Positions 1 to 64,000 of a DNA stretch of 64,000 nucleotides are shown here, piece by piece. The stretch comes from Oscillibacter sp. (GTDB lineage: Bacteria > Bacillota > Clostridia > Oscillospirales > Oscillospiraceae): assembly GCA_022791875.1 (NCBI GenBank), contig JAAVZX010000040.1, positions 1-64,000 on the forward strand, in the 5' to 3' direction. A program made the position numbers and the translations under genes. Positions within the stretch are counted from its first letter, which is position 1, and every line of letters starts with the position of its first letter. The notes beneath the pieces were generated by a model. It saw only the letters and a list, made by a program, of their open reading frames with translations, was not told the origin of the DNA and did not search any database.

Positions 1-120
1 CCACTGTGCTCCTTTCATTTCCCGACTCCCTTCCTGGGCGCTTTTTCCGCCCTCTTGGGAGTCTATCTTTTTTCACCTCCTCCGCCACATAATTACATTT
101 TTTCCTCGGCGTTTTCTTTC

Positions 121-1361
121 ATTTTATCACTGGCGCTGACAGTGCACACTATAAGAATATTCTGAAAAAGAATGGCGTGAAAGTCGTATCAGCTACGGAG
201 CACATAGCCGAGGGCCCGGAGGGTATTATCCTGGAATCCATGCTTGAGGGTATGGCGGAATATTACTCCGCAGAACTTGCCGAGAAGATACGCCGAGGCC
301 AGAAGGAAAACGCCCTGAAATGCCACAATAACGGCGGACCTCCCCCATTTGGGTATAAACTGATAGACCACCATTTACAGCTTGACCCGGCAACGGCCCC
401 TATTGTCCTAGAGATTTTCAAGCGGTATGCAGAGGGGGATACCGTTCGAGCAATCATTGAGGACTTGAACAGGCGGGGGATCAGGACCCGGAAGGGGAAG
501 CCCTTCAAATACTCCAGTTTCTGCGTACTTTTGAAAAACCGGAGTTATATTGGAGAGTTTCACTATAGTGACACCGTTATCCCTGGTGACGTTCCTGTCA
601 TTGTTCCGCAGGAGGTTTTTGACCGTGTACAGGCAAGGCTGGAAAAGAACAAACGCGCCCCAGCTATGGCAAAAGCCTCTGATAAATTCCTCCTAACAAC
701 GAAACTTTTCTGCGGCAAGCGCGGCAGGATGATGGCAGGCGAAAGCGGCAAAAGCCATACCGGGAGAATGCACTATTATTACAAATGCGGCAATGCCAAA
801 CGGAAGCGTGGCTGTGACAAAAAGGCTGTTAAAAAGGACTGGATCGAGAATTTTGTTGTGCAGCAAACTCTGTTTATGTTAAAAGATAACGCCTTGATTG
901 AAAGGCTTGTAAACAGGCTGCTGGAATTGCAGGGAGAAGATAGCTTTGATTTGCGGCTGCTTCAAAAACAGTCAGCGGAGGTTGAAAAAGGCATTGAAAA
1001 TATGCTGAACGCGATTCAGGCGGACATTATTACCACATCTACCAAGGAGCGGCTTGCAGCGCTGGAAGCTCAGAAAGCGCAGTTGGATGAAAGCATCCTG
1101 CGGGAACAGATAAAGCGGCCCGTTTTGACACGGGAGCAAATCGAATTTTTCCTGTGTAAATACAGGGAAACAGATATCACTGACGAGAATGAGCGGTAGC
1201 GGCTGATTGATTGCTTTGTGAATGCGGTTTTTGTCTATGAGGACAAAATTGTACTAACTTTTAACTATAAGGATGGTACAAAAACTATTTCCTTAGGTGA
1301 TGTAGAGGGTTCGGATTTGGCGGGTAACGGTCCACCATCAAAAACAGGGAAGAAGTGCTGA
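121..1361 (+). pseudogene. Large serine recombinase remnant: catalytic N-terminus missing, in-frame TAG near C-terminus
   Basis: ORF 177-1199 has the resolvase/recombinase/zinc-ribbon body (SAEYY-like AEYYSAELAEKIRRG, FGYK, CGKRGR...C..KRKRGC). Frame is open upstream (DSAHYKNILKKNG) but the Ser-containing N-terminus is absent. After ENER-TAG the frame continues RLIDCFVNAVFVYEDKIVLTFNYKDGTKTISLGDVEGSDL, the typical family C-terminus. Confidence 0.85.
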
Positions 1362-1387
1362 AAACGACAAGTTTTCGGCACTTTTTC

Positions 1388-2380
1388 TCATTCCTGTTTG
1401 GCCTCCTTTCCCCCCACATAATACCGGCATTTCCCTTCGCTTTCGCGCCGCTCCACTCTCCCCCTCCGCTCCAGATAATCCAAATGCGCCAGCGCTTCCC
1501 CCACGGCAAAGAATTTCTGCGTCAAGGGAAATTCCGCCCAGCTCCGGCTGCGGATATTCCAGCGCATTCGGCCCGCAATCTCATAAGCGGTCAGCCCCGC
1601 CTCTTCCTGCACGGCTTCACAGGCGGCTTCAATGCGGCGGCGGTGATGGGCCGTCAGCTCGTCCACACGCGCCGCCAGGCTCCCCGTTTCCTCACGGTGG
1701 GCCGGGAGCAGCAGGTTTACAGGCAGGTCCTGTACCTTTTGCAGGCTCTCCAGGTAGCTCCCCAGGGCGTCGGGAAGCGCCTCCCAGCGGCAGATGTTCG
1801 GCGTGATGTGAAAGAGGATGTGGTCCCCGGAGAAGAACCAGCGGCGCGCCTCGTCATACAGGCACATATGCCCCGGCGTGTGGCCCGGGGTCAGGATGCA
1901 GCGCAGGCCGCCGTAGGGCAGCAGGTCCCCGTCCTCCAGGTATGTATAGGAGTCCAGACGGTCCGGAGCCGCGCTGCGCGCCGGGTTGCTGTCCCACAGG
2001 GCCTCCATTTCTTCCGGGGAAAAGCCCTCCTTTACGTAGGCCGCGTAGATGCGCTTCCAGGTCCCGTCATCCTGGTGGTCTACGAGGCCCGCGCCGTCGA
2101 TCCGGCTGATGTAGGCCCGACAGCCGGGTCGGAGCAGGGCGGGGGTCAGGCCCGCGTGGTCGCTGTGGAGGTGGGTCACGAAAATGTCCATCCGGTCCCG
2201 GTCCACGCCTGTTTCCGCCAGCTCCCTCTCCATGGCACTCCGGCAGGACTCCCACCGGAAGCCTGTGTCAATGAGGAGGCTCCGCTCTCCCCGGATCAGG
2301 TAGCTGTTCAGGTTTTTCAGTGGATTCCCCTCCAATGGAATATAGAGCTTCCAGAGTCCGTTTTCAATCTGTTGGGCCAT
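1388..2380 (-). CDS. MBL-fold metallo-hydrolase
   Basis: THLHSDHAG motif plus downstream TPGHTPGH and FSGDH motifs. Confidence 0.92.
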   Translation of the reverse strand: MAQQIENGLWKLYIPLEGNPLKNLNSYLIRGERSLLIDTGFRWESCRSAMERELAETGVDRDRMDIFVTHLHSDHAGLTPALLRPGCRAYISRIDGAGLVDHQDDGTWKRIYAAYVKEGFSPEEMEALWDSNPARSAAPDRLDSYTYLEDGDLLPYGGLRCILTPGHTPGHMCLYDEARRWFFSGDHILFHITPNICRWEALPDALGSYLESLQKVQDLPVNLLLPAHREETGSLAARVDELTAHHRRRIEAACEAVQEEAGLTAYEIAGRMRWNIRSRSWAEFPLTQKFFAVGEALAHLDYLERRGRVERRESEGKCRYYVGGKEAKQE

Positions 2381-2777
2381 ATCTTTTCCTGCCTTTCCTG
2401 GCTTTGTTCCGCTTTCCCGGCAGGCGGCGCAATGGCGCTCCCTTGCAGCCGCCCCCGGCGTCCGCCTTTCATTCTATACCAGTTCCGCTCAAAAGTACAG
2501 CCCGTTTTCACCGGCGGTGACGGTTTCCCTCCCGGAGCAGACGACGCTCTTGTCCCTGGCGGCGGATATAAAAGGATGGTGTAAAAGTTCGTTAATGAGA
2601 AAATCTGACATAAATATCCACATCTGTGACATACATTTTATATTCTCTCCACGCACTTTCAACCAGAAAAAATTACCGACAGAAAAGCGGCATATTCCCT
2701 TCTTTTCGTGTCAAACTATGCTCGCGATACCCAGTGAACACCGAATGATGATTTGATTGAAAAGGAGAGATTATATT

Positions 2778-2975
2778 ATGTCCAGCAAGAACAGCAATAA
2801 GATTAACGTTCCCGAGGCCCGTGCGGCGATGGATAAGTTCAAGATGGAGGCCGCTTCTGAGGTCGGCGTCAACCTCAAGGAGGGTTACAACGGCGACCTG
2901 ACCTCCCGTGAGGCCGGTTCCGTCGGCGGCCAGATGGTCAAGAAGATGATCGAGTCCTACGAGAAGTCCCTGTAA
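2778..2975 (+). CDS. Alpha/beta-type small acid-soluble spore protein
   Basis: PEARAAMDKFKMEAASEVGVNL and LTSREAGSVGGQMVKKMIE; RBS aaaggagag upstream. Confidence 0.95.
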   Translation: MSSKNSNKINVPEARAAMDKFKMEAASEVGVNLKEGYNGDLTSREAGSVGGQMVKKMIESYEKSL

Positions 2976-2990
2976 CTTCCTTGGATCTCA

Positions 2991-3024
2991 CAGGGGAGGA
3001 CCACGACGGTCCCCCCCTTTTTCT
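2991..3024 (+). terminator. Putative rho-independent terminator after SASP gene
   Basis: ggggaggacc-acga-cggtccccccc followed by T-run. Confidence 0.6.
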
Positions 3025-3098
3025 TGTCCCATTATTCAACGCTCTATTCCCGCTGCCAGATTCCGCGGCGCACGGATGGGAGCTTTCTTATCTTGTCC

Positions 3099-3566
3099 TC
3101 AGCCGCGGTCCAGCTCCCTGCGGATCGCTTTCGCCAGAAGCGCCTGGCCCTCCGGAGTGCGCAGGGCCTCCAGGGCCGCTGTGCGCATCAGCGCCTGAAA
3201 CGACGGGCTTTTCAAAAGCGCGCCAAAGACCGCGCCGTCCTCCTGCACCGCCGCGGGGCGGCCCTTCTTCTCCGCCTGGGGGCGTGGGGTTACGGACGTC
3301 GGCGCGGGGGCCGGGGCGTCGTCGGGGACGTGGCCGCTGAGCCAGGTGTCCGTGTCGGAGGGGTCGTCGCTCTCGCCGCGCAGATATGCCAAGGTTACGT
3401 TAAAATAGCTGGCCAGCTTGCTCTGCTGGTCCTGGGTCGGCGTCTGCCGTCCTGTTTCAAATTTTTCCATGGCCGTCCGGGGGAAGCCCAGGGCGGCGGA
3501 CAGCGCGGGACGGCTGATTCCACGCTCCGTCCGAAGCGCCTCCAGACGCTGTGCCATTGTTACCAT
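3099..3566 (-). CDS. XRE-family helix-turn-helix regulator
   Basis: N-terminal LEALRTERGISRPALSAALGFPRTAMEKFETGRQTPT HTH_3. Confidence 0.85.
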   Translation of the reverse strand: MVTMAQRLEALRTERGISRPALSAALGFPRTAMEKFETGRQTPTQDQQSKLASYFNVTLAYLRGESDDPSDTDTWLSGHVPDDAPAPAPTSVTPRPQAEKKGRPAAVQEDGAVFGALLKSPSFQALMRTAALEALRTPEGQALLAKAIRRELDRG

Positions 3567-3593
3567 CGTTTTCCTCCCATTTATGGACTTTTT

Positions 3594-4172
3594 CTACCGT
3601 TTCCGGTCCGGAAGCTGGCAGATTTTCCCCGACGCGCGGGTGGCGTTCAGGTCGATCAGACGCTGGTTTCTGCTGCCGCGGAAGCGCAGGGAGATATCCT
3701 TCTCCGCCTCTACATAGCGCCCGTCCACCAGCACATCTATCAGCGCCAGAAGGGCGTCCGTCGCCTCACAGCGGGGATGTCCCGGCGCACCGGTCAGCTC
3801 TTCGAGGGTAAACCCGCTGAAAGCCCACACATTTTTATTGGGGTACAGCGCCCGGAACCGCTGCACAAAGGGCAGAAGCACCCGCTGGTTCTCCGGCTCG
3901 AAGGGCTCGCCCCCCAGCAGGCTCAACCCATTGATATAACTGGGTTCCAGCAGTTTCAGCAGCCGTTCCTCCGTCTCAGCGGTAAAGGGCTGGCCATAGT
4001 CAAAAGCCCACGTCTCCGGCTGAAAGCAATGCGGACAATGATTCGTACACCCGGACACAAACAGGCTCACCCGCACACCCTCGCCATTCGCGATATCGCA
4101 GTCTTTAATCTCCCCAAAAAACAAGCCAACCCCTCCTAATTCGCGCCTCCCAGCACCCAAAGCCGTGGACAC
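3594..4172 (-). CDS. nrdG: Anaerobic ribonucleoside-triphosphate reductase activating protein
   Basis: Radical SAM VSLFVSGCTNHCPHCFQPETWAF, adjacent to nrdD; exact start uncertain; terminates with TAG. Confidence 0.9.
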   Translation of the reverse strand: MSTALGAGRRELGGVGLFFGEIKDCDIANGEGVRVSLFVSGCTNHCPHCFQPETWAFDYGQPFTAETEERLLKLLEPSYINGLSLLGGEPFEPENQRVLLPFVQRFRALYPNKNVWAFSGFTLEELTGAPGHPRCEATDALLALIDVLVDGRYVEAEKDISLRFRGSRNQRLIDLNATRASGKICQLPDRKR

Positions 4173-4208
4173 GCACGCACCTCCGCCCCCTAGGCAGTCA
4201 CAAAAAAA

Positions 4209-4330
4209 GACTGATCTGCCAGGGTCCAGGGAGGCGCACGCCTCCCTGGTGGAGAATCCAAGGAGGCAAAGCCTCCTTGGCCGCCGGAGGCCCCCCGTCC
4301 CTCGTCCTTCGTCCCCCGCCCGCCGGAGGC
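4209..4330 (-). repeat. Modular double-hairpin intergenic repeat (class A), copy 1
   Basis: CCAGGGAGGCGCACGCCTCCCTGG and CCAAGGAGGCAAAGCCTCCTTGG hairpins, then GCCGCCGGAGGCCCCCCGTCC tail. Confidence 0.85.
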
Positions 4331-4340
4331 CGCTTGAGGC

Positions 4341-6518
4341 TTACAGGTGCAGTACCCGGTCGCGGATTTCCTGGGTGCGGCCCTGGTTCCAGAATTGGGT
4401 GCCGATGTAGCCGCAGGTGCGGCGGGCTACGTTCATTTTGTCCTGGTTCGTGTTGCCGCACTTCGGGCAGCGCCAGAGCAGCTTGCCCTGCTCATCCGCG
4501 ATCTCGATCTCGCCGTCCCAGCCGCATTCCTGGCAGTAATCACTCTTTGTATTCAGCTCCGCGTAGATGATATTGTCGTAGATGAACTTCATCACCTGGA
4601 GCACCGCCTCCAGATTGTTCTGCATGTCCGGAACCTCTACGTAACTGATGGCTCCGCCGGGGGACAGGTGCTGGAACTGGGCCTCGAATTTCAGCTTGTC
4701 GAAGGCGTTGATTTTCTCCGTTACGTGGACGTGATAACTGTTCGTAATATAGCCCTTGTCCGTGATGCCCTCAATGACGCCGAAGCGGCGCTGGAGGCAC
4801 TTCGCAAACTTGTAGGTCGTGGACTCCAGAGGCGTGCCGTAGAGGCTGAAATCTATGTTGTGCTTCGCTTTCCACTGGCGGCAGGCGTCGTTCATGTGGT
4901 TCAGAACCCGCAGGGCAAAAGGAGTCGCCGACGGGTCCGTGTGGCTCTTTCCCGTCATGTACTTCACGCACTCGTACAGACCCGCGTAGCCCAGGGAAAT
5001 CGTCGAGTAGCCGCCGTAGAGCAGCTTATCGATGGGCTCCCCCTTTTTCAGACGGGCGCAGGCGCCGTACTGCCAGAGAATCGGAGCCACGTCCGACGGC
5101 GTGCCCTTCAAACGCTCGTGGCGGCACATCAAGGCCCTGTGGCACAGCTCCAGACGTTCGTCAAAAATCTTCCAGAATTTCTCAATGTCACCCTTGGAGC
5201 TTAGGGCCACGTCCGGCAGGTTGATGGTCACCACGCCCTGGTTGAAGCGCCCGTAATACTTGGGCTGGTTCGTCTCCGGGTCCACGTAGGGGGTCAGGAA
5301 GCTGCGGCAGCCCATGCAGGTGTAGCAGTGGCCCTCCCCGTTCTTGTCCACTTTCAGCTCCAGCATCTTCTTCTCGGAGATGTAGTCCGGCACCATCCGG
5401 CGGGCCGTACACTTCGCCGCCAGGCGGGTCAGATACCAGAAGCGGGAGTCCTCGTGGATGTTGTCCTCCTCCAGGACGTAGATGAGCTTCGGGAAGGCGG
5501 GGGTGATCCACACGCCGTCCTCGTTCTTCACGCCCTCGTAGCGCTGCTCCAGGGTTTCCTCGATGATCAGTGCCAGGTCCGCCCGCTCCCGCTCGTTCTT
5601 CGCTTCGCCCAGGTACATGAACACGGTCACGAAGGGGGCTTGTCCATTGGTGGTCAGGAGAGTCAGCACCTGGTACTGGATGGTCTGGACGCCCCGGCGC
5701 ACCTCGTCCCGCAGGCGGTCCTCCACCAGGCGGCTGATCTGCTCCTCCGCCAGGTTCACGCCGATGTCCACCATCTCCTGCTCCACCGTCTTCCGGATTT
5801 TCTGACGGCTCACGTCCACGAAGGGGGCCAGGTGGGCCAGGGAGATGGACTGCCCGCCGTACTGGTTGGAGGCGACCTGGGCGATGATCTGCGTGGCAAT
5901 GTTGCAGGCCGTGGAGAAGCTGTGGGGCCGCTCGATGAGGGTCCCGGTGATGACGGTGCCGTTTTGCAGCATGTCCTCCAGGTTCACCAGGTCGCAGTTG
6001 TGCATGTGCTGGGCGAAGTAATCGGAGTCATGGAAGTGGATGATGCCCTCTTTGTGGGCGTCCACTATGTCGGGGGGCAGCAGAAGCCGCTCGCTCAAAT
6101 CGCGGGAGACCTCGCCAGCCATGTAGTCCCGCTGCGTGGAGTTGACGACGGGATTTTTGTTGGAGTTCTCCTGCTTGGCCTCCTCGTTGCAGCACTCGAT
6201 GAGGCTGAGGATTTTATCGTCGGTGGTATTGCTGCGCCGGACGAGGGATCGGGTATAGCGGTAAGTCACGTAATTCTTAGCCACCTCGAAAGCGCCATGG
6301 GCCATGATCTGGTACTCGACCATATCCTGAATATCCTCGACAGAAGGAGATCGATTCATCTTCTGACAGGACAGCTCAACGGACTCCGCGATCCGCTGAA
6401 TCTGCACCGGCGTCATCCGATTACTCTCTTCGATACTCTCGTTGGCTTTCGTAACAGCGGCCAGAATCTTAGTGATATCAAACCCCACCTCTGTACCATT
6501 CCGCTTAATAACTTTCAT
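4341..6518 (-). CDS. nrdD: Anaerobic ribonucleoside-triphosphate reductase
   Basis: N-terminal ATP-cone (VIKRNGTEVGFD), GGxS-type core, C-terminal YCQECGW...CPKCGN and RTCGYIG glycyl-radical region. Confidence 0.95.
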   Translation of the reverse strand: MKVIKRNGTEVGFDITKILAAVTKANESIEESNRMTPVQIQRIAESVELSCQKMNRSPSVEDIQDMVEYQIMAHGAFEVAKNYVTYRYTRSLVRRSNTTDDKILSLIECCNEEAKQENSNKNPVVNSTQRDYMAGEVSRDLSERLLLPPDIVDAHKEGIIHFHDSDYFAQHMHNCDLVNLEDMLQNGTVITGTLIERPHSFSTACNIATQIIAQVASNQYGGQSISLAHLAPFVDVSRQKIRKTVEQEMVDIGVNLAEEQISRLVEDRLRDEVRRGVQTIQYQVLTLLTTNGQAPFVTVFMYLGEAKNERERADLALIIEETLEQRYEGVKNEDGVWITPAFPKLIYVLEEDNIHEDSRFWYLTRLAAKCTARRMVPDYISEKKMLELKVDKNGEGHCYTCMGCRSFLTPYVDPETNQPKYYGRFNQGVVTINLPDVALSSKGDIEKFWKIFDERLELCHRALMCRHERLKGTPSDVAPILWQYGACARLKKGEPIDKLLYGGYSTISLGYAGLYECVKYMTGKSHTDPSATPFALRVLNHMNDACRQWKAKHNIDFSLYGTPLESTTYKFAKCLQRRFGVIEGITDKGYITNSYHVHVTEKINAFDKLKFEAQFQHLSPGGAISYVEVPDMQNNLEAVLQVMKFIYDNIIYAELNTKSDYCQECGWDGEIEIADEQGKLLWRCPKCGNTNQDKMNVARRTCGYIGTQFWNQGRTQEIRDRVLHL

Positions 6519-6654
6519 ATTCCCTATCCCCTTATATAGTGTATACGTCCCACAGCAATACCACATCTATGGCAACGCATCTACCATAACACACAAGATA
6601 TAGATATGCAAGTCGTATTTGCCACTATTCAAAAATTTTAACCTCACGTTTTGG

Positions 6655-6998
6655 GACGGGGAGCCTCCGGCGGGTTACTTTTTCTCGAGAGAAAAAGTAA
6701 CCAAAAAGAGCTTTAACTCGACGCGAATCCGGTGGTTGATGTGGCTTTCCGCGCGGTAATGCGGTGCGGTGCGTGTGGTCATTCCCTTGATCAAGAGAAT
6801 GACCACATATTTTTTATATAAAACAACCTGTGGGACCTTCTATGCCTATAGAAGGTCCCACCTGCACGCTCTGCGTTACCGTGTGACAGGCTTTCGCAAC
6901 CACCAGAGTATAGAGCGGTATGAAAGCTCTTTTCGCTTCCTTTTCTCTCGAGAAAAGGAAGCCGCCGGAGGCGGGAAGCCCCGCTGGCAGCCCCCCGT
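6655..6998. repeat. ~340-bp multi-hairpin element (class B), copy 1
   Basis: Outer hairpins GGTTACTTTTTCTC-GA-GAGAAAAAGTAACC and CTTCCTTTTCTC-TC-GAGAAAAGGAAG, inner hairpins TGTGGTCATTC...GAATGACCACA and GTGGGACCTTCTAT...ATAGAAGGTCCCAC; CCTCCGG box at both ends. Confidence 0.88.
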
Positions 6999-7002
6999 AA
7001 CG

Positions 7003-7932
7003 TCAGAACGTCACGACCTCCTGCGCAGGCTTCGCGCAGGGTGCGGAGGTTTCGATATACATGACGGGGCCTTTGCCCTGGTAGGCGGTGTGGTCTTCCA
7101 TGGCCATTTTGGCGGTTACTTCGATCCATTCGCGGTTGTGGTAGCTGTCCAGCTGCTTGCCCTTGGCAACCATGCCCAGGAATTGGATGTCGTTTTCGCA
7201 GCAGACCATGGCGAAGCGGCCCGGACAGTGGACGCCGGGGTAGTTCTTTGAGTGGCACATCAGCAGCTTCATGTGGACCTCTTTGCCGTCGTAGCGGTCC
7301 GGGTGGTCCATTACGTCTACATACCATACGCCAAAGTCTTCGTCCGGAATGTCAATTATTTTCTGGTTCAGGTCGAAGGGGCACTCGTCTCCTGTCAGAT
7401 AGTCCTCGCTGCTGCCGTCTTCGTTCTCCAGGTAAATGTCCGCGCGGCGGTTTACCATCCTCAGATTACGCTTTCTCAGGGCGTCCCGCAGCTCCGGGGT
7501 GCAGCGGTTGAAAACCAACATGTCCGCGTTGGTGATTTTCTCCATCATCAGCTGGCCCATGTTCTTCGCGTACACCTCAAAGGTTGACGCCTCCACAAAG
7601 GTCATGATCTGATAGAGAATCCAGTTGGCGGGGAGGACCTCCCTGTAAAGACGCTCCATGGACCACATGCCGTTGTACTCGATCAGAACCTGCTTCGGGC
7701 GGTATTTCTTCTCCAGCGCTTTCATGCGGGAGCAGGTCAAATCTTCCTCGTCCTCAATATTTTCCACCGTCACGTTGTCCAGCGCCTTCGGGTTGTACTC
7801 CTCCTCCCCCTCCTCACAGCGGAGCAGGAGGGTCCGCTCCCGGCGGGCGAAGCCGTCCTCCAGGATGCCGTTGATAAAATTGGTCTTGCCGGCGTCCAAA
7901 AAACCGGCAATCAGATATACTGGGATGTCCAT
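7003..7932 (-). CDS. G3E/CobW-like GTPase with C-terminal DUF1980/TIGR03943-like domain
   Basis: N-terminal GFLDAGKTNFI P-loop; C-terminal CPGRFAMVCCENDIQFLGMVAKGKQ...WIEVTAK. Confidence 0.75.
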   Translation of the reverse strand: MDIPVYLIAGFLDAGKTNFINGILEDGFARRERTLLLRCEEGEEEYNPKALDNVTVENIEDEEDLTCSRMKALEKKYRPKQVLIEYNGMWSMERLYREVLPANWILYQIMTFVEASTFEVYAKNMGQLMMEKITNADMLVFNRCTPELRDALRKRNLRMVNRRADIYLENEDGSSEDYLTGDECPFDLNQKIIDIPDEDFGVWYVDVMDHPDRYDGKEVHMKLLMCHSKNYPGVHCPGRFAMVCCENDIQFLGMVAKGKQLDSYHNREWIEVTAKMAMEDHTAYQGKGPVMYIETSAPCAKPAQEVVTF

Positions 7933-8005
7933 GAATACCCCTCTTCTGCGGCAAAATTGTGATATCCGTCGCGTAAAATACGTTTTGTATTCATCCTGTA
8001 GGCCC

Positions 8006-9106
8006 TTACAGACCGAAGAGCTCCTTCAAGCGGTCCTCTTTCAGGTCCGCGCCGATGACGCAGAGACGGCCGGTGTAGTCGGGGTGGCCCTGGCGGACCT
8101 CGTGCTCCTCGGGCACGTAGTCGAACTCAATCCACGCGCCGTCCTCGCCGTTCACGATACCCTTTGCCCGCAGAATCGCGCCGTATTCGCCGCTGTCCAG
8201 GGCCGCGAGAATCTTCTCGATGCCCGCCTGGGTGAAGGCTTTCGGGGTCTCTTTGCCCCAGCTGGTGAAGACCTCGTCGGCGTGGTGATGGTGGTGGTGA
8301 TGCTCGTGGCCGTGGTCGTGGTCATGGTGGTGTTCATGCTCGTGCTCGTGGTCATGGTTGTGATGATGTTCATGCTCGTGGTCATGATCATGGTCGTGGT
8401 GATGCTCGTGCTCGTGGTCATGGTCATGATGATGGTGCTCATGCTCATGCTCGGCTTCCTCGGCGGCGTGCTCGGCGCGCATTTTCTCCAAGAGCTCGTC
8501 CGCCAGGGATACCTTTTCAATGGCGGTCAGAATCGTCCTGCCGTCCAGCTGGTCCCAGGGGGTGGTGAGGATGGCGGCGTCGGGGTTCTTCTCTTGGAGC
8601 ATGGCGACCGCCGCTTCCAGCTTTTCCTGGTTCAGCTTCTGGGTCCGGGAGAGGACGATGGTTCCGGCGCTCTCGATCTGGTTGTTGTAGAACTCGCCGA
8701 AGTTCTTCATATAGACCTTCACCTTTGTTGCGTCTGCAACAGTGACGAAGCTGTTCAGCTTCATCTCCGGAGCCTCCGCGGCGGTGTTCTCCACGGCCAC
8801 GATCACGTCGGACAGCTTGCCCACGCCGGAGGGCTCGATGAGAATCCGGTCCGGGTGGAACTGGGCGGCCACGTCTTTCAGGGCCTGGTTGAAGTCGCCC
8901 ACCAGGGAGCAGCAGATGCACCCGGAGGACATTTCGGAGATCTGGATGCCGGACTCCTTCAAAAAGCCGCCGTCGATGCTGATCTCGCCGAACTCGTTCT
9001 CGATCAGGACCAGCTTTTCGCCCTGGTATGCCTCTGACAGGAGTTTTTTAATCAAAGTGGTCTTGCCAGCCCCTAAAAAGCCGGAAATAATGTCGATTTT
9101 AATCAT
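8006..9106 (-). CDS. CobW/G3E family GTPase with long His/Asp/Glu-rich metal-binding insert
   Basis: GFLGAGKTTLIKKLL, GCICCSL (CxCC), long HEHEHHHHDHDHEHE... tract between the GTPase and CobW C-terminal domains. Confidence 0.93.
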   Translation of the reverse strand: MIKIDIISGFLGAGKTTLIKKLLSEAYQGEKLVLIENEFGEISIDGGFLKESGIQISEMSSGCICCSLVGDFNQALKDVAAQFHPDRILIEPSGVGKLSDVIVAVENTAAEAPEMKLNSFVTVADATKVKVYMKNFGEFYNNQIESAGTIVLSRTQKLNQEKLEAAVAMLQEKNPDAAILTTPWDQLDGRTILTAIEKVSLADELLEKMRAEHAAEEAEHEHEHHHHDHDHEHEHHHDHDHDHEHEHHHNHDHEHEHEHHHDHDHGHEHHHHHHHADEVFTSWGKETPKAFTQAGIEKILAALDSGEYGAILRAKGIVNGEDGAWIEFDYVPEEHEVRQGHPDYTGRLCVIGADLKEDRLKELFGL

Positions 9107-9243
9107 TTTTTCAAGTCCTTTCCTCAGATCGGAGCCCCGCAATATCCACGGGCTTCCTTTTTCGTACAGGCACTATCATAGCACCATTTTTCAAAAATGC
9201 AAGTCATTCGCAAAAAGTTTACTGATATTCCCACCGCACAATT

Positions 9244-10617
9244 TTACTTCCCCCGCCGCCGCGCCTCAAACGCTGCCGTCTCCCGGCTCACAACCCCCGA
9301 CAGCGCCAGCAGGCACAGCAGATTCGGCAGGCACATCAGGGCGTTGCACACGTCGGAGAGCCGGAACACGGCCTCCAGGCGTTCCAGGGCGCCCCACGCC
9401 GCCGTCAGGCAGAACAGGCCGCGGTACGTGGGCAGGCCCCGCCCGCCGAAGAGGTAGGAAAATGCCGTCTCGCCCTGGTACTCCCAGCCCAGCACCGAGG
9501 AAAAGGCGAAGAGCACAATGGCAACTGCAACAAAGCCCCCGCCCGCGGGGCCCATCACCGTCTGAAAAGCCAGAATCACCAGCGGGGCCCCGTCCACGGC
9601 CCTCCCGGCGGCGTCCGCGGCCCCCAGGACCCCGGAGCAGCAGATGGCCAGGCCCGTCACCGTACATACCAGCATGGTATCGATCACGTTCCCGGTCATA
9701 CTGATGTAGCCCTGCTTCACGGGGTCGCCGCAGGAGGCTGACGCGGCGGAAATGGCGGCGGAGCCCAGGCCCGCCTCGTTGGAGAAGACGCCCCGGGAAA
9801 TGCCCCGCCGCACCGTGTCCGCCCAGGAGACGGCTGCCCCCGCCGCGCCGCCCGCCGCCGCCCTGGGGGAGATTGCACAGCGCAGGATTTCCCACAGCCC
9901 CGCAGGCAGATTTTCCCAGTTCCCCAGGACCACCGCCAGGCCCGCCGTCAGATAAAACAGCGCCATGGCGGGCACCAGGGCCGTGCAGACCCTGGTGATG
10001 CCCCGGACGCCTCCGGAAACCACCGCCAGCGCCAGCAGGGCCGTCCCCAGCCCCGCCGCCCAGGCCGGTACACCCCACACGCTTCCCAGGGCCCCGGCGA
10101 TGGAATTGGACTGGGTCATTCCCCCGATTCCGAAGGAGGCCCCCACCGCAAACAGGGCGTACAGGCCCCCCAGCACGGCCCCCGGTGCGCCCAGCGCCGC
10201 CCGCATGACGTACATAGGCCCGCCCTGCCACTGGCCCTGCCAGTTCCGGCTGCGGTACTTCACCGCCAGCATACACTCCGCGTATTTCAGCGCCAGCCCC
10301 GCTATGGCGGAAACCTCCATCCACACCAGGGCCCCCGGCCCCCCCGCCACCAGCGCCGTGGCCACGCCGACGATATTGCCTGTGCCGATGGTTGCCGCCA
10401 GGGAGGTCATGAGGGCCGAGAAGGGGGACACGCCCCCCGTCCCTCCGGACTGCCGCGCCTCCCGCCCCAGCGCCGCCCCCATGGCCCAGCCCAGGTTTTT
10501 CCAGGGCAGGAAGTCCGTGCGCACGGTGAGAAAGAGCCCCGTCCCCAGCAGCAGCGCCAGGGTCCCGGGACCCCAGAGGCCGCGCTCCGCGCTTTGCAGG
10601 ATGCCGTTCAGGTCCAT
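9244..10617 (-). CDS. AGCS family sodium:alanine/glycine symporter
   Basis: Polytopic; TGNIVGVATAL, GGPMYVMRA, GVFSNEAGLGSAAISAA family motifs. Confidence 0.93.
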   Translation of the reverse strand: MDLNGILQSAERGLWGPGTLALLLGTGLFLTVRTDFLPWKNLGWAMGAALGREARQSGGTGGVSPFSALMTSLAATIGTGNIVGVATALVAGGPGALVWMEVSAIAGLALKYAECMLAVKYRSRNWQGQWQGGPMYVMRAALGAPGAVLGGLYALFAVGASFGIGGMTQSNSIAGALGSVWGVPAWAAGLGTALLALAVVSGGVRGITRVCTALVPAMALFYLTAGLAVVLGNWENLPAGLWEILRCAISPRAAAGGAAGAAVSWADTVRRGISRGVFSNEAGLGSAAISAASASCGDPVKQGYISMTGNVIDTMLVCTVTGLAICCSGVLGAADAAGRAVDGAPLVILAFQTVMGPAGGGFVAVAIVLFAFSSVLGWEYQGETAFSYLFGGRGLPTYRGLFCLTAAWGALERLEAVFRLSDVCNALMCLPNLLCLLALSGVVSRETAAFEARRRGK

Positions 10618-10725
10618 ATGCCGTCCCCCTTTTTAAGACAGCCTATGCGTTGGACAGGCGGGGTTATGCGCCTTGGAAACGGGGGTAAAATGGGGCGGAA
10701 TGGAGGCAAACGGCGGGCAAACGAT

Positions 10726-10761
10726 AAGGGCAAGCACAGAGGCCCGCCCCTACAGAGGTGT
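10726..10761. repeat. Short repeat GGGC..RCACAGAGGYCCGCCCCTACAGAG
   Basis: Near-identical to 55834-55869. Confidence 0.6.
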
Positions 10762-10767
10762 ATCGTT

Positions 10768-11649
10768 TTACCCTTTTCCGCTGTTTTCCTCGCGGGCCTG
10801 CTGGAGGTAGTCGCGCCCGGCCTTTTTCCTGCTGGGGACGAAGCCCTGGGCGGCGGTCTTTTTCTCGCCCTTGCTGCGGGCGTAGAAGAAGCCGGTAACG
10901 GAGAAGACCACCGCACCCAGGAAGTTCACGAAGAGGTCCTTCATGGTGTCAATGAGGCCGATGTCGAGGTAGCCGCCGAGGCCAAGGCTCTCACCGTTGA
11001 CGGCCACGTCGCGGATGTTGGGCACAGCAATGACTTTGTTGCTCAGGGTGGGGTCCAGCTCTACGGTGTAGATGGCGTGAACAATGGTGTCCTTCTGCAT
11101 GTCGGTGTGGAAAAACCAGTCCATGCTGAACTCGAAGAACTCCCAGAGGACGCCGATGGTCATGGAGAAGCAGAAGGCCACCAGCGCCAGGAAGAAGGGG
11201 GAGAGGTCGAAGGTGAGGTTCTCGTTGTCGTTCAGCAGAATGACGAGGGAGAAGCCGACGGCGGCGGCTAAGAATCCGTTGAGGGTATGGAGCATGGTGT
11301 CCCAGTGGGGGACGACGACGTAGAAGGCGTTCACTTCGCCGAGGATTTCGGCGGCATAGATGAAGCAGAGGACTGTGATTTCCAGGGCGGGAGGCAGCTC
11401 GATGTGCAGCTTGACCTGAATCCAGCTGGGGACGTATAGGAGGAGGAGCGTCAGCCCGCAGAAGAAGGCGCTCTCATAGTGCCCCTGAAAGAGCTGGCGC
11501 ACGAGGATGATGATCACCAGCGCCCGCAGGATGTAAAAGACGATGAAGGAGCTTCTGTGCTCCCGGATTTCCTTCTCCATAGCCTGTCTGAAATTTCTCT
11601 TTTCCTGCTTCCTGACCCGCTTTCTGGCATCTTTCTCTAGTTTACGCAT
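10768..11649 (-). CDS. Multi-pass integral membrane protein (DUF2238-like)
   Basis: HWDTMLHTLNGFLAAAVGFSLV and GVLWEFFEFSMDWF; start set at ATG 11649 with RBS aaggagg. Confidence 0.7.
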   Translation of the reverse strand: MRKLEKDARKRVRKQEKRNFRQAMEKEIREHRSSFIVFYILRALVIIILVRQLFQGHYESAFFCGLTLLLLYVPSWIQVKLHIELPPALEITVLCFIYAAEILGEVNAFYVVVPHWDTMLHTLNGFLAAAVGFSLVILLNDNENLTFDLSPFFLALVAFCFSMTIGVLWEFFEFSMDWFFHTDMQKDTIVHAIYTVELDPTLSNKVIAVPNIRDVAVNGESLGLGGYLDIGLIDTMKDLFVNFLGAVVFSVTGFFYARSKGEKKTAAQGFVPSRKKAGRDYLQQAREENSGKG

Positions 11650-11680
11650 AAAAACCTCCTTGTACGCAGCCGCCTGCCTG

Positions 11681-11800
11681 CCCCGCGGGGGACGGAGGCC
11701 GCCAGCGGGGCATTCCGCCTCCGGCGGCCAAGGAGGCTCTGCCTCCTTGGATTCTCCGCCAGGGGAAACGGTTTCCCCTGGACCCCGCCAGATCACTTTT
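11681..11800 (+). repeat. Class A modular double-hairpin repeat, copy 2
   Basis: GCCAGCGGGGCATTCCGCCTCCGGCGGCC + CCAAGGAGGCTCTGCCTCCTTGG + AGGGGAAACGGTTTCCCCT + GGACCCCGCCAGATCA. Confidence 0.85.
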
Positions 11801-11849
11801 CCCCGGTTCTCTCTGCTTCTATTATAGCCAATCCTTCCCATAGGTCAAC

Positions 11850-11925
11850 ATAAAAAATCCGTGGGGCCTTTCATCTTGTGGAAGGCCCCACTTGCTTTTG
11901 GCTGTGTCAGCGTGCGGCGGGCTTT
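11850..11925 (+). repeat. Partial class B element (inner hairpin only)
   Basis: AAAAATCCGTGGGGCCTTTC...GGAAGGCCCCAC, same context as the inner hairpin of the full copies. Confidence 0.6.
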
Positions 11926-12168
11926 AAGGAAGCGCTGATTAACCCTGGCAAAGGAGACGCAAAGCATCAGGAGGGGCGGATGTATCATCTGCATAATCGC
12001 ACGAGCCGAAGCACAGAAAGCGCGCGTCTGCGTAGAATACCTTGCAGCCACTGCGGTCCAGGAACCACGTCCAGCCGTCCTTCCCGCGCCGCCGGTGCAT
12101 CTGGTCCTCTGCCGATTTAAGAAATGAAAACTTCCGCGGCGTCTCCCCTCCGGCCCGTCCTGCGGGGC

Positions 12169-12633
12169 TCACTCGCCCCGTGCGTCCTCGAACGCCTCCG
12201 CGCCCGTTTTCATTCCGAACAGCACGGACAGCAGCGCGTCCCCGTAGTCGCGGTACATCATCAGCGGGATGTACAGCGAATTCTTGATCACTTCCTCCGA
12301 CGGCGTGCAGTCATCGCAGTCCACCGCCACGCGGAACCGGATCTCCCCGTCCCGGTGGTCCATCTCGAAGTTTCCGAACTTAATCGCGTAGTTCACGCGG
12401 GTCATGAAGTCGCACATTTCGGCCTGTACGTCCTTGTCCGCGTTGAGGTCGATGGACGCGAACACCACGTAGTCGGAATCCCAGATCCCGATGATAAAGC
12501 GGATATTCTTCAGCTTCCCGGCGTTCGAGATGGAAAAGCGGATGATGCCGTCTTCCTGGTTGAAGTCGTAGTTCAGCTCCTGGTTATCCAGGCAGGACAT
12601 TACAAGATTTGCAATCTGTTTTGAGTATGACAT
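12169..12633 (-). CDS. YbjN domain-containing protein
   Basis: YbjN-like fold pattern (small acidic sensory-transduction regulator). Confidence 0.65.
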   Translation of the reverse strand: MSYSKQIANLVMSCLDNQELNYDFNQEDGIIRFSISNAGKLKNIRFIIGIWDSDYVVFASIDLNADKDVQAEMCDFMTRVNYAIKFGNFEMDHRDGEIRFRVAVDCDDCTPSEEVIKNSLYIPLMMYRDYGDALLSVLFGMKTGAEAFEDARGE

Positions 12634-12863
12634 GCTGCGTACCTCCTATCGTCGTCGCGTCAATCGCTTCCGCCGCCTTTTGGCAGTATGTAAAAGTATA
12701 GCACAAAAATCCAGAACTTTCAATCAATTTCATCTTTTTTCCACACCCTTTTTTTCTGCAATTTTCGTCACATTTTGCACTTTTCAAGCGCCGCGCTCTG
12801 TGGTATACTGTGGAACACTGCCAGGCGGCGGTCCGTCGCATGAAACACAGACAGAAGGAGACG

Positions 12864-14663
12864 ATGCTTACCATGCAGCTTCAGGAATTACTGAGCTATC
12901 AAAATATCGTGGTCCAGTGCCACAACGCCCCTGACGCTGACGCCATCGCCAGCGCCTACGCCGTCTACCGGTATCTCCAGACAAACGGGAAAACCGCCCG
13001 GCTCATCTACGGAAGCCCTCTGGGGGAGTGCAACCTCATCCAGAAGGGCAACCTCCGCCATATGATCAAGGACCTGGGTCTGGAGAACGTGCTCCAGCAC
13101 GCGGACGCCCTGGAGGACCCGCCGGATCTGCTGCTCTACGTGGACTGCCACCCGGGGGAGTCCAACGTCCGCCTCTTCGGGCCCATGGCCTACCCCCTGC
13201 GGGACCTGCCGAAGAAGGATGAGGGCGGTCCGGAGGTTCCCGCGCAGGAGGACTGGCAGACCTACGCCGTCCCGGTGGATTTCAGCTCCCGGGAGGACGT
13301 GCTGGCCGTCTTCGGGGCTAAGGCCGTGGCGGTCATCGACCACCACAAGGTCAAGTTCCCGAAGAACCTCCCGCCCATGCAGGAGCTGCAGTCCTATAAA
13401 TCCTGCTCCACCATCCTCTGGACCATGCTGCGGGACGCGGGCATCGACCTTACGCAGAATCCCGGCAAGAGCAGAAAACTCCTGGCCACGGCCCTGTACT
13501 ACGGCCTCTACACAGATTCCTCCGAGCTCCAGGAGCTCTCCGGCGGGCAGGACAGCGACCTTCTCGATAAGCTGAACAGCGAAAACCGGAACGAAAACCT
13601 CATCTTCCGCTGGAACACCGCCAGCCTCTCCCTGGCTGAGATGAAGAGCGTGGGCCAGGCCCTCTTCCAGTACGATTACTACGATTCCGGCCGCTTCGCC
13701 ATCATGGAGATGAAGAGCGCGGACGGCTGTTACCTGGATCAGAACCTTCTGGGCATCATCGGCGACCTGCTGATCCGCGTGGACAAGATTGACACCTGCG
13801 TGGCCTTCTGCGAGCAGGCCACCTGCTTCCGCCTCTCCGTCCGCACCTGCACCCCGGAGGCCCTGGCCACCGACATTATCAAGTTCATCACCGCCGGAGT
13901 GGGCGGAGGCGGCGGGCACCCCCGGAAAACCGGCGGCGACCTGGAGAAAGACAAGCTCCGCGTCGCCTTTGAGGCCTGGTGCGGCTTCCGCCCCGAGACG
14001 GACGAGGACCTCTGCCTTGCCGCCCGCCAGCTCCTGGCGGACCGGATGCGGGCCTACTACAGCAGCTTCGACGTCTTCCGCTCCGGCAGGGACGAAACCT
14101 CCCAGAAAATCGGCCTGGACGCCATGGACCTCTATGAGAAACGCACTGACGGCAGCCCCATCGGCTACATTCCCGTCACCGAAGAGGGGCTCTACGCACC
14201 CGGCACCGTCCTCACCATCCGCTCCCTGGAGGGCGACATGGTGGAGACCGTCTCCGAGGACACCTACCTCATGTTCGGCGTGGACGGCGAGCCCTACACC
14301 AACAGCCGCAAGGCGTTCCTCGCCCAGTACGAGGACGCCCCGGAGCCCTACGTCTTCCCCGGCCAGTACCTTCCCCACATCACCAGCGCCAAGTGTGCCG
14401 GCGACGCCCAGCAGGAAAAGCTGGACGCCGACGCCCTCCAGGCCCACATCCACGCCTGCCGCCCCAAGCCCGGCCACCGCGTCCACGCCCGCAAGCTGCT
14501 CCGCCGCGCCAAGGTCTTCTCCGACCGCAGGCCCGACGGCTACCTCCTCGGCGAGCCCGGCGACTGGCTCGTCGCCCGCGCGGGGAATACCAGCCATGTG
14601 CATATCGTCAAGGCGGAGTCCTTTCCGAAGCTCTACTTCCAGGTCAGCACCGATGGGGACTGA
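12864..14663 (+). CDS. DHH family phosphoesterase
   Basis: HNAPDADAIASAYAVYRYL, AVIDHHKV, GGGGGHPRKTGG; RBS aaggag. Confidence 0.88.
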   Translation: MLTMQLQELLSYQNIVVQCHNAPDADAIASAYAVYRYLQTNGKTARLIYGSPLGECNLIQKGNLRHMIKDLGLENVLQHADALEDPPDLLLYVDCHPGESNVRLFGPMAYPLRDLPKKDEGGPEVPAQEDWQTYAVPVDFSSREDVLAVFGAKAVAVIDHHKVKFPKNLPPMQELQSYKSCSTILWTMLRDAGIDLTQNPGKSRKLLATALYYGLYTDSSELQELSGGQDSDLLDKLNSENRNENLIFRWNTASLSLAEMKSVGQALFQYDYYDSGRFAIMEMKSADGCYLDQNLLGIIGDLLIRVDKIDTCVAFCEQATCFRLSVRTCTPEALATDIIKFITAGVGGGGGHPRKTGGDLEKDKLRVAFEAWCGFRPETDEDLCLAARQLLADRMRAYYSSFDVFRSGRDETSQKIGLDAMDLYEKRTDGSPIGYIPVTEEGLYAPGTVLTIRSLEGDMVETVSEDTYLMFGVDGEPYTNSRKAFLAQYEDAPEPYVFPGQYLPHITSAKCAGDAQQEKLDADALQAHIHACRPKPGHRVHARKLLRRAKVFSDRRPDGYLLGEPGDWLVARAGNTSHVHIVKAESFPKLYFQVSTDGD

Positions 14664-14803
14664 CCCCGTGGGGGACGGGGGGCTGCCAGCGGGGCTTCCC
14701 GCCTCCGGCGGCCAGGGGCTTTGCCCCTGGACCCCACCAGCCCTTTGAAAAGGGCTGGACCCTAAACTTTATCTGTGGGGAAACGCGGTTTCCCCGCTTT
14801 TTT
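14664..14803 (+). repeat. Class A modular repeat, copy 3, ending in terminator-like hairpin
   Basis: GGCTGCCAGCGGGGCTTCCCGCCTCCGGCGGCC + CCAGGGGCTTTGCCCCTGG + AGCCCTTTGAAAAGGGCT + ggggaaacgcggtttccccgctttttttc. Confidence 0.85.
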
Positions 14804-14912
14804 TCAAGGTTCATCTCTGAGGCTTGTATTTGACGGAAAATTGTGGTAGACTTGCTCGTGAAATGACTTAGACGGAAAGTATTCAGTTGAAAATGAGTGG
14901 GAGGAATCGGAC

Positions 14913-17900
14913 ATGATAGGGAAACTGTGGGATTATGTAAGGGTGTGGACCTTACCTCTGTGTCTGACGCTGACAATCGCGGCGGCGCTTTTGCCAGGGA
15001 CCGTCAGGGCGGAAACTATTGTTACTGAAACAATTACTGAAGACGGTTCTGGCCTAGAGATTACGGGAACTGGCGGAGAGATGACTGCGGAGGATGCGGC
15101 CAAATGGTCCGCTTACAAAGATACTACCAACTGCACATTTATTAAGATCGACGGATTCACCACCATTGCAAATAACGCTTTCAAGGACTTTGATTCTCTG
15201 CAAACGGTCACTCTTCCGGAAGAGTTGGCCAATATTGGGGAGGCTGCTTTTTCTGGTTGTACCGGCTTATCAAGTATTACCATCCCTTCCAATGTGACCG
15301 GTATTGGAAACAGTGCTTTTATGGATTGTACCAGCTTATCAAGCATTACCATCCCTTCTAGTGTGACCAGCATCAAATATCGTGCTTTTCGAAGTTGTAC
15401 CAACTTGACTGACGTTACAATTTCTGAGGGCGTAACTGAAATCGGTGGCGGAGCATCCCCAGGTGATGGCGCTTTTGAGGGTTGTTCCAGCCTGACCAGC
15501 ATTGTGATTCCATCCACAGTCAGCTCTATCGGCGGCCATGCTTTTTCCGACTGTACGAATCTGGAAGCTGTTGTCTTCAAGGGCAGCGCCGTCAGCCCTG
15601 GCAGCAGAATTTTTGAAGCGGATAACAATCTCTCTGCAATCTACTACCCCTACGGCGATGCAAGCTGGACAGACGCCGCAAAAAGTGACGTGAACAGCAG
15701 CGCCACATGGACCCCCTTCGGCACCACGACGCTGACCGTCTCAGACATCCCGGCCGCAGAGCCGCTGGAAGTCACCGTCACTTCCTCCGACGTCCCCTTC
15801 AAGCCCGACGAGGCGGTCAAGGCAGAAAACTACGTTTTTGACAGCAGCTATCATGTTGTTTCCGCCTCTGTCAGCGAGGACGGCATGACCGTAACCCTCA
15901 CACTCCAAAAAGCGGACAGCGGCATTGCAGCCCAAGCAGAGGGTGTTGGCCTGACCATCGACAACGGCGTTCTGGAAGCGGTTGACCTGGATGTAGCAAC
16001 TATGACAGTTGTAGGGAGCACCAGCATAAACGTCAACATAGCCGACCCGGCTGCTCCCACCACCTCTCTCGAGGTCATCAAGGTTTGGAACGACGACAAC
16101 AGCCCCGCCCGTCCCGGCAGCATCCGGGTATCTCTGAGCAACAGTCAAGGCATCCAAGGCTACGCCTCTCTCAGCGACGCCAACAACTGGCGACACGAGT
16201 GGACCGGTCTGGACGCCTCTGAAACCTGGACTGCGGATGAAGTCGGTATTCCCGACGGCTATAGCAGCAACAAGACCCGGGACGGCAATACCGTTACTAT
16301 CGCGAATACCCTGGTGCCCTCCGAACCCTCCACCCCCTCCAATCCTCCCAAGAAGAGCCCCCACACCAGCGGCGGCGCGTATCCCCGTCCCCAGACACCT
16401 GCGAAGCAGGAGCCGCAGGTGCTTCCCTTCCCCGAGGTCGTGCCCCCGTTCGCAGACATTTCCTCCCCGATTCAGGACATTGTAAAGGAAGAAGATGCCA
16501 TCAACTGGGGAGAACGCATCGACCCGCCCCAGTACGCCCTGGACCTCTACGACGCTCTCTCCGGCGGCTCCGGACGCCCCGGTCTGGGCAGCTTCACCGA
16601 CTTCCTCGTCCAGGACGCCAGCTACCGCCTTGAACCCGTTTCCCCTGGCCAATCCCACGGGGGCTATGAGGTCGTCGAGGCGGAGGCCATCACCCTGGCC
16701 CTGCTGGAGCCCTACGCCGCCGCGCCGGAGAACCCGGAAAACGAGGGCCTCACCAGCATGATTTTCGAGAACGACGCCTTCTTCTCCGTGGGCGTCGGCG
16801 AGGGGGACCAACATGTCAATTATGGTACTCTCGTTTTGGGCGACCTTGTGAAGACGGATACCTTCAGCGGCATCTTCGTCACGAAGGAGCCCAAGGACGG
16901 CGGCTTCGATGCACGGAAAAAGGAGGTCACTTCCTACGTTGCTACCGTCTTCCAGGCGTTCGACAAGGACCACCCGGAGGTCTTCTGGCTCAACGGAAAG
17001 TGCAAAATCCGGATCATGACGGTCCGGGACTCCGGCGGCGCGTCCACGGCTTACTTCTTCCTGGTCCTGGCGGACAAGGACGGCTTTACGATGAAGTCTC
17101 CGGTCTGGGCTCCGGAAGGCGCTGTGGCAGAAGGACTCCAGCGGCGCAGCACAGCGGTGGAGCGCATCCTCTCCGGCGTCACCGGCGAGACGCCTGCGGA
17201 CAAATTGAAGGCCCTGAACCGCATCCTGACGGAGACGAACGAGTACAACACCACCCCCGACCTCACCACCATCGGCAACGAGCCCCACGAGTGCCTGAGC
17301 GTCCTGGAGGGCCGGATTGGCACCGACGGCCCCGTCTGCGACGGCTATTCCCGCGCCATGAAGGTCCTCTGCGACCAGCTGGAGATTCCCTGCGTCCTGG
17401 AGACGGGCTACGCCAAGCCTACGGCGGACAGCTCCGGCACATTTCATATGTGGAACTCGATCCAGGTGGGCGGGAGCTGGTACGGCACGGACGTGACGTG
17501 GAACGACCCCATGGTGAAGGGCGTCAGCGGCGCGAAATCCGGGAAGGAGAACGAGCAGTATCTGCTGGTGGGCTCCGCCACGGAAATCCGCGGCATGGCT
17601 TTCAGCGCCTCCCACCCAACCATCAACACAGCGGCGGAGGGCGGCGTCTCCTTCATCAACGGCCCCACCCTGAGCACCACGGCCTTCTCGGCCCTAACAC
17701 CCCAGAGCGGCCTAACGGCCCTCCCCTTCACCGACGTCCCCGACGGCGCGTGGTACGGCGAAGCGGTGGAGTACGTCCGCCAGCGGGGCCTGATGAACGG
17801 CGTGACGCCCACGTCCTTCCAGCCCGGCGGTGCCCTGACCCGCCAGCAGATGTGGATGATTCTGGCCCGCCTGAGCGGCCAGCAGCCCGCGGACATGGCC

Positions 17901-18206
17901 GCGGCGCGGCAGTGGGCGCTTGACAGCGGTGTGTCCGACGGGACGAACCCCGGCGCGCCGGTGAGCCGGCAGCAGATGGTGGCGTTCCTGTACCGCCTCA
18001 GTGGGCAGAACGGCGGCGCGGACCGTTTGGCGGCGTTTGCGGACTGGGAGAGCGTGGCTGCTTATGCGCGGGAGGCCCTGGGGTGGGCTGTTGAAAAGGG
18101 TGTCATTACCGGCACCTCTGATACTGTACTCAGCCCTGGCGCTGCGGCAACACGTGCGCAGTTTGCGGTGGTGCTTCGGCGGTACTGCGAGGCTGTCGGC
18201 ACATAA
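14913..18206 (+). CDS. Secreted cell-surface protein: BspA-type LRRs, CnaB-like domain, transglutaminase-like domain, C-terminal SLH repeats
   Basis: Signal peptide; AFxxCTxLxSITIPxxVTxI repeats; VIKVWNDDNSPARPGSIRVSL; VCDGYSRAMKVLC...FHMWNSIQV..WYGTDVTWNDP; FTDVPDGAWYGEAVEYVRQRGLMNG SLH. Confidence 0.92.
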   Translation: MIGKLWDYVRVWTLPLCLTLTIAAALLPGTVRAETIVTETITEDGSGLEITGTGGEMTAEDAAKWSAYKDTTNCTFIKIDGFTTIANNAFKDFDSLQTVTLPEELANIGEAAFSGCTGLSSITIPSNVTGIGNSAFMDCTSLSSITIPSSVTSIKYRAFRSCTNLTDVTISEGVTEIGGGASPGDGAFEGCSSLTSIVIPSTVSSIGGHAFSDCTNLEAVVFKGSAVSPGSRIFEADNNLSAIYYPYGDASWTDAAKSDVNSSATWTPFGTTTLTVSDIPAAEPLEVTVTSSDVPFKPDEAVKAENYVFDSSYHVVSASVSEDGMTVTLTLQKADSGIAAQAEGVGLTIDNGVLEAVDLDVATMTVVGSTSINVNIADPAAPTTSLEVIKVWNDDNSPARPGSIRVSLSNSQGIQGYASLSDANNWRHEWTGLDASETWTADEVGIPDGYSSNKTRDGNTVTIANTLVPSEPSTPSNPPKKSPHTSGGAYPRPQTPAKQEPQVLPFPEVVPPFADISSPIQDIVKEEDAINWGERIDPPQYALDLYDALSGGSGRPGLGSFTDFLVQDASYRLEPVSPGQSHGGYEVVEAEAITLALLEPYAAAPENPENEGLTSMIFENDAFFSVGVGEGDQHVNYGTLVLGDLVKTDTFSGIFVTKEPKDGGFDARKKEVTSYVATVFQAFDKDHPEVFWLNGKCKIRIMTVRDSGGASTAYFFLVLADKDGFTMKSPVWAPEGAVAEGLQRRSTAVERILSGVTGETPADKLKALNRILTETNEYNTTPDLTTIGNEPHECLSVLEGRIGTDGPVCDGYSRAMKVLCDQLEIPCVLETGYAKPTADSSGTFHMWNSIQVGGSWYGTDVTWNDPMVKGVSGAKSGKENEQYLLVGSATEIRGMAFSASHPTINTAAEGGVSFINGPTLSTTAFSALTPQSGLTALPFTDVPDGAWYGEAVEYVRQRGLMNGVTPTSFQPGGALTRQQMWMILARLSGQQPADMAAARQWALDSGVSDGTNPGAPVSRQQMVAFLYRLSGQNGGADRLAAFADWESVAAYAREALGWAVEKGVITGTSDTVLSPGAAATRAQFAVVLRRYCEAVGT

Positions 18207-18232
18207 ATTCCCATCTCAACAGAATGGTATAA

Positions 18233-18279
18233 TAAAAAAAGGAAGATGCTCCAGACAAACCTGATGCATCTTCCTTTTC
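18233..18279. terminator. Bidirectional terminator hairpin between convergent genes
   Basis: AAAAAAAGGAAGATGC...GCATCTTCCTTTTCT. Confidence 0.85.
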
Positions 18280-18297
18280 TGCTGTCACAGCAACGTT

Positions 18298-19062
18298 TTA
18301 TCTTGTCAGATACCCGCCGTCAACCGGCAGAATCACGCCGCTGAGGTAATCCGACGCCGAAGAGGCAAGGAAAATCGCCGGCCCTCTGAAATCGCCGGGC
18401 GTCCCCCAGCGTCCCGCGGGAAGACGGCTCATGATTTCCCTCATCCGGTCCTCGTCCTCCCTCACGGCCTTGGCCAGCTTCGTGGTTATCCAGCCGGGCG
18501 CAATGGCGTTCACGTTGATTCCCTTGCTGATCCACTCATTGCCCAAAGCCTTCGTCAGCTGCGCGACAGCGCCCTTGCTGGCCGCGTAGGCGGGGGTTCC
18601 AATCATGCCGAAGAAGCTCTGCATGGACGCGGTGTTGATAATCTTCCCGTGTCCCCGTGGAATCATGTGCTCTGCGGCCAGCTTGGAGAGCACGAAGACA
18701 CTGCGGATGTTGACATCCATCACCATGTCGAATTTTTCCAGCGGAAAGTCCAGGGTCCGGGCCCGGTACTGAGTTCCGGCGTTGTTCACAAGAATGTCCA
18801 GCTCACCGCCCAGCGCCTCCAGGGCCCGGCGGAAAACTGCCTCTGCCTCCGTCTCATCGGAGAGGTCGCCGGTCACCGCCTTTGCATCATAGCCCATTCC
18901 CCGCAGGCGCTCCGCCTCCTGCAAGGCGGTGTCCGTGCGGCTGTGAAGCACCACGGAGGCCCCAGCCTCCAGAAAGCCCTCCGCAATTCCCAGGCCAATC
19001 CCGCTTCCGCTGCCTGTCACAAAAGCGTGCTTCCCCGCAATATCAAATAGTTCGTGCGCCAT
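18298..19062 (-). CDS. SDR family oxidoreductase (gluconate 5-dehydrogenase-like)
   Basis: VTGSGSGIGLGIAEG, NNAG, YAASKGAV. Confidence 0.9.
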   Translation of the reverse strand: MAHELFDIAGKHAFVTGSGSGIGLGIAEGFLEAGASVVLHSRTDTALQEAERLRGMGYDAKAVTGDLSDETEAEAVFRRALEALGGELDILVNNAGTQYRARTLDFPLEKFDMVMDVNIRSVFVLSKLAAEHMIPRGHGKIINTASMQSFFGMIGTPAYAASKGAVAQLTKALGNEWISKGINVNAIAPGWITTKLAKAVREDEDRMREIMSRLPAGRWGTPGDFRGPAIFLASSASDYLSGVILPVDGGYLTR

Positions 19063-19097
19063 TTTCCTCTTCTCCCCCTTCGTAAACAATGCCGTCG

Positions 19098-19895
19098 TCA
19101 GCCCTCCCGGCGCTCCTTGTCGGCCCAGGCTTTTTTAGGATTCTGGGTTCCAAATTTTCCGCCGGAGATTTCCAGCGTGATTCCGGTGATATATTTGGCG
19201 TATTCCGACGCTAAAAACGCCGCGCCATAGGCAATGTCCCTCGTCTCGCCGAAGTGCTGAAGGGCAATCACCTCCTCCATGGCCGCCCGGTTCGCCGCGA
19301 TGGTTTCGCGGTTCATTCCCGTCTCTATGACGCCTGGAATATACCCGTTCACGCGGATGCCGTATGGAGCCAGCTCCGCCGCCAGGCTCCTGACCATGGA
19401 GGAAACCGCGGCTTTCGTCGCGGCGTAAATGCCGCTTCCGACGGAGGGAATCAGGGAGGCGAAGGAGGAAGCCAGGAGCATTACGCCGCCTCGGTCCTTC
19501 ATGACCTCGTAGGCCGCCTTCGCGCCCAGGTACACCGCCTTTACATTGGTGTCGAAGGAGCGCTCATAGGCTTCCTCCGGCGTGTCGATAATGCTGTAGG
19601 ACTCACAGACTCCCGCGTTGCTGATCCACACGTCAATTCCGCCGAAGCGCTCCCGGGTATGGGCGGCAAAGGTCCGCAGGCTCTTCTCGTCCGCCACATC
19701 CAGAGCCTCGCCGTAAACCCTGCCGCCGGACGCGCCCAGGCGCCGGAGCGCATCCTCCAGGCGCGCCGCGTTGGTGCCGCAGATGGAAACCGCCGCGCCC
19801 AGCTCCAGAAACAGCTCCGCGCAGGCATAGCCGATTCCGGCGCTCCCGCCGGTGATTAAAACGGTTTTTCCGGTGTAGTCAATTTTCATGGACAT
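19098..19895 (-). CDS. SDR family oxidoreductase
   Basis: ITGGSAGIGYACAELF, SNAG, YAATKAAV. Confidence 0.92.
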   Translation of the reverse strand: MSMKIDYTGKTVLITGGSAGIGYACAELFLELGAAVSICGTNAARLEDALRRLGASGGRVYGEALDVADEKSLRTFAAHTRERFGGIDVWISNAGVCESYSIIDTPEEAYERSFDTNVKAVYLGAKAAYEVMKDRGGVMLLASSFASLIPSVGSGIYAATKAAVSSMVRSLAAELAPYGIRVNGYIPGVIETGMNRETIAANRAAMEEVIALQHFGETRDIAYGAAFLASEYAKYITGITLEISGGKFGTQNPKKAWADKERREG

Positions 19896-19919
19896 CAGAT
19901 GTTCCTCCCTAACGCGGCT

Positions 19920-21221
19920 CTATCCCAGAAGGGACGGAAGCCATGTAATCAGGCCGGGAAACAGGGTGATCAGAATGAGCGTGCCAAAGAGGGGAATGTA
20001 GAAGGGCGCAACGCCTTTCACCATATCCTTGAAGCTGATTTTCGCCACGTCCGCCGTGACAAAGAGGCACACGCCGAAGGGCGGCGTCAGAAGGCCAATC
20101 ATCAGGTTCAGAACCATAATCACGCCGAAATAAACCGGATCGATTGCCAGGGCAGCTACCGCCTGCATCAGCACCGGGCCGAAGACCAGAATGGCGGCAA
20201 TGGCCTCCATAAAGCAGCCGATGACCAGCAGCGCAATGTTGATAATCAGCATGAACACAATGGGGCTGTCGGTGATTTGGGAGAGCCAGGTGGCTACGGC
20301 GTTTGTCACGCCGCATTTGGCCAGGACCCAGCCGTAGAAGGCCGCGGAGGCGGTTACGAAAGCAATGGAGGCCGTCTCCCGGGCCGTCTCCTTCAAAATC
20401 TGCCAGAGGTGCCGGAAGTTCATCTCACGAAACACGAAGAAGGAGACCACCAGCGCGTACATGGTGGCAACCACCGCCGCCTCCGTCGTCGTGAACTTGC
20501 CCGACCAGATACCCACCAGCAGAATCACAGGGGTCATCATGGGCACCAGCGCCTTCCAGAAGGAGGTCCACAGCACCTTGAAGGAGGGGAACGGGACCCG
20601 GGGATAGTGCCGCTTCAGCGCCATCACATAGACAATCGCCATCATGGAAACCGTCATCAGCAGGCCGGGAATCACGCCGCCGATGAAGAGCGCCCCTACG
20701 GACGCGCCGGAGACAGTCGCGTACATGACCATGGGGACGGAGGGCGGGAAAATCGGCGCGATGGTGGAGGACGCCGCCGTGACGCCTGCGGCAAATTTCG
20801 TATCATAGCCGTTGGAGGTCATGGCCTCGATCTCAATCTGGCCCAGCCCCGCGGCGTCGGAGACAGCCGTGCCGGACATGCCCGCGAAAATCAGGGACGC
20901 CACAATATTGGCGTGGCCCAGGCCGCCGGGGAGCCAGCCGACAATCGTGTTGGCGAAGCTGAAAATGCGGTTCGTAATGGATGAGCCGTTCATAATCTTC
21001 GCCGCCAGGATAAACAGCGGAATCGACAACAGCAGGAAATTCTGAAGGCTGTTTGCCAGCTTCATGGGCATGGAGATCAATTGCAGCCAGGAGAGGACCG
21101 ACCCGCTGCTGACCATAAAGCCGATGCAGCCAATCGTGCAGAGGGACATCCCGATGGGCATTCCCAGGGCGAGGAACACCACCAGGCCCACCGTGAGAAT
21201 CAGTGCAATCGTTACGTGCAT
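19920..21221 (-). CDS. dctM: TRAP transporter large permease
   Basis: DctM-family GMPIGMSL, SIPLFILAAKIMN, PPSVPMVMYA; 433 aa polytopic. Confidence 0.94.
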   Translation of the reverse strand: MHVTIALILTVGLVVFLALGMPIGMSLCTIGCIGFMVSSGSVLSWLQLISMPMKLANSLQNFLLLSIPLFILAAKIMNGSSITNRIFSFANTIVGWLPGGLGHANIVASLIFAGMSGTAVSDAAGLGQIEIEAMTSNGYDTKFAAGVTAASSTIAPIFPPSVPMVMYATVSGASVGALFIGGVIPGLLMTVSMMAIVYVMALKRHYPRVPFPSFKVLWTSFWKALVPMMTPVILLVGIWSGKFTTTEAAVVATMYALVVSFFVFREMNFRHLWQILKETARETASIAFVTASAAFYGWVLAKCGVTNAVATWLSQITDSPIVFMLIINIALLVIGCFMEAIAAILVFGPVLMQAVAALAIDPVYFGVIMVLNLMIGLLTPPFGVCLFVTADVAKISFKDMVKGVAPFYIPLFGTLILITLFPGLITWLPSLLG

Positions 21222-21722
21222 TTAGACCTCCTTTTCCAGAAAAGCCAGAACATATTTTTTGGTCCGGCGGACCTGCATGTAGACCATACACAGACAGCCA
21301 ATGAACATCACCAAATAGAGGTAGCCGTAGGTAATCCACTCCACCGTGGGAATCATGGTCTTCCACTCGGACAGCGTTCGGTTCAGCGCGCCGTAGGTCA
21401 GCGTGATCAGGCCGAAATAGATGAAAATATCGCCGATGATGTTGAACAGGAGCGTGGTCAGCTTCTGCTTGTGGAACAGCTCCTTCACCATGCTCACGCA
21501 CATCTGCCCCTCTTCAAAAATCAGGATGGGCGTCCCCAGAAAGACCACCGCCAGGAACATGGCGCGGCCAACCTCCGTGGTCCAGGTGGCGGCGACATGC
21601 AGAATTTCCCGGGCCACAACCTGATAGGCGACCGCAATCACCAGGATGCTCAGGCATACCGCGCAGGCATTCTCTAAAATCTGAACCAGCTTCTTGTCCG
21701 CTGCTGCCAGTTTTTTCTCCAT
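21222..21722 (-). CDS. dctQ: TRAP transporter small permease
   Basis: Four-TM DctQ-like, TWTTEVGRAMFLAVVFLGTPI, between dctM and dctP. Confidence 0.92.
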   Translation of the reverse strand: MEKKLAAADKKLVQILENACAVCLSILVIAVAYQVVAREILHVAATWTTEVGRAMFLAVVFLGTPILIFEEGQMCVSMVKELFHKQKLTTLLFNIIGDIFIYFGLITLTYGALNRTLSEWKTMIPTVEWITYGYLYLVMFIGCLCMVYMQVRRTKKYVLAFLEKEV

Positions 21723-21814
21723 AATAAGACCCCTTTCCAAGCGTGTCCGGCGTCAGAATTTTTGAAAACAGGCCCCGCGGAACAGGGCCTGTTTCCAAGA
21801 TGCCGCAGGAGGAA

Positions 21815-22894
21815 TTACAGACTGTTGATTTTCTCCCAGAGGGTGGGCTCCCAGTTGTCCTTCGCCCACTGCTCCACAACGGGGTTCGCCAGCTCGATAA
21901 AGCGCTCTACGTTGGGCTCCACGATCTCCATGCCCGCCTCGACACACAGATCGATATACTGCTGGTCGGGATCGGAGTAGCGCTCCATCATATCCGCGTG
22001 GGTGTACTCCCAGGCCTCCATGATGAGGTTCTGGTCCGCCTCGGAGAGGGTGTTGAACCAGGCCTCAGAGATGGTGTAGCGGCCCAGGGTCTGGATGTGG
22101 CCGGAGAGCATCAGGTACTTCTGAGCCTCGTAATACTTGTAGGAGTAGATGGTTTCAGGGGGATTCTCCTGGGCGTCAGCCGTGCCGGTCTTCAGCGCCA
22201 TATACAGCTCGGAGAAGTCCACGATGGTAGGAGACGCGCCGTAAGCCTCAAACACCGCCACGCGGATGGGCGTGGAGGGCAGGCGGAACTTCAGACCCGC
22301 CAGGTCCTCTGGCTCGATGATCGGCTTGTTGGCGGTAATGGCGCGGGCGCCTCTGTAGAACCAGGTGCCGGTCATGATGCCGCACTCCTTCTGAATCTCA
22401 CCGAAGATCCAGTCGCCGTAGGTGTCGAAGAAGTCGAAATAGTGCTGGGAGTCACGGAACAGGTAGGGGACGCTGAACACGGAATACTGGGGGCAGTAGT
22501 AGTCGATGTCCTCGTCGCCGTAGGCGCCCATTTCGATGGTTCCGGCGGACAGGCCCTCGCAGATCTCACGGGTGCTACCCAGGGCGCCTGCGGGGTGGAT
22601 GATCACGTCCACACGTCCGCCGGTCTTCTCGCTGATATAGCTCTTGAAGGTCTCCATACCCTCGTTCACGAAGCCCTCCGCAGGGAAGGTTGAGGCGATG
22701 TTGATGGTGTAGGACTTGCCCGCGGTCAGGTCGTCTTCACCGCCGCCGCTGGGCGCGTCCGTAGATGCGCCTCCGCCGGAGGGCGCGGCGCTGCCGCCGT
22801 CCCCGCCTCCCGCAGGCGTGCTTCCGCCGCCGCAGCCGGCCAGCAGCGTCAGGCAGAACACCAGGACCAAAAGCAGACTCAACTTTCTCTTCAT
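21815..22894 (-). CDS. dctP: TRAP transporter substrate-binding lipoprotein
   Basis: Lipobox LLAGCGGG; DctP motifs LKFRLPSTPIRVAVFEAYGASPTIVDFSELYMALKTGTADAQENP. Confidence 0.93.
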   Translation of the reverse strand: MKRKLSLLLVLVFCLTLLAGCGGGSTPAGGGDGGSAAPSGGGASTDAPSGGGEDDLTAGKSYTINIASTFPAEGFVNEGMETFKSYISEKTGGRVDVIIHPAGALGSTREICEGLSAGTIEMGAYGDEDIDYYCPQYSVFSVPYLFRDSQHYFDFFDTYGDWIFGEIQKECGIMTGTWFYRGARAITANKPIIEPEDLAGLKFRLPSTPIRVAVFEAYGASPTIVDFSELYMALKTGTADAQENPPETIYSYKYYEAQKYLMLSGHIQTLGRYTISEAWFNTLSEADQNLIMEAWEYTHADMMERYSDPDQQYIDLCVEAGMEIVEPNVERFIELANPVVEQWAKDNWEPTLWEKINSL

Positions 22895-22935
22895 AATTCT
22901 TCCTTCTTTCTTCAATATGATAATGAGCGTCCCGC

Positions 22936-24210
22936 TCAGGCAAACAGGTTTCCCTCCTCATCGAACGCGAAGGGCTCCGGGGCCGAGAGAATCTCAATCT
23001 GGGGGCATTTCTCTGCCTCCTCCAGCAGGGATTCGGAAATATATATCTCGTCCAGATGCAGCGTGTTGTGGATGCGGACAATGCGGACTTTGCTGCGGTC
23101 GATATCCGTGCAGGCCCGGACGCCCGCCTTGACGGCGTCCTCCTGGCTCTCGCAGACAATGGGGATTTTTCCCTCTTCAATGCAGATGGAGGTGATGCTG
23201 TTGGCGTAGCCCGGCTCCGGGTCCATTTTCTCCACCAGCCGCCGGGTGGTGAAATCCGCCAGGCCGAGGCCGGAGGCGTTGCCGTGGGACTCGGCGCTCA
23301 GGTCGAAAAAGACCATCCGCTGTTTTTTGTGGCCCCCCTGGGTCCAGGTGTTGGAGAAGGTGCCTGTGACATTGGGGTCCGCGCCGGGGCCGCTGAAATT
23401 CTTCCCGATCTGGTCCACCAGCAGCAGGTCGCTCTCCGGAAGGAGAATGCAGGGCATTCTGGTCTTCGCGTAAGCCTGGAGCGCCTCCTCCACAATGGGG
23501 ATTTCCTCGTTGGTCATCGCCGCCACCCGGCAGCACTTATCATATGCGTTTTCAACGCTGGCTACTCCGAAGAGCACCTTCGCGTGGGTCCGGACCGCGT
23601 TGCCAAAGGTCTCCACCACCTCGGCCAGGTGGAGGATGCCCGTATCATGGGCGGACTCCGCCCCCGCCTGCTTCCCCAGTCCAATCGTCATCATTTTCAT
23701 GATGCCGCTCTCATATTTTCCCCGGAAATGGGTATGGGGCTTCACGCGGTTGAAGACAATGATGCCGTCCGCCTCCGCGGCGTGCCTGTCGATTTTGACC
23801 GGATGGCCGTCGGGCGTGTGGCAGATGGTCGTGGTGGCCATGTCGGAGATGATGGGGCAGCCGCAGTATTCCTCTGTGACGCCGTAGCCTGTCAGAATCT
23901 CCAGCTGGCCCTCCGCCGTACAGCCGCCGTGGCTCCCCATCGCCGGGATGATAAAGGGCTCCGCGCCGCAGGATTTCACGAAGTCGGCAATGGCCTTTTC
24001 AAATTCCCGCAGGCGGTCAATGCCCCGGGAGCCCGCCGTGATGCAGATCCGCATTCCCGGCTGGATGGTGGAGCGGATTTTCTCCTGGGACAGCTCCTTC
24101 CATACGGCCTCGTGCACATCGTCAATCTGCGCCGCGTCGAAGGTCTGCCGGACCCGCACCATCCGGGGCAGGGGTACATCCTTGACCAGCTCGTGTATAA
24201 TTCCTCCCAT
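22936..24210 (-). CDS. Lactate racemase domain (LarA/DUF2088-like) protein
   Basis: PAMGSHGGCTAEGQ, RVKPHTHFRGKYESGIMKMMTIGLGKQ; start moved to ATG at 24210. Confidence 0.85.
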   Translation of the reverse strand: MGGIIHELVKDVPLPRMVRVRQTFDAAQIDDVHEAVWKELSQEKIRSTIQPGMRICITAGSRGIDRLREFEKAIADFVKSCGAEPFIIPAMGSHGGCTAEGQLEILTGYGVTEEYCGCPIISDMATTTICHTPDGHPVKIDRHAAEADGIIVFNRVKPHTHFRGKYESGIMKMMTIGLGKQAGAESAHDTGILHLAEVVETFGNAVRTHAKVLFGVASVENAYDKCCRVAAMTNEEIPIVEEALQAYAKTRMPCILLPESDLLLVDQIGKNFSGPGADPNVTGTFSNTWTQGGHKKQRMVFFDLSAESHGNASGLGLADFTTRRLVEKMDPEPGYANSITSICIEEGKIPIVCESQEDAVKAGVRACTDIDRSKVRIVRIHNTLHLDEIYISESLLEEAEKCPQIEILSAPEPFAFDEEGNLFA

Positions 24211-24223
24211 TACGGCTCCTCCT

Positions 24224-25372
<1,149 letters not shown>

Positions 25373-25388
25373 TCCGTCCACTCCCCCA

Positions 25389-26600
25389 TCAGGCCATATC
25401 GGAGAGCTTCGTGGAGCGGATTACTGCGTCGCGGCGCTTCAATACATCCGGCTGAAGCTCGGTTCCAAGGCCGGGACCCTCCAGCGTATAGACTTTTCCG
25501 TCCTTCAGAAGCGGAATATTGGTCAGAATATCCGCGTACCAGCCGTGATAAAAGGCCCTGGTCGTCTCCTGGATAAAGGCGTTGGGCGCCCATGTGGAGA
25601 GGTGCGCGTCAAGGGTGTAGGACAGGGGGCCGACGCAGTCATGGGTGGTAATGGGGAGCTCGTGGGCCTCGGCGACAGCGGCGATTTTTCTGGCCTCGGT
25701 GACGCCGCCGGTCCAGGTGGGGTCGAAAATCAGGATGTCCGCCGCCTTTTCCCTGCAGATGTCCTGGTAGGAATGGACGCCGCCCACCGTCTCGCTGGCC
25801 GCTGTGGGCACCCGCGTGGAGCGGGCAAACTCCCGGAGCGCGTCCATGTTGTACATCTGAATGGGGTCCTCATACCAGAAGGGATTGAACTCCTCCAGCG
25901 CCTTCGCGATTTTCTTCGCCGCGGGCAGATCCCAGCGGGAGTGGAGCTCTACCATAATCTCAATCCGGTCCCCCACGGCCTCACGGATTTTGGCAAAGGG
26001 CTCACAGCCCTTTTTCAGATCCGCGGGGGAGATATAGTGCCCGCCGCTCTGGGCGCAGTATGCGTCAAAGGGCCAGATTTTCATGCCGGTATAGCCCTGC
26101 TCCAGCAGGTCCTGAGCCAGCTCCCCGGCCCGCTCCATGAAGGCGTCGTAGTCCTCATAGCGGCCCGCCTGGCCCCGGCCCTTGTCGTCGGAGGGGTGTC
26201 CGGTCCTCGACGCCTTCTGGGTGTAGTGGTATCCGGCGCAGGTGTTGTAGACGGGGATGCCGTCTCTGGATTTGCCGCCCAGTAGCTGGTAAAGGGGCTG
26301 GCCGCTGGCTTTGCCCAGGAGGTCCCAGGCGGCAATGTCCAGCGCGGAGCGGCCCCGGGACTCAGCCCCCGTGCTTTTCCCGCCTACGAAGGAAATCAGC
26401 TCATGCCAGTTCTTTTCGATGTTCAGGGGATTCCGGCCCAGCAGGATAGGCGCGGCGTTTTCGTGGACCCATCCCTCCACAGCCAGTGCTGAGAAGAAGG
26501 TCTCGCCAAGGCCCGTCAAGCCCTCGTCCGTCAGAAGCTGAACGTAGCACAGATTCTGGAATTCCTTCAGGCGGATGGTTTTGATTTCTGTTATTTTCAA
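25389..26600 (-). CDS. Mandelate racemase/muconate lactonizing enzyme family protein
   Basis: KITEIKTIRLK, LLGGKSRDGIPVYNTCAGY, DPTWTGGVTEARKIA. Confidence 0.9.
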   Translation of the reverse strand: MKITEIKTIRLKEFQNLCYVQLLTDEGLTGLGETFFSALAVEGWVHENAAPILLGRNPLNIEKNWHELISFVGGKSTGAESRGRSALDIAAWDLLGKASGQPLYQLLGGKSRDGIPVYNTCAGYHYTQKASRTGHPSDDKGRGQAGRYEDYDAFMERAGELAQDLLEQGYTGMKIWPFDAYCAQSGGHYISPADLKKGCEPFAKIREAVGDRIEIMVELHSRWDLPAAKKIAKALEEFNPFWYEDPIQMYNMDALREFARSTRVPTAASETVGGVHSYQDICREKAADILIFDPTWTGGVTEARKIAAVAEAHELPITTHDCVGPLSYTLDAHLSTWAPNAFIQETTRAFYHGWYADILTNIPLLKDGKVYTLEGPGLGTELQPDVLKRRDAVIRSTKLSDMA

Positions 26601-26652
26601 CTGAGCGCCTCCTTAATATACCTGATCCGCACGGCGGAGCATGAATCAGCAG

Positions 26653-26700
26653 TTAACTAACAAGTTAAAACGCAGATTCAACAGTCAACTAATGAGTTAT
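26653..26700. promoter_or_regulatory. Two 16-bp palindromic operator candidates, 32 bp apart
   Basis: TTAACTAACAAGTTAA (26653-26668) and TCAACTAATGAGTTAT (26685-26700) in the divergent region between dehydratase operon and GntR gene. Confidence 0.7.
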
Positions 26701-26945
26701 ATTATACGTAAAGTTGGAAGAAATGTCAATACAGTTCTGGTTTCCAATATTTTTTTCGTGATTATTCTCAAAAATTTATTTTTCAGCCTGTGTAAAACAC
26801 AGAAGTTATGTTACAAGCTGCAATAAAGACCTTGCAAAATTTCATTATCTATGTTTTGATTCTTGTCATGTTCTTGACAAGTACACAAAAAAGGAATAGG
26901 GTAAAAGGAAGCTTAAGTGACTTTTGGGGAAAGGCAGTTGAAATT

Positions 26946-27629
26946 GTGAGCGAAAAAAAGATGCAGAAGGTCAGCGTTGTAGAGCAGGTTGTCGCGTATA
27001 TTCAAGAAATGATTGACAGCGGCACGTGGACGGAGGGCGAGCGGATTGAATCCGAGGCGCAGATGGCGGAAAAGCTGGGCGTGAGCAAGGTCACGGTCCG
27101 CAGCGCCGTGCGGCAGTTTATCGCTTTAGGAAGGCTGGAGAGCTTCCAGGGCAAGGGGACCTTTGTCAAGGGAACGGATAACCTGTATTTCCCAAACACA
27201 CTTTTCCGCTCCCAGTCCAAGGCCGGCATCCGGCAGGTCATGCAGGTCCGTACCACCATTGAGCAGGATACAGCGTACTTTGCCTCGAAAAATCCCTGCC
27301 AGGAGGATCTCGATTTCCTCCGCGAAAACCTTGCCCTGATGCTGGCGGCGGACCGGGCGGGGGAGCCCGTCTCCAGCTGCAGGCATGATGTGGACTTTCA
27401 CCTGAAAATTGCGCAGATGGCCGGGAATCCGTATTATTACACCATACTTTCCTGGATTTTCTCCCAGGCGATTGATCAGATACAAGAGGTTGTCAACAAA
27501 ATCGGCACGCGGTACGCCAACCATTTTCACCCCGCTATCCTGGACGCAATCGCCAGCCGGGACGCCGAGCTGGCCCGTGAGCTTATGAGGGCGCATCTCC
27601 TGAAATTCGTCACACAGCTGAATAAATAG
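26946..27629 (+). CDS. GntR/FadR-family (FCD) transcriptional regulator
   Basis: wHTH EAQMAEKLGVSKVTVRSAVRQFIALGRLESFQGKGTFV plus FCD-like C-terminus; true start probably 26946 or 26961. Confidence 0.88.
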   Translation: MSEKKMQKVSVVEQVVAYIQEMIDSGTWTEGERIESEAQMAEKLGVSKVTVRSAVRQFIALGRLESFQGKGTFVKGTDNLYFPNTLFRSQSKAGIRQVMQVRTTIEQDTAYFASKNPCQEDLDFLRENLALMLAADRAGEPVSSCRHDVDFHLKIAQMAGNPYYYTILSWIFSQAIDQIQEVVNKIGTRYANHFHPAILDAIASRDAELARELMRAHLLKFVTQLNK

Positions 27630-27668
27630 CCGTTTTGCGGCTGTCCTTTCTTGACAGGAGCTGGTAAA

Positions 27669-28064
27669 ATGGTCAAATTTCTATCCTGCGCAATCTCCGC
27701 AGCGCTCCTCTCCGCCCTCCTCTGCCTTCTGTACCGCAGCGGCCTCGCCGTCTCCAAGAGCATACGGGCCCTCCTCTTCGTATACCGCCCCGGAAAGCGC
27801 AGCTGCAAGCTCTCCCTGGACGCCTGCACTGGCTGGCTCAGCCACGCCGTCAGGTTCCCCGAATCCCGACCCTACACCTTTACCCTCGACGCCCGGCTCT
27901 CCAGCGGCGACGCAGAACTCCTCCTGCTGGACAGGCAAAAGCGCCCGCTCCTGAGGCTGACGCCCCGCACCCCCTCCGGCACAATCGAGCTGGACGCGAA
28001 AAGCCGCTGCCGCCTCCGCTGGGAGCTCTCGCACGCCACGGGCCAGTGCGAACTGCGCTGGTAA
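27669..28064 (+). CDS. Hypothetical protein with N-terminal TM segment
   Basis: Open frame with hydrophobic N-terminus; no recognised family. Confidence 0.5.
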   Translation: MVKFLSCAISAALLSALLCLLYRSGLAVSKSIRALLFVYRPGKRSCKLSLDACTGWLSHAVRFPESRPYTFTLDARLSSGDAELLLLDRQKRPLLRLTPRTPSGTIELDAKSRCRLRWELSHATGQCELRW

Positions 28065-28448
28065 TTTCATACAGAACCCCCATGCCCCAGCGGCCAGAAC
28101 CGCCGGGGCTTTTTCTCACTGTCCGCCCCGGCGCCGAACCCCTGCCCGCTCCGGTGCTCCCGGGGTCTCCGCCGTCGGAGACGCCAATGTCAAGCCCCTT
28201 CAATCCCTCATACAATATCACAGGCGACCTTCCCCTTGCTGCACCGCCGCGGAGGCCGGGGCGCAGGTGGTTCCTCCCGTATTTCCTGAAAATACATGAA
28301 CCACATCTGTTGATTTTTCCAATATTTAGTGCTATAATACTTCCAGCCGCAAAGCGGCGAACTGTGAATTCATTGCAGAGCTGACAGATTATTCCATTTT
28401 CCAGGAGAGGAGACGCCTCCCTCCACATCCCGCAAACGGAGAATGCCT

Positions 28449-31007
28449 ATGAAAAAAATATCAGACGCGCCGGAAAAGCGCAGGAGTTACACTCTGCTCT
28501 TGTCCATCATATTGATTTTTTCCGTCTTCGGGGCCATCGTCTTCGCCGTGTCCCAAAAGGTGTCCAGAGAGATGTCCGCCTCCGCCATCCAGAACCTGAG
28601 CGAAAGCCTGGACCTGATCGAAAGCACCATCGAGGCCATCCTGCGCAGCGAGTCGGAATTTCAGGCCCTTATCGCCCAGGAGGTCGCAAGAGCTGAGGAC
28701 CCGGAGGCTTATATCCTCGCCTACGAGAAGAACAAAACCATGTCGAAGCTCTCCCTCATCCCCGCCGGGGAGACGGTGGGCGTCTCCAGCACCGGAGAGC
28801 CCTTCACCGAAGACGAGCTGGACTTCTCCTCCGGCGGCACAATCGCAGGTATGCAGGTCTCCCAGTCCTACCTGAACTATATGGGCACCTGGTCCTATAC
28901 CATCAAGTGCCCCGTCGTCCGGAACGGGGAGGCCGTCGGAACCCTTTACGCCGAGTTCATCTATGACGCTATCGACCAGTCCCTGCCGGACGGCTTCTAC
29001 AACAAGCAGGCGTCCCTCTACATCATGGATGCGGAGAGCCAGCGCTTTGTCCTCAAGCCCAAGGGCATGGGCCAGCGGAGCGCGGGGCACCTGAACCTGG
29101 CCGACTTCTACCGGGCCAACGACATTCAGGAGCCGGGAATCCAGGCCCAGGTGGCCGAGTGCCTGGCCGAGGGGAAAAATATCCTCTTCTACCACGATAT
29201 CCAGAACGAACACGCTCTGAGCTATATGTGGTCCGTCAACGGCGGAACCATCTACCTGGTGGGCTACGTCCCCGTTCAGGCCATCCAGCAGGAGGGCCGG
29301 ACCGTCAACCAGAACATCATGATCGTCGTGGCCTCCCTTCTGGCGGCCTTCTTCCTGTGCATCGCCCTGTACTACCGGAACTGGAAGCAGCAGGACCGGC
29401 TGCGCCAGGAGCGGCAGGCGGAGCGGAAGTTCCACAACCAGCAGCTTTCCGAGGCTTTGCAGGCCGCTCAGATCGCCAGCGAGTCCAAGACCACCTTCCT
29501 CTCCAACATGTCCCACGATATCCGCACCCCCATGAACGCCGTCCTGGGCTTCACCACCCTTCTGGACAAGGACGCGGAGAACCCCGCCAAGGTCCGGGAG
29601 TACACCAGGAAAATCATGGCCTCGGGACAGCACCTTCTGAGCCTGATCAACGACATTCTGGACGTGTCCAAAATCGAGAGCGGAAAAGTGGTGCTCAACC
29701 TCGAAAAATTCGCCCTCAACGACGTGGTCTCCTCCGTGGACGCCATCATCCAGCCCATGGCCAAGGCCAAGGGGCAGGCGTTCCACATGGAGGTGACCGG
29801 CGTCCGCCACGAATACCTGCTGGGCGACGAAACCAGAATCAACCAGATCCTGATCAACCTCCTCTCCAACGCCGTGAAATACACCCCGGAGGGGGGGCAC
29901 ATCTGGTTCCGCATGATCGGACTCAAGCAGCGCTCCAGTCAGTACGAGCACATCCGCATCGAGGTGGAGGACGACGGCTACGGCATGACGCCGGAATACC
30001 TGGAGACCATCTTCGACGCCTTTACCCGGGCGGAGAACAGCACCACCAACAAGGTCCAGGGCACCGGCCTGGGCATGGCCATCACAAAGCGCATCGTGGA
30101 GCTGATGGGAGGCACCATCGAGGTCTTCAGCGAGGTCGGCAAGGGCTCCCTCTTCCGGGTGGAGCTGGAGCTGCGGGTCCTGGAGGGGCCTTCGGACCGT
30201 CAGTTCTGGAAGGAGCGGGACATCTCCCGTATCGTCACCGTGGGGGCCAGCCCCGAGGGCCGTGAGAACATCCTCGCCCTCATGCAGGACACCGGCGTCC
30301 GGCTAGACGCCCTGGCCGGGACGGAGGATGCACTGGCCCTGCTCCGGGAGGGCCCGGACTGCCAGCTGGTCCTGATGGACTGGGAGGACTGCGGCCTGAC
30401 GGGCGCACAGGCCCTGCGGGACGCCCTTCCCGGAGACACCCCCATCCTCATCCTGGCCGAATTCGACGCCGCGGGCCTGGACGAGGCCCTCCGGCTCCCG
30501 CGCACGGACGTCATCACAAAGCCCTTCTTCGTCTCCGTCTTCCAGGAGAAAATCGAGGAGCTTTGGGACGGCGGACGCCCGCCGGAGCCGGAGCCGGAGG
30601 AGCCGGGGATTCTGGACGGAATGCACTTCCTCGCCGCAGAGGACAACGAGATCAACGCGGAAATCCTGACGGAGCTCCTGGAGCTGGAGGGGGCCTCCTG
30701 CGAGATAGTGGAGAACGGGAAACTGGCGGCGGAGCGCTTTCGGGCGGCCCCGCCGGGAACCTTCGACATGGTGCTCATGGACGTGCAGATGCCCCTGATG
30801 AACGGCCACGAGGCCGCCCGGGCCATCCGGGCCCTGGACCGGGAGGACGCGAAGCGCATCCCCATCATCGCCATGACCGCCAACGCCTTTGCCGAAGATG
30901 AGAAGGCCGCTCTGGACGCGGGCATGGACGCCCATGTGCCAAAGCCTTTGGATATGGAGCACCTCAAGAGGGTAATTCGTCAATTCAGCAGCCGGAAGAA
31001 AGGATAG
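28449..31007 (+). CDS. Hybrid sensor histidine kinase/response regulator
   Basis: Two TMs flanking extracellular domain; SNMSHDIRTPMNAVLGF HisKA, HATPase, two receiver-like domains, the last with MVLMDVQMPLMNGHEA. Confidence 0.94.
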   Translation: MKKISDAPEKRRSYTLLLSIILIFSVFGAIVFAVSQKVSREMSASAIQNLSESLDLIESTIEAILRSESEFQALIAQEVARAEDPEAYILAYEKNKTMSKLSLIPAGETVGVSSTGEPFTEDELDFSSGGTIAGMQVSQSYLNYMGTWSYTIKCPVVRNGEAVGTLYAEFIYDAIDQSLPDGFYNKQASLYIMDAESQRFVLKPKGMGQRSAGHLNLADFYRANDIQEPGIQAQVAECLAEGKNILFYHDIQNEHALSYMWSVNGGTIYLVGYVPVQAIQQEGRTVNQNIMIVVASLLAAFFLCIALYYRNWKQQDRLRQERQAERKFHNQQLSEALQAAQIASESKTTFLSNMSHDIRTPMNAVLGFTTLLDKDAENPAKVREYTRKIMASGQHLLSLINDILDVSKIESGKVVLNLEKFALNDVVSSVDAIIQPMAKAKGQAFHMEVTGVRHEYLLGDETRINQILINLLSNAVKYTPEGGHIWFRMIGLKQRSSQYEHIRIEVEDDGYGMTPEYLETIFDAFTRAENSTTNKVQGTGLGMAITKRIVELMGGTIEVFSEVGKGSLFRVELELRVLEGPSDRQFWKERDISRIVTVGASPEGRENILALMQDTGVRLDALAGTEDALALLREGPDCQLVLMDWEDCGLTGAQALRDALPGDTPILILAEFDAAGLDEALRLPRTDVITKPFFVSVFQEKIEELWDGGRPPEPEPEEPGILDGMHFLAAEDNEINAEILTELLELEGASCEIVENGKLAAERFRAAPPGTFDMVLMDVQMPLMNGHEAARAIRALDREDAKRIPIIAMTANAFAEDEKAALDAGMDAHVPKPLDMEHLKRVIRQFSSRKKG

Positions 31008-31014
31008 TGCGCTT

Positions 31015-32310
31015 ATGAAAGGAAGCAGATGGTTTTCCGTCTGTCTGGCGGCGCTGCTCCTGTCGCTGACAGCCTGCGGCAGCAGGGAGCCCACGAACCT
31101 GATCCTTGAGGAGGAGAAAGATGAGCGGATCGTGAACCTGTTCAGCCCCATGGAGAAAACCGACCCGGACGCGGAGAACGTGGCCCGGACCGCGTCGGAT
31201 CTGACCGTGGCCATGGCCGAGGAAAAACTGGGCGTCACCATGGTATACAGGACCTACACCGCGGAGAATTACAAGGATAAGACCTATGACGACATCGTTC
31301 TTGACCGGGTCCGCAGCAATATGGACGACATGTATCTGATGAATCCGGACACCATTCTGGCCCTGGGGGCCGAGGGGAAGCTGATGGACCTTTCGGGGCT
31401 GGAGAGCGCGAAGAACCTGCGTGAGATTATCCTGACCGCCAACACCGTGGACGGGAAGCTGGTGGCCATCCCCCAGGAGGTGGTGGCCTACGGATTGTTC
31501 GTCAACGCGGACCTGTTCAGGCAGTATGGCCTGGCCCTCCCGGAGACGCCGGAGGAATTTCTGGAGTGCTGCCGCGTCTTCAAGGAGAACGGGATCGAGA
31601 CGCCCGTCGGGGCCAACCGCTGGTGGCTGGAAACCTTCGTCTTTGCCCAGGCTTACGCGGACCTGTACAACGGGGGCAATACGGAGGCGGAAATCGCCGC
31701 CCTGAACAGCGGCGAGGCGAAGTACAGCGACTATATGCGCCCCGGCTTCGAGTTCCTCCAGACCCTTATCGACCGGGGTTATATCGACGCGGAAGCCGCC
31801 CTGGTCAGCGAGGCCATCGACGGGGAGGGGCCGGACTTCCGCGCGGGAAAGACCCCCATCGTCATGGCCTACTGGGGCGCGGCCAACTCCGAAACCGCCT
31901 ACGGGAAGACCGACTTTGAGATGCAGGTCATCGGCTTCCCCAGCAGCCGGGGGCAGATGCCCGTGATACCCATGACCGGCTTTGGCGTGGGTGCGGAGGC
32001 GGAGCACCGGGAGGACGCCGCCAGGGTTCTGGACATCATGACCTCCGACGAGGCCCTCCAGCTCTACTCGGAGACGAACCGGGTCATCTCCCCCTCCAAA
32101 AACGTCAAGGTGGACTGCGTGCCCGCCCTGCGGCCCCTGAACGAGCGGATCGAGGAGGGCGTCTACGTGCTGGGCTCCAACGCGGGCATGAAGGTGGAGC
32201 AGTGGGGCAACACCTGCCTGATCGTGCGGGAGCTGCTGGGCGGCGCGTCTGTGGACGCGTGCATGGCGGCGTTCGACAGGCTGCAAAGCGAGGCGCTGGG
32301 CCAGCCGTAA
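31015..32310 (+). CDS. Extracellular solute-binding lipoprotein
   Basis: Lipobox SLTACGS; family 1 SBP-like; 7 bp after the histidine kinase. Confidence 0.85.
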   Translation: MKGSRWFSVCLAALLLSLTACGSREPTNLILEEEKDERIVNLFSPMEKTDPDAENVARTASDLTVAMAEEKLGVTMVYRTYTAENYKDKTYDDIVLDRVRSNMDDMYLMNPDTILALGAEGKLMDLSGLESAKNLREIILTANTVDGKLVAIPQEVVAYGLFVNADLFRQYGLALPETPEEFLECCRVFKENGIETPVGANRWWLETFVFAQAYADLYNGGNTEAEIAALNSGEAKYSDYMRPGFEFLQTLIDRGYIDAEAALVSEAIDGEGPDFRAGKTPIVMAYWGAANSETAYGKTDFEMQVIGFPSSRGQMPVIPMTGFGVGAEAEHREDAARVLDIMTSDEALQLYSETNRVISPSKNVKVDCVPALRPLNERIEEGVYVLGSNAGMKVEQWGNTCLIVRELLGGASVDACMAAFDRLQSEALGQP

Positions 32311-32476
32311 GCGTGAGGCGCGGGGCCGCTTTCCGGGAGCACCGGAGGGCGGCCCTGTTTTCATGTCCTTCTTCTCCGGAAGTTCGTTTGAAAAATGTCA
32401 AACAATCCTGCCGAAGGCATTGACTCCCTCCCAGTGCACTGCTATAATATGGAAGGATGAAAAAGGAGGGGTTCTT

Positions 32477-32836
32477 GTGAACTGGGTTTTTCAATTCGGA
32501 CGGATTCTCGGGGTCTGCTTTCTGGGGGAAGTGCTGGCGGCGGTGCTGCCGTTGCCGGTTCCGGCCAGCGTATACGGGCTGGTTCTGATGCTGGCGGCGC
32601 TGAAATGGGGGCTGATCCGGCTGGAGCAGGTTCAGGACGCAGGGCGCTTCCTGGTGTCCATCCTGCCGGTGCTGTTCCTCCCGGCGGCGGTGGGGGTCAT
32701 GGACTTGTGGGACGAGCTGAAGGCGATGTTGCTGCCCTGCGCGATTGCCGTCAGCATCGTGACGGCGCTGGTGATGGGCGCGGCGGGACTGGCGACGCAG
32801 TGGGTGCGCCGGAGGGGGGGCCGTGAGCATGAGTGA
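32477..32836 (+). CDS. CidA/LrgA family protein
   Basis: GTG start with RBS aaggaggg; VPASVYGLVLMLAALKWG, GVMD. Confidence 0.88.
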   Translation: MNWVFQFGRILGVCFLGEVLAAVLPLPVPASVYGLVLMLAALKWGLIRLEQVQDAGRFLVSILPVLFLPAAVGVMDLWDELKAMLLPCAIAVSIVTALVMGAAGLATQWVRRRGGREHE

Positions 32837-33536
32837 ACTGTTCGCGGGGCTGCTCAGCCGGAGCAGCGCCTGGGGCGTGGCCCTGACCATCGCCGCCTTT
32901 GGCGTCGGTGCGCTCTTCCAGAGGCGGACCGGAAAGGCGTGGTGCAACCCCATTCTCATCGGAAGCATTCTGGTGATGGCACTGCTGGCTCTGACCGGCA
33001 CACCCTATCCGGAGTTCAAGGTCAGCTCCGGCCCGGTAAGCTGGCTTCTCCTTCCCGCTACGGTGAGTCTGGCAATTCCCCTCTATGAGAAGTGGGACCT
33101 TTTGAAGAAGAACGTCGCGGCCATTCTAATCGGCATTTCCGCCGGCGTGGCCGTGAACCTGGGGTGCATCGTCCTGCTGGCGCGGGTGATGGGCCTGGAT
33201 CGGGCCCAGGCGGTGACGCTGCTGCCGAAGTCGGTGACCACGGCCATCGGCATGGATGTGGCGGAGGCTTTGGGCGGAATGCCCTCCCTGGCGGGGGCCG
33301 TGATCGTGCTGACGGGGATCGGGGGAAGCCTCATGGCCCAATGGGTCTGCGACGTGATGCACATCCGGGACCCCATTGCGCGGGGGATCGGCATCGGGAC
33401 GGCCAGCCACGCGATTGGGACGGCGAAGGCCCTGGAGATGGGAGAAGTCGAGGGGGCCATGAGCGGCCTTGCCATTGCGGTGGCGGGGGTTCTGACGGCG
33501 GTGCTGGCCCCTGTGTTTGCAAATCTGCTGGGATAA
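32829..33536 (+). CDS. LrgB/CidB family protein
   Basis: LLPKSVTTAIGMDVAEALGG, GIGTASHAIGTAKALEMGEVEGAMSGLAIAVAG. Confidence 0.95.
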   Translation: MSELFAGLLSRSSAWGVALTIAAFGVGALFQRRTGKAWCNPILIGSILVMALLALTGTPYPEFKVSSGPVSWLLLPATVSLAIPLYEKWDLLKKNVAAILIGISAGVAVNLGCIVLLARVMGLDRAQAVTLLPKSVTTAIGMDVAEALGGMPSLAGAVIVLTGIGGSLMAQWVCDVMHIRDPIARGIGIGTASHAIGTAKALEMGEVEGAMSGLAIAVAGVLTAVLAPVFANLLG

Positions 33537-33567
33537 CATAGCCGCCGGAGTGGGGAAATTCAAATTG

Positions 33568-33597
33568 GCAGGTCGAAAGACCTGCCTCTTTTTTTGC
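33568..33597 (+). terminator. Rho-independent terminator
   Basis: GCAGGTC-GAAA-GACCTGC followed by TCTTTTTTT. Confidence 0.9.
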
Positions 33598-33675
33598 CTT
33601 TTCTCCCTCTCGTAAAATTTGCAGACGGCGGCGTGCTATCATACCTCCAGATTCAACGAACGGAGGCCGTCGGAT

Positions 33676-34998
33676 ATGCACCCAGACTTTGTTATAACGG
33701 AGCTGTCCCGGGACCGTCAGCCCGAACGCTCTCCCGGTTCCCCCGCCGCCTGGGCCCTGCGGGCCAAGAACGGCCGCGCCGCGCTGGAACTTCTGGAGCG
33801 CCGGGACGCCCTCTCCTGGCGCGAAGCGTCGGAGTGCGCCTCCCTGGCGCTGGGGCGCTCAGCCAAAGTGCTTGCCGCCGTCCTGGACCGCGCGCCACGG
33901 GACGATCCCCTTTTCTGCACCTGCTTCACCCTGATCCACGGCGGGACCTGCGCCCTCGCCGCCTGGACCGATCCCCTCACCGCCGCCGCGGCCCTGGACG
34001 ATCTGGAGACCGTCGAGCTCCTTTTGGCGCGGGGAGTCACCCCCGTCTCCGCCTTCTTCCGCACCTCCCCGCACTTTTACGAGCTGGCGGACATTCCAAG
34101 CAGCATCCCTGTGACCGCCCCGGACACGATTCGGCTCCAATTCCCCGACGGCGGCGCTGTTACCCGCCGCCCGCCCCTTGTGCTGGAACAGCCCGATCCG
34201 CTGGCCGCGGCCGTCTTCTGCGGCGCGACGCGCTGTGCCCCTCGGCTGGCGGCGCTGTGCCGCGGACCCTCCCCCGCCTGCCGCAGGGCCTTCGTCTCCG
34301 CTTATGCGTGCGGCGGAGGCTTCCGGGAGGCCGCGGAGGCCGCTGCCGCCGTCTGGGGGCGGAGCCTGTGGATTTCCTGGAGGCTTCGGACTTCTCCCGG
34401 CAGCCGGGAGGGCCCCTGCTCCCGGAGTTCCTGCGGAGGCATCCGGACGCCGTTCTGCCCTCCGGGACCGTCGCGTCGCTGCTCGCCGATTCCGTACACA
34501 GCCGTTCCCCCTACTGCTGGGACGCCCTTGAATGCCTGGACCCGGCGGTCTTCACCAGCGCCCTCGTGCAGTTCCTGTCCCGGCGCTCCTGCAGCTTCCG
34601 GACCTGGAAGGAGCACTACCTCCGGAACCTTCCGGAGCACCCGAACCTCCGCCTTGTCCTCGACCGGAACGCCGTTCCCTTTGAGTTGGAAGCCTGGGTC
34701 CTGTCCTTCCTCCTGGACCGCGCCCGAATCGTCGGAGCGCCGCCAAAGGGGGGGCCTCAGCGGCCTGGCCGTGGCCCTGCTGAACGCCATGGTCCTGGAG
34801 GCCCGGCGCTGCCGCCGCTTCTATCAGCACCCGGATCTCCTGATCCGAAGCCCGAAGGCCCGCGCCGCCCTCCTGGCGGAGGACCCCAGGCTGCTGGCCC
34901 TCTTCCTCAGCCGGAAGACGGACTGCGCGAGGGCCTCAGACCTTCATATGATGATGTCCCTTCTGGGCATCCGAGAGGAGAAAAACTATGAGCTGTAA
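33676..34998 (+). pseudogene. Ankyrin-like protein 1, two compensating frameshifts
   Basis: Coding similarity to ank2/ank3 runs frame1 (to ~34360), frame0 (~34360-34745: GAEPVDFLEASDFSRQ...), back to frame1 after G7 at ~34748. Confidence 0.7.
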
Positions 34999-35608
34999 CA
35001 CACAGGAATTTCCCGGCTTCACCTGGACCCCCGAGGACCCCCGCGGCCCCGGACACGCCGCCCTGGACCGCTGGCTCCGCCAGGCCATGGATCCGGATCG
35101 GGCCGATTACTGGCTGGGCGAGATCGACGCGCTCATATACGAGCGCGGTCCGGACGCCCGCCGCACCTTTATCAGGCAAATCTGCGAATACGACGCCCCG
35201 GAGCTGGTGGAGCTGCTCTTTCCCCGCAGGCCCCAGTGGTTCCTGGAACTCCTGAGCGATACCGCCCGCTTCAACGCCGTCTCCCTCTGCGCCTTCCACG
35301 GCTCCATCCTCTCCCTGGAGGCCCTGCTCTCCCTGGGGGCCGACCCCAACAACCGGGACTGCCCCGGGGCCTGGCAGAATTTCTCCTGCCACACCGGCGG
35401 CCAGGAAATTCTCTTCACCTGCACCCCCTGGGACCTGGCCCGCGCGGCGGATCAGGAGGAGTGCTGCTTCCTCCTGGAGCTCTACGGCGGGGCCCCCGCC
35501 TGGGAGCTCTGCCACATCCCCAGGGAGCTCTTCCCCACCCTCCTGCCCTGCCCCAACGATCCCCGCCTGATCACCATCCTCCCGGACTGCCCCGGCGACG
35601 AACCCTGA
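34988..35608 (+). CDS. Ankyrin-repeat-like protein 2
   Basis: FNAVSLCAFHGSILSLEALLSLGADPNNRD; RBS gaggag; overlaps ank1 end. Confidence 0.75.
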   Translation: MSCNTQEFPGFTWTPEDPRGPGHAALDRWLRQAMDPDRADYWLGEIDALIYERGPDARRTFIRQICEYDAPELVELLFPRRPQWFLELLSDTARFNAVSLCAFHGSILSLEALLSLGADPNNRDCPGAWQNFSCHTGGQEILFTCTPWDLARAADQEECCFLLELYGGAPAWELCHIPRELFPTLLPCPNDPRLITILPDCPGDEP

Positions 35609-35656
35609 GCCTATGGACGCCCGCCTCGCTATCAGGGGCCTGCTCCGGAACAGCCT

Positions 35657-35775
35657 CGCCTCCGGCGGGCGGGGGACGGGGGACGGGGGACGGGGGGCCT
35701 CCGGCGGCCAGGGGCTTTGCCCCTGGACCCCACCAGGGAGGCACGCGCCTCTCTGGACCCTGGCAGATCAGTCCT
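35657..35775 (+). repeat. Class A modular repeat, copy 4, with 5' G-run tract
   Basis: GGGCGGGGGACGGGGGACGGGGGACGGGGGGCCTCCGGCGGCC + CCAGGGGCTTTGCCCCTGG + AGGGAGGCACGCGCCTCTCT + GGACCCTGGCAGATCAGTC. Confidence 0.88.
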
Positions 35776-35796
35776 TTTTAGGAGGTCTTTACCGTT

Positions 35797-37134
35797 ATGA
35801 ATCGTGCTTGCAAAATTTTCAGCTCTGTGTCGGATTTTCGGTTTCACCATTTTCCTGAAAGTCTCGCTGAGGACCTTTGGGATGCTGTTGCGCGGCGCGC
35901 TTATCCCGCGCTATACGCCTGCCTCCGCAAAATGCACCGGACCTTCTCGCCTGCGTTCGCCTACAGCGTTTGCAGCCTCGCCCTTGACTGCAGGCTCACC
36001 CTCCGCGCCTTTACCGCCCTGCTGGACCACTGTCCGCCGCTGGAGGACTTTCTCTATGGCTTCTACGAGAGCATCCTTTTGGGCGCTTACTGCGGGCTGG
36101 TGGAAAAGGCCGCGGCGCTGGACCGCGCCGATGTGCTGGATCTCCTGCTTTCACGGGGGCCAGCCCTAACCGACGCCCCGAGTATGACCTCTCGCCCCTC
36201 GAAGCCGCCCTGTCCGCACAGTCCTACGACTGCGTCGACCGCCTCGCCCGCTGCCCCGACCTGGAACCCGTCTGGACCGAACGCCTCCTGACTCTCTGGG
36301 CGCAGGTCCTCCACGAACAGCCCCTGATGGAGTTCTGCCTCCAAACCCTGGTCCCCCGCTTCTTCCCCCAGGAGTGGTCCCCCATGCCCCCCCCTTCCCA
36401 TCCCGCCTGGACTGACCCCCGCCCATGCCGCCGCCGCGGGCAACTGGCCCCTGTTCCAGACCCTTTGCCAGAAAGCGGGCACCCTCTCCCTCCGGCAGGG
36501 GCGGGAGGCCGTCGGGCGCTTTTCCGTCTGCGCCGGACCGGAGGAAGAGCAGTCCTGCGCCGCCGCCCTGGCCTGCCTCCTGGACGCCTGCCCCCAGCTC
36601 ATCCGGTCCGATGCGGCCTGCCAGAAGCTGATCCACTGTTACCTTCGCTTCCACGAGTGCGCCGTCCGGCCCCTGGCCCCCTGGGTGGAGCGTATTCAGG
36701 ACCGCAGCGTGGTCATGTCCTCCCTCGACTGGAACGATCCGAACACGTTCCTGGAGCGCTGGCCGCTCCGGCTTCCCAACGGCCCCGTCCCGGCCCTGGA
36801 TCGGAACAGCAGCATCTTCTTCGACAGCGGAATTGAAACGCTGTTTGCCCTTGAGGGCAGCGGCGGCCCTTTGACCAGGCAGCAGTTTGAGGCGCTTCTG
36901 GGGACCTGCCCCATTCGGGGCAAGGCGAAAAAGGGCGTCCTCAGCCCCCTGGCACACAACGCTTTGCAGTACGTCTCCCCCGCCTTTCTCGACACCCTCT
37001 TCCTCCCCGGCGGGCTCCTGGACACCGAGGACCCCAAGGCCCTCCTGGACTATGCCCTGAGCGAGGACTGCCCCCGGACCAAGCGGGCCCTGGTGATGGC
37101 CCACGTCAGACAGGAGGCCGCCTATGCCCTCTGA
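35797..37134 (+). pseudogene. Ankyrin-like protein 3, frameshifts at G5 (~36157) and C8 (~36388)
   Basis: Shifted frames restore GASPNRRPEYDLSPLEAALSAQSYDCVDRL and LTPAHAAAAGNWPLFQ, then run to TGA at 37134. Confidence 0.7.
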
Positions 37135-38512
37135 GAAAAACGCGCCCCTTCCGCCGGAGGACGCCCGGCGCCTGGCGGAAAAGATTCTGCTCTACTCCCG
37201 GCGCTGCATCACCCAGGCCGCGCCCTTCATGCTGGTCCCCATTTATGCCCTCATCCAGCGTCCCCGGCCCGAACCCGGTCCCCTGTCCACCTACGGCGTA
37301 CATCTCTGGTATCACCCCGCCACGGTTGTCGAAGACTTCCGGAACTGCCGTGAAACGCCCCTCCGCCAGCTCCTTCACGTCACCCTCCACTGCCTCCTGG
37401 GCCACCTCCCCGCCCGTCCGCCGGAACCCCTCAGCATCGGCCTTTTCGACGATATTGCGGACTGGAAAGCCGCCCAGTTCGCCCTGGCCCTGGACTCCCG
37501 CTTCGCCGCCAGCCAGATGCCTGAACGGGAGTACCGGGAGCCGCTTCCCATTCTCCTCCAGCGCCTGGGGCCTGAAAATCCCCAGCGGAAAAAGTTCCGC
37601 TCTCTGGTATATAGGTGCCAGGTCCGCATCGACGACCACAGCCTCTGGAATCCGAAAAACGCCCGGGCGCACCAATCCGCCCTTGATCCCTTGTCCATGA
37701 AGCAGCAGAGCGGGCAGGGCGAAGCGGAAGCCGTGTTCTCCGGCGCGGGGCAGGACGGCGATCGGGCCCCGGACTGGGGCGCTCTGCTCCGACAGATGGC
37801 GGATTAGGCCCTCAGCTCCCCCGAATGGGGCAGGGCGGCGGGGCTTCTCCGGGCCGAATACCTCCCCGCGGAGGACAACGGCATCTCCTACAGCCAATTC
37901 CTCCGCCGCTTCGCGGCCCCTAACGAACGGATGCTCCTGGACCCCGACAGCTTCGATCCCCGCTGGTACTACCTGGGCCTGGAGCAGTACGGAGACATCC
38001 CCCTTCTGGAGCCCTCCGAACTCAGCGAGCCCCCCGTCCCCGACGACCTCGTCCTGGCCCTGGACACCTCCGGCTCCTGTTCCGGCGAGGTCTGCCGCCG
38101 CTTCCTCCGGGAGAGCCTCAGCCTCCTGCGGGACATCTCCGCCGGGGCCGCCTCCTTCCGGGTCCTGGCCCTCCAGTGCGACACGCAGATTCAGCGGGAA
38201 ATCCTGCTGGAGCGCCCCGATCAGATCGAAACCTTTCTGGAGAACTTCAAGCCCTCCGGCTTCGGCGGGACGGACTTCCGCCCCGTGTTCCGGCGGGTGG
38301 AGGAGCTGCGCCGCCGGGGCGACATGCCCCGCGTCCGGGGGCTGCTGTACCTCTCCGACGGCTTTGGCAGCTTCCCCGACCGCCCGCCGGACTACCCCGT
38401 CACCTTCCTGCTCCTGGAGGACGAGGGCTTCTGGAAGCCCGATCTTCCCCCCTGGGCCGGCGCCCTGTTCCTGAACCGAAACGACTTCACCTTAAAGGAG
38501 GCCCCCACATGA
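37124..38512 (+). pseudogene. DUF2201/VWA-like metallopeptidase-domain protein interrupted by in-frame TAG (37805-37807)
   Basis: Upstream YGVHLWYHPATVVEDF...LLHVTLHCLLGHLPAR; same frame continues after TAG: ALSSPEWGRAAGLLRAEYLP...LVLALDTSGSCSG (VWA MIDAS). Confidence 0.75.
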
Positions 38513-39990
38513 AAAGCCAGATTGTGGAAACCGTCACCATCGCCCAGGCCAAGGACACCATTCTCCAGGCCGCTGCCGTCTACTTCGCCCGGGACCAGCG
38601 GGGGAACTACACCCTCCAGCGCCGCCGCGCCCGCCCCATCTGCCTCATGGGTCCTGCGGGCATCGGGAAAACCGAGATCGTCCGCTAGGCCGCGGACGAA
38701 CTGGGTCTGGCCTTCCTCTCCTACTCCATCACCCACCACACCCGCCAATCCATCATCGGCCTCCCCCGCCTCATCCAGGGGACCATTGAGGGGAAAACCG
38801 TCTCCATGACGGAGTACACCATGAGCGAAATCATCGCCCAGGTCTACCGCACCATGGACGAGACGGGGCGCACCCAGGGCATCCTCTTCCTGGACGAGTT
38901 CAACTGCGCCTCGGAATCCCTGCGGCCCATCATGCTCCAACTTCTCCAGGACAAATCCTTCGGACCCCACGCCATTCCCGACCGCTGGATGCTGGTCCTG
39001 GCGGGGAACCCCACGGAGTACAACCGCGCCGCCTCCGACCTGGACCCCGTCACCGCCGACCGCCTCCGCCTCCTGCACATCCAGCCCGACTACCCCGCCT
39101 GGCGGGCCTACGCCAAGGCCCACGGCATCCACCCCGTGGTCCTCTCCTACCTGGACAACCAGCGGGACCACTTCTATCTCTGCCGCCGGGACGAGGACGG
39201 GTCCGCCCTGGTGACGGCCCGGGGCTGGGAGGACCTCTCCCTGATGATGACCTGCCTGGAGACCCAGGGCCAGCCCCTGAGCCTGGCCCTCACGGCCCAG
39301 TACATCCAGGCTGGAGACGCGGCCCGCTCCTTTTTCGGCTACTACACCCAGTACGCCTCCATCGTCTCCTCCGGCATCCTGGAGCAGGTTCTGAACCGCT
39401 CCCCCAAGGGCCTGGCGGCAATCAAGGCCATGAGCTTCCAGCGCAGCTGGTCCCTGGTGTCGGCCCTCCTGCGCCGGGTCCAGACCCTGGCGGAGGACAC
39501 TGCGGGGCTGGACGGCACCGCCTCCGCCGTCTACCAGGAGCTGTCCGCCATCTCCGGCAGGCTGGCAGAGGACCCAAGCCTCGCCTCCGGCTTGGGGAGC
39601 GCCCTGGCGGACGCCGCCAACCGCACCGGCGACCGTCCCGCCCGGAAATTCCTCCTGGACTGCTCCATGCAGGACGTGAACGCCCCCGGCGGCTGGGACC
39701 TGGTGAAGAGCCAGTTCCAGAGCAGGGTCCGGGGGCCCCGGATGCAGGCTTACAGGAAGACCGCCAAGGCCCTCGCCAACATGCTGGACGTGTGCCGTAA
39801 GGGCCTCCAGGGCCAGCCCCACCTGGAATTCCTCTTCAACGGCCTGGCCGACAGCCCCGCCATCCTGCAAGTCATTGCCTGCGGGGACTTCCCGGAGTTC
39901 CGCGAGCTGTTCCGGGACGTGAGCTTCGACCCCGAGGCCAAGGCCAGAAGCCTGGACGGGCTTCTGGGGGACCGGAAGGAGGCGCAGTAA
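38509..39990 (+). pseudogene. MoxR-family AAA ATPase interrupted by in-frame TAG (38686-38688) just after Walker A
   Basis: CLMGPAGIGKTEIVR-TAG-AADELGLAFLSYSITHHTRQSIIGLP...GILFLDEFNCASESLRPIMLQLLQDK. Confidence 0.8.
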
Positions 39991-41768
39991 ATGAAGGCAC
40001 GTGCTCCCGCCGCTCCCGCGCCCGCTGCTGAACGCGCACCCGCGCCGCCGGCCTGCGTCCCCGTCCATCTCCAGGCCCTGCCCGACATCCCCAAGAGCCG
40101 CCTGAGCTGCGCGCCCCTGCTCTGGCACATCCCCAGGGAAGCCCTGCGGGCCTCCTTCCTGGCCGCGCCCCAGTTTGCGGGCATCCCCCTCCAGCAGATT
40201 CTGGAGGACCACCGGGGCGCTCTGCGGGTCATTCTCCTGGCGGACAGCAGCTATTACGCCGCCCAGGCCGCCGTCTACATGACCACCCTCTTCACCGAGG
40301 ACCCCGCCGCCAAAAATGACGACGACAGCCTCTGGTACGACCTGGAGCTTCTCGAGGAAGAAAAGGACAGCGCCCCCAGCCCGCCCTGAACCGCTCCCTG
40401 GCCGTAGCCGTCCCCGCCCTCCTGGACCCCGGCCTGGAGGAACCCGCCAAGCCGCGAAACCCCATCCAGACCTTCACCTCCGGCGTCAGCGAGTCCTTCC
40501 CCTTCAGCCTGGTTGGCGGGCTGATGCTGGCCGCGCCCTCCGGCCCGGTGCTCACGCCCAGGGTCCTGGACCGGATGGAGGAATTGAAGGAGACGAACGT
40601 GTTCTTCGCCCTCCAGCCGGGGCAGGTGGACCTGGAACTTCTGGAGGAACTGCGCTTCACCTGGGGCTTCCAAGTCTGCCGGGTGGGACGGCCCACCCAG
40701 GACTACCTGCGCCGCTTTCTTCTCCAGTCCGCCGGAGACCTCCTGATCACCATCGACCCCCTGACGGACCTGGATCAGGTCATCGCCCACACCCGCCGCC
40801 TCCGGGGCGGCGCCTTCTGCGAGAAGGACCTGGAAAGCCTGCTCCACTGGGCCGTCCAGCGCCGCGCCCCCCTCCCCCTCACCGGCAAGGACCTCATGTT
40901 CCGCCCCTACCAGCCCAAACGGGAGGCGTGGGACCGCCTCAAGGCCATGACGGGCCTCGACGAAGTCAAGGACGCCCTGCGCCGCATTCTGGCTACTGCC
41001 ATTCTGGAGAACCACCGCCGTCAGAGCGGGGCGCTGCCCCAGCCCTTCTGCCGCAATCTCGCCTTCTCAGGCCCCCCAGGCACCGGAAAGAGCGTCGCCG
41101 CCCGTCTGACCGCGCAGATTCTGCGCGAAGAGGGCTGCGGCACCGGCCGCTTCATCGAGGCGGGCCGCGAACAGCTCATCGGAACCTACCTGGGCGAAAC
41201 CTCCCCCAAGATTGCGGAGCTCTTCAAAAAAGCCCGCGGCGGCGTCCTCTTCATCGACGAGGCCGGAGCCCTCCTGGACGGCGGCAACGACATCTACGCC
41301 GCCGAGGCCGTCAACGCCCTAGTCCGCCACATGGAGCTGGACCCGGAAACCATTGTCATCCTGGCCACCTACCCCCGGGAGATGGCCCAGCTCCTGGCCT
41401 CCAATCCCGGCCTCTTCAGCCGCATCGCCCAGGTCCTGGACTTCCCCCCCTACACCGTCGAAGACCTCTGGCAAATTCTCCAATCCTTCGCCGCCCAAGC
41501 CCCCACCCCCTGCACCCTCCCCCCGGAAGCCCGCCAAATCTCCACAGCCTTCTTCTCCACCCTCCGCCGCCGCACCGGCCCCCGCTTCGGCAACGCCCGC
41601 GAAGCCCGCCGCCTCTTCCAAGCCTCCATCCAAGAACTCGCCCTCCGCCTCCTCGACACCCCCTCCGCCCCCGACAACACCCTCACCCGCCAAGACCTCA
41701 AAAACGCCGCGCACCGACTGCTCACCCAACCCGCCAACGAAAGCCGGTCCGTTGGCTTCCGGGCCTGA
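39991..41768 (+). pseudogene. SpoVK/CbbX-like AAA ATPase with N-terminal extension; frameshift near 40375-40390
   Basis: GLDEVKDALRRILATAI, SGPPGTGKSVAARL, EAGREQLIGTYLGETSPKIAELFKKARGGVLFIDEAGALL; N-terminal part in frame 1, remainder in frame 0. Confidence 0.7.
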
Positions 41769-41789
41769 TGGGTACGTGAGTGCCTGCCT

Positions 41790-41880
41790 ACGGGGGGGCC
41801 TCCGGCGGCCAGGGGCTTTGCCCCTGGACCCCACCAGGGAGGCACGCGCCTCCCCGGACCCTGGCAGATCAGTCTCTTTT
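41790..41880 (+). repeat. Class A modular repeat, copy 5
   Basis: GGGGGGGCCTCCGGCGGCCAGGGGCTTTGCCCCTGGACCCCACCAGGGAGGCACGCGCCTCCCCGGACCCTGGCAGATCAGTC. Confidence 0.88.
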
Positions 41881-41965
41881 TTGATGGCTTTTTCTGGGGG
41901 CGGCTGTTTGCTTTTTTGGGTGGTTGCTGGTATACTGGGGGAAACGATGGGAAGGAGCGGTGGTT

Positions 41966-42451
41966 ATGGGCGAGTGGTTCGCGGGACTGGCTGAGCCTGC
42001 TGTGGTGCCTGCCCTGTTTGCGGGAGGGGGCGCAAGTGTGCGGAATGCGCGGCGCGTTATGGCCGCTTGGGTTGCTGTGAATTGTCCTGGACTTCCCTTT
42101 GCGCATGTGCCGGGGCGGGTGCTCCGGGCAGATGTAGGCGCTCAACGTTATCGCTACCAGTGCCAGGAGGGCGGCACCGGCGCGTTCGGCTTCTCCATCG
42201 ACTCCCTCCGCGCCGACGCCGATCCACAAAATCCCGCCTCCATCCTCCTCTTCCAATGCCTCCCCGGCGACCAGAAAAACGACGGCTTTCGCTGCTACCG
42301 CTGCTGGCTCTACGCCTACGCCTCCCCCGACCCCAAGGCTCTCACCTGGGCCTCCTGGCTCACCCGGGACTCCCTCGCCTCCCGCCACATTGAGGTCGTC
42401 AAAGCGGACCGCCGCAGCCCCAAACTCGTACTCGTGGAGGACCAGCCATGA
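41966..42451 (+). CDS. Hypothetical protein in conflict-system-like cluster
   Basis: ATG with RBS gaaggag; 4-bp overlap with next gene; no recognised domain. Confidence 0.6.
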   Translation: MGEWFAGLAEPAVVPALFAGGGASVRNARRVMAAWVAVNCPGLPFAHVPGRVLRADVGAQRYRYQCQEGGTGAFGFSIDSLRADADPQNPASILLFQCLPGDQKNDGFRCYRCWLYAYASPDPKALTWASWLTRDSLASRHIEVVKADRRSPKLVLVEDQP

Positions 42452-44386
42452 TTTACTCAGCCCCCCTCCATCCCCTCACGGAGCTTCTGGCCCCGCCGTC
42501 GGGCTTCACCCTCGCCCGCCTCATCTGCACCACCTACACCCTCTCCATGACCGTCCTCCTGGAGCTGGCGGGAGCCGTGGCCCAGTCCGCCCAGCTTCCC
42601 CGCGGAGGCCCCGACGATTGGGAGCGCTCCCAAAGCCGGAAAATCCAGGACCTGTACGGCGGCAAAGAGACCATCCGCGCCGCCCGCATCCGCGGTGCCT
42701 ACAGCCTCACGGACCTCTGCCTGGAGTGGGAGGGCACCGTCCGCCCCCTGGCAGAACGGGTCCTGCGTGTCTTCTCCGGCACCCTCCCCATGCCCTCCGC
42801 CGCCGTGCCTCCCGCTGCCGCCGGAAACGCCGCGGAGCTGTTTCAGCGGTGCGGCAAAGCCGTCTCCGTTCCCGGCGGGCTGTTTCACCCGAAGCTGCTC
42901 CTGGCCTGCTTCCGGAGCGGCGGCGGCGCGTGGCGTTACCGGATGCAGATCAGCAGTCAAAACCTCACCCGCGGCGCGGGCCTTGAGCTGGGGATACAGC
43001 TGGAGGGCAGTCCGTCATACGCGAACACCTCCCCCAACGGCGCGGACCTGCTTCCCTTCCTCCGCTGGCTCTATAAATCCAGCGGCCTGGACGAAAACGC
43101 GCCGGAGCTGTCCATGCTGGAGCAGACCTCGTTCCTCCCCTGCCTCCCGCCGGAGGGCCATGACGCCTATGCCCGTCCCCTTCCGCAAAACATCCGCTTC
43201 GCCTTCAACACGCCGGGTCACCCCGGCTGTCTCGCCGCCATGCAGGCGGACTTCGGCACGGCCCCCGTAAAAGTCTATACCCCCTTCCTGCCCCCGCCGG
43301 ACGCCCAAGGCCGCTTTTACTTTCACGAAAAGCTCGCCGTCTCCGCCTATCACACGAACCTGACCCACGCCCTCTATCAACTGCGGCACAGTCCCTCAGA
43401 GTCCCCGCTCTACTGCTCCGGAACCGACTCCGTCTTTCTCCACGCGAAGCTGTACTGCCAGGACCGCCCCGACGGCACCCTGCGCGTCTGGCTGGGCAGC
43501 GCCAACGCCTCCCGCGGCGGTCTGGAGCGCAACGTTGAACTGATGGCAGGCTTCACCATCTCCCCGTCCCCCAAGGCCCACGGGGAATTTGCCGATCCCC
43601 GCACGCTCTTCCGCCAAAAAAACGTCTCCAACCCCCCGCGAACTCACCCCCGCCGTCACCTTCCTTCCCGCCCCCTTCTGGGACGAAGCCGCCTGCTTCC
43701 AGTCCACCGAACACCTCCCCCAGGCCCGCGCATTCCTCTCCGGCCTGACGGCGGAGGCGTCCGTCATACACGGACAATCCTGCCGTCTCGAGGTCCGCAG
43801 GCACGCCGCCCAATCCCACCCCGCCCTGGAAAACGCCCAAATCGATCTGGCCCCCCTGAACGAGGATTTCCCCGAAAGCACCACCCCCACGGCGATACAC
43901 ATTAAATGTATAAACGCGGACTCCTGGGCCTGGGAACCCCTTCCTCCGCCCCCCGGCGGCACCCTGAAAGCCCGCCTGCGCCTCGACGGCCTCCCGCCCG
44001 TCTATGCCTCCATCCCCCTGACCTGGCGGGGCACCCCGCCGCCGGAGGCCCAGCTTTCCCCGCCCCCCATGAACACCCTCCTGGACGACGTGACCCTGGA
44101 GGACGCCATTCCCCGCTGCAGCGCCAAGGGTTTTTACGTGCCCCAGATGAGCCTCTACGAACGCCTCGCCGCCTACCTGGCAAGCTGGCACGGGGCCCCC
44201 GAGGGCACCCGCCGCATCCTCAGCCGCATCGACGCCGCCCAGGCGCTTCTGCGCTATTTCCTCGCCAAGTACCCCGACGCGCCGGACGTCCCCGTCTGGG
44301 AGGCCCGCCTGGAGGACTTCGCACAGCTCCGGGAATGGGTAAACGCGCTGCTGTGCAGCGGAAAGGAGGCCCCATGTGATGAATGA
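42448..44386 (+). pseudogene. Two-HKD phospholipase D-like nuclease, frameshift at/near A7 (43617-43623)
   Basis: FHPKLLLA..QISSQNLTRG and LHAKLYC..WLGSANASRGGLERNVEL; after +1 shift RQKTSPTPRELTPAVTFLP... Confidence 0.75.
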
Positions 44387-47109
44387 CGCCCTCTCCGGTC
44401 TCAGCCCCTACCAGCGGGCGGCGGTCCGCCACCTGGAGGACCTCTATCTGAACCGCGGACGGAGCGTGTACCTGGTGGCCGGCGAGGTGGGCCTGGGGAA
44501 GACCTTCATTGCCAAGGCCCTGATCCAGCGCCTGGGTGCCCGCCGGGTCATCTACATCGCCTCCAACGCCGAAATCGCCAGGGCCAACGTGGACGAGCTG
44601 ACGGACCGCGGCCGGAGCGGCCAGACCGTCTCCGCGGACCGCCTCTCCATGTTCCGCCCCGATGCCCTCACGCCTCCGGAGGCCCTCTGGGTCTACCCCC
44701 TCTCCCCCGCCACCACCTTCACCAACCTCGGCTCCCCCACCGGACGGGCGGACGAACGCGCCTTTTTCCGCGCCGCCTTCCAGCGCCGTCCCGCCCTGTT
44801 TCAGGACTACCTGCGCTTTCTGGAGGCCCAGAAAAAAGCCTGCGGCGGACGCTTCCCCCTCTCCGGCAAACTCAGCGAAAAAACGCCGGACGACACCCTC
44901 CCGCCGCCGTCCCCCGACGGCTGGAGCGTCCAGCAGCAGGCCGCCCTGGCGCTGGAATTCCCCTACCTGCGGAAATTCTTCAACGACCTGGCCGTTGCCT
45001 CCTTCCAGCCGGACCTCCTGATTCTCGACGAGTTCCACCGCTTCCACAGCCTCCTTGCGCCCCCCTCCGGTGGTCCGGCCTACAGCATGGCGGCGATGCT
45101 GGAACGCCTCAACGCCATGCGCCTGGAAGCCGGGAGGCCCCCGTGCGGGTCCTGCTTCTCTCCGCCACACCCTACCACATGCAGCTCCTGGAAAAGGAGG
45201 TCCGCACCTACACCTCCGCCCGCGGCGAGGCCCAAGAGGCCAGCGACCCCGACAGAGCCTTCGAGAATTTCACCGTCCTGAAAAGCTACATCCACGCCCT
45301 GGACCGCCTGGGCCGCAAGGGCTCTGCGCTGTCCCCGCCCCCGCGTGAGGACAACTTTGACGGCCTCTACGAAACCCTGATGTGCCGCACGGAGCGGAAC
45401 TGGCTCCTGGCGGGTCTGCCCCCCGTTCCCCTCCGGGACCTGGGCGCGGTCCCACAGCCCAATGGGGACCTGCACGCCGCCTCCACCCCCATGGTCCCCC
45501 ACCTGCGCTACCGCCTGGACTACCAGGCCAGCCTCCCCGCCGGCTTCCCCTACGCCCCCCTGCGGACCTACCTGGACGAGGCCCCAGAATTCCTGCAATT
45601 CGCCGACGGCTACGGCGGCATCTGCGGAAAGGCCAACGACAGCATCGAGCGCATCCGCGAACACCTCTGCGCCCTCCTCTCGGACGGTGCGCGCATCCGC
45701 CCCGTCCCCTCCGGAGAACCCGATCCGTCCTTCTCCCAGGCCACGGCGGGCCACTGCAAATGGGACCTCCTGCGGCGCTGCGCCATGCCGCCGGGCTGCG
45801 AACTGCTGCTCTGGGTCCCCCTGTCGGGCTCCGTACCGCCTCTGTTGCAGCGCTTTCCGGCTCTGGCGGACTTCGGAAAAACCCTGGTCTTCGCCCACTA
45901 CCGCCTCTCCACCCGCGCCATTGCCGCCCTCACCTCCATGGAGGCCCAGCGCCGCCTCCTGGCCCGCTCCGGCGGCTTCACCCCTCCCGAAACCGCCTTT
46001 ACCGACGCCCAGCTCTCCGCCCTGACGGAACCGGCCCTCCCCTGGACCGCCCCCGCCGGAGACGCGGGACGCGCCCGCCTAAAAGAGGCCGTCCGCACCT
46101 TCTTCAACACCACCCACGCCCGCCGGGTCCTGGCCGCTTACGCGGCCCTCTGCCGCCGGGACGGACTGGCGGACCCGCAGTTCCCCTGGGGCGATCTGGC
46201 CCTGGACTACTGCCGCGCCGCGGGCTGGGGCGATATGCTCCGGGAATACCTGCAATGCCTGAACAAGCTGGAGCCCGCCGCCCCCGGCGCGAAAAACGCC
46301 GCAATTCTCCTGGACAGCCTCTGCGCCGCCCTGGACTGGACCGACGCGGACCGCACCCAGGTCCTGGTCCTCCCCCACTGGGGCGGGGAGGCCCACCCCG
46401 GCGGCTACCCCTGCACCTTCGGCGAGCGCTACACCCCCGACTACTCCGACAAGGGCGCCCACGACCAGCCAGCACGGGACAAGCTTGGGAAGCGCATCAC
46501 CTCCAAACGCCTGGAATTCCTGATGAAGCGCTTCCAGTCCCCCTTCTGCCCCTTCGTCCTGGCGGCCTCGGAAACCGCACAGGAGGGCGTGAACCTCCAC
46601 AACTACTGCCAGACCATCTTCCACTGGTCCGTGCCCAGCACCCTGAACTCCCTCATTCAGGAGGAAGGCCGGGTGGACCGCCGCGCCTCCCTGACCCTCC
46701 GCCGCCAGATGGCGTGGCTGTACCGTGCCGCCGTCTCGGGGTCCGGGCCGGAAGCCGCTCCGCCGTCCCTGACGGACCTCTTTCACTACCGCGCGGCGGA
46801 ACTCTGCGCCGCCTGCGGCGTCCCGCCGGAGGCCCTGCGAAATCTGGAGGCCCGCGGGCTCTTTCCCATGTGGTATCTGCCACAGCCGCCCGACGGCTTC
46901 CGCCCCCCCCTGAAAGCCTGGGACCCTTCCCCCAGCTCCGCCGCGTCCTGGCCTGCCTGCCTTTCAGCCGGGAGCAGGCAGATTTCCGCACCCTCCTGGA
47001 CATGCAGGCCCAGTACAGCCGCTTCGGCCAGCAGGCGCTGGAACGCCGCAGCGCCCTCTGCCCGCTCCTGCGGGCGTTACAGCACGAATCGAAGGAGGAC
47101 CCGCTATGA
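44379..47109 (+). pseudogene. SNF2-like helicase with frameshifts near 45140 and at C8 (~46903-46911)
   Basis: YQRAAVRHLEDLYLNRGRSVYLVAGEVGLGKTFIA, LLILDEFHRF, VLLLSATPYHMQLL, AQEGVNLHNYCQTIFHWSVPSTLNSLIQEEGRVDRR. Confidence 0.85.
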
Positions 47110-48467
47110 GCCAGCCCAAGACCGCATCGTCCCCCGTCCCGAAGAAAGCGCCGCCTCCGGGGGAGCGGAAAAGCTACAGCAATTCCTACCGCAGCCTGGA
47201 GGCCATCTGGCACGTCCTCCGCCGCTTCGCCAGCAAGAGCCACCCCCTCACCGTCCGGGAAATCCGGGACCACCTTCTGGACATGGCCGGGCCAACCCCC
47301 TCCGCCGCCACCCTGGACCGCATCTTCCCTCAGGAGCATCCCCTGATGAACGCCCTCTTTCCCGGCGTCACCGCCGAGGCGGACGGCCCCGCCGCCGTGG
47401 GGGCCTATTTCAGCAGCGACGCCCTCCACGTCGTTCTGGAGACGCTGGAGGGCGCGGTCCTGGCGGATCAGGACCTGGCCGTGGAGGCGGAGGTCCACCC
47501 CTTTCGGGTCCCCTCCTACTCCACCATCGACAAGCTCCTGGCCAACGGCATCCCCTTCGACCTGGAGACCTTTCCCTTCCGCCTCCGCTGCGTGGCCCGG
47601 GTGCCGGGGAAGCGGGGGAGGACCGTCACCGTCCCCTATAAGGACGTGGAGGCGTCCTTTACCTCCGACGAGGCCGCGAAAAACAACAATATTCCCCGCC
47701 GCTACTACCTGGCCAACGTCCTCACGGAGGCGGAGTGGCGCATGTTCTCCGGCCTGGTTCTGGTCTACCCCTTCCTCTCGGAGCGCCAGACGAAAAAATT
47801 CCTCAGCGCCCTGAACCAGCTCCGCCCCAAGCCCGTGTACGTCCCCGACCGCTTCGCCTTCAAGCGCGGCGACCCCCGCCAGACGGCCCTTATTGCCAAG
47901 CTGGACCAGGCCGTCATGAAGAAGCGGAAGGTCCGTCTGGAGTACGGAGAGTACCGCCTGGAGATGCAGGAGGGGGCGTGGAAGCCCGTTCTGCGCAAGC
48001 GGCGCAGGAACGGCGAGCTGGACGTTTCCCCCTACGCCCTCATGTGGTCCAACGGGAACTACTACCTGGTCGTCCTCCACCGCGGCATGATGAACCTGCG
48101 GGTGGACCGCATTTTATCGGTGGAGCTTCTCGACGAGTCCTTCACAATTCCTGAGGACTTCGACCTCATCCGCTACCGCAACAGCTCCCCCATCATGTAC
48201 CCCGGCACGCCCCACTATGTCCGGATGCGCTGCCGCGCCGCCCTCCTCAACACGCTTCTGGACTTCTTCGGCGACCTCCCCAGCTATTCCGCCCCTCAGA
48301 CCATCGACGGCGGGGAGTTCGTCGACGTCTCCCTCTCCGTCGCCACGGCGGGCGTGAAGCTCTTCGCGCTCCAATACGCGGGAAGCGTGGAAATCCTGGA
48401 GCCTGAGAGCCTCCGACAGGAGGTCATCCAGGCCCTTGAAGCGGCTCTGACCCGCTATCGCGGCTAG
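47106..48467 (+). CDS. WYL-domain transcriptional regulator
   Basis: N-terminal HTH (LTVREIRDHL), central KKRKVRLEYGEYRL...VSPYALMWSNGNYYLVVLHRGMMNLRVDRI WYL motif; 4-bp overlap with helicase. Confidence 0.9.
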   Translation: MSQPKTASSPVPKKAPPPGERKSYSNSYRSLEAIWHVLRRFASKSHPLTVREIRDHLLDMAGPTPSAATLDRIFPQEHPLMNALFPGVTAEADGPAAVGAYFSSDALHVVLETLEGAVLADQDLAVEAEVHPFRVPSYSTIDKLLANGIPFDLETFPFRLRCVARVPGKRGRTVTVPYKDVEASFTSDEAAKNNNIPRRYYLANVLTEAEWRMFSGLVLVYPFLSERQTKKFLSALNQLRPKPVYVPDRFAFKRGDPRQTALIAKLDQAVMKKRKVRLEYGEYRLEMQEGAWKPVLRKRRRNGELDVSPYALMWSNGNYYLVVLHRGMMNLRVDRILSVELLDESFTIPEDFDLIRYRNSSPIMYPGTPHYVRMRCRAALLNTLLDFFGDLPSYSAPQTIDGGEFVDVSLSVATAGVKLFALQYAGSVEILEPESLRQEVIQALEAALTRYRG

Positions 48468-48568
48468 GGCCGTTCCAAAAAAATTAAAGTAGCTCTGAAA
48501 ATTTGCGTCCGGTTTTATGCTATGCTTTTTTCACAAGGGCCGCTAAAAATACGAAAAGGAGTACACAT

Positions 48569-49699
48569 ATGCCGGAATTTCAGCTTTACGACGTAAACGG
48601 TTTCTACAGCGCCCGGGTCCCCGTCAGCATCAGCAGCCGCGCCGCCGTCTTCGCCTCCCGGCGCTGGATCTACCGCGTCGGCCCAAACTGGGACGCCCTC
48701 CGCACCGCCTGCCCCAACGACAGCGGCGTCATCGTCCAGACCGCCCAGACCCCCGATGAAATCCTGGCCCTGGAGTGGACGGACGGCCAGGAGCTGTCCC
48801 TGCTCCGCTTCACCCACGAACTCACCCTCCTGGACCGCCGCCCCATCTTCCCCCTGTCCCCCCACGACGACCCCGCCCTCTGCGCCCTCACCCCCCAGGC
48901 CGCCTTCTGCGTCACCTACGAAAACATCACCCCCTCAGAAGACCCCACCGAACCCCCAACAGCCGAATTTCTCCACATAGACCGCTTCGACCTGGCCGCC
49001 GGCACCCCCACCCGCCTCACCGTCACCCCCAAAGACATGCGGGACCTTCTCAACGAAAAAATCGACTTCCAATCCTTCCTCCTCCCCTGGGACGCTGCCC
49101 TCTGGGTCCACCACGACCGCATCCTCCTCCGCATGGAAATCACCTCTACCCCAGACTGCTGGGACGCCCGCACCACCCGCCCCATCATATTGGATCTCGA
49201 CACCCGCACAGCCGCCAAATCCATCCTCTGGCACGACGTCATGCACAACATGGTCCCCGACGACTACGCCGCCCGCCCCTGCTTCTTCGACTTCGACCGC
49301 GGCATCATGTGGACCCACCCCAGCAAGGTCCCCGAGCACACCGCCCCCTACCCCATCCGCTCCGCCCCCAACCTCCCCCTAATCCCCCACGAATCCATCT
49401 CACCCCACTCCTTCATCAGAGAAGACCTCACCCCCTGGCAAGCCGTAACCAACTTCTGCGACTACTTCGACGCCCAAACCTGCCTCCGCCGCACCCTCCA
49501 CCCCCTCTCCCCCTCCCTCGACTCCATCTCCCCCACCGCCGCCTGCCTAAAATTCCCCCTCCCCACACCCCCAGACCCCTACGCCTTCCCACTCCTCTGG
49601 CACGCCTCCCTCATCTTCACCCCTCGCTCCGACTCCCTCCCCCTCGTCACTCCCCTGCACACCGCCGCGTGGGAGCCTCTGCGGTGCCGCAGGGTGTGA
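48569..49699 (+). CDS. Hypothetical protein, extremely C-rich coding strand toward 3' end
   Basis: ATG with RBS aaaaggag; single intact frame; no recognised family. Confidence 0.6.
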   Translation: MPEFQLYDVNGFYSARVPVSISSRAAVFASRRWIYRVGPNWDALRTACPNDSGVIVQTAQTPDEILALEWTDGQELSLLRFTHELTLLDRRPIFPLSPHDDPALCALTPQAAFCVTYENITPSEDPTEPPTAEFLHIDRFDLAAGTPTRLTVTPKDMRDLLNEKIDFQSFLLPWDAALWVHHDRILLRMEITSTPDCWDARTTRPIILDLDTRTAAKSILWHDVMHNMVPDDYAARPCFFDFDRGIMWTHPSKVPEHTAPYPIRSAPNLPLIPHESISPHSFIREDLTPWQAVTNFCDYFDAQTCLRRTLHPLSPSLDSISPTAACLKFPLPTPPDPYAFPLLWHASLIFTPRSDSLPLVTPLHTAAWEPLRCRRV

Positions 49700-49702
49700 C
49701 GA

Positions 49703-50045
49703 TACGGGGGGCCTCCGGCGGCCTACTTTTTCTCGAGAGAAAAAGTAGGCAAAAAGAGCTTTCATACCGCTCTGAGGCGTGGTGGTTGTTTTGGCTTTGC
49801 CGCACGGTAACGGTATAATTGCGTATGTGGTCATTACCTTGGGCAAGGTAATGACCACATGGAATTTTTATAGGATCCAAAATCCGGTGGGGGCTTCCAT
49901 GCCAATGGAAGTCCCCACCTGCACCGCGCCCCGTCACCGTGTGACAGGCCATATCAACCACCAGGGCATAGAGCGGATCTAAAGCTCTTTTCGCTTCCTT
50001 TTCTCTCGAGAAAAGGAAGCCGCCGGAGGCCCCCCGTCCCCCGTC
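49703..50045. repeat. ~340-bp multi-hairpin element (class B), copy 2
   Basis: GCCTACTTTTTCTC-GA-GAGAAAAAGTAGGC ... CTTCCTTTTCTC-TC-GAGAAAAGGAAG with GGGGGGCCTCCGGCGGC / GCCGCCGGAGGCCCCCC termini. Confidence 0.9.
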
Positions 50046-50149
50046 ACAAATAACTCTTGCAATTCCCCGCCGTATGCGTATAATATTAGGATAGAGTGCT
50101 GTGCGCACGGTTAGTTTGTGGGATACTATGCTGAGGAAAGGAGTTCCTT

Positions 50150-51124
50150 ATGAAAAAGAAAACGTTTGCTTCGCTGGCGATGTCTGTGTTTGTGCTGGCG
50201 GGTTGTGTGCAGCCTTGCGCTGCCGCGCTTCAGCCGGGGTATGTGAATCCTGTTGCTATGCACGTTGAGCGGGCTGAAACGCTGATCCATGACCAAATCG
50301 TTCCACTTGCGGAAACCGCTGATACCATGCTCCTTCCCACGGCCTCCGGGACGGCGGTCAAGTCCGGCGGCGGGGCGGAGATCGACTACTCCAATACCAA
50401 GGATGGTTACGTTATGGTCCGCTTCGCGGGGGCCAACAGCAAGCGGCTGAAAGTCCAGGTGGCCGGGCCTTCCACTACATATAATTACGACCTTCCTACC
50501 GGGAACTGGGTCACGTTCCCCCTCTCTGACGGGAACGGCTCCTATAAAATCTCAGCGCTTCAAAATACCTCCGGCAAAAAATACGCCGTGCTGGCTACCG
50601 TCTCCTGCACCGTTACCCTCGTGGACGAGTTCGCGCCCTTCCTGCGGCCCAACCAGTACGTGGACCACGCCTCCGCGCCCAACAGCGTCCAGAAGGCCAA
50701 GGACCTCACCGCTGGTGTCACCGCGCCTCTGGAAAAAGTGGCGAAAATCTACGACTATGTTGTGGCAAACCTCACCTACGACAAGGATAAGGCCGCTACC
50801 GTAAAGAGCGGCTATCTGCCTGTGCTGGACACCGTGCTGGCTACCAAAAAGGGCATCTGCTTCGACTACGCCTCCCTCATGGCCGGGATGCTCCGCAGTC
50901 TGGGGATTCCCTGCAAGCTGGTGGTCGGCTACGCGGGGACCGCGTACCACGCCTGGATCAGCGTCTGGACCAAGGAAACCGGGTGGATCGACGGCGTCAT
51001 CTACTTCGACGGCACCACCTGGCAGCGGATGGACCCCACCTTCGCCTCCTCCAGCAATAAGAGCGAGTCCATCATGAAGTACATCGGCGACGGCTCCAAC
51101 TATACCACCAAGTACCTGTACTGA
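50150..51124 (+). CDS. Transglutaminase-like lipoprotein
   Basis: MKKKTFASLAMSVFVLAGC lipobox; GICFDYASLMAGMLRSLGIPCKLVVGY...HAWISVW...WQRMDPTF Cys-His-Asp triad context. Confidence 0.92.
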   Translation: MKKKTFASLAMSVFVLAGCVQPCAAALQPGYVNPVAMHVERAETLIHDQIVPLAETADTMLLPTASGTAVKSGGGAEIDYSNTKDGYVMVRFAGANSKRLKVQVAGPSTTYNYDLPTGNWVTFPLSDGNGSYKISALQNTSGKKYAVLATVSCTVTLVDEFAPFLRPNQYVDHASAPNSVQKAKDLTAGVTAPLEKVAKIYDYVVANLTYDKDKAATVKSGYLPVLDTVLATKKGICFDYASLMAGMLRSLGIPCKLVVGYAGTAYHAWISVWTKETGWIDGVIYFDGTTWQRMDPTFASSSNKSESIMKYIGDGSNYTTKYLY

Positions 51125-51158
51125 CCTGCCCATCAAACGAAGAGGAATGGAGAGAGCA

Positions 51159-52211
51159 ATGAAAAAAACCTTATCCAACGAAGAAATTGCCACCTTATGC
51201 CTGGAGCTGTCCTACCTGTACCACGGCGGCAAGGTCAGCAGCCTGGACCTGGAGGAAATGGCGAAGGACGGGGACCCCGGCGGGGTCCTCACCGGCATGG
51301 CCCAGGAGCTGGACAACCGGAGCTCCCTGGCGGAGGCCATGGAGCGCACCGGGGCCTTCCCCGATCACGTCCTGGGCCTGGTGGAGGCCGCGGAGGCCAC
51401 CGGACACGAGGAAAAAACCCTCATGAACCTTTCCAACTACTACAAAACCCGGGTGCGCCTCAACAGCCGCATCCGGAACGCCCTCCTCTACCCCGCCGTG
51501 ATGCTGGCCCTGATGCTGGTGGTCATCGGCGTGCTGCTGGTGAAGGTGCTGCCCATCTTTGACGACGTGTACGCCTCCCTGGGCGGACGCCTTACGGGCG
51601 TGGCCGGGGGCCTGCTGACCCTGGGGCGCTGGATGGACCAGGTGATGCCGGTGCTGTGGGCGGTGCTGATCGTGCTGGCGGTGTTTGCCGCCGCCTTTGC
51701 GGCCTCCGAGTCCTTCCGGGGGAAAATCCTCTCCGGCTGGAAGAAGAGCCACGGCGATAAGGGCATCTCCCAGACCCTGAACAACGCCCGCTTCATCCAG
51801 GCCCTTGCCATGCACCTGGCCTGCGGCAAGCGGGACGACGAGGCCCTGGAGGACTCCGGGAAGCTCTTCGCCTCCGAGCCCAAGGCCCAGGAGCGCTGCC
51901 AGGGCTGTCTCAAGGACCTGAAAAGCTCCGGCGGCGAGATTGACAACGACCTCTCCGACGCCCTGTTCCTCAACGGCTTCCTCACCGGGCGCCAGCACCG
52001 CTTTCTGAAAGTGGCCATGAGCCACCCCAGCGCGGAGCGGGACCCCATGCAGGAGATTGCCGAAGACCTGAACGAGGAGGGCGAGAACGCCATTGAAGCC
52101 CTGGTGAGCCGGGTGGAGCCCGCACTGGTTCTGGTGTGCTCCATTCTGGTGGGGCTGATTCTGCTGTCCGTGATGCTGCCGCTGATGCACATCATGGCGG
52201 CGATTGGGTGA
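51159..52211 (+). CDS. Type II secretion/type IV pilus F-family inner-membrane protein
   Basis: GspF/PilC-like hydrophobic segments RIRNALLYPAVMLALMLVVIGVLLVKVLP and repeated domain. Confidence 0.85.
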   Translation: MKKTLSNEEIATLCLELSYLYHGGKVSSLDLEEMAKDGDPGGVLTGMAQELDNRSSLAEAMERTGAFPDHVLGLVEAAEATGHEEKTLMNLSNYYKTRVRLNSRIRNALLYPAVMLALMLVVIGVLLVKVLPIFDDVYASLGGRLTGVAGGLLTLGRWMDQVMPVLWAVLIVLAVFAAAFAASESFRGKILSGWKKSHGDKGISQTLNNARFIQALAMHLACGKRDDEALEDSGKLFASEPKAQERCQGCLKDLKSSGGEIDNDLSDALFLNGFLTGRQHRFLKVAMSHPSAERDPMQEIAEDLNEEGENAIEALVSRVEPALVLVCSILVGLILLSVMLPLMHIMAAIG

Positions 52212-52215
52212 GCCT

Positions 52216-52539
52216 ATGAAAACGAGGAAAAACCGCTGGTATGCCCTGCTGGCGAAGCTCCTGCTGCCCGCAGCCGCCCTGGCGGCGTTGCTGTGCTTCG
52301 CCACGGCCCTGGACAGCCTGGACAGCGGCCGTTCCCGGGAGAACCTCCAGCAATTGGAGGAAACCCTTCGCCGGGGCTGCACGGCCTGCTATGCCGCCGA
52401 GGGGGCCTACCCGCCGGATTTGGACTATCTGAAGGACCACTACGGCCTCCAGATTGACGAGGAACGGTACGTCGTCCGCTACACCGCTTTCGCGGAGAAC
52501 CTGATGCCGGACATTACCGTTTTGGAGATCATGCCATGA
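52216..52539 (+). CDS. Small single-TM protein in pilus-like cluster
   Basis: Open frame; overlaps next gene by 4 bp. Confidence 0.65.
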   Translation: MKTRKNRWYALLAKLLLPAAALAALLCFATALDSLDSGRSRENLQQLEETLRRGCTACYAAEGAYPPDLDYLKDHYGLQIDEERYVVRYTAFAENLMPDITVLEIMP

Positions 52540-53021
52540 AGAAACAAAGCATCCAACATCATATGGACGGGCTGGCGGCGCTGCTGCTGTTCGGGGTGTT
52601 TGCGGCCTGCGTGCTGTCGGTGCTGCTGACGGGGGCGGGGGCCTACCGCCGCCTCACCCAGCGGGATCAGGACGCGTTCAGCCGCCGGACCTGCGTGCAG
52701 TACCTGGCCACTCGTGTGCGGCAGGCGGACAGCCGGGACAGTGTGTCCGTGGACCCGGACTTCGGGGGCGTTCCCGCCCTGGTCCTGGAGGACGGCTACG
52801 GCTTCGCCACCTGGGTCTACTGCTACGACGGGCAGCTTATGGAGCTCTACGCCGCCGTGGACTCCGGCATGAGTCCGGGGGACGGCGCGGCCATGATGCC
52901 CCTGTCGGGGCTGGATTTCACCCTCTCCGAGGGGCTGCTGACCGCCGTGTTCACCGGCGTCCAGGGGACTGAGGACGTGCTGAGCCTCAGCCTGCGGAGC
53001 GGAGAGGGGGCGGCGGCATGA
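52536..53021 (+). CDS. DUF4860-like single-TM protein
   Basis: N-terminal TM; RRTCVQYLATRVRQAD; overlaps neighbours by 4 bp. Confidence 0.7.
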   Translation: MKKQSIQHHMDGLAALLLFGVFAACVLSVLLTGAGAYRRLTQRDQDAFSRRTCVQYLATRVRQADSRDSVSVDPDFGGVPALVLEDGYGFATWVYCYDGQLMELYAAVDSGMSPGDGAAMMPLSGLDFTLSEGLLTAVFTGVQGTEDVLSLSLRSGEGAAA

Positions 53022-53497
53022 GACACAGCAAGGCCCCTTTGGTGCTGATGGAGCAGATGATTATGTTGCTGGTGTTCGCATTGGCTGCGGCGCTGTGCCT
53101 GCAGGCGTTCGTGAAGTCGGACGCGGCCTCCCACCGCAGCGAGGCCCGGGACCGGGCCGTCACCGCCGCACAGACCGCCGCTGAGACACTCCGCCGCTAT
53201 GGCCGGGAGGGCGACATGGGCTACGCCCTCACCCAGGCCGCGGAGGCCCTGGGCGGAGACTATCAGCAGGGGCTTCTCTGGCTGGATTACGACGCGGACT
53301 GGAATCCCATTGATTACGACAAGTGCGGCATGGAGGCCCCCGAGGCTGCGTACCGCCTGGAGGCCCAAGGGGTGCCCGTGGAGACGCCGGGGCTTTGGAA
53401 GGCCAGAGTCCTGGTGAGTACCAGCACCGCGGACGGTGCGCCGGACGTGCTCTTTGAAATCAACACCGCATGGCAGGAGGTGGACGGCAATGCCTGA
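53018..53497 (+). CDS. Pseudopilin-like hypothetical protein
   Basis: LVLMEQMIMLLVFALAAALCLQAFVKSD N-terminal TM followed by helical spine. Confidence 0.6.
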   Translation: MRHSKAPLVLMEQMIMLLVFALAAALCLQAFVKSDAASHRSEARDRAVTAAQTAAETLRRYGREGDMGYALTQAAEALGGDYQQGLLWLDYDADWNPIDYDKCGMEAPEAAYRLEAQGVPVETPGLWKARVLVSTSTADGAPDVLFEINTAWQEVDGNA

Positions 53498-53906
53498 GCA
53501 GGAAAAGCAGCGCTTCGCGCCCCCCGCCGTGGGCGGCATGTCCCTTCTGGTGGCCTTCGCGGTGCTGTGCCTGACGGTCTTCTCCCTGCTGAGCCTCAGC
53601 ACCGTTCAGGCCGACGCCCGTCTGGCGGACGCCTCCGCCCAGGCCGTGGCGGACTATTACGCCGCCGACTGCGCCGCCCAGGAAATCCTGGCGCGGCTCC
53701 GGAACGGCGAGTTCCCCGACGGCGTCAGCGCCTACGGGGACACCTACTCCTACACCTGCCCTATTTCCGACACCCAGAACCTGGAAGTCGAAGTCCTTCT
53801 GGACGGCGACGCCTACACCATCCTGCGCTGGGCCGCGGCCCCGTCGGCGGACTGGGTGGAGGACGACAGCCTGGAGCTCTGGGGCGGCGACGATTTCTTC
53901 TTCTGA
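53490..53906 (+). CDS. Hypothetical single-TM protein in pilus-like cluster
   Basis: MSLLVAFAVLCLTVFSLLSLSTVQAD; start overlaps previous stop. Confidence 0.6.
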   Translation: MPEQEKQRFAPPAVGGMSLLVAFAVLCLTVFSLLSLSTVQADARLADASAQAVADYYAADCAAQEILARLRNGEFPDGVSAYGDTYSYTCPISDTQNLEVEVLLDGDAYTILRWAAAPSADWVEDDSLELWGGDDFFF

Positions 53907-53976
53907 GCCGGTTCCCCACGTATCCCCAAAACAGCCCCGCAAGGCGGGTGCGCAAATGAATGTAAGGAGGCCCCTT

Positions 53977-55053
53977 ATGGCAGAATTGTTGGATTATCTC
54001 AAGCGCGCCGTGGAGGAACACGCGTCAGACGTGTTCATCGTGGCCGGCGGCCCCGTGTGCGCGAAGGTGAAGAGCAGCATCACCCCCCTTCTGGACGGGG
54101 AGCGCGTCTTCGCGGACAAAACCCAGGCGCTGATCAGCGAAATGTACCGCCTGGCGGAGCGGCCTATGGACACCTTTCTCTCCCGGCATGACGACGACTT
54201 CGCCCTCTCCATTTCGGGCCTGGCCCGCTTCCGGGTCAACACGTACCGCCAGCGGGGCTCCATGTCCGCCGTCATCCGGCTGGTGCCCTTCCAGATCCCC
54301 GACTGGCAGAAGATGCACATCCCCGAGGAGGTCATCGGGCTCTCCGATCTGACCCACGGCATGGTGCTGATCACCGGCGAGGCGGGCAGCGGAAAGTCCA
54401 CCACCCAAGCCTGCATCCTGGACCGGATCAATGAGACGCGGGAGTGCCACATCGTCACCCTGGAGGACCCCATCGAATACCTGCACAAGAACAAAAAGAG
54501 CATCATCAGCCAGCGTGAAATCGGCATTGACTCGGAGAACTACTCCTCCGCCCTCCGGGCCTGCCTGCGCCAGGCCCCCAACGTGGTGCTTTTGGGTGAA
54601 ATGCGGGACCAGGAGACCATTCGGACCGCCATCACCGCCGCGGAGACGGGCCACCTCCTCATCGCCACCCTCCACACCCGGAACGCCGTGAACACCATCG
54701 ACCGGATCATCGACATCTTCCCCGCGGGGCAGCAGGACCAGATCCGCATCCAGCTCAGCTCCGTGCTGCAGGCGGTTGTGTCCCAGCGGCTTTTGCCCAT
54801 CGCCAGGGACGGGGCCAGCAGCGACGAGCTGATCCCCGCCTGCGAGATCATGAAGACCAACACCGCCATCCGCACCTACATCCGGGACCACAATACCCAC
54901 CAGATCCCCAACGCCATCGCCAAGGGGGGCAAGGAGGGCATGATCACCATGGACGACTCCATTTTGGCCCTCTACAACGCGGGTAAAATCACCGCGCAGA
55001 CGGCCTTGGACTTCACCGACAACCCCGAACAGATGGAGCGCCGTCTCCGCTGA
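53977..55053 (+). CDS. pilT: PilT-like type IV pilus retraction ATPase
   Basis: ITGEAGSGKSTTQACILDRIN, VTLEDPIEYLHKNKKSIISQREIG, LGEMRDQETIRTAITAAETGHLLIATLHT. Confidence 0.93.
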   Translation: MAELLDYLKRAVEEHASDVFIVAGGPVCAKVKSSITPLLDGERVFADKTQALISEMYRLAERPMDTFLSRHDDDFALSISGLARFRVNTYRQRGSMSAVIRLVPFQIPDWQKMHIPEEVIGLSDLTHGMVLITGEAGSGKSTTQACILDRINETRECHIVTLEDPIEYLHKNKKSIISQREIGIDSENYSSALRACLRQAPNVVLLGEMRDQETIRTAITAAETGHLLIATLHTRNAVNTIDRIIDIFPAGQQDQIRIQLSSVLQAVVSQRLLPIARDGASSDELIPACEIMKTNTAIRTYIRDHNTHQIPNAIAKGGKEGMITMDDSILALYNAGKITAQTALDFTDNPEQMERRLR

Positions 55054-55074
55054 GTTGGGAAAATACGCGCAAAA

Positions 55075-55107
55075 AAGGCGGACGTACATTTTCAGTACGT
55101 CCGCCTT
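55075..55107. terminator. Bidirectional terminator between convergent genes
   Basis: AAGGCGGACGTAC-ATTTTCA-GTACGTCCGCCTT. Confidence 0.85.
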
Positions 55108-55123
55108 CTGGCGGGCATGGGGG

Positions 55124-55501
55124 TCACGCGGAGAGGCCGTCCAGGCCGCGGACCTGGACGCGCCCCTGGCGGAGGCGGCGGAAGCTGGTGACGGTGACGC
55201 GGCCGTCCTCCCAGCGGTAGCGGAGGCGGGCGCTGCCGCAGTCGAGGCAGCGCTCGAGGGCGGTGCGGCAATGCTGGAGGTACAGGAGGCGTCCGATCAT
55301 GGCGCGCTCGCGCTCCACCTCCTCGCCGTACTCGAGGCAGGGGAGAGCGTCGCAGGAGCTGATGCGGGCCACGGAGCGGCTGATCTGCTCGCTGCACTGG
55401 CTGGCACTCAGCCGGAGGCGCTCACGGAGCACCTGGCGGGGGAGGACCTGGGGCTTGCTGCTGGCGGTGTTGGTCTTGTTGGTGTTGTTGTTCTGAGTCA
55501 T
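55124..55501 (-). CDS. Hypothetical protein
   Basis: ATG 55501 with RBS aaaggtgacg; no recognised family. Confidence 0.6.
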   Translation of the reverse strand: MTQNNNTNKTNTASSKPQVLPRQVLRERLRLSASQCSEQISRSVARISSCDALPCLEYGEEVERERAMIGRLLYLQHCRTALERCLDCGSARLRYRWEDGRVTVTSFRRLRQGRVQVRGLDGLSA

Positions 55502-55556
55502 GAGATCGTCACCTTTCATAAAAAATTTGGATTTGAGCGTGTAAGCACGTGAAAAA

Positions 55557-55688
55557 GGACATAGTAATCCCGTGCTTTCACGTCGAGTACCAGTCCAAAT
55601 GGATACAGTAATCCCGCACTTACACGGCAAATACCAATCCAGGTGGACATAGTAATCCTGTTCTTACACGTCGATACCTGTCCAGTCA
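55557..55688. repeat. Three tandem degenerate 44-bp repeats upstream of 55501 gene
   Basis: GGACATAGTAATCC.../GGATACAGTAATCC.../GGACATAGTAATCC... starting at 55557, 55601, 55645. Confidence 0.85.
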
Positions 55689-55833
55689 AATCCTTATTTC
55701 GGTTTTACGATCTCACGTCCTGCGAGATTATTTAATTATAGCACTCCTTTTTCCCCGAGTCAACACTCTTTTCAAAAATTTCTAAAAAAATTTTTTCAGG
55801 CAGATGCGGCGATCGGAGTGCGGCGGTCGCGGG

Positions 55834-56005
55834 GGAAGGGCGGACACAGAGGTCCGCCCCTACAGAGTAAATTTTCCTCTGGGGCAAATGAGCATCATTT
55901 GCCCCAGATAAAGTTTGGGGTCCAGCCCTTTTCAAAGGGCTGGTGGGGTCCAGGGGCAAAGCCCCTGGCCGCCGGAGGCCCCCCGTCTCCCGTCCCCCGT
56001 TCGCG
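55834..56005 (-). repeat. Composite intergenic repeat: short CACAGAGGTCCGCCCC element, CTGGGGCAAATG hairpin, class A copy 6
   Basis: CTGGGGCAAATGAGCATCATTTGCCCCAG; AGCCCTTTTCAAAGGGCT; CCAGGGGCAAAGCCCCTGG; GCCGCCGGAGGCCCCCCGTCTCCCGTCCCCCG. Confidence 0.85.
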
Positions 56006-56013
56006 GGTGGGTG

Positions 56014-57288
56014 TCAGACTTCCTCGAAGCCTTTGAAGTTTTCCTCTTCGTCGAAGACGGGCATGTAGAGCTTGCCGTCGGTGGTGACGTCGGGGTTGGC
56101 TTCGATTTCGGGGAGGAGACTTTCGGAGACGTAGAACTCGCCCATGTGGAGGGTGTCTTTGGTCCAGAGGACTTTCAGGGGTTCACCCAGGTTCGGGCAG
56201 GTGCGGAGGCAGAACTGGAAGCAGAGCTTGTCTGTGTCCAGCACGCAGGGGATGCGGGCGTACTCGGTGGTGATGGAGGTGATGGCGTTGGGGTAGGTTT
56301 CCTCGAAGGAGCCCTTGTCCAGGACCTTTCTGGTGGTGGCGTCGGCGTTGCCGATGCCGTTGAAGTTCGCGCCGGTCTTGGGGGAGAGGTCCAGGACGCC
56401 GATGCGCTCAATGAAGGGCTTGACGCGGTAGTCGTAGGCGCGGCCCACCACGTTGGGGTCCATGCCGTCGCCGCTGATCTCCTTGCCGATCTGTTCCAGC
56501 ATGAGGACGTTGATTTTCTCAAAGGGAATCGCGGCCATGAGGGACTTCGCCTGGAGCAGGAGCTCGGGCTCCTCGGCCTCGATGCACTTGTTGGGAATGG
56601 CGCGGATGGTGTGGGTCTGATGGAAGGCGTTCTCGACGATGCCGATGGCGAAGGGGATGTTGCAGTTGGCCAGGGCGGTGCGTCCGAAGGAGGGGACGTT
56701 GATGTGCATGAGGTTGAAGCCACGCTTGTGGCAGATGCTGGCTCCGTACTGCTTGCCCAGGCCAATGGCCATCATCTTCATGATGCCGCTCTCGAAGGGA
56801 CCGTGGAAGTCGGTGTGGGGCTTGATGCGGGCCACGGGGACGATATAGTCGCAGGAGAGGGCGAAGGCGTCCAGCTCCACATCCAGGCCCTCGGCGGAGA
56901 CGCCGATCTTCTTGGTGTCCATGCAGGAGTGGATCTTGCAGCCGCAGGCTTCCTCGGTGATGCCGTAGTGTGTGAGGATGGCGAGCTGGCCCTCGGCGGT
57001 GGCGCCGCCGTGGCTGCCCATGGCGGGGACAATGTAGGGTGTGGCCCCGATGCGCTTGAGCTCCTCGGCGAAGGTACGGAGGATGACCACGCTGTTGGCA
57101 ATCTCGCGGCTGGCGGCGGTGAAGCAGACGGTGCTGCCGGGCTTGATGAGGTCCAGGGTGCCCTCCCGCTTCAGGGCATCCCGCACGGCCTGGGGCACGT
57201 CCTCAATATGGGTGGCGTCCAGGTGGTTCTGAACCTTGTAAAACTTGGGGATTTCCATCTCCTGTACCAGATCTCTTACAACGCCCAT
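56014..57288 (-). CDS. Lactate racemase domain (LarA/DUF2088-like) protein, second paralogue
   Basis: PAMGSHGGATAEGQLAIL, RIKPHTDFHGPFESGIMKMMAIGLGKQ. Confidence 0.87.
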   Translation of the reverse strand: MGVVRDLVQEMEIPKFYKVQNHLDATHIEDVPQAVRDALKREGTLDLIKPGSTVCFTAASREIANSVVILRTFAEELKRIGATPYIVPAMGSHGGATAEGQLAILTHYGITEEACGCKIHSCMDTKKIGVSAEGLDVELDAFALSCDYIVPVARIKPHTDFHGPFESGIMKMMAIGLGKQYGASICHKRGFNLMHINVPSFGRTALANCNIPFAIGIVENAFHQTHTIRAIPNKCIEAEEPELLLQAKSLMAAIPFEKINVLMLEQIGKEISGDGMDPNVVGRAYDYRVKPFIERIGVLDLSPKTGANFNGIGNADATTRKVLDKGSFEETYPNAITSITTEYARIPCVLDTDKLCFQFCLRTCPNLGEPLKVLWTKDTLHMGEFYVSESLLPEIEANPDVTTDGKLYMPVFDEEENFKGFEEV

Positions 57289-57669
57289 GTCAAATCATCC
57301 TTTTTCATAAAATTATAGGGGTATCTACTGCGGAGTATAGCACGAAGCACCAAAAATAGCAAGCCTCTTTCCGGAAAAAATATCAAATATTAACACTGTG
57401 GGGCGCAAAACCGCCCCGCCCGCTTTTGGCGGGTGGGGGCGGCTTCGCGCAAGTCTTAGGAGGTATATAAATTATACTTCTATCTGCCCTGTATCCCCCT
57501 GTGTAAGCATGTGCGTGAAGTCCTTGCGCCACAGCATTCAGGGCTTTTCATGTGAACGGTCATGCGGCGTTGTGCGATGGCTAAAGGGAAAAAATAAGGG
57601 AAAAAATTTGCCCCCTCCCTGACAGCGGGAAGGGGCTTGTAACCTAGCGGGGCGGCGCTCAGGTTAAAC

Positions 57670-57897
57670 TCAGACGTCGGCGGCGATCTGGACGTAGTGC
57701 CGCCAGACGCCATCCACGCCCTTGCCCTGGGAGCCGAACCGCTTCATGTGCCGCTGTGCCAGGGGGCTTTCCATAAATTCCACGCCTGTCATATCGTGAC
57801 GGGCAATCAGCTTCCCCGTGGCGGATGTCTCGTACACCGTGAAGAGGTCTGGGGAGTCCCAGCCACCCCAGAGGGCCAAAACGTCTTTTGCTTTCAT
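57670..57897 (-). CDS. Small hypothetical protein (mobile-element cargo)
   Basis: ATG 57897 with RBS aaaggagg; 75 aa. Confidence 0.55.
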   Translation of the reverse strand: MKAKDVLALWGGWDSPDLFTVYETSATGKLIARHDMTGVEFMESPLAQRHMKRFGSQGKGVDGVWRHYVQIAADV

Positions 57898-58000
57898 TGC
57901 TCTTTCCTCCTTTGCCCTCGTAACCTCCGGGGCGGGCGTCCGATTCTGCATCAGCGGCGGCGGTGGTCGTCGGCCTGGCGGGCACTGGCGGCTTTGCGGC

Positions 58001-58177
58001 CTATTGCCCCAGCCCCGCCAGCTCATCCAGCAGGGCATCCAGGGCGGCGGTGATAGCCTGCTGCCGGGTCTTGGGGTCCAGCCTGGCCTCCAGGGCGGCG
58101 ATCCGGCGCTCATGCTCCTTGGCGGTCTGTTCCAACGCTTCCAGACGAGCGGTCACATTTTCTTGCTCCATGGCCAT
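58001..58177 (-). CDS. Small coiled-coil protein
   Basis: MAMEQENVTARLEALEQTAKEHERRIAALEARLDPKTRQQAITAALDALLDELAGLGQ; RBS aaggagg. Confidence 0.6.
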   Translation of the reverse strand: MAMEQENVTARLEALEQTAKEHERRIAALEARLDPKTRQQAITAALDALLDELAGLGQ

Positions 58178-58288
58178 TTCCTCCTTGCAATTTGGAGGGG
58201 GCCGTGGTATTCTGTACCTGACCCCCTCCGGGTGGTTGTTGGGCTCCCTGCATCGTGCTTTGACCGGCGGTGATGCAAGGGGCCTTTC

Positions 58289-58543
58289 TCATACCGTGCT
58301 GTGGTAGAGCTGCGTAAGGTCGACGGCGAGTTCCTTCTTGACGGGCTTGCCGACGCTGAGCACCCGATAGCCCTTGCGGTTGAACAGGCGGTAGAGCAGC
58401 GCTGTAACGTCCTGCCCCACCGTCTGGGCCGCCTGGAGCTGCTGCTTGTCCAGCACAATGAACTCCTCGTGCTGCGTGCCGGTACGCTCGTCCCGCACGG
58501 TAACGGGGTAGGCCCTGGCCTGGATGGCGATTAAGTTCTCCAT
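58289..58543 (-). CDS. Small hypothetical protein
   Basis: 84-aa ORF between similarly sized tightly spaced minus-strand ORFs. Confidence 0.55.
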   Translation of the reverse strand: MENLIAIQARAYPVTVRDERTGTQHEEFIVLDKQQLQAAQTVGQDVTALLYRLFNRKGYRVLSVGKPVKKELAVDLTQLYHSTV

Positions 58544-58555
58544 GCCTCCACCCCC

Positions 58556-58834
58556 TCACGCGCTGATGGTGAAGCGGCGGGACGTGCTGGAGCGGCAGAA
58601 CTGCCCGTAGACGTCGGGGAGCGCGGCCTTGAGGGCCTTGCCGTCCAGGCGGGAGGAAATAATCTCCTTCCAGCGCAGGATGAAGTTTTTGGTTCTGAGT
58701 TCCTCCAGGCCCTCTTGCTCCAGATGGGCCTTGAGTTCGGCCCGAATGGCCTCGGCCTGTTCCTCGAGCTGCTTCTGCTGGGCCTCCAGCTGCCGCAGTT
58801 TGTTGACGCGGTTCTCGATCATTCTCTCGGTCAT
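58556..58834 (-). CDS. Small coiled-coil hypothetical protein
   Basis: MTERMIENRVNKLRQLEAQQKQLEEQAEAIRAELKAHLEQEG; RBS aggaggt. Confidence 0.6.
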   Translation of the reverse strand: MTERMIENRVNKLRQLEAQQKQLEEQAEAIRAELKAHLEQEGLEELRTKNFILRWKEIISSRLDGKALKAALPDVYGQFCRSSTSRRFTISA

Positions 58835-58865
58835 GGTATGTACCTCCTGAATTTTGTTGTGGTGG

Positions 58866-58993
58866 GCGTCTGGTTTGGTGCTCTCCGGCTCGTCCCCGGC
58901 CTCCGCTAAGCAGTCCCGCCGTGTGTCTGGAAGGGCGGCGTCTGGTTTGGTGCTCTCCGGCTCGTCCCCGGCCTTCACTAAGCAGACCCGCCG
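58866..58993. repeat. Two direct copies of a 56-bp repeat, 72-bp period
   Basis: GCGTCTGGTTTGGTGCTCTCCGGCTCGTCCCCGGCCTYCRCTAAGCAGWCCCGCCG at 58866 and 58938. Confidence 0.85.
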
Positions 58994-59292
58994 CCCAACG
59001 CTGATGCAGGAACCCCGGCGGCGGCGGTCGTTCGGCGTCTGACCTTTGGTCTGCAACTTCCTGATACCTTACCGCTCTTATACGCAATCTCGGTGTTAGG
59101 CTTTAACGATTGCCGGCGTCCCTCCGGGCTTCGGGAATCCCACGCTTGTGCCTCGGGCTGGCCTGGAGCGCTCTATACCCGGTTTGGCGCGCCTGATGCG
59201 TCGCTTCTCCGCCCGGCAGGTATCCCGTCCGGTTATTCTGTTGTTCGAACCCTCCTTTCTGTTGTTCCCTCCTGACATTTTGAATTATACAC

Positions 59293-59372
59293 TATTCACG
59301 GGAATATGTCTATTAGCAGAATGTACATATTTACGGGGATATATTTGTGATTGTTTGCTATTTACGGGAGTA
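59293..59372. promoter_or_regulatory. Triple direct repeat TATTYACGGGRRTA upstream of RHH gene 1
   Basis: Copies at 59293, 59328, 59359. Confidence 0.75.
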
Positions 59373-59446
59373 GGCAAAAGCAGTACAATGGTGGCATACT
59401 GGGAAGGGTATTGCTATTTTGCAATTCCCCCACGGAGGTGAAGTGT

Positions 59447-59677
59447 ATGCCAGTATCAAAGGCACAGCAAAAGGCGGTACACAAATACGTCAAGGCAAAT
59501 TATGACCGCATGGAATTGACTGTGCCCAAAGGCCGCAAAGAGGAAATCAAGGTACACGCACAAGCTCAAGGCCAAAGTGTAAACGGCTTCATCAATCGAG
59601 CGATAGATGAAACCATGGAGCGGGACAAAGCGGGTCAGGAGGCCGCAGACGGCCCGCCGGAGGGTGCCGGGGAGTAA
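59447..59677 (+). CDS. Arc/CopG-like ribbon-helix-helix protein 1
   Basis: RMELTVPKGRKEEIKVHAQAQGQSVNGFINRAIDETMERD. Confidence 0.8.
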   Translation: MPVSKAQQKAVHKYVKANYDRMELTVPKGRKEEIKVHAQAQGQSVNGFINRAIDETMERDKAGQEAADGPPEGAGE

Positions 59678-59711
59678 TCCCCGGCTTTTCCTTCTTCCCG
59701 GGCCTGTGTCC

Positions 59712-59786
59712 TCACCCCCTGCGCCACAGCAGCCAGACAATGGCCGCGTTCAGCGCCACAAGCAGAATATCAAGCAAAATTTCCAT
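59712..59786 (-). CDS. 24-aa putative membrane peptide
   Basis: MEILLDILLVALNAAIVWLLWRRG preceded by gggaggagg. Confidence 0.45.
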   Translation of the reverse strand: MEILLDILLVALNAAIVWLLWRRG

Positions 59787-59873
59787 TGCGCGTCCTCCTC
59801 CCGCAAAATCATCTATTGACAACAGCAGGCGTTTCCGGTATCCTGTGGGTGGGAGGGTTTCCCCTCCCATCCC

Positions 59874-59993
59874 TTACTCGATCAGGTTGCTGATAAGGTC
59901 AACCAGCGCCTTGACGAGGTTCAGGATTGCGGTAATCATGAGTACGGCTGCGAGGGTCCGGTCATGGTTGCCGCTTTTCCTTTTGCCTGCCAT
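59874..59993 (-). CDS. 39-aa putative single-TM peptide
   Basis: MAGKRKSGNHDRTLAAVLMITAILNLVKALVDLISNLIE preceded by aaaggtggtg. Confidence 0.5.
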   Translation of the reverse strand: MAGKRKSGNHDRTLAAVLMITAILNLVKALVDLISNLIE

Positions 59994-60050
59994 CGTGTCA
60001 CCACCTTTCTGTCGGAGGCTGTTCCCTCCTGACAATGATAAGTATAGCAG

Positions 60051-60126
60051 TTATGTACATAACTTCCAATTGATAAAACAGCCAATTATGTACATAATAT
60101 TTTGTCTATTTTTGTTATGTACACAT
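60051..60126. promoter_or_regulatory. Triple TTATGTACATAA operator array
   Basis: Perfect palindromes at 60051-60062 and 60086-60097, near copy TTATGTACACAT at 60115-60126; TATAAT at 60141. Confidence 0.8.
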
Positions 60127-60174
60127 CTTGTGAAATGAGGTATAATATAGGCATACTAGGGGAGGTGTGACTAT

Positions 60175-60579
60175 ATGGGGATTACACCCGGGCGTAAGGA
60201 ATATATCTACCAGTACGCCAAAGAAAAGCTGAAACGCATACCACTTGATGTTCCAAAAACAACCTATGAGGACATTAAGGCCCACGCTACATCTATGGGC
60301 GAAAGCGTCAACGGCTTCATTAAGCGCGCCATATCTGAAACAATAGCGCGAGACGCCCCCGAAAGCCCCCCAGAGGCCGCAAGCGCGTCCGCAGGGAGCG
60401 GGGGTATCCCAGCATCCCCCGAGACGCTGGAAGCGGCCCAGGGGGCCGCAGAACGCACAGGGGAGGCCGTGGCGGACTTTGTCCGGCGTGCGGTGGAAAC
60501 ACAGGTGAAGCGGGACAAATCGGCAATAGCGTTGGGTATCAACCCGGCTACTGGGGAAAAACTGAAAAAGGAGGCGTGA
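60175..60579 (+). CDS. Arc/CopG-like ribbon-helix-helix protein 2
   Basis: RIPLDVPKTTYEDIKAHATSMGESVNGFIKRAISETIARD, homologous to RHH 1; second RHH-like segment near C-terminus. Confidence 0.8.
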   Translation: MGITPGRKEYIYQYAKEKLKRIPLDVPKTTYEDIKAHATSMGESVNGFIKRAISETIARDAPESPPEAASASAGSGGIPASPETLEAAQGAAERTGEAVADFVRRAVETQVKRDKSAIALGINPATGEKLKKEA

Positions 60580-60583
60580 TTTT

Positions 60584-61156
60584 ATGGCATTACCAGCAGA
60601 AAAGGCCCGGTACACGTTCGCCGACTGCCTCACATGGGAAGAGAATGAACGTATTGAAATCATCGACGGGGAAGCGGTCTTGATGGCCCCGCCGTCCAGG
60701 CTTCACCAGGAAATCAGCGTGGCAATCACTTCGCAGCTTTACAACTTCTTGGAGGGGAAGCGGTGCAAGGTGTACCCGGCTCCGTTCGCCGTCCGGCTCT
60801 TCGAGAAGGACGGGGAGGCCCCTGAAGACGTTGACACGATGGTTGAACCTGACATTTCCGTTGTGTGCGACGGCGACAAGCTGGACAAACACGGGTGCAA
60901 GGGGGCTCCAGATCTGGTAGTGGAAATCCTGTCCCCCTCCACTCAGCGACACGACCGCCTTGTAAAGCTGAGCCTGTACCAGCGGGCGGGGGTGCGGGAA
61001 TACTGGATTGTGAACCCGGAAGATCAGACTGTCCAGGTCATGTTGCATGATGGGGCCAGCCTCCGGCTCCATGAGGTTTACAGCCGTGGAGACGTGGCAA
61101 AGGTGAACGTGCTGGAGGGCTGCTTCATTGAGCTGAGCAAGGTATTCGCAGAATAA
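60584..61156 (+). CDS. Uma2 family (DUF820) putative endonuclease
   Basis: ERIEIIDGEAVLMAPPSRLHQ, VEPDISVVC, APDLVVEILSPSTQRHDRLVKLSLYQRAGVREYWIVNPE. Confidence 0.92.
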   Translation: MALPAEKARYTFADCLTWEENERIEIIDGEAVLMAPPSRLHQEISVAITSQLYNFLEGKRCKVYPAPFAVRLFEKDGEAPEDVDTMVEPDISVVCDGDKLDKHGCKGAPDLVVEILSPSTQRHDRLVKLSLYQRAGVREYWIVNPEDQTVQVMLHDGASLRLHEVYSRGDVAKVNVLEGCFIELSKVFAE

Positions 61157-61660
61157 CGGCAAGAAGGGCTGGGGGAACTTTTTCCTCCAGCCTTTTATTA
61201 TGCCCGTATGCTGTGGCCATGCCCAAAGCCGCCCAGGAGGCCCCCAGGGGACGCAGGAGCGGCGAGGGTACAGGGCGTTTCGCCCCCCACTCCCTGCCCT
61301 GTGCTGCCTGCTGGATGGCCTTTTTGCCCGTGAGTAACGATATGCCCCCACTGGAGGGGGTTCAGCGCTGCATTGGTGCAGCGTGGGACCCGGCGGCAGT
61401 CCAGCCAGCGGAGGACGCCCCAATTTTGGGGGCAGTACCAATCAATCCAAAAGTGGATTCGTCAGGCACCGGCTGAGCTTTGAGTCCGTTGGAGCTGAGC
61501 TGAAAATTGAGCTGAGTAAAGGGTCGGGGCGTAAATACTCCCGGCCTGACCGATTTATCCATAACCCCGCTCTAAGTTGATGAAAAGCATCTATTGTCCG
61601 CGGCCTGGTTTTGGTGGAGGATAAAACCAGCAAAACGGTACAGGAAGCGGGTGAAACGGT

Positions 61661-61995
61661 ATGACGCTGAACAAGAGCCTGGCGGCCAGCATACGGCGGT
61701 ACAAGCAGGCGCGGGATCTGACCGTGGCGGAGCTGGCGGAGGACCTGCATCTTGCCGTTTCCACCACGCAGGAATATTTGAAGGGAAACTGCAACCCCGA
61801 ACGGACACGCTGGAGCTTCTTGCGGAGCGCATGGGGGTAACGGTCGGTGAGCTGCTTGCCAGCCCGCCGCCGGAGCTGGAGCGGACGGAAAGCCTGATGC
61901 AGGCGGCGGGGGTGCTGGCCGCGCTGAAGCCTGAGAAGCGGGAGAAGGCCGTGAAACTGCTGCTGGAGCTTGCGGAACTGATTGCCGGGGAGTAA
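61661..61995 (+). pseudogene. XRE-family regulator, single frameshift near 61793
   Basis: MTLNKSLAASIRRYKQARDLTVAELAEDLHLAVSTTQEYLKGNCNP then shifted frame RTDTLELLAERMGVTVGELLASPP. Confidence 0.75.
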
Positions 61996-62040
61996 CGTCC
62001 CCGGCTTTCTTTATACCCGCAGGGGAACAGCGACCCAAAA

Positions 62041-62215
62041 TCCCAAACGTTTGGGAATTTGAAAGCGGCTGGCGTACCACTTTCGTACCACCCTCGTACT
62101 ACCCCGTTCCCTTGGATTTGAGTAACCCTGGATTTGCCGAAACGGTACACTTTTGATACACTTTTGCTACACCCCTTCAGGCCCTGTTTATGCCCTACTT
62201 TTACCCTACTCTTGC
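62041..62215. repeat. Palindrome plus iteron-like TAC-rich repeats
   Basis: TCCCAAACGTTTGGGA (62041-62056), CGTACCACTTTCGTACCACCCTCGTACTACCC, GGTACACTTTTGATACACTTTTGCTACACC, CCCTACTTTTACCCTACTCTTGCCC. Confidence 0.6.
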
Positions 62216-62272
62216 CCAACCGGCAAAGAGCGCCAGGGACGCACAGCCGCGAAGCTGTACGCCCCGTTTTGA

Positions 62273-63256
62273 CTAACCGTTGTCCTGCGGGTGGACAGGA
62301 TGAGCGGCCAGATACCGCAGAACCACATCCCGGACCTGCGTCCAGGACTTTCCCGCCCCAGCGACGTGGGCCACCTGCTGCCAGGAGAGTCCCCGCAGGA
62401 CGCGCAGGCGGAAGAACACCCGGACGGCGGGGTCCTGTATGGCGTCAATATAGTCCTGGCCCACGCCTGCGGCCTGCTGCTCCAGAGAAGGGCGGTCCAG
62501 CCTGGGACGGGACGCCCTGGGGCCTGCCAGCCGGTCCCGCCGGAAGACAATGCGCTCCACGGCGCTTTCCCCCGTGCTGTGGAACTGCCTGACGCCCACA
62601 TGCAGGTAGTAGGGGGTGCGGTCCTCAACGAACTGCTGAAGCTCCCGGCGCTGGCGCAGGGTGTACAGCGCTTTTGTCTGCCATTGCCGGACGGCCTCTT
62701 TGGAAACGCCCTGATGGTCTGCGATCTGCTCCAGGGTCTGGGCCTGAAAAAAACGGCTGCGCAAAGTTTCCCCCTGGACGGCGGGCAGCTGCGCCAGGGC
62801 CGTTTCCAAAGCCTCCCGGAGCTGTCCCCGCCAGATACGATCATCCGCGTCCTGGAGGGCATGGGCGGCGGCGGGGTCCGCCTGGAAGTCTGCCAGGGTA
62901 TTCCCGTCTGTGTCTTCGCCGACAGGTGCGTCCAGGCTATGAGCCTGATGGATGGGGTCGCGGGCCTGCCTGCGGCTGCGGATTCCTGTGGCCTGAGAAA
63001 AAGCGGTTTTAAGTGCCAGCGCCAGCCAGCCGATAAAAGCGCGCCCGGCGGCGGGGTCGTAGGTATGGGCGGCGGCAACCACGGCGATATACCCGGCGTT
63101 ATACAGGTCCCCGAATTCCACCCCGCCCAGACCGCCCGACAGCACAAGGCGTTTGTTGGCCTGCGCCGCAGCAAAGCGTTCCACCTGCCCTCACAGCTGC
63201 TCCAGCTTGTCCCGATCCCCGCCCTGGATCAGCGCTACAAGTTCCTCGTTGGTCAT
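62273..63256 (-). pseudogene. Sigma-70-like RNA polymerase sigma factor with in-frame TGA (63191-63193)
   Basis: MTNEELVALIQGGDRDKLEQL-TGA-GQVERFAAAQANKRL...GDLYNAGYIAVVAAAHTYDP...LEQIADHQGVSKEAVRQWQTKAL; a downstream GTG (63184) could rescue. Confidence 0.75.
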
Positions 63257-63515
63257 TGCCTGACGGCCTCCCTCGTGGTAGAATGAGATTGACAAGTTCA
63301 CATCCTACCCGGAGGGGGCCGCTGCGGCGGTCCTTTTCCTTTGCTGGGAAGCGGGTTCCCGCGCCGCGCCGGTGATGCCTGTGGGGACACGGAATTTTAG
63401 TGAAGCGCCCAAAAATTCTTGCTGTAACTACGCGCCATTTGGGGTCGGCGGCCCCGCAGCATATCCCCCGGGGGCCTGGAAGGACCCGTTTTCAGGAGCC
63501 GCCGCCCAGCGCTGT

Positions 63516-63806
63516 TTATGCCTGTACCTGCTGAGCATCCCGCCGCCCCTGGGCGTAGGAATTGCCTGCCGCAATAAACATCCAGGCTTTCACCGCCGTC
63601 AGGAAGCGGATGATATCATCGTCGCCAGAGTTCTTTGCAATCAACTCGTCCATAAACGGGATGTCCTTCGGTTTCGCCTGGTTGATAATGTCCAGCCAGG
63701 CCGCTGTAAGCTCTTTCTCGTCCACGGACAGCGGACGGCCTATTAGCGTCTCCTGATATCCAGCGAACACGTCCAGCGGGGCGGGGAAAGTAAACGGAAT
63801 GCTCAT
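63516..63806 (-). CDS. Hypothetical mobile-element protein
   Basis: MSIPFTFPAPLDVFAGYQETLIGRPLSVDEKELTAAWLDIIN...; RBS ggaaggagg. Confidence 0.6.
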   Translation of the reverse strand: MSIPFTFPAPLDVFAGYQETLIGRPLSVDEKELTAAWLDIINQAKPKDIPFMDELIAKNSGDDDIIRFLTAVKAWMFIAAGNSYAQGRRDAQQVQA

Positions 63807-64000
63807 ACCAACGCCTCCTTCCGGGAGCACAGCCGCCCCGTGTGGTAATCTAAGGCCAGCTTTGCAGAGCCAAAGCATTGCCCAAATCTGTGTTTCACTA
63901 CTGATACCTTGACGATTTGCCCCGTCACCTGTCCACGCTTCATAATGTGCTCGATACGGCTGACCAGCAGCCGGACGGACGCATAATAGGGCAGTGCGCG
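63803..64000 (-). CDS. Partial hypothetical protein truncated by window edge
   Basis: Open frame ...RIEHIMKRGQVTGQIVKVSVVKHRFGQCFGSAKLALDYHTGRLCSRKEALV-stop overlapping next ATG by 4 bp. Confidence 0.55.
   Translation of the reverse strand, partial: RALPYYASVRLLVSRIEHIMKRGQVTGQIVKVSVVKHRFGQCFGSAKLALDYHTGRLCSRKEALV

Follow-up and report, generated by a model that had tools for sequence, protein, structure and literature searches.

Repeats of the BoxC/PIT/TMECO kind, which can form intrastrand triplexes, were reportedly treated by Hoyne and Maher in 2000 and 2002. Under the ITxF definition of Holder et al. (2015; PMC4666352), a class II intrastrand triplex comprises, from 5' to 3', a pyrimidine tract, a purine tract and a third tract, again of purines, with stems of 6-15 nt and loops of 1-6 nt. 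BoxC/PIT-type triplexes form in vitro but in vivo footprinting of BoxC/TMECO was negative, and their cellular relevance has been uncertain; purine-motif triple helices were reported not to form in RNA, and the inverted TMECO pairs of E. coli always consist of two different types (PMC4666352). REP sequences of the GTAG and CGTC superfamilies, and the REPINs built from them, form a second group of extragenic palindromes with hundreds of copies, occurring as singles and as inverted pairs, among which heterodimers are frequent (PMC3733652).

The window analysed here is a stretch of 64,000 nucleotides from a metagenome-assembled genome of Oscillibacter sp. (Oscillospiraceae; G000, 2.95 Mb, 84.6% complete), hereafter the source genome. 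A preliminary description made from the letters of the window had reported a multi-hairpin element of ~340 bp, present in two copies with one shared order of parts and folding on itself as a branched cruciform. The two copies and their shared order were borne out by the sequence, the conserved cores lying at 6661-6973 and 49708-50033, and AAAAGAGCTTTCATACCGCTCT, found on the left of copy 2, recurs on the right side of copy 1 as its exact reverse complement. The idea of a single ~340-bp unit was not supported: the element is two arms of a short hairpin repeat placed tail to tail, and the repeating unit is one arm, ~150 bp long here and ~105 nt in relatives. In the source genome the arm runs in the order outer box CCTCCGGCGG, hairpin H1, tail AnGARCTTT, a variable module, GCCTGTCACACGGTAACG, a GC-rich hairpin H3 and a T-run. 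It starts with H1 of the form N5-Tn-CTYGARAG-An-N'5, followed by C and the purine tail AnGAR and then by ~55 nt ending in CGGYAACG. Beyond this genome the arm terminates in CGGYAACG, and the GC-rich H3 extension is the form of the source genome. The parts of the two copies are as follows.

6661..6973, unstranded: copy 1, an inverted pair of two unlike arms (end-profile hits, copy alignment, Pfam neighbours)
7003..7932 and 4341..6518, both - strand: neighbours of copy 1, a CobW-like gene and nrdD (Pfam)
6674..6701, + strand: left-arm H1 of copy 1, GTTAC-T5-CTCGAGAG-A5-GTAAC (sequence; 131 H1 cores compared)
6703..6710, + strand: left-arm mirror tail of copy 1, A5-GAG, the would-be third strand (sequence; run length and base coupled to H1)
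6774..6807, + strand: left-arm H3 hairpin of copy 1, then a T-run, terminator-like on the + strand (sequence, H3 covariation, T-run counts)
6830..6861, - strand: right-arm H3 hairpin of copy 1, terminator-like on the - strand (terminator scan, H3 covariation)
6926..6933, - strand: right-arm mirror tail of copy 1, A4-GAGC on the - strand (sequence; coupling)
6935..6962, - strand: right-arm H1 of copy 1, GCTTCC-T4-CTCGAGAG-A4-GGAAGC on the - strand (sequence; H1 core comparison)
49708..50033, unstranded: copy 2, an inverted pair (end-profile hits, gene context, Pfam), 8 bp past the stop codon of the gene at 48569-49699 (+), with a transglutaminase-domain gene lying downstream at 50180-51124 (+)
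49722..49749, + strand: left-arm H1 of copy 2, CCTAC-T5-CTCGAGAG-A5-GTAGG (sequence)
49751..49758, + strand: left-arm mirror tail of copy 2, A5-GAG (sequence; coupling)
49825..49860, + strand: left-arm H3 of copy 2, then a T-run (sequence; H3 covariation, T-run counts)
49886..49919, - strand: right-arm H3 of copy 2 (sequence; H3 covariation)
49984..49991, - strand: right-arm mirror tail of copy 2, A4-GAGC on the - strand (sequence; coupling)
49993..50020, - strand: right-arm H1 of copy 2 (sequence; end-profile hits)

Both copies were calculated to fold far more stably than their shuffles, copy 1 as RNA (-171.8 kcal/mol vs -89.6 +/- 4.9, z -16.7) and copy 2 as DNA (-119.2 kcal/mol vs -46.1 +/- 4.1, z -17.7). 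A search of the source genome returned ~40 further places with the element, answering the earlier question of whether more copies exist. Arm density was determined from six contigs read whole, which amount to 798 kb or 27% of the genome and contain 92 arms, in 20 inverted pairs and 52 single arms; extrapolated genome-wide this gives ~340 arms. Their distribution was uneven, with 0 arms in the first 106 kb of contig C84 and 40 in the 253 kb of C66. The outer flanks vary between GTGCCTGCATACGGGGGGCC, GGCTGCCAGCCGGGCTTCCGG and bare GTGCCTCCGGCGG, and CCTCCGGCGG is sometimes doubled (e.g. L012, L016), so that the element appears to have a variable border in this genome. It was also observed that single arms are often trailed by another GC-rich hairpin family, GTAGGGGCGGACCTCTGTGTCCGCCC...CGCRACCACC (L019, L022, L028, L034, L035, L041), which looks like a separate dispersed repeat.

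With a covariance model of the arm core, the arm was found in 45 of 86 genomes of the genus, in 97 of 401 genomes of the family and in 42 of 106 genera, and relatives thus carry it as well. Some Oscillospiraceae genomes hold dozens to hundreds of copies, part of these counts being 'at least' values. The named public carriers of the motif are MAGs of Oscillospiraceae, Oscillibacter and Clostridiales, and the source genome belongs to the same family. No match to the arm core was obtained in IMG/VR, phages or plasmids. Head-to-tail arrays of arms with a period of ~120 bp were seen in two relatives (G072:C1:227049-227452 and G094:C29:36704-37010).

The core of the arm can be written as N5-Tn-CTYGARAG-An-N'5-C-An-GAR-C, an example of H1 with its mirror tail being GGTTACTTTTTCTCGAGAGAAAAAGTAACCAAAAAGAGC, and its three tracts are coupled in both length and base. 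Over lengths of n = 3 to 7, the T-run, the A-run and the A-run of the tail are equally long in 230/238 arms, with ~128/132 within the source genome (126 exact triples and two with only the T-run off by one) and 102/106 outside it. When tail lengths were shuffled (n=131), T-run and tail length matched in at most 88 arms, compared with 128 observed. Y, the R paired with it and the R of the tail are concordant in 234/238 arms (CGG in 137, TAA in 97), although this coupling has only two states and could partly reflect common descent. In arms with CTT the tail reads GAA in 97 of 98 and AAG in 0 of 98; the tail therefore mirrors the purine side instead of complementing the pyrimidine side in antiparallel orientation. 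Two simpler pairings of the tail were considered and rejected. Antiparallel pairing with the T side of H1 needs the tail AAG, which the CTT arms never have, and pairing with the other arm of a pair does not agree with the arms of a pair being always unlike and with the coupling also holding in lone arms.

Judged from sequence, a mirror tail of this kind is what a class II purine-motif intrastrand triplex would show. The tracts TnCTY, RAGAn and AnGAR follow each other in the layout defined for ITxF, with stems of n+3 = 6-10 nt and loops of 2 and usually 6 nt. A DNA fold of the arm gave the hairpin only, the energy model having no triplex term. The lower stem N5/N'5 also covaries and occupies the loop that the triplex needs, which speaks against the triplex; hairpin and triplex would have to alternate. 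If the triplex forms, the constraint behind the coupling acts on DNA, since triplexes of the purine motif were reported not to form in RNA.

The explanation that we favour, with a probability of roughly 0.55, is that the ~340-bp element consists of two unlike arms in inverted orientation, members of a palindromic repeat family of the triplex type with high copy number, which lies behind stop codons and resembles BoxC/PIT and REP repeats. In single-stranded DNA, as exposed during replication, repair or transfer, a class II purine-motif triplex formed by H1 and the tail would compete with the 13-bp hairpin, and the folded DNA would be what an enzyme copies and moves. Insertions would persist mainly at gene ends, where they may be least harmful or somewhat useful, and as RNA behind a gene the arm would provide a stable 3' end. 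Points against this explanation are the negative in vivo footprinting of BoxC/TMECO, the failure to find a mobilising enzyme with the arms examined, and the location of some pairs between divergent genes, where use as a terminator is not obvious. More tentatively, and against the odds as we see them, a purine-motif DNA triplex may be kept by selection in living bacteria, the folded single strand being what a mobilising system not yet described uses to put the repeat at stop codons. If the triplex reading is true, three strands covary across dozens of genera. Hundreds of natural variants, with joint changes of the hairpin and the third strand in five lengths and two base states, offer a comparison that has so far been missing for BoxC/PIT-like triplexes, and the three-way coupling is the part that deserves the attention of specialists.

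We would class the element as a new relative of the BoxC/PIT repeats, rich in A/T, that works alike but is not a member by sequence. It shares with them the class II (purine-motif) layout of pyrimidine, purine and third strand, the high copy number, the intergenic location, the formation of inverted pairs from two different types only, and the lack of a nearby transposase, here in the 27% of the genome read. In contrast to the G/C-rich BoxC/PIT/TMECO repeats, the Oscillospiraceae arm is A/T-rich and unrelated in sequence, and the BoxC/TMECO sequence CCCTCNCCC-N3-6-GGGNGAGGG-N3-GGGNGAGGG does not describe it. The arm further differs in its 2-nt first loop, in a second loop paired with the 5' flank (an extra 5-bp stem) and in a core that sits in a longer arm of 105-150 nt. 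TMECO follow no rule of orientation or distance (PMC4666352), whereas the arm lies mostly in sense and is strongly tied to stop codons. A literature search by sequence and by taxon returned no description of this Oscillospiraceae repeat.

Genes of the source genome were called with a home-made hexamer ORF caller, and the arms were found to be intergenic, with their stop-facing ends almost always 0-40 bp past a stop codon. Pairs lie between convergent genes in 7/20 cases compared with 81/639 junctions overall, and some occupy tandem and divergent gaps. Outside the source genome, 108 arms were placed relative to genes: 68 were sense in tandem gaps, 22 convergent, 13 antisense in tandem gaps and 0 divergent. 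Between tandem genes the arm thus follows the gene direction in 68/81, about six standard deviations from an even split by our own arithmetic, in which some orthologous loci are not independent. H1 mostly begins at most 2 nt from the stop codon or overlaps it, and the stop codon often lies within H1 itself, where CTTGA contains TGA and GTAA contains TAA. It was observed that the 5' side of H1 alone can form 2-4 tandem repeats upstream of a complete H1 (L066, L070, L073, L080, L093, L302), for example CCTACTTTTTCCCGAGAGA three times, as if copies accrue on the stop-codon side. A cassette of the attC type was considered for the stop-codon position and discarded, for the arms adjoin housekeeping genes whose order is conserved (truB-ribF, pta) and matched outer boxes were not observed. 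From its position and sense orientation, the arm would seem to act within the message or at the end of it. The repeat is widespread in gut bacteria and provides ordinary genes with stop codons and presumably with 3' ends.

These observations bear on the suggestion, already made in the preliminary description, that the element could be a structured RNA. According to this reading it would be a 3'-UTR or intercistronic element that protects mRNA, uncouples translation or terminates transcription, and the tail coupling would be a tertiary contact of the RNA. The sense orientation past stop codons, kept in strong register across genera, leaves room for such a role, as do the stable RNA fold and the T-run past H3. 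The mirror coupling is left unexplained by RNA alone, since the tail matches base for base in the manner of the purine motif and such triplexes were reported absent in RNA (PMC4666352). The 13 antisense arms among the 108, and arms between divergent genes in the source genome, do not fit either. Rfam 15, searched with the window included, gave no match at the gathering score, in line with the earlier statement that no matching known element was recognised; one match to U7 at E 0.03 was below that score and was taken as chance. The leftover mismatches of H3, read on the gene-sense strand, were A-C in 15 cases and G-T in 4; these numbers are small, and they show no G-U excess as expected of selection on RNA and do not favour selection on the gene-sense RNA strand. 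For this reason we prefer a DNA repeat similar in kind to BoxC/PIT or REP that was co-opted at gene ends, and regard a purely RNA-based element as rather doubtful.

Part of a role at message ends could be termination. In its sequence the arm of the source genome has the form of an intrinsic terminator, a GC-rich hairpin followed by a T-run, with T4 within 14 nt past H3 in 84 of 98 H3 hairpins, and a terminator scan of copy 1 found 2 sites compared with 0.8 in shuffles. H3 and its T-run should, as predicted, stop transcription, and a pair would be a two-way terminator. The pairs resemble the two-way intrinsic terminators between convergent genes in having a GC hairpin and T-run on both strands and in being over-represented at convergent sites. 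They differ in lying also between divergent genes and in their conserved core, H1 with the mirror tail, which is no terminator. Because the short arms of relatives usually lie in operons without H3, termination is not the ancestral role.

The stem covariation noted earlier is real. Among 75 distinct versions of the inner hairpin H3, 191 two-sided changes were counted against 12 one-sided ones, and 96.4% of cells are paired compared with a shuffle maximum of 80.0%. The lower stems of H1 fall into nine types in the source genome and twelve outside it, nearly all fully paired. Selection on the structure, which had been concluded from the stems, does not follow from perfect stems alone, since palindromes that undergo template switching can retain such stems. 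The structure might accordingly be under no selection at all, the repeats being relics in which one side of a palindrome was copied onto the other. The scarcity of one-sided intermediates in H3 would agree with this, and so would the incomplete H1 copies, repeats of its 5' side, at L070, L073 and L080. Template switching yields inverted and not mirror repeats, however, and the tail is matched across genera; orientation and stop-codon register are also left unexplained. We therefore regard the relic reading as improbable.

The triplex-type repeat reading includes the rule that paired arms are unlike. Within a pair the H1 types were never equal (0/39, 6.8 expected, P 0.0004), and the same was true of the H3 stems (0/31, 5.2 expected, P 0.0009). 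Bacteria tend to lose long perfect palindromes. We propose that the arms must differ because identical ones would make such a palindrome, which would be prone to loss. The long-range cruciform stem as a selected feature was not upheld, for pairing between arms is not kept: the arms of a pair are of different types and, in the alignment of copies, GGTGGTTG/CAACCACC change independently from copy to copy. In another genus of the family (G405), independent inverted pairs of short arms (~117 bp) were seen at L264 and L300; their arms do pair mutually (AAAGAACTTTAAACTG...CAGTTTAAAGTTCTTT), and L264 lies between convergent stop codons.

Sites with and without the element exist at two orthologous loci, in comparisons made between species with the closest genome compared at ~77% identity, and the element is therefore able to insert. 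Between truB and ribF, the relatives read have a stop codon, a short spacer and the next start, while in the source genome this gap holds an arm plus another hairpin (~158 bp), and in three other Oscillospiraceae it holds an arm in the opposite orientation. At the second locus an arm follows directly past the TGA in G046 and is absent from G072 and G073. BoxC/PIT/TMECO repeats have likewise been found by others to vary between strains.

How the arms are moved was approached through the neighbouring genes. A search for an associated transposase had been suggested, but none lies between facing arms in the 27% of the genome read, the genes enclosed there being ordinary, and an autonomous parent element was for that reason rejected for these contigs. 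The arms might also be REP sequences moved by a RAYT, a Y1 transposase, as in REPINs. Their high copy number, extragenic and palindromic nature, single and inverted-pair forms and frequent heterodimers (as in REP dimers, PMC3733652) would suit this. The unit of 105-150 bp is long compared with 20-40 bp, though, its consensus has no unpaired GTAG or CGTC tag, and no RAYT association was found: the source genome, 84.6% complete, has no Y1 transposase (Y1_Tnp), the Y1 transposases in 35 of 86 genus genomes do not follow the distribution of the arms (of 20 arm carriers, only 8 have one), and none of 41 Y1 loci in relatives has an arm. A RAYT-driven origin is accordingly very unlikely.

The preliminary description had also offered a MITE-like substrate for transposition of single-stranded DNA, of which the dispersed, structured, covarying and insertable character holds, as do the short non-coding form and the inverted ends. 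A classic MITE, non-autonomous with terminal inverted repeats and mobilised in trans by a DDE transposase, is the least probable reading, since despite inverted repeats at both ends, dispersal and loci that differ in carrying it, inspection of the flanks by eye showed no target duplication (the borders being variable), no transposase-bearing copy was found in the 27% of the genome read and no Y1 in the genome, and single arms (52) outnumber pairs (20) and are the rule beyond the genus.

Another dispersed element of ~430 bp was observed in G030 and G179, genomes of another family of the same order (L153, L155, L158, L160, L162, L176). It has no Rfam match, both its ends read GTTACTTTTTGC(TTGT or TCGC)GCAAAAAGTAACCAAAAAGC, and its conserved interior contains CCGTAGCTTAGTACAAGC, GGACCGGACTTTT and GAAACTCAC...GGTNGGATGA. 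Watson-Crick pairing seems to link its loop and tail in their changes, TTGTGC occurring with GCACAC and TCGCGC with GCGCGC.
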